Source: a virus. From it: 22,148 nucleotides of DNA. The position numbers and the translations under genes are program-made. Under the pieces are notes generated by a model. The model saw only the letters and a program-made list of their open reading frames with translations. It ran no database searches and was not told the origin of the DNA. Location: positions 1 to 22,148 of the IMG/VR virus record IMGVR_UViG_3300031841_005152, one strand, 5' to 3'. The stretch's first letter is position 1. Each line of letters begins with the position of its first letter. Shown here one piece after another: positions 1-22,148 of this stretch.

Positions 1-1591
1 CTACTGGCATTGGATATGGGAATGGAACATAAGTCTCAACTGGTTGTACTGCGTAGATAAAAACTGATTGATTTCTACTACTATTTAATGGACCTAAGGA
101 AGGACCACCACGGCCATATCCAGGACTTGCCACTGGTGCCACATTTTTCCCACCTTGTGCTTTTGCTTGTGGGTTTATTATTTTTTCTGGATTTAGTGGA
201 CCAGAATCAAGATGTCCAATTATGTATTTTCTTCCGTCGGGACCAACAATTATTAGAGAATTTCCATATCCACTATTATATCCTTGATCATACTCCAAAA
301 ACTTTATTCCGCCTTGCAATTTAATTGGAGCACCAGATCTAATTGGATAATCAAATCCACCATGATTTCTACCTGCATATAGTCCATCACCCATTTCATA
401 TGAAGATAATGGTCTGCCATCAACAATAATGTTTGATAGAATATTATTTGGTATCTCACCATGAGAACCACTGTATCCATCACCAGTTTCTATATGGATG
501 TGTGGTCCAGTAGATTTTCCAGTGCTTCCAACATGTCCAACTATTTCATCGGTAATAACTCCCGAAGTGGATAATGGTGAATTAGAACCACGAGAACCAG
601 GACCGGGACCAGGACCAGGACCAGGACCTGGAGAAGTAGGAGAAGTTGTTGTAATTCCAGATCTAAGTCCTCTATCCTTTTTCAGAACATCAGCATATAA
701 TAATATATTCTTCTCGTGTTCTTTTGTAACATCAATAATTTTATCAACTGCTATTGGAAAATTGGTAAATCCACTATTTGCATCTCTTTGAGCTTTCTTA
801 CCCTCCGGTGATTGACGACTTTTTTGTGGTTGATATGCTTGTCTTTCCGAAAGTTTTTCAGGAGTGCTTTTTACTGTTCCACCACGATTAAATGATTGTA
901 CTGGGTTTTTTGCCGTTATTGGTTGAGTTGACTCTGGTTTTTGTGTATCTGAAGGTTCTTTGGGTTCTTTGGGTTCTTTGGGTGTAACTGTCCTATCAGG
1001 TTCTGATTGAGGAGATTCGATAGATTGCTCCGGTTCATTATCTTCTACACTCTGCCCCAAAAGTTTTTCAAGATTAATTATATCTCTCTCAGCACGATCC
1101 GCATTTTTTATATCTTCATCAATTATTTTATTAGTTTCATCGGCATCTTTTTTAATTTTATCTTGTTCGGATTTAGGAAACAATCCCACAAACTGTGCGA
1201 GTTGTAAAATGCCATTTCCTATAAATCCTAAAACATTACCAACACCCTTTATAAAATCACTATTGAAAAAATCTTCTACCTGTTTAAGAATAATAGGAAG
1301 ATTTTGAATCAGTATGCCAGCGGCAATTAATCCAAAAAATTCCAAAATTCGATCAAAAATACCCTTTACTGGAGAAGTAATTGTGCTCGCAATTTTGGAA
1401 AATCCAGATCCTATACCAAGATTTTTACTTTCTAATCTACCTTCTTCTTCTCTTAATGTTCTTTTTTTATCTAATCTCGAAAATAAATTAGTTTTATCCT
1501 TTTCTATTTTCTTTAATTCTTTATTATTAGAAAATAAAGAATTTTTTATATTGGTGACATTAAGTTTGAGTTTTTCTACTTGTTGTTCCAT
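1..1591 (-). CDS. Virion structural protein with permuted M23-type peptidase domain (3' end outside window)
   Basis: The frame is open from an ATG at 1591 to the left edge, about 530 residues, with no stop seen. The N-terminus (about 1-60) is charged and coiled-coil-like. Residues 73-93 (SPVKGIFDRILEFFGLI...) form an amphipathic or hydrophobic segment almost copied from the gene upstream. A low-complexity linker follows (three KEP repeats, then a run of PG dipeptides near 325-340). The C-terminal part has M23 metallopeptidase motifs: GSTGKSTGPHIHIE near 353-366, HGGFD near 409-413 and GYGNSLIIV...GHL near 440-461. The zinc-ligand order is therefore HxH first and HxxxD later, the reverse of lysostaphin-type enzymes. 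It lies 11 bp after the tape-measure-like gene, so it is probably a tail tip or hub component that cuts cell wall during injection (inference). An inactive M23-like structural fold is the alternative. Confidence 0.8.
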   Translation of the reverse strand, partial: MEQQVEKLKLNVTNIKNSLFSNNKELKKIEKDKTNLFSRLDKKRTLREEEGRLESKNLGIGSGFSKIASTITSPVKGIFDRILEFFGLIAAGILIQNLPIILKQVEDFFNSDFIKGVGNVLGFIGNGILQLAQFVGLFPKSEQDKIKKDADETNKIIDEDIKNADRAERDIINLEKLLGQSVEDNEPEQSIESPQSEPDRTVTPKEPKEPKEPSDTQKPESTQPITAKNPVQSFNRGGTVKSTPEKLSERQAYQPQKSRQSPEGKKAQRDANSGFTNFPIAVDKIIDVTKEHEKNILLYADVLKKDRGLRSGITTTSPTSPGPGPGPGPGPGSRGSNSPLSTSGVITDEIVGHVGSTGKSTGPHIHIETGDGYSGSHGEIPNNILSNIIVDGRPLSSYEMGDGLYAGRNHGGFDYPIRSGAPIKLQGGIKFLEYDQGYNSGYGNSLIIVGPDGRKYIIGHLDSGPLNPEKIINPQAKAQGGKNVAPVASPGYGRGGPSLGPLNSSRNQSVFIYAVQPVETYVPFPYPMPV

Positions 1592-1602
1592 TGTTTATCT
1601 CC

Positions 1603-3657
1603 TTATACCATAATACCATAAAGTTCTGGTACAAATAACATCCAAGGATTTGCAACATTAGATGAAGGTACAGATTCAACACCAGTTGCAGGACTCTGCA
1701 TTTGTGGAATTTGTGGTGGTTTTGATCTCTGTGGGGGCATCATCATTGGCAAGAAAGTCATTCCACCACCAGATGAAGATGGAGGTGTCATATTAACAGA
1801 AGCAATTTTTGGTTGTTTGGAAGTAACATCTTTAGAAGAAAATCCACCTCTACCAGTCAATCTAAATGCCGAACCTCCTCCACCAATTCCACCAGTTCCA
1901 GAAGATATTTTTTCAGTCTTTAGATTTCTTAAGTAATTATCATGATCCTCTAAAGTATCGGCAAATTCTTTCTGAACATCTTCTTGATACTTGGAAACCA
2001 TCATAAGTTTATTAATTCCCATCGTAAATAGTTCCCATAATCTTCCGGCATTATCATTAATATCTTTCAGAAGTGGTCTGAATAACATCGCAGATGCTGT
2101 TCTTATAACTTCTTCTCCTGGAGCAAGCCTTGCGGATACAGTATCAACATTACCAGATCCTCTTCCAGGAACTGTCATTCCGTTTGATGCGAATATTGGA
2201 CTTCCAGGAACTGTTCCACCACGATTAAATTTGGCAGGATCTACACTATCAGGATCAACTTTTCCTGTTTTTGTTGCATCTTTTTGTTGTTGTTCGGCAA
2301 CACCTTTTGAACTACTGTTTCCGAAGAATAAGTCATAAAGTTGTCTGCCTGCCCAGTCACCGGCAAGACCACCAATAAATGTTCCAATTGGACCACCCAA
2401 GAATGTTCCAATCGCACCAAGAAGTGCGGCACCAATTGCACCAAATGCCGCTCTACCAATATTTTCACCCATAGCCACCGATAAGGCAAAATCAATCAGT
2501 GCTCCAACAATTGGAATTCTTTTTAAAATTGGTCTGGCAAACTTTAAAAGTGATTTGACTAATGTTTTCTTTCCTGGACCGGCACCAAGAACTTTAAGGA
2601 AATTTCTCCCGAACATTTTTCCCTTAACTTCAAGTCCTTGAAGTGTTCTATTAAATAGATTTTTTTGTCTTGTTATAACCTCTACATTTTCTTTTATGGC
2701 ACCACCTGCCACATTAAATCTTCCAGGAACAACCCTTGATTGAATTTCTCTACCTACAGTAAGACCTCTTCTTTGACCTGCCGTATTTCTAAATAATCCT
2801 CCACCTCTCCTGGCAGTATCTGCACCAGCACCAGCACCAGCAGAGGTTGATGCAGCAGATCTAAGACCAAATAACTGTAAAATTCTGCCAGGAAGTCTCC
2901 ATAAAAATCTTCCTATTCTAAATAATCTTCTTCCCCATTTAAATATCTTATATCCTAATAATCCAACTACCAGATAAGGAATTGTAGTCCCAATAAAATT
3001 AAAAATATCACCCAATAACTTTTGATTTTTTTTATCTGCTAACCAGGTAAAGGCAACATTTGTAATAATGCCAGTGAGTATTAAACCAAAAAATTCTTTT
3101 ATTCTATCAAAAATTCCTTTAACTGGTGCGGCAACTTTGCTAATTGTTCCGGTGATTCCGCCACTAATTTTTTTAACTGCCTCTACAGATTTTTCTTTAG
3201 CAGAAAATTTTCTCTTTGATTCTGCTTTCCTTATATTTGCAATTTCTTTTTTTTCTTTTGCAATTCTAGAAGAATAGTCTAATAAAAGTTGTTCCTGTAT
3301 TTCTACAAGAATTTTATTTGTTTCTACAAGAGTCTGTTCAAAAGGAGTTTTTTCTTTTCTTAGATGTTTTGGATCTACGTTAGAACCACTACGAATACTC
3401 CCATATCCCATTCCTTTCGGAACTTTTATTACTTCTGTAGAAATCTTTTCAACTATCTTTGGTTTTTCTTCTACGACATTTGTAATTGCTTCAATTCGTT
3501 CAATATCTTTAGGTTTTGTATTAAAGACTACCCTTGAAATATTACTAACATTTAACTTTGGTGCAGAAACACTGGCACCTCTACCAGTAAAAGAAGAGGA
3601 AGATATTTTATTACTTTTAATTGCTGGTGCCGTGAAAAGTTGGGAACTAAATTCCAT
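1603..3657 (-). CDS. Tail tape-measure-like protein (T4 gp29 position)
   Basis: A 684-residue protein starting at the ATG at 3657, overlapping the preceding ORF by 11 bp; an AAAGG lies 12 bases upstream. Residues 105-165 are charged and helical. Residues 178-200 and 222-240 are hydrophobic, and a Gly/Ala-rich hydrophobic stretch lies near 375-440 (IPIVGALIDFALSVAMG..., GAIGTFLGGPIGTFIGG). Near 480-515 is the GG-x-VPG...GSGNVDTVSARLAPGEEVI pattern, a motif common near the C-terminus of tape-measure proteins. The C-terminus is Pro/Met/Gln-rich. The order gp26, small ORF, this gene mirrors tail chaperones followed by tape measure in other tailed phages, which supports the call more than any direct gp29 similarity. 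T4 gp29 is 590 residues, a comparable length. The role would be setting tail length and organising the baseplate hub. Confidence 0.72.
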   Translation of the reverse strand: MEFSSQLFTAPAIKSNKISSSSFTGRGASVSAPKLNVSNISRVVFNTKPKDIERIEAITNVVEEKPKIVEKISTEVIKVPKGMGYGSIRSGSNVDPKHLRKEKTPFEQTLVETNKILVEIQEQLLLDYSSRIAKEKKEIANIRKAESKRKFSAKEKSVEAVKKISGGITGTISKVAAPVKGIFDRIKEFFGLILTGIITNVAFTWLADKKNQKLLGDIFNFIGTTIPYLVVGLLGYKIFKWGRRLFRIGRFLWRLPGRILQLFGLRSAASTSAGAGAGADTARRGGGLFRNTAGQRRGLTVGREIQSRVVPGRFNVAGGAIKENVEVITRQKNLFNRTLQGLEVKGKMFGRNFLKVLGAGPGKKTLVKSLLKFARPILKRIPIVGALIDFALSVAMGENIGRAAFGAIGAALLGAIGTFLGGPIGTFIGGLAGDWAGRQLYDLFFGNSSSKGVAEQQQKDATKTGKVDPDSVDPAKFNRGGTVPGSPIFASNGMTVPGRGSGNVDTVSARLAPGEEVIRTASAMLFRPLLKDINDNAGRLWELFTMGINKLMMVSKYQEDVQKEFADTLEDHDNYLRNLKTEKISSGTGGIGGGGSAFRLTGRGGFSSKDVTSKQPKIASVNMTPPSSSGGGMTFLPMMMPPQRSKPPQIPQMQSPATGVESVPSSNVANPWMLFVPELYGIMV

Positions 3658-3826
3658 TCTGTTGCTGCGCCTTTAGATTTTCTTCCTCAATATATTGTTC
3701 AAGTAAAGTGAGATAAATATCTTTCTCCCACGGAATCATATTTTCTAACTCTGTTAATGAATATTTATGGTGTTGCATCAAGGCAAAATTAACCTTATAG
3801 TATGACTCAAGATTAGTATGAGCCAT
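3647..3826 (-). CDS. gp51-like small tail/hub assembly protein
   Basis: The ATG at 3826 gives 59 residues (MAHTNLESYYKVNFALMQHH...). The frame is also open upstream through a TTG at 3832. The protein is helical and ends in an acidic/Gln tail; the pattern NFALMQHHKYSLTELENMIPWE is of the type found in short myophage proteins encoded right after gp26. No good ribosome binding site precedes the ATG, so expression probably depends on coupling to gp26 or on a -1 frameshift from gp26 at 3835-3841, which enters exactly this frame. It is much shorter than T4 gp51 (249 residues), so the gp51 label rests on position. By analogy with lambda T it may act as the C-terminal half of a tail assembly chaperone that binds the tape measure (inference). 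Confidence 0.72.
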   Translation of the reverse strand: MAHTNLESYYKVNFALMQHHKYSLTELENMIPWEKDIYLTLLEQYIEEENLKAQQQNGI

Positions 3827-3828
3827 AC

Positions 3829-4551
3829 TCAACTGAAAAAACTTGCCAGTCCCTCCAGAACAACTTCAGATTCAACTCCAGTGTTTGGATTTTTGACCTT
3901 AATTTTATGAGAGAGTTTTGGCATCGTTGTAAAGAACTTTTCAATTTCCTTAAACTGCTTCGTATTCAGTTGTTCAACAAACTCATCAAGTTCTTTTTTG
4001 GTACAATCTGCCGCTTCCCAACTTTCTTCCTCATTATAAATCATCTCAATACAAGATGTAATCATCGAGAGTGATTGATTTACTTCACTGTTTGTTCCCG
4101 ATACTTCGAAGTTATTTTCAATAAATTGATCGAGAGATGGATACTTAAGTTTCATCATAAGATTATCATCAAGTTTGATAATATTCTTATGTCCTCTGGT
4201 TTTATGAACTTTGATGGAATCGATTTCGATTTCCATCTCAACTTTAGTTTCCCCATCATCGGGACAAGTCACATTGACTTCTACTGTCTCACCAACGGAC
4301 TTAGAACGAACATTTAAGAAAAGGTATTCAATATCAAAAGTCGCAAGAGATTCAACCTTGACATCTTTTGAAAGAATACAATCTCCAATAATTTGAACGA
4401 TGGCATCGGTCATCTGTTTCATATCTTCAGATTCCATTGCCATAATCAGAATTTTTTCTTCTCTGACTAAAAATGGACGATATTTAATCTTTTTTCCACT
4501 TGAAGGTAATACCAACTCATAGGTTGGAGTATTAATCTTGGGTAAAGGCAT
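3829..4551 (-). CDS. 26: Baseplate hub subunit gp26
   Basis: A 240-residue protein starting at the ATG at 4551. The N-terminus (MPLPKINTPTYELVLPSSGK followed by KIKYRPFLVREEKIL) is the hallmark of the T4 gp26 baseplate family; T4 gp26 is 208 residues. Residues 40-75 resemble the rest of that family, and an acidic Glu-rich stretch lies near 160-190. In T4, gp26 helps assemble the central hub around gp29. The gene lies between a tail-tube-fold protein and a gp51-like ORF, with a GATAAATA late-promoter-like motif 27-34 bases upstream of the start. No strong ribosome binding site is visible before the ATG. The last codons carry a slippery run, so a longer frameshifted form is possible. Confidence 0.88.
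   Translation of the reverse strand: MPLPKINTPTYELVLPSSGKKIKYRPFLVREEKILIMAMESEDMKQMTDAIVQIIGDCILSKDVKVESLATFDIEYLFLNVRSKSVGETVEVNVTCPDDGETKVEMEIEIDSIKVHKTRGHKNIIKLDDNLMMKLKYPSLDQFIENNFEVSGTNSEVNQSLSMITSCIEMIYNEEESWEAADCTKKELDEFVEQLNTKQFKEIEKFFTTMPKLSHKIKVKNPNTGVESEVVLEGLASFFS
3835..3856 (-). promoter_or_regulatory. Candidate programmed -1 frameshift site at the end of gp26
   Basis: On the minus strand gp26 reads AGT TTT TTC AGT TGA. The heptamer T TTT TTC (3841-3835) is in the X XXY YYZ phase for -1 slippage. After slippage the frame continues CAG TTG AGT ATG GCT into the downstream small ORF. A Shine-Dalgarno-like GGAGGG (3856-3851) lies 9 bases before the heptamer, similar to the stimulator in bacterial dnaX. 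The predicted fusion is about 301 residues (239 from gp26, one Gln, 61 from the next ORF). Confidence 0.6.
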
Positions 4552-4577
4552 TTTAAAAAATACAACTCAGGTTTAGT

Positions 4578-4585
4578 TATTTATC
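4578..4585 (-). promoter_or_regulatory. Late promoter-like GATAAATA upstream of gp26
   Basis: The minus strand reads GATAAATAACTAAACC, matching seven of eight bases of the T4 late promoter TATAAATA, 27 bases before the gp26 ATG. The ACTAA tail also follows the CTAAATA motifs at 5353-5359 and 6180-6186. Confidence 0.55.
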
Positions 4586-4601
4586 CCAGTTGGGGAGAGA
4601 T

Positions 4602-5318
4602 CTAAGAACGGGGGTTTTTATTCTCATTCCCCGTAGGGAGTTCTCCGTAAATAGTATCTCCTTTACCAGGATCTTGAACTACAACATCCGGAATATCAAC
4701 ATAGTTCATAAGATAACGATCATAGTTAAAACTTACATTCACTTTAAGTAAATCGGCAGGACCATAAGAGATTGGACTAACTGTCATTCCTTTTGGAAAT
4801 GCATTAATAAAAGTATACTCTAATCTACTTCTAATATCTCTCTCAAATTTTGTAATTTTCATTTTAGAAACTTTATAAGAGTCCGGATATGCCATTTTTC
4901 TAAAATATCCAGGTGATTTCGAAATATTAAACTGTGATATTTCTCCAGCACCAGAAATATAATCCATCCATCCCTCAAAAAACTTTATAGATTCATATTT
5001 CCCATCCACATAGAAAGTAAAATCTATATCGGCATAAAGTCGAGTATGAGCAAATTCTTGTGTCACCCCAAGAAAATTATCCTTGACCTCTGCGGTTGCA
5101 TATGATGATGTTGGTAATGATGCCTCTGAACAGAGAAGACCCAGTTTTCTTTCCGGAAACGTTTTATCAGATAATCTGGCATACTTTGTCATATGATTAC
5201 TCAAATCAGTGCTAATTGCTTTGCCAGTCGGTATTTCGACCAAATAATAATTATTAAGTGCGGGATTTCCAATTAATTCCCTGGCTTCCTTTATTGATTT
5301 GACAAGATTATTTGCCAC
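4602..5318 (-). CDS. Tail-tube-fold baseplate protein (gp54/gp19-like)
   Basis: The start is GTG at 5318 (GTG GCA AAT AAT); an in-frame TAG lies just upstream, so 238 residues is the full length. The pattern NNYYLVEIPTG near 19, LLCSEASLPTSSYATAEV near 61-78, FAHTRLYADIDFTFYVDG near 88-106 and FFEGWMDYISG near 113-123 fits the T4 gp19 tube fold, shared by tail tube gp19 and baseplate tube initiator gp54. Its place among hub genes and its length (T4 gp54 is 320, gp19 is 163) favour a gp54-type tube initiator, but a second tube protein cannot be excluded. The last 20 residues are polar and disordered-looking. It is transcribed first in the minus-strand tail block, probably from the CTAAATA motif at 5353-5359. 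Confidence 0.7.
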   Translation of the reverse strand: MANNLVKSIKEARELIGNPALNNYYLVEIPTGKAISTDLSNHMTKYARLSDKTFPERKLGLLCSEASLPTSSYATAEVKDNFLGVTQEFAHTRLYADIDFTFYVDGKYESIKFFEGWMDYISGAGEISQFNISKSPGYFRKMAYPDSYKVSKMKITKFERDIRSRLEYTFINAFPKGMTVSPISYGPADLLKVNVSFNYDRYLMNYVDIPDVVVQDPGKGDTIYGELPTGNENKNPRS

Positions 5319-5319
5319 T

Positions 5320-5359
5320 CTAAATACCTTATACGACTACTTTATTATTAGTTATTTAG
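5320..5359. promoter_or_regulatory. Divergent late promoter-like region with two CTAAATA motifs
   Basis: The gap between two divergent genes has CTAAATA on the plus strand (5320-5326, 33 bases before the gp4 ATG) and CTAAATA on the minus strand (5353-5359, 34 bases before the GTG of the tube-fold gene). The near-symmetrical placement and lack of a TTGACA-type box suggest phage late promoters facing both ways. Confidence 0.55.
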
Positions 5360-5791
5360 ATGTCATATAAGGGAAAATATCAACCTTCTTATCCTAAAAA
5401 ATACAAGGGTGATCACACTAATATAGTATATCGTTCCTTATGGGAGCGCAAGTTTATGGTTTATTGTGATAAGAATGAAAATATTTTAGAATGGGGAAGT
5501 GAAGAAATTGTAGTCCCCTATCGATCACCAGTTGATAACAGATATCACAGATACTTCCCAGATTTTTATATCAAATATAAAGATAATAACGGGAAGATTA
5601 AAAAGTCAATTATTGAAATCAAACCATATAAGCAGTGTATTGAACCCAAAGTCCAAAAGAGAAAGACAAAGGGTTATATCTATGAAGTTATGGAATATGC
5701 CAAGAATCAGGCAAAATGGGAAGCTGCTAAAGAATGGTGTTTAGATCGTGGTTATGAGTTTAAGGTTCTTACGGAAAACGAACTTTTTTAA
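5360..5791 (+). CDS. 4: Head completion protein gp4 (PD-(D/E)XK fold)
   Basis: This 143-residue protein closely follows the T4 gp4 pattern along its whole length: YKGDHTNIVYRSLWERKFMVYC near 15-36, RYHRYFPDFYIKY near 61-73, KSIIEIKPYKQC near 82-93, and a C-terminal WEAAKEWCLDRGYEFKVLTE. D68, E86 and K88 form the expected PD-(D/E)XK nuclease residues. In T4, gp4 (also called 50/65) finishes the packaged head before tail joining; the related fold suggests a DNA-end role. The start is the ATG at 5360 with no clear ribosome binding site, and a CTAAATA motif lies 33 bases upstream. It is the first gene of the plus-strand block and is followed after 3 bases by the next ORF. Confidence 0.93.
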   Translation: MSYKGKYQPSYPKKYKGDHTNIVYRSLWERKFMVYCDKNENILEWGSEEIVVPYRSPVDNRYHRYFPDFYIKYKDNNGKIKKSIIEIKPYKQCIEPKVQKRKTKGYIYEVMEYAKNQAKWEAAKEWCLDRGYEFKVLTENELF

Positions 5792-5794
5792 CCA

Positions 5795-6187
5795 ATGCCA
5801 AGAAAGACACTCAAACAAAGAAGAAATCCAACCGACGACCAAGAAAATCGAGTTCGTGGTGTGGTTGATAGTTTAGTTGGTATCGAAAATCCAGATGATA
5901 TTATGGAAGAACTGATTGGGGTTTTGAGTGAGAGTGGTAGGAGTGCTTCGGTTGGGAAATATTATACTTTCTTTTATACTGCAAAAACTCCGGGAGTTAG
6001 ATATGATGAATTTCCACTTGTTGGTGTAACTGATGTCTATTCTTGGGGATTTCGTGGAATTAACTTTCACTGGGGTGATAGAAGACAATATAATTATGAC
6101 CAAATTGCCGGACAACTGTATGAAGTTTATCCAGAAGAGATGTCTGATGTTATAGAACTCAATTTTACAAGTGTTCGTTCTAAATAA
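5795..6187 (+). CDS. Conserved phage protein of unknown function
   Basis: A 130-residue protein starting 3 bases after gp4. The N-terminus is basic (MPRKTLKQRRNP) and followed by an acidic helical stretch (residues 14-50). The core at 55-110 (GKYYTFFYTAKTPGVRYDEF, then GFRGINFHWGDRRQYNYDQI) is compact and rich in aromatic residues, without a catalytic motif I recognise. I believe similar proteins occur beside gp4, gp48 and gp53 in other cyanomyoviruses, which suggests a virion or assembly part. Its last codons TCT AAA TAA contain a CTAAATA motif that probably serves gp48. Function is not assigned. Confidence 0.8.
   Translation: MPRKTLKQRRNPTDDQENRVRGVVDSLVGIENPDDIMEELIGVLSESGRSASVGKYYTFFYTAKTPGVRYDEFPLVGVTDVYSWGFRGINFHWGDRRQYNYDQIAGQLYEVYPEEMSDVIELNFTSVRSK
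6180..6186 (+). promoter_or_regulatory. Late promoter-like CTAAATA upstream of gp48
   Basis: CTAAATAACTAA overlaps the stop codon of the preceding ORF and ends 22 bases before the gp48 ATG, matching the motif upstream of several other genes here. An AGAGAG ribosome binding site lies between motif and start. Confidence 0.45.
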
Positions 6188-6208
6188 CTAAAAAGAGAGA
6201 AAATATAA

Positions 6209-7498
6209 ATGAATCCTCAAACCCAGGCATATATAGATTGGATCAAATCTAATGGAGCGACAGGTGTACGAGTCATTCCCGCTCCCTCCGCAAATGGTGG
6301 AATAGTAGTGACACCCTCTACTATTCCCTCAAACCTCGATCCTGCGACCAAGACAGTTATACAACAAGCAATTGCAAATGGATCGACAAATGTAACAGTC
6401 ACCGGACCAAATGGACAGACAATCACAGTAACCACTGTTCCAAGACCAGACCCATTTAATCGAACAGGAGACAAAACTAGTAAAAAACTTGGAGGTATTT
6501 TAAGATATCCATATGAAGCATTAACCAATGAGACAGATTATTTGCAAATTGATATTAGGGAATATCAGTCTATCAAAGCATCAACTGGGGGATTAGTTTC
6601 TGGTAGATCAATAAGACAAAATCAAATAAACTCAGATGCACCAGGGGGATTTCTCCCAGTCAAAGATACTACTACTAGTAAGTTATCCACTAAAAAAGCA
6701 AAAGGAGCGATAGGAACAATACTTCTCCCAATGCCTTCCAATATTCAAGATGGGAATTCTGTAAATTTTTCTTCATCAAATCTTGATGGTTTAACTGCTG
6801 GAATTTTTAATACTATTCAAACATCTCAAGTAACCAATCCTCAACAAACTGGTAACGCTATACAACAAATGATTGGTAATGCAACGACTACGGCAAATAA
6901 TCTTGCAGGTTTTTTTGGAAATAATGTAGGTGCATTTTCTCAAATACTTTCTGCAAATATATTTTCTCAAGCAGCAAATATTCCTCTCGGAGGTTCATTA
7001 ACAAGAGATGCTGTTTTTGCTAGGTCATCTGGAGAAATTTTAAATCAAAATGTCGAACTTTTATTTAATGGAGTGACTCTCAGATCATTTAAGTTTTCTT
7101 TTAAAATGACACCCAGAAACGAAAACGAAGCACGACAAATAAAACTAATTATTAATGCCTTCAAACAAAATATGGCAGCAAAACTGGGAGGACAAGAAGT
7201 AAACGAAACAAAAAATGGTAAAACTATTTCTGCTTCCAATGTATTTCTAAAATCTCCAAATGTCTTTGAACTTACTTATAAGCAGGGTTCACGGAAACAT
7301 CCTTTCTTACATAGTTTTAAACAATGTGTTTTAACTGATATGTCGGTTAATTATACTGGTGAAGGTGTTTATGCAACTTATGCCGGTCAACAAGGTTCTC
7401 CAGTTTCTATGGTTTTAGAACTTGGATTTAAAGAACTTGAACCAATTTATGATCTTGATTATGATGATCCAATTGCATCAATAGGAGTAGGATACTAA
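6209..7498 (+). CDS. 48: Baseplate tail tube cap gp48
   Basis: A 429-residue protein starting at the ATG at 6209. The first 75 residues are Thr/Pro/Asn-rich with repeated strand patterns (GATGVRVIPAPSANGGIVVT; GSTNVTVTGPNGQTITVTTV), a possible beta extension. From about 92, KKLGGILRYPYEALTNETDYLQIDI is the pattern of T4 gp48 family N-termini. The C-terminal part (about 270-425; ELLFNGVTLRSFKFSFKMTP, then CVLTDMSVNYTGEGVYATY) is gp19-like tube fold. T4 gp48 is 364 residues, so the extra length lies mostly at the N-terminus. In T4, gp48 caps the hub so that gp54 and then gp19 can polymerise. The stop is followed one base later by the gp53 ATG, so the two genes are coupled. Confidence 0.88.
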   Translation: MNPQTQAYIDWIKSNGATGVRVIPAPSANGGIVVTPSTIPSNLDPATKTVIQQAIANGSTNVTVTGPNGQTITVTTVPRPDPFNRTGDKTSKKLGGILRYPYEALTNETDYLQIDIREYQSIKASTGGLVSGRSIRQNQINSDAPGGFLPVKDTTTSKLSTKKAKGAIGTILLPMPSNIQDGNSVNFSSSNLDGLTAGIFNTIQTSQVTNPQQTGNAIQQMIGNATTTANNLAGFFGNNVGAFSQILSANIFSQAANIPLGGSLTRDAVFARSSGEILNQNVELLFNGVTLRSFKFSFKMTPRNENEARQIKLIINAFKQNMAAKLGGQEVNETKNGKTISASNVFLKSPNVFELTYKQGSRKHPFLHSFKQCVLTDMSVNYTGEGVYATYAGQQGSPVSMVLELGFKELEPIYDLDYDDPIASIGVGY

Positions 7499-7499
7499 A

Positions 7500-8165
7500 A
7501 TGGGTTATTTCAGAGAACTACCAAATCTTGCTTATCAGTCATTTTTGTCTGATGCAATTTCATCTCAAGATTATCTAGTAGTTAAAAATTTATTCAGAAG
7601 AAACAAACTTCGTGATGATTTAAAAGATGTTGTAACAGTTTTTGAACAATATCAAATTCCTGATGGAGTGAGACCTGATGTTGTTGCCGAAGCATTTTAT
7701 GGAAGTGCTCAACTTGACTGGGTTGTTTTAATGACAGCAGGTATTATCAATGTAAGAGATGAATGGCCACTCACAAATTATCAATTATACAGACATGTTG
7801 AGAAAAAATATGGTGTAGAAAAATTGAATGAAACTCATCATTATGAAACAAAAGAAATCAAAGATTCGAGTGGAAGATTAATTCTTCCTGCCGGTAAAGT
7901 GGTTAATGAAGGTTTTGTTTTAAACTATAGTGATAATGGATCAAAAAAAGTTATAAGTGGAGTTGATGTAAGAACCGGTATTTCAAATTACGTATATGAA
8001 ATTCGTAAAAATGAAGAAAAATCCTCAATCTCTTTACTGAGACGAGGATATTTACAACAATTTTTGAATGATATGAGATCTATTATGAGATATAGTAAGT
8101 CATCTCAATATATAAGTGACTCTCTAATTCAAACTGAAAATACGAGAGTCACTATTTCCAACTAA
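7500..8165 (+). CDS. 53: Baseplate wedge protein gp53
   Basis: A 221-residue protein starting at the ATG at 7500, with a GGAG ribosome binding site inside the end of gp48. The pattern YQSFLSDAISSQDYLVVKNLFRR, DGVRPDVVAEAFYGSAQLDWVVL and NVRDEWPLTN is typical of gp53, which in T4 (196 residues) joins neighbouring wedges around the hub. The later part (residues 115-190) carries a strand-rich insert, and the last 35 residues are Ser/Gln-rich. It ends one base from the convergent gp32 stop, and no terminator hairpin is visible between them. Confidence 0.88.
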   Translation: MGYFRELPNLAYQSFLSDAISSQDYLVVKNLFRRNKLRDDLKDVVTVFEQYQIPDGVRPDVVAEAFYGSAQLDWVVLMTAGIINVRDEWPLTNYQLYRHVEKKYGVEKLNETHHYETKEIKDSSGRLILPAGKVVNEGFVLNYSDNGSKKVISGVDVRTGISNYVYEIRKNEEKSSISLLRRGYLQQFLNDMRSIMRYSKSSQYISDSLIQTENTRVTISN

Positions 8166-8166
8166 C

Positions 8167-9087
8167 TCAATCTGCTGCGAGTGCGGCAAAATATGAAAGA
8201 GTATCATCATCCTCTTCATTATTGGAAGAGAGTGTATCTAGTTCTTCCTTCATATTTTGAGGAACGGGAGGTGCGGAATCACCACGATTTTGAGCACGGA
8301 ACTCTTCCTCTTCCTCAATAGACTCTTGATCTTGGAACTTAGGAGTGCCCTTAATGCCGAGCACATAGTCCAGACGCTTCTTCAGATCATCATAGGACTT
8401 GAACTGGTCGGGAGCAACAAACTCTTCCAGAGAATACTCCTTCTTCCAGATTGCCTCCATGGCATCATCATCGTCAAGAAGTGCATCAGGACGTGCGAAC
8501 TCAGAAGAGTCATAGTTGCGATAACCGGCAACGTTCTTTGCCTTCAGTTTGAAGTTAGCACCTCCCCAGAAGTCAAAGGGATCGATTGCTTCCTCGTCCT
8601 CAAACTCAGGTTGCATTGCGGCAGTGATCTTGTCAAAGATTTTCTTACCGAACTTGTACAGGAAGACTTTACCTTCGTTCTCAGGATTTGCAGGATCCTT
8701 GACAACATAGATGTTGGCAACATAAGTCAGTTTACGCTTCTGCTTACGTGCGGCATCTTTACCAGCATCGGTGCCGTTGTTCCACAGCATCGTGTTGTAC
8801 TCAGACACAGGGTCCTTCTGACCCAGAGTGGTCAGAGAGTTCTCGATATACCAACCACCAGGACCTTGAAAGGCATGGGAGTACAGTTTGACGAACGGCA
8901 GATCTTCACCGTTCGGGGCAGGCAGGAAACGAATAACGGCATAACCATTACCGCCTTTATCTACTTCCAGTTTCCACAGACGATCATCGCCTGAACTACC
9001 TGCATTATTCATTTTTTCGACTTCCTTGACCAATTTGGCGGTCAGAGAGCCCAGTTTGGATTGCTTCTTAAGATCAGCAAAAGACAT
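8167..9087 (-). CDS. 32: Single-stranded DNA-binding protein gp32
   Basis: The start is the ATG at 9087 (MSFADLKKQSKLGSLTAKLV), preceded by GAGGT at a good distance; an upstream in-frame ATG would add 18 residues but lies inside the leader. The product is 306 residues (T4: 301). The basic N-terminal part for cooperativity is followed by the OB-fold core with GNGYAVIRFLPAPNGEDLPF near 47-66, and ANIYVVKDPANPENEGKVFLYKFGKKIFDKI near 144-174, as in T4. The acidic C-terminus (EEDDDTLSYFAALAAD) is the usual contact tail for replication partners. There is no cysteine anywhere, so the T4 zinc site (H64, C77, C87, C90) is absent. Codons look more GC-rich than in neighbours, consistent with high expression. 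It has its own promoter and leader. Confidence 0.95.
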   Translation of the reverse strand: MSFADLKKQSKLGSLTAKLVKEVEKMNNAGSSGDDRLWKLEVDKGGNGYAVIRFLPAPNGEDLPFVKLYSHAFQGPGGWYIENSLTTLGQKDPVSEYNTMLWNNGTDAGKDAARKQKRKLTYVANIYVVKDPANPENEGKVFLYKFGKKIFDKITAAMQPEFEDEEAIDPFDFWGGANFKLKAKNVAGYRNYDSSEFARPDALLDDDDAMEAIWKKEYSLEEFVAPDQFKSYDDLKKRLDYVLGIKGTPKFQDQESIEEEEEFRAQNRGDSAPPVPQNMKEELDTLSSNNEEDDDTLSYFAALAAD

Positions 9088-9132
9088 TCGGATTACCTCG
9101 GATTGTTTGGATTCGTTGGATTTACTTGGATA
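9088..9132 (-). promoter_or_regulatory. gp32 mRNA leader with AATCC repeats, candidate autoregulatory operator
   Basis: On the plus strand GGATT occurs at 9090, 9100, 9109 and 9118 and GGATA at 9128, a period of 9-10 bases. The message therefore carries AAUCC four times (and UAUCC once) between the transcription start region and the ATG, with the GAGGT ribosome binding site among them. T4 gp32 represses its own mRNA by binding cooperatively to an unstructured, repeat-bearing leader, so this is a plausible counterpart (inference). Confidence 0.5.
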
Positions 9133-9160
9133 GTATAGCAAGAATTCTCTCAGTCGTCAA
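9132..9160 (-). promoter_or_regulatory. Sigma70-type promoter for gp32
   Basis: The minus strand has TTGACG (9160-9155), a 17-base spacer and TATACT (9137-9132), close to the bacterial consensus. It lies over the last codons and stop of the upstream DUF1825-like gene and about 45 bases before the gp32 ATG. Confidence 0.72.
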
Positions 9161-9482
9161 TATAGTCTTTGAGAGATTTGATTGTGGCATTCATACTATC
9201 AAATAAGGTTTGCATATCAGTCTCTGGTGGAAATCCCATCAGAGTGACCGATTTGCGAAGATTCTCTTTCATCTCAATCGCTTGTGGATCGTCTGAAAGA
9301 GATAATCTAGTATACATTACTTTTTGCTTTTCAAGCAAGGTTGTAAGTATTTCAACATGCTCAAGTTTATCTTCACGGGTCATTGCTCCAAAGGAAAATA
9401 AACTTCCGTAAATTTTCTCTTGAAGTCGATTGATTTCATTCAGTTCTTCCTGAATAATTTCGGATTGAAAAAACTCACTCAT
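9150..9482 (-). CDS. DUF1825-like small helical protein
   Basis: A 110-residue, almost entirely helical protein starting at the ATG at 9482, overlapping the end of gp59 by 8 bp. The pattern FFQSEIIQEELNEINRLQEKIY, then F...TREDKLEHVEILTTLLEKQKVMYTRLSLSDDP, then MGFPPETDMQTLFDSMNATIKSL, resembles the cyanobacterial DUF1825 family, where F-SEIVQ starts the protein and a central E-LLE-Y-R-LSDD pattern is kept. It sits between gp59 and gp32, where T4 has no gene. Function is unknown; the context suggests a role in replication or recombination, or mimicry of a host protein. Confidence 0.7.
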   Translation of the reverse strand: MSEFFQSEIIQEELNEINRLQEKIYGSLFSFGAMTREDKLEHVEILTTLLEKQKVMYTRLSLSDDPQAIEMKENLRKSVTLMGFPPETDMQTLFDSMNATIKSLKDYIDD

Positions 9483-10071
9483 TTACAATTTCCCGCAAAA
9501 TTTTTTTATATTTGAACACATCAGTATTTAGAAATGGAGAATACTTCTGTATTTTTAAACTGACGGTTTCCCACACAGGGTCTAGCAGTTTCTTATCAAA
9601 CTTTTTCCTAAACGAGAATATCTTATCGTAGATTACGAAAGTCTCAAGACTTACGTCTCCACCAAGATACTTTTTTAACAGGATTGGATGCCCTTTCGAA
9701 CAATCGAATAGATTCTCTAATTCGTTGTTCAAGAGTAATTCGTTGCTTTGTTCTTTGAACAAGTAAGTCGAACTCTGTTTCCTCTTTTTCCAATCGGCGT
9801 AAGTTCTTTCGCCAGAATTTATAATTTCCCCAATCCATAGGTTTTGCGGGTTATCGGCAGCAGTGAAATTAGATACAAGAAAATCTACAACTTCCTCATC
9901 AGAGTATTTACGTGAAGTTTTTTCGAACCAGTATTTGTCCTTCCTTTTGTTGAAGGATGCCATACTGGCACGGGTCTTCGCACCATACTTGAAGAAATCG
10001 TATTTTGGATTTGTGAAGTGATTTTTGAGTGACAAATAATGTTGGTAAGTATCAAATGGAGTCACTTTCAT
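9475..10071 (-). CDS. 59: Helicase loader gp59
   Basis: A 198-residue protein starting at the ATG at 10071, which overlaps the gp33 stop as ATGA. The N-terminal part (DTYQHYLSLKNHF, NPKYDFFKYGAKTR near 22-35, then NKRKDKYWFEKTSRKYSDEEVVDFLVSNFTA near 41-71) follows T4 gp59, where the matching pattern is YDVIKYN...KRRDKYFFQKLSEKY. The later SLETFVIYDKIFSF near 141-154 also matches in position. T4 gp59 (217 residues) loads the gp41 helicase onto gp32-covered single-stranded forks. Here it sits in the order 33, 59, (DUF1825-like), 32, as in T4 apart from the inserted gene. No T4 helicase gene is in the window. Confidence 0.88.
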   Translation of the reverse strand: MKVTPFDTYQHYLSLKNHFTNPKYDFFKYGAKTRASMASFNKRKDKYWFEKTSRKYSDEEVVDFLVSNFTAADNPQNLWIGEIINSGERTYADWKKRKQSSTYLFKEQSNELLLNNELENLFDCSKGHPILLKKYLGGDVSLETFVIYDKIFSFRKKFDKKLLDPVWETVSLKIQKYSPFLNTDVFKYKKILREIVNE

Positions 10072-10328
10072 AAAGGCAATTTTGCTCTCGAAGTTCGTTT
10101 CATAAAATTAAGTCTCGTAGCATCCCACTTCAATTTTTCTTTCAGTGGTTTAGATACAAGTTTAGTCACCGATTCTACCTCAAGTTCATTGAGTTCGCAA
10201 TAGTGTACGATGGCATCAATATAATTAATTTTTTCTTCTGCAACAATTTTTTCAATTTCTAATGCAAATTTAGATGGTGTCAAAAATTTGTTTTGAATTG
10301 CCTGTTCTAGTTCTTTATTCGGTTCCAT
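10068..10328 (-). CDS. 33: Late transcription coactivator gp33
   Basis: The ATG at 10328 (MEPNKELEQAIQNKF) gives 86 residues and overlaps the exonuclease gene by 14 bp; an earlier ATG at 10427 would overlap it by 113 bp. The central part, KFALEIEKIVAEEKINYIDAIVHYCELNELEVESVTKLVS, matches T4 gp33 (FIIEKMVEEFGMSYLEATTAFLEENSIPETQFAKFI) in spacing and character. In T4 (112 residues), gp33 bridges RNA polymerase and the sliding clamp at late promoters. The C-terminus ends in SRAKLPL rather than the T4 LDFLL clamp-binding tail, so clamp contact may be different here. The gene order 33-59-32 supports the call. Confidence 0.8.
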   Translation of the reverse strand: MEPNKELEQAIQNKFLTPSKFALEIEKIVAEEKINYIDAIVHYCELNELEVESVTKLVSKPLKEKLKWDATRLNFMKRTSRAKLPL

Positions 10329-10995
10329 AGAGTTCCAATTTATCTCTAACAAACTTTCTAATATATTCGGTAAGAAGTTTGATGTACTTTGATTTGTCTC
10401 GTTCTTCATAGACGACGCATTCTCCATTTTCGCAAGCCATAATGATTACAAGTTTTTTGACTGAAATACCAGTCAGTTCGTACAGCATACAACCATATGC
10501 CATGCACTGTACAAAATAGTGTTCGATCCACTCTCGTGGTTTTGGTTTTTTAGAGGTCTTAAAGTCAATTATTGCTAGTTCACCATCATATTCTGCAATA
10601 CAATCGACGGTTCCAGCAATTCCTAACTGCTTACTATATAGGGAACCTTCAAGGGCATGAATATTATTTATATTTTTGAGAGTTTGTTTAGAGATCTTAA
10701 ATAAAAAATCTGAAATTGGTTGAACTTTTGGCAACTCTTCGTTTTTCAAAAAGTGCTCTGTGAGAGTGTGCATGTCAGTACCACGACTTGTTGCCGCCTT
10801 TGTGATACGATCTGCTTCCTCGTCTCCTACTTTCTTTCTCCAATTAACAAAAATTTCTTTATTAAAATGACTGGTCACCGAAGTAATGGAGACCAGTCGG
10901 AGAAGTTCTTCTTCATCAGGAACGGAGTAATACCTTACTCCATCAATCGTCTCCCTCTCAAGTTGAGGAAGACTAATATCAACATGATTAAACAT
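10315..10995 (-). CDS. RecB/Cas4-like PD-(D/E)XK exonuclease
   Basis: A 226-residue protein starting at the ATG at 10995, which overlaps the phoH stop as TAATG. Motifs in order are SITSVTSHF near 36-44, RGTDMHTLTEHFL near 71-83 (H76), ALEGSLYSKQLGIAGTVDCIAEYDG near 114-138 (E116, D131) and LAIIDFKTSKKPK near 140-152 (D144, K146), then QCMAYGCML near 163-171. This is the catalytic layout of RecB/MGME1-type exonucleases that trim single-stranded DNA ends. Its position ahead of gp33, gp59 and gp32 suggests recombination-dependent replication or host DNA breakdown. The four-cysteine iron-sulphur cluster of Cas4/AddB enzymes is not evident. Confidence 0.82.
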   Translation of the reverse strand: MFNHVDISLPQLERETIDGVRYYSVPDEEELLRLVSITSVTSHFNKEIFVNWRKKVGDEEADRITKAATSRGTDMHTLTEHFLKNEELPKVQPISDFLFKISKQTLKNINNIHALEGSLYSKQLGIAGTVDCIAEYDGELAIIDFKTSKKPKPREWIEHYFVQCMAYGCMLYELTGISVKKLVIIMACENGECVVYEERDKSKYIKLLTEYIRKFVRDKLELYGTE

Positions 10996-11753
10996 TAAAA
11001 ACCTGCTTCCATTTTTGCTGTAATGTATTCTTTGACAAGACCTGAACGAACAATATCATCAACATCAAATTCAATTATATCAAATGATGGCATTTTACGC
11101 AAGATACTCATAAAGTCAACGATACCATTTCTTTCATTGGACTTATTCAAATCTGATTGACGTGCATCACCACAGAAACAAATTTTAGTATTCTCACCAA
11201 CACGAGTGATAATAGAATCTAATTCATGGAAGTTGAGATTCTGAAACTCGTCAACAATAATAATTGCATTATCAAGAGTTGTTCCACGAAGGAAAGAAGT
11301 GCTCCAAAACTTAATTGTTTCTTGTGCTTTCAGATTACCGTAGAGCATCTCAAAATCTGCATCGCTTGGCATCTGAAACATATACTTTACCATATTCTTA
11401 TAAGGAATCTGGTAAATATCTGCTTTGTCTTCATGAGAACCAGGAAGAAAACCAATCTCTCTAGTTGCGACTAGAGACCTAACAAGGTAAATTCTCTCGT
11501 AGGGTGTATATTCACTCAAAACATCTCTAAGAGCATTATAAAGAGTGATAAAAGTTTTACCCGTTCCTGCACATCCATAAGCGACTAAGTGTTTTTGTTC
11601 TTCATATGAATTAAACAATCTTTTTTGATTGTCTGTAAGTGGATCAATCTCAACCAGATACTCTGAACTTAGAGGTTTTTTCCTCTTCATCTGCTTTGCC
11701 GTGAGTCCAACCCCAATTGGTTGCTCTGCAGATGCTCTCTTTCTTCTTGCCAT
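10995..11753 (-). CDS. phoH: PhoH-like ATPase
   Basis: A 252-residue protein starting at the ATG at 11753. The Walker A motif is GCAGTGKT (60-67) and Walker B is IIIVDEFQN (164-172), followed by the sensor-like CFCGDARQSD. The pattern YLVRSLVATREIGFLPGS near 89-106 and EYITAKMEAGF at the end is typical of cyanophage PhoH proteins. The N-terminus is basic (MARRKRAS). The biochemical role of phage PhoH is unsettled; bacterial PhoH proteins are linked to phosphate starvation and RNA metabolism. It directly precedes the exonuclease in one operon; no pho-box-like repeat was noticed upstream. Confidence 0.93.
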   Translation of the reverse strand: MARRKRASAEQPIGVGLTAKQMKRKKPLSSEYLVEIDPLTDNQKRLFNSYEEQKHLVAYGCAGTGKTFITLYNALRDVLSEYTPYERIYLVRSLVATREIGFLPGSHEDKADIYQIPYKNMVKYMFQMPSDADFEMLYGNLKAQETIKFWSTSFLRGTTLDNAIIIVDEFQNLNFHELDSIITRVGENTKICFCGDARQSDLNKSNERNGIVDFMSILRKMPSFDIIEFDVDDIVRSGLVKEYITAKMEAGF

Positions 11754-11754
11754 A

Positions 11755-12003
11755 CTAGATTTTTCTTACTTTTGATTTTGGTGCTTTACTTGCCTTATCA
11801 AGGACTTCATTCCAACCAGGATTTTTTGCTACGAGTTTGTCTCTCCACTCTCCAACTTCTCCTGGTTGAGGACATGTTGAAGGGTCAGACCAATCTCGTT
11901 GCCAATCGGGATTGTCTTCTTTCCATTGATCCCACTCGTGAACACTTAAAACCACCTCTTTCTGTTCACCAGTTTCTTTATGGACTACAGGATATGTTGC
12001 CAA
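11755..12003 (-). CDS. Small FmdB-like phage protein without zinc cysteines
   Basis: The AGGAGG at 12012-12017 lies 8 bases before a TTG at 12003 (M-ATYPVVHKETGEQKEVV), so I take that as the start (82 residues). The GTG at 12012 overlaps the ribosome binding site and is unlikely. The layout TY...KETGEQ...SVHEWDQWKEDNPDWQRDWSDP, then GEWRDKLVAKNPGWNEVLDKA, resembles phage proteins related to FmdB zinc ribbons, but only one cysteine remains. A basic tail ends the protein. It sits 1 base before phoH, with a CTAAATA motif over the stop of thyX upstream. Function is unknown; this family link is tentative. Confidence 0.7.
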   Translation of the reverse strand: MATYPVVHKETGEQKEVVLSVHEWDQWKEDNPDWQRDWSDPSTCPQPGEVGEWRDKLVAKNPGWNEVLDKASKAPKSKVRKI

Positions 12004-12030
12004 AACTATCACCTCCTAATGATATAAAAA

Positions 12031-12037
12031 TATTTAG
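12031..12037 (-). promoter_or_regulatory. Late promoter-like CTAAATA over the thyX stop codon
   Basis: The last codons of thyX read GTC TAA ATA, giving CTAAATATTTTTATATC about 28 bases before the TTG of the next gene. The same CTAAATATTTTTA string lies upstream of the 21762 gene. Confidence 0.45.
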
Positions 12038-12669
12038 ACCCACTCCAGGGCTTCTGCCACTGTCGGAAACTGCTCCACAAAGATCTTCTTACATGCTTCT
12101 GCGATGTCCATGTGTTCCTTCTGAGTTCCGTTTGCAGACCTCAGAGTTATATAATGGATCCATGACCTACATGATCCCGACATATAGAGTCTGGTAGGAG
12201 TAGCAAGAGGAAGCACAAAGCGAGCACATTCCTTTGCAATTCCCTCATCAAGCATTTTTTGATACAAGTCCATTGCATCCTTAAAGTGATCCTGCATCAA
12301 CATTTGATACTTCTGAATCGTAAACGGGTCAATATCATCAATAGAATTCTGACGATTTTTGGTGTCTTGCCGACGCAGTTCAGGTAGAGGGATCTTATCA
12401 CCAAGAAGTGAAGAATCAGCATATCGTTGGGAAAACTCTTGATATGTGAAACTACGGTGACGCAAAATTTGAGCCGCCAGACCACGAGTGGTCTCAATCT
12501 CCAGAGTCATAAATGCCTGCTCAAAGACAGACCAGTGCTGATGCTTCACACAATATTTGAGAAGTCCTGCAACCTTAGGATTCTCTTGATTGGAAGGATT
12601 GCTTACACGAGCAACATAACCCATTGTCTTCTCCGCATCGGGAGTCACACTAATCAATCGTACATTCAT
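12034..12669 (-). CDS. thyX: Flavin-dependent thymidylate synthase ThyX
   Basis: A 211-residue protein starting at the ATG at 12669, overlapping the preceding ORF as ATGA. The ThyX signature RHRX7S is present as R70-H71-R72 to S80 (RHRSFTYQEFSQRY). Other family parts are HWSVFEQAFMTLEIET near 45-60, KECARFVLPLATPTRLYMSG near 145-164 and RSWIHYITLRSANGTQKEH near 167-185. It makes dTMP from dUMP using FAD, NADPH and methylenetetrahydrofolate, supplying thymidine for phage DNA. The length is close to the usual 210-250. It is part of the nucleotide and replication operon that runs towards gp32. Confidence 0.95.
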   Translation of the reverse strand: MNVRLISVTPDAEKTMGYVARVSNPSNQENPKVAGLLKYCVKHQHWSVFEQAFMTLEIETTRGLAAQILRHRSFTYQEFSQRYADSSLLGDKIPLPELRRQDTKNRQNSIDDIDPFTIQKYQMLMQDHFKDAMDLYQKMLDEGIAKECARFVLPLATPTRLYMSGSCRSWIHYITLRSANGTQKEHMDIAEACKKIFVEQFPTVAEALEWV

Positions 12670-12836
12670 TTTCCAAATCCTTTTGAATTTTGTTTTTCTA
12701 CTTCTGCAATTTGTTCTTTAATCGCACGTAATTCTATTTTCATCTCTTTGATACGTTCTTCATCATAAAGATGTTCTTGTTTAATTAACCTTTCAAGTAA
12801 CTTTACAAGTTTTTTCGTTCTACTTGTGTCAGTCAT
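12666..12836 (-). CDS. Small coiled-coil protein upstream of thyX
   Basis: The ATG at 12836 (MTDTSRTKKLVKLLERLIKQ) gives 56 residues; other ATGs a few codons upstream come from a GATGATGATG run and are less likely. The protein is highly charged, with heptad-like leucines and isoleucines over nearly its whole length, so a helical hairpin or dimer is likely. It overlaps the upstream ORF by 8 bp (ATGACTGA) and the thyX start by 4 bp, which points to translational coupling. No domain is recognised and no function is proposed. Confidence 0.72.
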   Translation of the reverse strand: MTDTSRTKKLVKLLERLIKQEHLYDEERIKEMKIELRAIKEQIAEVEKQNSKGFGK

Positions 12837-12987
12837 CATCATCCTCAAAAACTTCATCATAATCCGGAAGTCTAGATTTGACTACAGGACTTTTATAGGC
12901 ATCAACATCAGAATAAATTTCTGCTTTTAAACCATCAACAAGCAATTCAAGATTGCGAACAATAAGTTTGAGTCGTTCTTTATCCAT
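12829..12987 (-). CDS. Small acidic-tailed hypothetical protein
   Basis: A 52-residue ORF starting at the ATG at 12987: MDKERLKLIVRNLELLVDGL, then a middle with SDVDAYKSPVVKSRLPDY and an acidic end EVFEDDDD. The first 25 residues form an amphipathic helix. It overlaps the next gene by 8 bp and is the first gene after a strong promoter (13009-13037), with its ATG only about 22 bases past the -10 box and no ribosome binding site, so its mRNA may have a very short leader. Function is unknown. Confidence 0.7.
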   Translation of the reverse strand: MDKERLKLIVRNLELLVDGLKAEIYSDVDAYKSPVVKSRLPDYDEVFEDDDD

Positions 12988-13008
12988 ATGTGATTATTGT
13001 TTCACTGC

Positions 13009-13037
13009 ATTATACCATAAAAAAGAGGGGTGATCAA
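13009..13037 (-). promoter_or_regulatory. Strong sigma70-type promoter for the thyX-phoH-gp32 operon
   Basis: The minus strand shows TTGATC (13037-13032), a 17-base spacer and an extended -10, TGG TATAAT (13017-13009). The -35 box lies in the loop of the terminator at 13018-13045 and the T-run forms part of the spacer, so terminator and promoter are one composite element. Confidence 0.75.
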
Positions 13038-13045
13038 TCCCCTCT
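13018..13045 (-). terminator. Intrinsic terminator after the 56-residue ORF
   Basis: On the minus strand AGAGGGG (13045-13039), an 8-base loop ATTGATCA and CCCCTCT (13030-13024) form a 7-bp GC-rich stem followed by six T. It lies 18 bases after the TAG of the ORF at 13063. Confidence 0.82.
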
Positions 13046-13062
13046 ACTTTTATATTTTAGTA

Positions 13063-13233
13063 CTAACTAAGAATGTTGCGGCAAATACGTTTACATGTTG
13101 CCTGGTCATCATCGCATTCAATCAAGCAGTGGAAATAGTCGTTTACCAGATCTAGCTCCTCATTGCATCGGTCTAATGTACACTCAAAATGTCTCCATTC
13201 TGCTAATTGATTGCGAGATAAGATATCATGCAT
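13063..13233 (-). CDS. Small cysteine-rich hypothetical protein
   Basis: A 56-residue ORF with a perfect GGAGGT just upstream of its ATG at 13233: MHDILSRNQLAEWRHFECTL, then DRCNEELDLVNDYFHCLIEC and a CKRICRNILS end. Six cysteines occur, four of them in two C-x3-C or C-x3-C-like helical spacings (CLIEC; CKRIC), reminiscent of helical hairpins tied by disulphides, though the cytoplasm is reducing. It is flanked by its own terminator and is downstream of a two-codon mini-ORF. Function is unknown; I think similar tiny proteins occur in cyanomyoviruses. Confidence 0.75.
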   Translation of the reverse strand: MHDILSRNQLAEWRHFECTLDRCNEELDLVNDYFHCLIECDDDQATCKRICRNILS

Positions 13234-13284
13234 CTCACCTCCATGCGGTTGGTCAAATTACAAAAATGACGAAAGAGTTTGATC

Positions 13285-13293
13285 TCAGGTCAT
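13285..13293 (-). other. Two-codon mini-ORF with a strong ribosome binding site
   Basis: The minus strand reads AAGGAG, 7 bases, ATG ACC TGA. The ribosome binding site is as good as any in the window, yet the frame stops after Met-Thr. It lies in the leader ahead of the ORF at 13233. Confidence 0.5.
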
Positions 13294-13315
13294 AATTGAA
13301 CTCCTTAATTCTATC

Positions 13316-13344
13316 ACTATATAGATCATTTGTGTGTAAATTAA
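13316..13344 (-). promoter_or_regulatory. Possible promoter for the 13233 ORF
   Basis: A TATAGT (13321-13316) with a weak TTAATT 17 bases upstream lies just before the mini-ORF ribosome binding site. The -35 match is poor. Confidence 0.35.
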
Positions 13345-13388
13345 CACAGTTTAGCAATAAAAATTTATGCCTACGAGTTTATACCTAC

Positions 13389-13412
13389 TAAAAAAGGAGG
13401 GTTTCCCCTCCT
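13389..13412 (-). terminator. Intrinsic terminator after the 55-residue ORF
   Basis: On the minus strand AGGAGGG (13412-13406), a GAAA loop and CCCTCCT (13401-13395) form a 7-bp stem followed by T6. The GAAA tetraloop is of the stable GNRA type. It lies 19 bases after the TGA at 13431. Confidence 0.82.
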
Positions 13413-13430
13413 AAACGTTTTACAAGTAAT

Positions 13431-13598
13431 TCACTTGTTATAAGTATGTCCACGATAGCAGAATGTACCGTGAGTATCATGTGGTTCATGACCACATACG
13501 TTATACTCAACACCACGATATGCAGTATGAGCAATTTGAGCGTCGTGAAGTGCAGATGCTTTGTCGATCTGCTTCTTGATCATGAGAAGTGTATTCAT
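13431..13598 (-). CDS. Small hypothetical protein with paired YRG motifs
   Basis: A 55-residue ORF starting at the ATG at 13598, with AGGAG 8 bases upstream. The first 24 residues form a helix (MNTLLMIKKQIDKASALHDA). The second half has two similar pieces, AYRGVEYN and CYRGHTYNK, with CGHEPHDTHG between. The YRG-x-x-Y repeats resemble the small cyanobacterial DUF4278 type, which would make this a host-related mini-protein; the match is by eye only. Codons look well adapted (many C-ending), and the terminator right after it suggests a short, strongly expressed transcript. Function is unknown. Confidence 0.72.
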   Translation of the reverse strand: MNTLLMIKKQIDKASALHDAQIAHTAYRGVEYNVCGHEPHDTHGTFCYRGHTYNK

Positions 13599-13672
13599 TG
13601 TAGGTACTCCTAAAAGAATGGGTAGTTTTTTCTCCTTTAACCCCGTAGGGTGATCCGAGTTCCCGTTCCTTG

Positions 13673-13734
13673 GAGCATAGAACGCAGAAAGGTTGAGATG
13701 ATTTCCTTTCCGAACGTACCGTTCCCTTATGCTC
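13673..13734 (-). other. Three-tier stem-loop at the end of the HNH gene
   Basis: Complementary arms in nested order: GAGCATA (13673-13679) with TATGCTC (13728-13734), GAACG (13680-13684) with CGTTC (13720-13724), and GAAAGG (13687-13692) with CCTTTC (13705-13710), closing a 12-base loop. It includes the HNH stop codon. No T-run follows, so it is not an ordinary terminator; it may protect or process the transcript 3' end. Confidence 0.55.
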
Positions 13735-13745
13735 TACTTGCGTCC
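13710..13745 (-). repeat. Boundary repeat copy 3 (HNH gene end)
   Basis: The minus strand reads GGACGCAAGTAGAGCATAAGG then GAACGGTACGTTCGG. It shares GGACGCAAGTA and the GAACG-3 bases-CGTTC palindrome with the copy at 14524-14558. The first part codes for the last residues of the HNH protein (DASRA). Confidence 0.6.
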
Positions 13746-14275
13746 CATTCAGATTTCATCTCTTGCAGATACTTTAAAAGATCTTCTGGAGAATGTTTAT
13801 CACTTTTTTCCATATTCTTTTTAGATTCTAACCATCTTAAATTATCTTTATGATTACAAGCCCATACTTGAAATGGATCTGTAAAATCAAAAGCAGAAAC
13901 TGGAAGAATATGATCCAAATGATAATCTGGAGAAGGTCTTTCTCCAATATTCAACAATATTGAGTTTACATCAATACCATATTGATTAAAGAGAATTTTA
14001 GATTCACCCTGTTTTACCAAAGTTTGTCTAATTCTTCTTGATAGATGCTTTCTTAAATAGAATTCACTATCGGATGATTCCCTCTCACTTTTATACTGTT
14101 GAATTTGTTTTGCTCGTTTAGTTCTAAATTCTTTATCACCGTTATACTTATCCTTGCGGGACTTATTATAACACTCTTTACATTGTTGTTTCAATGTGAT
14201 TGAACCATTTCTATTCTTTTGAGAGTAGAAAGAAGATAAAGGTTTATATTCAGAACATTTAGAGCACTGCCTCAT
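13727..14275 (-). CDS. HNH homing endonuclease
   Basis: A 182-residue protein starting at the ATG at 14275. An N-terminal zinc ribbon uses C4, C7, C32 and C35 (CSKC...CKEC). A basic linker (36-95) precedes the HNH core: YHLDHILPVSAFDF near 118-131 with D121-H122, then WACNHKDNLRWLESKKNMEK near 138-157 with asparagines at 141, 145 and 154. It would cut DNA at an allele lacking the element and drive its own spread by repair. The gene is between boundary repeats, is preceded by a hairpin holding a perfect T4-type late promoter sequence, and lacks a good ribosome binding site. It appears free-standing; no intron core or split host gene was recognised around it. Confidence 0.88.
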   Translation of the reverse strand: MRQCSKCSEYKPLSSFYSQKNRNGSITLKQQCKECYNKSRKDKYNGDKEFRTKRAKQIQQYKSERESSDSEFYLRKHLSRRIRQTLVKQGESKILFNQYGIDVNSILLNIGERPSPDYHLDHILPVSAFDFTDPFQVWACNHKDNLRWLESKKNMEKSDKHSPEDLLKYLQEMKSEWDASRA

Positions 14276-14284
14276 TATCTGATG

Positions 14285-14349
14285 GGATGAACGTACACTT
14301 TTATTTATAAAAGTGTTTCCTTCAGTCGTTCCTTTAGTCGTTTGCGTCC
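14285..14349 (-). repeat. Boundary repeat copy 2 (between the 57-residue ORF and HNH)
   Basis: The minus strand begins GGACGCAA at 14349, overlapping the TAG of the upstream ORF, has GGAACG in the middle and ends TACGTTCATCC at 14285. Compared with copy 1, a spacer and a 22-base hairpin are inserted between GGAACG and ACGTTC. Confidence 0.6.
14295..14316 (-). promoter_or_regulatory. Late promoter inside a perfect hairpin upstream of HNH
   Basis: ACACTTTTAT (14295-14304) and ATAAAAGTGT (14307-14316) are perfectly complementary. The minus strand of the hairpin centre reads TATAAATA (14309-14302), the exact T4 late promoter consensus, 27 bases before the HNH ATG. A similar layout controls the T4 intron endonuclease I-TevI. 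Confidence 0.65.
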
Positions 14350-14522
14350 TATTTCTTAAGACACTTTAGCATCATATGCTGTCCAAACAAACGAGATAAG
14401 AATCTTTGCTTATCTTGTTGAGACATATCAGAATCCAGTACGGTTTCTGCCACCTCTCTAACTTGCTGACAAGTCATGTTTGGAGGACTATGTAAATTAG
14501 CTAATAGTAGTAACTCAATCAT
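14349..14522 (-). CDS. Small hypothetical protein in the HNH cassette
   Basis: A 57-residue ORF starting at the ATG at 14522, which follows boundary repeat copy 1 directly. The protein starts MIELLLLANLHSPPNMTCQQ, continues as a helical charged stretch (VREVAETVLDSDMSQQDKQR), and ends MMLKCLKK. The Leu-rich start followed by a short Cys-containing helix reminds me of tiny proteins common in cyanophages, but no domain is named. There is no good ribosome binding site (GGAG is about 13 bases away). It is probably transcribed from the strong promoter at 14584-14612 and shares that transcript with HNH. Confidence 0.6.
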   Translation of the reverse strand: MIELLLLANLHSPPNMTCQQVREVAETVLDSDMSQQDKQRFLSRLFGQHMMLKCLKK

Positions 14523-14523
14523 A

Positions 14524-14558
14524 GGATGAACGCTCCGTTCCGCGACTTACTTGCGTCC
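14524..14558 (-). repeat. Boundary repeat copy 1 (upstream of the 57-residue ORF)
   Basis: The minus strand reads GGACGCAAGTAAGTCGCGG then AACGGAGCGTTCATCC. It contains the palindrome GAACG-GAG-CGTTC. Another CGTTCATCC lies 8 bases before it (14567-14575), so the end-gene and start-gene halves abut here with only 8 bases between. Confidence 0.6.
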
Positions 14559-14583
14559 AGTTTCCTGGATGAACGACAGGTCT

Positions 14584-14612
14584 ATTATAGACCTTATACC
14601 TTATTTAGTCAA
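14584..14612 (-). promoter_or_regulatory. Sigma70-type promoter for the HNH cassette
   Basis: The minus strand has TTGACT (14612-14607), a 17-base spacer and TATAAT (14589-14584). The -10 lies inside the palindrome GGTCTATTATAGACC (14579-14593), a possible operator, and the -35 overlaps a CTAAATA motif, so early and late activity could be combined. Confidence 0.75.
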
Positions 14613-14684
14613 GGGGGGGTCAATTTTAGGATCGACCCTACAGACCAAAAATTTTCCGGAGATTTTTTCTCGACTTTTTTGGAA

Positions 14685-14939
14685 TTATTTTTTCGTTTTG
14701 GTTTTTGGTGGTTCATTACCCCACAGTTTGGGATTGATTCTACCCTCACTCTGTGTCATGTTTACAAAGTCATTACGATACTTATCCCAATAGTAATCAA
14801 AGATATCAACCATCTTTTTTGCAAGGGCAACATCATAATGAGACTGTCCTTCTTTTTTATACTCTATCAAATATGCAGTATAAGGAAGTGATTTATCTTT
14901 TGCCTTATCTGGGTCACAATCTTCATAAAGAATTTTCAT
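14685..14939 (-). CDS. Conserved cyanophage-type hypothetical protein, 84 residues
   Basis: Starts at the ATG at 14939, two bases after the TAA of the preceding gene. The sequence opens MKILYEDCDPDKAKDKSLPY and has a central AKKMVDIFDYYWDKYRNDF, ending in a basic Pro/Lys/Thr tail (PPKTKTKK). It is a soluble, mixed alpha/beta-looking protein with no recognised motif. It is read as the last gene of a run from 15710 and is followed by about 70 bases before the HNH-cassette promoter; no terminator is evident. Function is not proposed. Confidence 0.78.
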   Translation of the reverse strand: MKILYEDCDPDKAKDKSLPYTAYLIEYKKEGQSHYDVALAKKMVDIFDYYWDKYRNDFVNMTQSEGRINPKLWGNEPPKTKTKK

Positions 14940-14941
14940 AG

Positions 14942-15520
14942 TTAGCTTCTACCACCCCAACTAATATCTGGATATGCTTCTGCAATAATTTCTTTTGTGA
15001 TCTTATACTTATCAGAGAGTTTTTTGTCCTTACAAAGACAAACAATCTCTGCCTCAAGTGGATGCAATCCCTCAAGAACATTAATAAACATTGTCTCACG
15101 ACGAATATTACTCATACCATCATTACCACCTTTAACAAAATGATAAAAGTTTTTAAACTCCCTACGAATTGTGGTATGACCATTCTTATCACCTGAACCC
15201 ATAGAGAAGGAGTCAGTTTCATGCATTCTACGAACCTCTTCATCAATCTTAGTGCTCAGGGTTCCATTGGACTTTGCCTGATCTTCAAACCCAGAATAAG
15301 GAACATCCCCCGCAGGAAGAACAGAAATTACAGTCTCATCAAAATTCCAAATAAAAATTGCTTTTAAAGAGGGATGTTCATATTTTTTGAGAACTTCAAT
15401 CTTTTTTGCCTTGCTTCTTTGTTTTGATACAAGACTTAGAACTTCAAAAGCAAAAGGATTTCTTGGAAGTTCTAATGATGTTGTACTAGTCGTCGTCTTC
15501 TTCTTCGTTGTTGTAGTCAT
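14942..15520 (-). CDS. Conserved cyanophage protein (possibly DUF6433-like)
   Basis: The start is the ATG at 15520 (MTTTTKKKTTTSTTSLELPR), giving 192 residues; a TTG three codons upstream is less likely. It overlaps the end of the previous gene by 35 bp. A Thr/Lys low-complexity start is followed by NPFAFEVLSLVSKQRSKAKK near 21-40, LKAIFIWNFDETVISVLPAG near 53-72, and a well-packed C-terminal part, INVLEGLHPLEAEIVCLCKD near 146-165 and AYPDISWGGRS at the end. I connect it with a family of T4-like phage proteins of unknown function seen in cyanomyoviruses; the family number is from memory and unverified. Likely cytoplasmic; role unknown. Confidence 0.75.
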   Translation of the reverse strand: MTTTTKKKTTTSTTSLELPRNPFAFEVLSLVSKQRSKAKKIEVLKKYEHPSLKAIFIWNFDETVISVLPAGDVPYSGFEDQAKSNGTLSTKIDEEVRRMHETDSFSMGSGDKNGHTTIRREFKNFYHFVKGGNDGMSNIRRETMFINVLEGLHPLEAEIVCLCKDKKLSDKYKITKEIIAEAYPDISWGGRS

Positions 15521-15710
15521 AATTTTCAAAATTAAATGCGATTACTTCATCAGGAATTAAATTACCTTGCTCATCAAACATTTCGGGATGAGGTCTTGGC
15601 ACTTCCCGATAGTTCATCATATATTCTCTAGCAGTCCAACCAATGAGAGTACCTAGTATTAGAAACAAAATGGTTAAAAAAGAACCAAAAACTAAACTAA
15701 CTGCTAACAT
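15486..15710 (-). CDS. Small single-span membrane protein
   Basis: A 74-residue ORF starting at the ATG at 15710 with GAGGT 7 bases upstream. Residues 3-26 (AVSLVFGSFLTILFLILGTL...) are one clear membrane span or uncleaved signal anchor. The rest (REYMMNYREVPRPHPEMFDE, QGNLIPDEVIAF) is polar and ends very acidic (NEEEDDD). The charge pattern is compatible with the tail in the cytoplasm, but orientation is uncertain. Its last 35 bases also code for the Thr/Lys start of the next gene. Possible roles such as envelope or thylakoid targeting are guesses. Confidence 0.8.
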   Translation of the reverse strand: MLAVSLVFGSFLTILFLILGTLIGWTAREYMMNYREVPRPHPEMFDEQGNLIPDEVIAFNFENYDYNNEEEDDD

Positions 15711-15901
15711 TGTTCTTACCTCGGGAAACTACTATTCTTTTCCGTGATTTAATGGAAAATTCGAAATAGATGGTGACTTCCCGTCTCAGAAAGCAAACCA
15801 TCTTTTCGAAGATGATGTGAAATGGTTGCGTCTGCTTTCTTTTACCTCCATTAATTAGAAACTCAACACCACGATTAGTGTGGCTATCTGATTTATTTAG
15901 G
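15711..15901 (-). other. Non-coding leader with hairpin and late promoter-like motif
   Basis: A CTAAATA (15900-15894) right after the glutaredoxin stop starts a 190-base region ahead of the 15710 gene. On the minus strand GAAAGCA and TGCTTTC (15789-15839 span) enclose AACCAT and ATGGTT, a two-part hairpin. One frame reads NRGVEFLINGGK and, after a -1 shift, KKADATISHHLRKDGLLSET then GSHHLFRIFH before a stop, so it may be a broken small gene. Confidence 0.4.
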
Positions 15902-16147
15902 TCAGGATTTGATGACCTGTTGTTCTCTGAGGAATTTGATTGTGTCAACACACCCTCCTATTTTTTTATCGTCACAGATTATTTGAGGAAAAGTTGAACC
16001 TTCTCCAAAGATATCATAAAATTCTTCCTTTGAAAAATCTTTTCCAAGATTAAAAGAAACAAATTTACTTCCTGTTAATTCTAACACTTGTTTAACCTTA
16101 TAGCAATAAGGGCAATCATCTTTTGTGTATACAGTAAAATTCATCAT
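15902..16147 (-). CDS. Glutaredoxin
   Basis: An 81-residue protein from the ATG at 16147 (a second ATG follows at once). The active site is C12-P-Y-C15; TFP at 52-54 supplies the cis-proline and GGCVDT at 64-69 the glutathione-binding turn. This is the full layout and length of a classical dithiol glutaredoxin, similar in size to T4 NrdC. It would reduce disulphides, most likely ribonucleotide reductase for phage dNTP supply, although no reductase gene is in the window. The upstream gap is AT-rich with a TATAAT-like sequence; the ribosome binding site is weak. Confidence 0.92.
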   Translation of the reverse strand: MMNFTVYTKDDCPYCYKVKQVLELTGSKFVSFNLGKDFSKEEFYDIFGEGSTFPQIICDDKKIGGCVDTIKFLREQQVIKS

Positions 16148-16183
16148 TAATCTTTTTATTATATATTGTTTGATAAAAAAGTT

Positions 16184-18076
16184 TTATTCTTCATCTTTGA
16201 TTCTAACATACACTTGATTGTATCCAAGATTAACATCCTTTTCATATCCAATATCATTCATATATTTTTCATAGTCTAATTTATTCTGATAATTTTCCAA
16301 AACAATTACCTTTGGTTTATATTTTACATGATTAAATCCCTGAAGCACTTCCATTTCCCATCCCTCAACATCGATGGAAAGAATATCAATAGATTTGGCA
16401 TCTATTTTTTTAAGAAGAGTGTCTAATTTTATTGTTTTAACTTCTATGGTTTCTTGAGTATTATGTTTTGGAACTCCTTCATATCTAATTCCAAGTGAAG
16501 AAAAACTGACTCCATCATTTTCTTCAGAATACCAATCATCATTATTTAAATTAACAGTAAATTTTGACTTTCCGTTTTTGTTATAACAGGCATACTGATA
16601 TATTTCACTTCCCTCTTTTTGATGTTGCTCAACAAATTTGGGATTTGGATCGACACAAATTGTTCTCCAACCATTATTTCTAAAATGTTTAGAAGAACTA
16701 ATGAATGTTGGTGGACCAGCACCAACTTCAACCATAGTTCCCTGATAAGAAAAATCAGAGAAGAATTTTGTTCTTATATATCGATCTGTTTCAAATTCTG
16801 CATAATAATCTCCAGAGAACATATAATCATCAACTTTATTAATCTTATCAGATTTATCACTCATCATGTTAAGTATATTTTCATCCACAAAATCTGGATG
16901 AACCCACCAGTCTTCAAATGGTGTTTTATCATCTGGAGATATGTCACCAACAACCATGACATACCCCTTCGACTTCAAATACTCTCTAGATTTTTCTCTA
17001 TATGATTTATAGTTACTATTGTAAAAATCATGTTCATACGTGATCACTCTAAATTTATATTTGTCAAAAGGAATTTTCAAAAGCACTTCATAAGTTGCAT
17101 CTGGAGGATCAATATCTAATTGAAGATAATCAATAACTTCATCCTTATAATACTCATTTATTAATTGACTATAATCTATTTTAGTGGCATCGGCACAAAT
17201 TGTACTGGTTTTTTTACGTGCTTCACGATACTGCTTAGAAAATTCTTCATTAAATTCTATTGAGACACCACACCAACCAAAACCTTCTTCCAAAAGAGCA
17301 GTATTATTTCCAAAGTAAGGTCTCGATCCTCCAATTTCAAGAAAACATCCATTTCTTTTTCCATTTAACATAGAAAGAACAAACAAATCTTGATAGACCT
17401 GAGCATAATTTTTTTCAATATTTTCAGATCCAGAAAATTTATATCTCAAGGAATTCAGTTTTTCTTTATTATATGGAATTGGATCATGCCAAACATAATT
17501 TTCATTTTTAATCCTACCCTTAAATAATCTTTCAATATTACTATCAACAGCTTGCATATGTATAGTATCAATGTGATACTCCGTTTTTAGTTTTTGATGA
17601 AGAGTGCAGGACTCATCACACAATCCACAATGCCATGCTGAGACAGCTTTTTCAAAAACAATCCCATAAAATCCGGGATATCCAACATCAATTTCCAATG
17701 ATTCACAATTTTTATCACATATTTTTTCACCTATTGATGCAATTAAGTATGAATCTTGATAATTCTTTTCTCTCTCATAAAATCTAGAAAGAAGAAAGTA
17801 ACCTTCTGGTCTAGATGGAAGCATTGATATTGCATTTTTTAACATTCCCCTCACAGAATTACTACGACAACCCTGAAGGTCAAAGCAATTTGCCGCAGCC
17901 AATAAACATGTGTATGCAAGTTTTTGATCTTCGGTTCTTTCAGATGTTCTAATGTAATATGAAACTGCAGAAGCAGTTTGATCTATAGAAAAATAATAAT
18001 TTCCAAGTTGAAAATTAATATCAGGATCTTCTGGGTTTTTGATAAAACCATTCAGAAGTTTTTGTAAGTCATTCAT
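16184..18076 (-). CDS. TPR-like protein with two FkbM-type methyltransferase domains
   Basis: A 630-residue protein from the ATG at 18076, coupled to the upstream gene by ATGA. Residues 1-190 are helical repeats of TPR type (INFQLGNYYFSIDQTASAVS; RPEGYFLLSRFYEREKNYQD; AVSAWHCGLCDESC). Residues 222-400 are a first FkbM-like fold: QVYQDLFVLSMLNGK, GCFLEIGG near 243-250, GWCGVSIEFN, DYLQLDIDPPD near 316-326. Residues 435-630 are a second: GTMVEVGAGPP near 445-455, GWRTICVDPNPKFV, IKLDTLL near 548, DILSIDVEGWEMEVLQGF near 565-582. Both keep a plausible SAM-binding glycine loop. FkbM enzymes are O-methyltransferases, often acting on sugars or polyketides. The pairing with a propeller-radical SAM enzyme suggests a glycan-modifying unit (inference). 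Confidence 0.82.
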   Translation of the reverse strand: MNDLQKLLNGFIKNPEDPDINFQLGNYYFSIDQTASAVSYYIRTSERTEDQKLAYTCLLAAANCFDLQGCRSNSVRGMLKNAISMLPSRPEGYFLLSRFYEREKNYQDSYLIASIGEKICDKNCESLEIDVGYPGFYGIVFEKAVSAWHCGLCDESCTLHQKLKTEYHIDTIHMQAVDSNIERLFKGRIKNENYVWHDPIPYNKEKLNSLRYKFSGSENIEKNYAQVYQDLFVLSMLNGKRNGCFLEIGGSRPYFGNNTALLEEGFGWCGVSIEFNEEFSKQYREARKKTSTICADATKIDYSQLINEYYKDEVIDYLQLDIDPPDATYEVLLKIPFDKYKFRVITYEHDFYNSNYKSYREKSREYLKSKGYVMVVGDISPDDKTPFEDWWVHPDFVDENILNMMSDKSDKINKVDDYMFSGDYYAEFETDRYIRTKFFSDFSYQGTMVEVGAGPPTFISSSKHFRNNGWRTICVDPNPKFVEQHQKEGSEIYQYACYNKNGKSKFTVNLNNDDWYSEENDGVSFSSLGIRYEGVPKHNTQETIEVKTIKLDTLLKKIDAKSIDILSIDVEGWEMEVLQGFNHVKYKPKVIVLENYQNKLDYEKYMNDIGYEKDVNLGYNQVYVRIKDEE

Positions 18077-19908
18077 TTTGGATCAACTCCATTTATACAA
18101 AATCTACAAAGATTAAAGCAACTGTTATCTTTTGGAATTACATCCTCAAAACTTTGATCTAACAAATTGCCTAATATGTGTTCAAGATTATAGTCTTGGC
18201 AACACAAAGAAACATCACCATTAGGAAGAACCACATTATGATAGAGTTTTTCCAGACATCCACATGTTTTTTCTTTTTCTCCGTGATAAAACGATTTATA
18301 TTGATCTTTTTTATTCAATAACTCCGGTTTTAAAATACTTTCACGGGATAAATTTCCAGCTCTGTCCCACATATCATGAACGTGAGCCTTAGAAAAAACA
18401 TGACTGACAGAATCATGAACTTCACCCATAGCTACTACATTAAAGTTTTGTATTTTATCACGAAGTTCTCCAAATCTTTCAACGACTTTAATATATCGAT
18501 CTGTTATGGGATGCTTCGCATTTCTTTCTCTATCGGGAAGATGAAAAGTAAATCCCCCATTTGGTTCTCCGGCAAAAGGAATATCTTTAATTCTTTCAAT
18601 ATCATCCAATTTCATTCCTATTCCTGTAGTAAAAACAGAAACTGGATGTCCCATTTCATGAGCATATAAAAGCATGTCAGTACAATTTGGATTCAACCAA
18701 GGTTCAGTAAATCCTGCAAATGTAATTCTGACTTCCTTTGGTATTTTATCAATACACTTTTTAAAGTTATCAAGACTCAAAAATCTTTCACCTTTATAAG
18801 ATTTTTGAAGAGTTCTTTGTGGGCAGAATACACAATCAACAACACATCCGGTTTCGGTATTAATCGAAGTTGTAAATTCCATTGTTGGGAATGGAGTTTT
18901 TTTCCAATCATCATTTCGTTTTACTTTCAAATCCCCAAACATTTCTTCAAGAACTTTTTCATGAAACTTGAGAAGGTAAGCAGCATTATCTTGAAACCCG
19001 AAAGTCATTAAGAAATCATCTTCTTTTTGCGCCAATCCAATACAGAACTCTACATGACCTCCCATGATTGAGAAAGGATCTGTCCATTTAATAAGATTAA
19101 ATTCTTTATCCCAAAGTAAAAATCTATGTGTATAAACGGCATCTTTTCTGCCAGTTTCACTTTTAAATAATGAAACATCATGAGTGACTGCAACATAATA
19201 ATCTTTCCAAGGAATAAGTTGCGATCCTCCACGAGTATCTGCACCAATGCGTGGACTTTTTTCTAAGAATACAGTTTCGGAAGTTCCAGTTTCCGGATTC
19301 ACCTTGACAACTTCCGTTGGATTTGACCACTTAACATAGTGATATGGTTTATCTAAAACTGGCATCCAATTTTTTTCACAATATGAATTTGGATTATTTG
19401 GAGGTTCAATTCTAACTCTAGAAAGTTCCTTTACCTCATCCTCACGAATATCAATCTCGCACAATTCCATGCGTCCAGTTCCTTTGGTATCAAGATCTCT
19501 CCTAACACCAGAAGTATACATTTTTCCTTCCCACTCAAATATGCGGGCATCCTCAAGACCAACAAATTCCCAAAGTTCTTTCTCCGGAAAACTTGATGTG
19601 TCTATTTTAGTAATGCGAGAAATATTATATTTATCATCTAGTTCCAGATAATAATTCCAAGTTCTCAATTTAATATCATTCTCTGGATGAAGATAAGTCA
19701 AAGGACCATACGGATGTTGAAAAATCTTTTTTTCTGAATGATAAAATGTATAGTTTACGGCTCTTAAAATTACAATTAATTTGCCATTGTGATTTAAAAT
19801 CGATGGGTTCATCAATCCCAATCCCTGATTCATATAAGCAGGGATAATTAATGGTTTTATAATTCCACCATGACTCAATACAGTTTGTGCAAAATTCATA
19901 TATCCCAT
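18073..19908 (-). CDS. Beta-propeller (GH43/GH130-like) fused to radical SAM/SPASM domain
   Basis: About 611 residues from the ATG at 19908 (a later ATG at 19899 is possible). Residues 1-335 look like a five-bladed propeller of the GH43/GH130 type: LGLMNPSILNHNGKLIVILR near 30-50, VGLEDARIFEWEGKMYTSGV near 113-132, RGGSQLIPWKDYYVAVTHDV near 227-246 and HVEFCIGL. Around 350-365 is C-VVD-C-VF-C, the CX3CX2C iron-sulphur motif of radical SAM enzymes, followed by a barrel-like region. The C-terminus has CGCLEKLYHNVVLPNGDVSL, CC, and CFNLCRFC, a SPASM-type auxiliary cluster domain. SPASM enzymes mature peptides or modify sugars; the propeller suggests a glycan substrate. It ends with ATGA into the methyltransferase gene. 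The combination is unusual to me. Confidence 0.78.
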   Translation of the reverse strand: MGYMNFAQTVLSHGGIIKPLIIPAYMNQGLGLMNPSILNHNGKLIVILRAVNYTFYHSEKKIFQHPYGPLTYLHPENDIKLRTWNYYLELDDKYNISRITKIDTSSFPEKELWEFVGLEDARIFEWEGKMYTSGVRRDLDTKGTGRMELCEIDIREDEVKELSRVRIEPPNNPNSYCEKNWMPVLDKPYHYVKWSNPTEVVKVNPETGTSETVFLEKSPRIGADTRGGSQLIPWKDYYVAVTHDVSLFKSETGRKDAVYTHRFLLWDKEFNLIKWTDPFSIMGGHVEFCIGLAQKEDDFLMTFGFQDNAAYLLKFHEKVLEEMFGDLKVKRNDDWKKTPFPTMEFTTSINTETGCVVDCVFCPQRTLQKSYKGERFLSLDNFKKCIDKIPKEVRITFAGFTEPWLNPNCTDMLLYAHEMGHPVSVFTTGIGMKLDDIERIKDIPFAGEPNGGFTFHLPDRERNAKHPITDRYIKVVERFGELRDKIQNFNVVAMGEVHDSVSHVFSKAHVHDMWDRAGNLSRESILKPELLNKKDQYKSFYHGEKEKTCGCLEKLYHNVVLPNGDVSLCCQDYNLEHILGNLLDQSFEDVIPKDNSCFNLCRFCINGVDPK

Positions 19909-19944
19909 CAAAAAATATTTTGTATGATAAAATCACTTCTATAT

Positions 19945-19953
19945 ATTATACCA
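19945..19953 (-). promoter_or_regulatory. Extended -10 promoter for the radical SAM operon
   Basis: The minus strand reads TGG TATAAT about 37 bases before the 19908 ATG. No clear -35 box is present, which is typical of extended -10 promoters. Confidence 0.5.
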
Positions 19954-19965
19954 CAATGATACAGC

Positions 19966-20547
19966 ATGACTTCATCATTTGCAAAGAAGGGTTGGCATTA
20001 TATACCAGACATTATCAGTAAACAAGAAGCAATACAAATTAAATATCAGAATCTAATGGGTGCGATTCATGATCTTGGAGGTCTTAAAACTCATTATGAT
20101 CCTGAAAGAGGAAATGTGATGTGTTGTTATGCTCCAGAGTCCTCCACATTTGTTGTGAAGAGAATGAAACCTATTCTTGAAGAACTACTTGGAGAGGAAC
20201 TCATTCCATCATATTGGTTTACCACAACATATCATAATAAAGGATGGATGAATTGTCACACTGACAGACCTTCCTGTGAGGTCTCTGTAACGATGAATAT
20301 CTGTGGTGATGCAGAGTGGCCTATTAAACTTAAAGACCTCACAGGGAAGCGTAGAGAGGTCGTTACACCTGTTGGACATGGTGTTGCATATCTTGGAACT
20401 ATCGTCCCTCACTGGAGGTCACCACTACGAACACATAAGAACGATAGGTTTATGCAACTCTTTCTACATTATGTCAGAAAGAATGGTGAATATGCTGACT
20501 ATGCTTATGATAGAAATGAGAAGTGTTATTCCTTACTCACCAGGTAA
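19966..20547 (+). CDS. 2OG-Fe(II) oxygenase
   Basis: A 193-residue plus-strand protein from the ATG at 19966, divergent from the radical SAM gene. The iron ligands are H98 and D100 (MNCHTDRPSCEVSVTMNI) and probably H149 (TIVPHWRSPL), with R161 in DRFMQLFLHY as the likely 2-oxoglutarate contact. This is the double-stranded beta-helix layout of the superfamily. The substrate is unknown: protein, nucleotide or small molecule are all possible, and such genes are frequent in marine T4-like phages. Its last 15 bases overlap the convergent end of the tail-fibre assembly-like gene. No clear ribosome binding site is visible; a TTGTAT-16-TATATT sequence upstream is a weak promoter candidate. Confidence 0.78.
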   Translation: MTSSFAKKGWHYIPDIISKQEAIQIKYQNLMGAIHDLGGLKTHYDPERGNVMCCYAPESSTFVVKRMKPILEELLGEELIPSYWFTTTYHNKGWMNCHTDRPSCEVSVTMNICGDAEWPIKLKDLTGKRREVVTPVGHGVAYLGTIVPHWRSPLRTHKNDRFMQLFLHYVRKNGEYADYAYDRNEKCYSLLTR

Positions 20548-21096
20548 TTCTGCTTCAGGTTCTTCCACAACATTTGGATCATTAATCATCGGAATTTGAG
20601 TTACTTGTGCCAGATATTCTGCATTACTTACAGAAACTGCAACTGGTGCATCAGGAAGAGTAAGTGGAAATTCAGAACCATTTGGAAGATTTCTTAAAGC
20701 AGTTCTCCAGGTTGTAAATTCTGATGACAGAGCAACACCTGTCTCCAATGATTTTGTGACAATCCAATCAGTCTCGGACAGAAGTTTATCTCGAATACTT
20801 CTTACCTCAACATATCTTTTTGTTTCTTGTGCGGTATCATAAGTAGCAATCTCAGCATCCCATTCTGCTTGAGTCAGAATCTCAAGACCATCTTCTTCTG
20901 TGATAGTAGTATCATCAGGGCAGGTTGATAAGCAAAAAGGAATACCATTACTATCAGTTATTCTATGAACGATCTCAAGACCTGCGATATTAGGAGCCAC
21001 ATATCCAAATCTGGGACGACTCCACATTAATGGAGAAATCGCAAAGACACTGGTATTATCTCTATCTACCCAATAGTGTTTTAAAAGTTGTGTCAT
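20533..21096 (-). CDS. Tail-fibre assembly/chaperone-like protein
   Basis: A 187-residue protein from the ATG at 21096, six bases after the oxygenase stop. The C-terminal half has RDKLLSETDWIVTKSLETGV, then EFTTWRTALRNLP near 129-141, the typical R-x-x-L-L-x-x-T-D-W ... W-x-x-Y/T-R-x-x-L-R-x-L pattern of tail-fibre assembly and tail chaperone proteins (DUF4376 type). The N-terminal part (LKHYWVDRDNTSVFAI, RPRFGYVAPNIAGLEIVHRI) is strand-rich. The acidic C-terminus ends EEPEAELPGE. It lies downstream of a fibre-like gene in the same direction, so it probably helps fold or trim that fibre, or is itself a small virion part. Confidence 0.68.
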   Translation of the reverse strand: MTQLLKHYWVDRDNTSVFAISPLMWSRPRFGYVAPNIAGLEIVHRITDSNGIPFCLSTCPDDTTITEEDGLEILTQAEWDAEIATYDTAQETKRYVEVRSIRDKLLSETDWIVTKSLETGVALSSEFTTWRTALRNLPNGSEFPLTLPDAPVAVSVSNAEYLAQVTQIPMINDPNVVEEPEAELPGE

Positions 21097-21102
21097 TTTA
21101 AA

Positions 21103-21762
21103 TTAATAGACCTCTATTCCATATTTATCTGCAATCTGTTTATCTTGCTCATCCTTTGTTGGAACTCCTTTTACTCTCATCCAACAAACACTGACGATTC
21201 TCTCACCAGATTTAACTGGTTCTACTCCATGCAGATAATGATGTGTTGATGGAAATGCGATCAGAAGACCTGGTTCAGGTTTAATACGAATTCTGTATTT
21301 TGGAAATACAAACTCTCCACCCTCAAAATCATCATTTAAAAATAAAACAGTAGAAATATCTCTATCAATAGATTTTTTCCATTGCTTTGTTCCATCAGGA
21401 TTTACCCATAATGCTTCACCATCATAGTGAGGTTTATAGTGTCCTCCTTCTCTATAATATAAAAACTGGGGAACTTCACTATCGTTGATATAAAAGTCAT
21501 AAAAAGGATTGATGACATTATATACCATATCATCATAAAGAGATTTAACATCTGCCATGATTGGTTGTATATCGGCACACTCTACATCTCTTACATTTGG
21601 ATCTACTTTTGATTCATCCTGTTTTGTTTCATTTGATTTTTCGGCATCATAAACACCCATCCTCATTTTGGGTGCCTTCTTTACATATTCTGTGAGATAT
21701 TTACATCCTTCCTTTGTCACAACATTTGGTTGAATAAGGATATTACCAAGTAAATGATTCAT
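21103..21762 (-). CDS. Prolyl-4-hydroxylase-like 2OG-Fe(II) oxygenase
   Basis: A 219-residue protein from the ATG at 21762. The active-site residues are H112 and D114 (GGHYKPHYDGE), H178 (HHYLHGVEPVKSGER) and R188 as the 2-oxoglutarate contact, followed by IVSVCWMRV; the strand TVLFLNDDFEGGEFVFP near 138-154 is typical of the P4H group. Such enzymes hydroxylate proline or other residues in proteins. The gene is placed between a fibre-like gene and a fibre assembly-like gene in one operon, which suggests that the fibre or a host surface protein is the substrate (inference). A CTAAATA motif lies 29 bases before the start. The N-terminus has no signal peptide. Confidence 0.88.
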   Translation of the reverse strand: MNHLLGNILIQPNVVTKEGCKYLTEYVKKAPKMRMGVYDAEKSNETKQDESKVDPNVRDVECADIQPIMADVKSLYDDMVYNVINPFYDFYINDSEVPQFLYYREGGHYKPHYDGEALWVNPDGTKQWKKSIDRDISTVLFLNDDFEGGEFVFPKYRIRIKPEPGLLIAFPSTHHYLHGVEPVKSGERIVSVCWMRVKGVPTKDEQDKQIADKYGIEVY

Positions 21763-21790
21763 TCAAACTCAATTTCTCAATCTTTAAAAA

Positions 21791-21797
21791 TATTTAG
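21791..21797 (-). promoter_or_regulatory. Late promoter-like CTAAATA upstream of the P4H-like gene
   Basis: CTAAATATTTTTA on the minus strand lies 3 bases after the fibre gene stop codon and 29 bases before the 21762 ATG, sharing 13 bases with the motif at 12037. Confidence 0.45.
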
Positions 21798-21799
21798 TT

Positions 21800-22148
21800 C
21801 TAAATCGTAACCGGATTTGCAGTTCTCAACCACATATATTTCTGTGGATAGTTTGGTGAAGAAGTTTCTGCATAGATGTAATATCCGGTTGTACTTCCAT
21901 CAGAGTCTGATGTCGTGCCAGTAGAACCAGATGGTGTTCCTCCGGCATCATAGTTCCATCCACCAGGAGCAGAAGATGAAACTACCACATTAGAAAAGAA
22001 AGATGTATTGTATGTTGCTGGTGGGCCAGCATTCCATTTTTGCCAATTATCGGTTGATGCAGTTCTCTTCAAATCCGGATCTAAATCATCAGTTCCTCCA
22101 GAGTGTGTGAATTCCATATCATCAAGTTGGAAGTCTCCTCTAAAACTT
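21800..22148 (-). CDS. C-terminal end of a fibre-like structural protein with a MAM-like domain (5' end outside window)
   Basis: The frame is open to the right edge, so this is only the last 115 residues; the internal ATG at 22117 is probably not a start. The sequence FRGDFQLDDMEF, then NWQKW, GGWNYDAGGTPSGSTGTTSD, TGYYIYAETSS and YMWLRTANPVTI follows the MAM domain pattern (W...D...TPS-TG...D-T-G-YYIY-E-S...A-L-S-P), a lectin-like jelly roll used for surface contacts. It is rich in Ser, Thr and Gly, as tail-fibre tips often are. The following fibre assembly-like and oxygenase genes support a host-recognition adhesin. Confidence 0.68.
   Translation of the reverse strand, partial: SFRGDFQLDDMEFTHSGGTDDLDPDLKRTASTDNWQKWNAGPPATYNTSFFSNVVVSSSAPGGWNYDAGGTPSGSTGTTSDSDGSTTGYYIYAETSSPNYPQKYMWLRTANPVTI

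Follow-up and report, generated by a model that had tools for sequence, protein, structure and literature searches.

The window analysed here is a stretch of viral DNA of 22,148 nucleotides (IMG/VR record IMGVR_UViG_3300031841_005152), and the source is a marine T4-like phage of the Kyanoviridae type. Its minus strand carries a homologue of T4 gp26, a short gp51-like reading frame that overlaps the gp26 end in the -1 frame and, around the junction of the two, a set of short sequence and structural elements:

4602..5318, minus strand: tail-tube-like protein upstream of gp26, in the position of gp48/gp54-type genes (PF23849, E 1.3e-18; phrog_45, E 9.8e-34)
3829..4551, minus strand: gp26 homologue, putative short tail-assembly chaperone (TAC-N), 240 aa (PF12322, E 3.3e-75; phrog_150, E 5e-82), stop codon TGA at 3831..3829
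3851..3856, minus strand: GGAGGG, a Shine-Dalgarno-like candidate 5' stimulator read from the sequence, with a 9-nt spacer to the heptamer
3835..3841, minus strand: slippery heptamer T TTT TTC in the gp26 phase (X XXY YYZ), conserved in relatives
3647..3835, minus strand: -1 frame extension (gp51-like, putative TAC-C), 62 aa plus stop (phrog_634, E 2.4e-29, and the C-terminal part of phrog_150)
3799..3829, minus strand: predicted 3' stem-loop of 11 bp with a 9-nt loop, starting 5 nt past the heptamer (arms 3829..3819 and 3809..3799)
1603..3657, minus strand: tape-measure-like ORF, 684 aa, directly 3' of the extension (weak match to phrog_167, tail length tape measure, E 2.6e-9)

In pelagiphage HTVC008M a large gene at a position comparable to that of the weakly matching 684-aa ORF is annotated as a putative tail tape measure. 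A second large ORF of at least 530 aa follows (window 2-1591, minus strand), which matches M23 peptidases and is possibly a tail lysin; the gene order of T4 differs here. Elsewhere on the minus strand, a gene (window 18073-19911) encodes 612 aa, with an unassigned N-terminal part and radical SAM and SPASM domains in the C-terminal half; it adjoins a gene (window 16184-18076) whose 630-aa product matches FkbM methyltransferases twice and begins with a weakly TPR-like segment. The phrog_634 family matched by the gp51-like extension is described as 'baseplate hub assembly catalyst', and the extension aligns in addition with the final ∼48 positions of phrog_150, which suggested that natural fusions occur among some members of that family.

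The end of gp26 on the minus strand reads CTG GAG GGA CTG GCA AGT TTT TTC AGT TGA GT ATG GCT CAT, so that a single sense codon (AGT) separates the heptamer from the TGA stop codon. From 34 nt before the gp26 stop to 182 nt after it the -1 frame contains no stop codon, and it joins the gp51-like ORF, whose stop lies at 3647; joining gp26 residues 1-239 to the extension would give a product of 301 aa (TAC-NC). The original prediction had pointed to an in-phase heptamer close to the gp26 stop, to GGAGGG nine bases upstream and to a -1 frame running on into the small downstream ORF, and all three are present as described. The window contains 29 copies of TTTTTTC against 19.6 expected, a difference that is not significant, and the frequency was dropped as evidence; the significance of the heptamer comes from its phase, position and conservation and from the elements that accompany it.

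A comparison of this junction among relatives, which had been proposed as a check, was carried out on 80 close and 80 more distant relatives, relatives from pelagiphages and Vibrio phages and 12 annotated isolates. Failure of relatives to keep the heptamer or the -1 phase would speak against a frameshift, and this outcome did not occur. Among the close relatives, T TTT TTC AGY and an open -1 frame are found in 80 of 80. Over all distinct junctions, T TTT TTC or T TTT TTT is present in phase in 147 of 152 (142 and five, respectively), including those of Kyanoviridae, pelagiphages, a Methylophilales phage, Vibrio and Aeromonas Straboviridae and Menderavirus. Three of the five exceptions come from Ackermannviridae-type phages; the other two are VPA32, a T4-type phage, and a contig with a broken gp26 frame (L097). 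In a group of pelagiphage-type and Methylophilales phages (L081, L082, L098, L101 and L103) the heptamer is T TTT TTT and is followed immediately by the stop codon. The Ackermannviridae-type sequences (L084 2492-3420, L086 2402-3405 and L089 2438-3402) have a gp51-like -1 ORF after gp26 and neither Phe-Phe nor T TTT TTY; since they lack a slippery site and two of them show a TAATG stop-start overlap, the mechanism there may be P-site slippage or coupled reinitiation.

The constraint on the heptamer extends to synonymous positions. Among genes ending in Phe-Phe, clustered at 80% nucleotide identity and with the expectation taken from the codon usage of each gene, the slippery T TTT is kept in 65 of 66 clusters (25.3 expected). 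The residue preceding Phe-Phe varies in these genes (Ser, Asn, Asp, Ala or Thr) and its codon always ends in T, and the second Phe codon is TTC in 63 of the 66 clusters, compared with 32% elsewhere. No synonymous differences were found at the two Phe codons among 63 close relatives, whereas the 78 codons before them have a mean synonymous rate of 0.35 and Phe codons elsewhere vary at 0.23-0.51.

The elements on either side of the heptamer have comparative support as well. The Glu codon that forms GGAGG is GAG in 53 of 59 clusters, compared with 30% elsewhere in the same genes. The stem-loop, which the original prediction had not included, is shared by most cyanophage relatives and has a minimum free energy of -18.2 kcal/mol over a 55-nt stretch (z = -4.5). 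Its covariation score over 82 distinct sequences is 0.127, compared with 0.089 in shuffles (0.127 was reached in none of 500, in a control that ignores the relatedness of the sequences) and with at most 0.066 in slid controls; one pair of the stem occurs as UA in 42 sequences, AU in 13, GU in two and GC in one. With a second control, in which the amino acids of the -1 frame were fixed and synonymous codons redrawn, the folding z averages -3.9 at the stem-loop across 86 clusters, compared with 0.1 to -0.4 in six neighbouring windows (four in gp26 and the two that come next in gp51) and -0.9 in the third gp51 window.

RNAalifold returned no consensus structure for the mixed set of 82 junctions, probably because different clades use different hairpins, and the named stem was therefore counted instead: at least eight of the ten counted pairs are kept in 78 of 106 distinct sequences, the others having different or weaker hairpins. 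Part of the sequences that depart from the long stem, mostly those with a TAG stop, show other hairpins. In one TAG-stop subgroup (L118, L160, L163, L168 and L182) short hairpins take the place of the long stem just past the gp26 stop, and these (GGTCC-ACAT-GGACC, GGTTC-ACAT-GAACC and GATCC-ATAT-GGATC) differ from one another by paired changes. Outside the cyanophages the structure is variable, being strong in a pelagiphage-type contig (L103, z = -4.8) and absent or weak in others. The window thus contains what is expected of a bacterial -1 frameshift cassette, namely an in-phase heptamer near the stop, a Shine-Dalgarno-like element ∼10 nt upstream and an RNA structure 5-9 nt downstream, but the last of these is absent from some relatives.

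The gp26 and gp51 proteins of T4 are known from genetics as hub-assembly chaperones (T4 tail assembly review, PMC3004832). PF12322 is common to the window gp26, T4 gp26 and T4 gp51; in T4 gp51 it covers residues 1-201 (E 3.9e-52), and phrog_150 covers nearly the whole length (E 2.6e-84). The extension in turn aligns with residues 207-245 of T4 gp51, i.e. its last ∼40 residues (33% identity, hhalign E 3.3e-5), and with residues 201-245 of VPA32 gp51 (hhalign E 8e-6). Both parts of the putative long product thus have counterparts in T4 gp51, the N-terminal part in the gp26 family and the extension in its C-terminus. These matches identify T4 gp51, as judged from sequence homology, as a gp26 paralogue fused to a TAC-C domain. 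T4 gp26 itself ends TTC TTT GAG TTA CTA and VPA32 gp26 has TTC TTC, and neither contains a slippery site, as expected if a two-gene arrangement replaced frameshifting. Genes 26 and 51 of T4 (L186 3803-5229) are divergent neighbours ∼50 bp apart that both carry PF12322, and the pair has the appearance of a single chaperone gene duplicated in inverted orientation. Beyond the marine group, most gp26 relatives have a CPxCG-type motif near the C-terminus (last 60 alignment columns), resembling half a zinc ribbon, that is absent from the gp26 proteins of marine cyanophages and pelagiphages.

An AlphaFold2 model of gp26 built from 48 sequences has a mean pLDDT of 88. A search of the PDB by sequence gave no real relative of gp26, and Foldseek found no significant match of the model in the PDB (2ob9 at E about 1, probability 0.75). 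The top chains obtained with VIA-align 2 were 3fgx (Z = 8.1), the HK97 tail-assembly chaperone 2ob9 (Z = 7.8) and YqbN 3klu (Z = 7.0), with the fourth at 4.9, all within residues 1-96 and to be read against a background of Z ∼8 stated for the tool. YqbN belongs to an XkdN-like TAC family. The predicted fold of gp26 residues 1-86 superimposes on HK97 gp13 over 84 residues, whereas the sequence identity is 14% and the further ∼150 residues of gp26 are unmatched. In the model the first ∼90 residues of gp26 thus resemble the HK97 tail-assembly chaperone, which is support for a chaperone role rather than proof of it.

This comparative evidence speaks strongly for the proposal that a programmed -1 frameshift fuses gp26 to the gp51-like domain, making the pair a counterpart of lambda G/GT. 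We consider it highly likely that the locus is a real and conserved -1 frameshift cassette for TAC-N and TAC-NC, for which slippage and the chaperone functions are inferred, and in marine T4-like phages the gp26 and gp51-like ORFs very probably make up a single chaperone gene with a frameshift. Most ribosomes would terminate at the TGA codon and yield TAC-N (240 aa), while a minority, with tRNA-Phe positioned on T TTT TTC, would slip back by a single base, enter the -1 frame and yield TAC-NC. Pairing of GGAGG with 16S rRNA 9 nt upstream would stimulate slippage, and the stem-loop 5 nt downstream may act as a second stimulator. If the two forms behave as gpG and gpGT of lambda do, TAC-N would cover the tape-measure protein, whose gene follows, and tail-tube subunits would be brought in by the TAC-C part. 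The model is based on the sequence, its phase, conservation and covariation, the homology of both halves to T4 gp51 and the N-terminal fold resemblance, and from these we infer slippage, its rate and the protein interactions.

A different account would have translation stop at gp26 and restart, by coupling alone, at the ATG two bases further on to make a separate gp51, with T TTT TTC being incidental. Of 123 distinct junctions, 103 do have an ATG at this place, 2 nt past the gp26 stop (a count that does not rely on the T7-run junctions L081 and L103), and gp51 is listed as a separate gene in databases, the isolate records examined annotating gp26 and gp51 as two CDSs. However, coupling gives no reason why the heptamer, its phase and the T-ending codon ahead of Phe-Phe should be so strictly kept, nor does it account for the stem-loop. 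The ATG lies within the 5' arm of the stem, a feature that had also escaped the original prediction, whose statement that the downstream ORF has no ribosome-binding site of its own holds more widely: a Shine-Dalgarno-like tetramer is absent 5-15 nt before the first downstream ATG, both in the window and in all 114 distinct junctions that have an ATG there. Moreover, one group (L115, L138, L158, L164 and L166) has no ATG before the conserved gp51 core, and T4 carries the TAC-C domain fused to a gp26-like part. Coupling alone is thus very unlikely. Frameshifting to TAC-NC could also be accompanied by reinitiation that yields some free TAC-C, which is a sub-case of the frameshift explanation and not exclusive of it. 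A conserved ATG right after the stop, together with all the frameshift signals, would fit such a dual output, but the ATG has no Shine-Dalgarno sequence and is not universal, and we know of no lambda-type system that needs free TAC-C; we consider it rather unlikely. Somewhat more speculative, and improbable as it stands, is the idea that the Kyanoviridae junction is a tripartite signal (GGAGG, T TTT TTC and a covarying stem-loop with the gp51 ATG in the stem) that would set both frameshifting and the suppression or gating of reinitiation, giving TAC-N, TAC-NC and free TAC-C in a fixed ratio.

The long form could alternatively arise by transcriptional rather than ribosomal slippage on the T6 run, as runs of T6 or T7 can cause slippage of RNA polymerase. 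This would leave unexplained the in-phase TTT TTC pair and the placement of the Shine-Dalgarno-like element and stem-loop at ribosomal distances, making it extremely unlikely. The T-run might also merely follow from a C-terminus that conserves Phe-Phe and from codon usage rich in A+T, Phe-Phe being nearly invariant and TTTTTTC frequent in the window. This is already contradicted by the excess of T TTT over the expectation from the genes' own usage and by the absence of synonymous change at the Phe-Phe codons, and its probability is negligible.

The ribosomal frameshift favoured here differs from that of lambda G/GT in that the window phage is contractile-tailed, no sequence relation being expected, and the lambda heptamer is not T TTT TTC. 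A study of tail chaperones in the T4-like group (Vladimirov, Gautam & Davidson 2022, Virology 566:9-15) reportedly names genes 26 and 51 in its abstract and describes frameshifting as retained by several sets of these phages. Long-tailed phages in general use lambda-type -1 frameshifting for the chaperone of the tape-measure protein, and T4 was still called the exception in 2016 (PMC5009743). The original prediction had taken frameshifting to be undescribed for T4-like gp26/gp51, a claim that does not stand in view of the 2022 work as cited for these points in two later papers. The PRFect paper cites it for T4-like phages that do without frameshifting and carry one gene for the short form and a second, fused gene for the long form (PMC10885494), and the phage Adele paper cites it for poly-T signals that cause frameshifting within the TAC-N genes of this phage group (PMC12846349). 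As conveyed by these citing papers, the chaperones of that study share with the window the gp26/gp51 family, the short and long products and, in some phages, a poly-T -1 site in TAC-N, while other phages have separate short and fused genes. The TAC locus of Vandenendeviridae/Andersonviridae, described with phage Adele, also has a conserved poly-T (GTTTTT) -1 frameshift between TAC-N and TAC-C; the phage families and the slippery sequence are different (PMC12846349).

A literature search found no description of a 3' stem-loop or of GGAGG in cyanophages, which is weak evidence of absence given the limited collection searched, and the comparative evidence for 5' and 3' stimulators may be new. The principle, as far as the citing papers convey it, was published in 2022, and what is added here is comparative evidence of selection on the slippery codons and of stimulators on both sides of a site that is directly testable. 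The T4 pair of genes 26 and 51, homologous to the locus described here and differing from it in being two separate divergent genes, with gp51 already fused and gp26 without a slippery site, then appears as the version of the same chaperone in which the gene is split and the long form is already fused.
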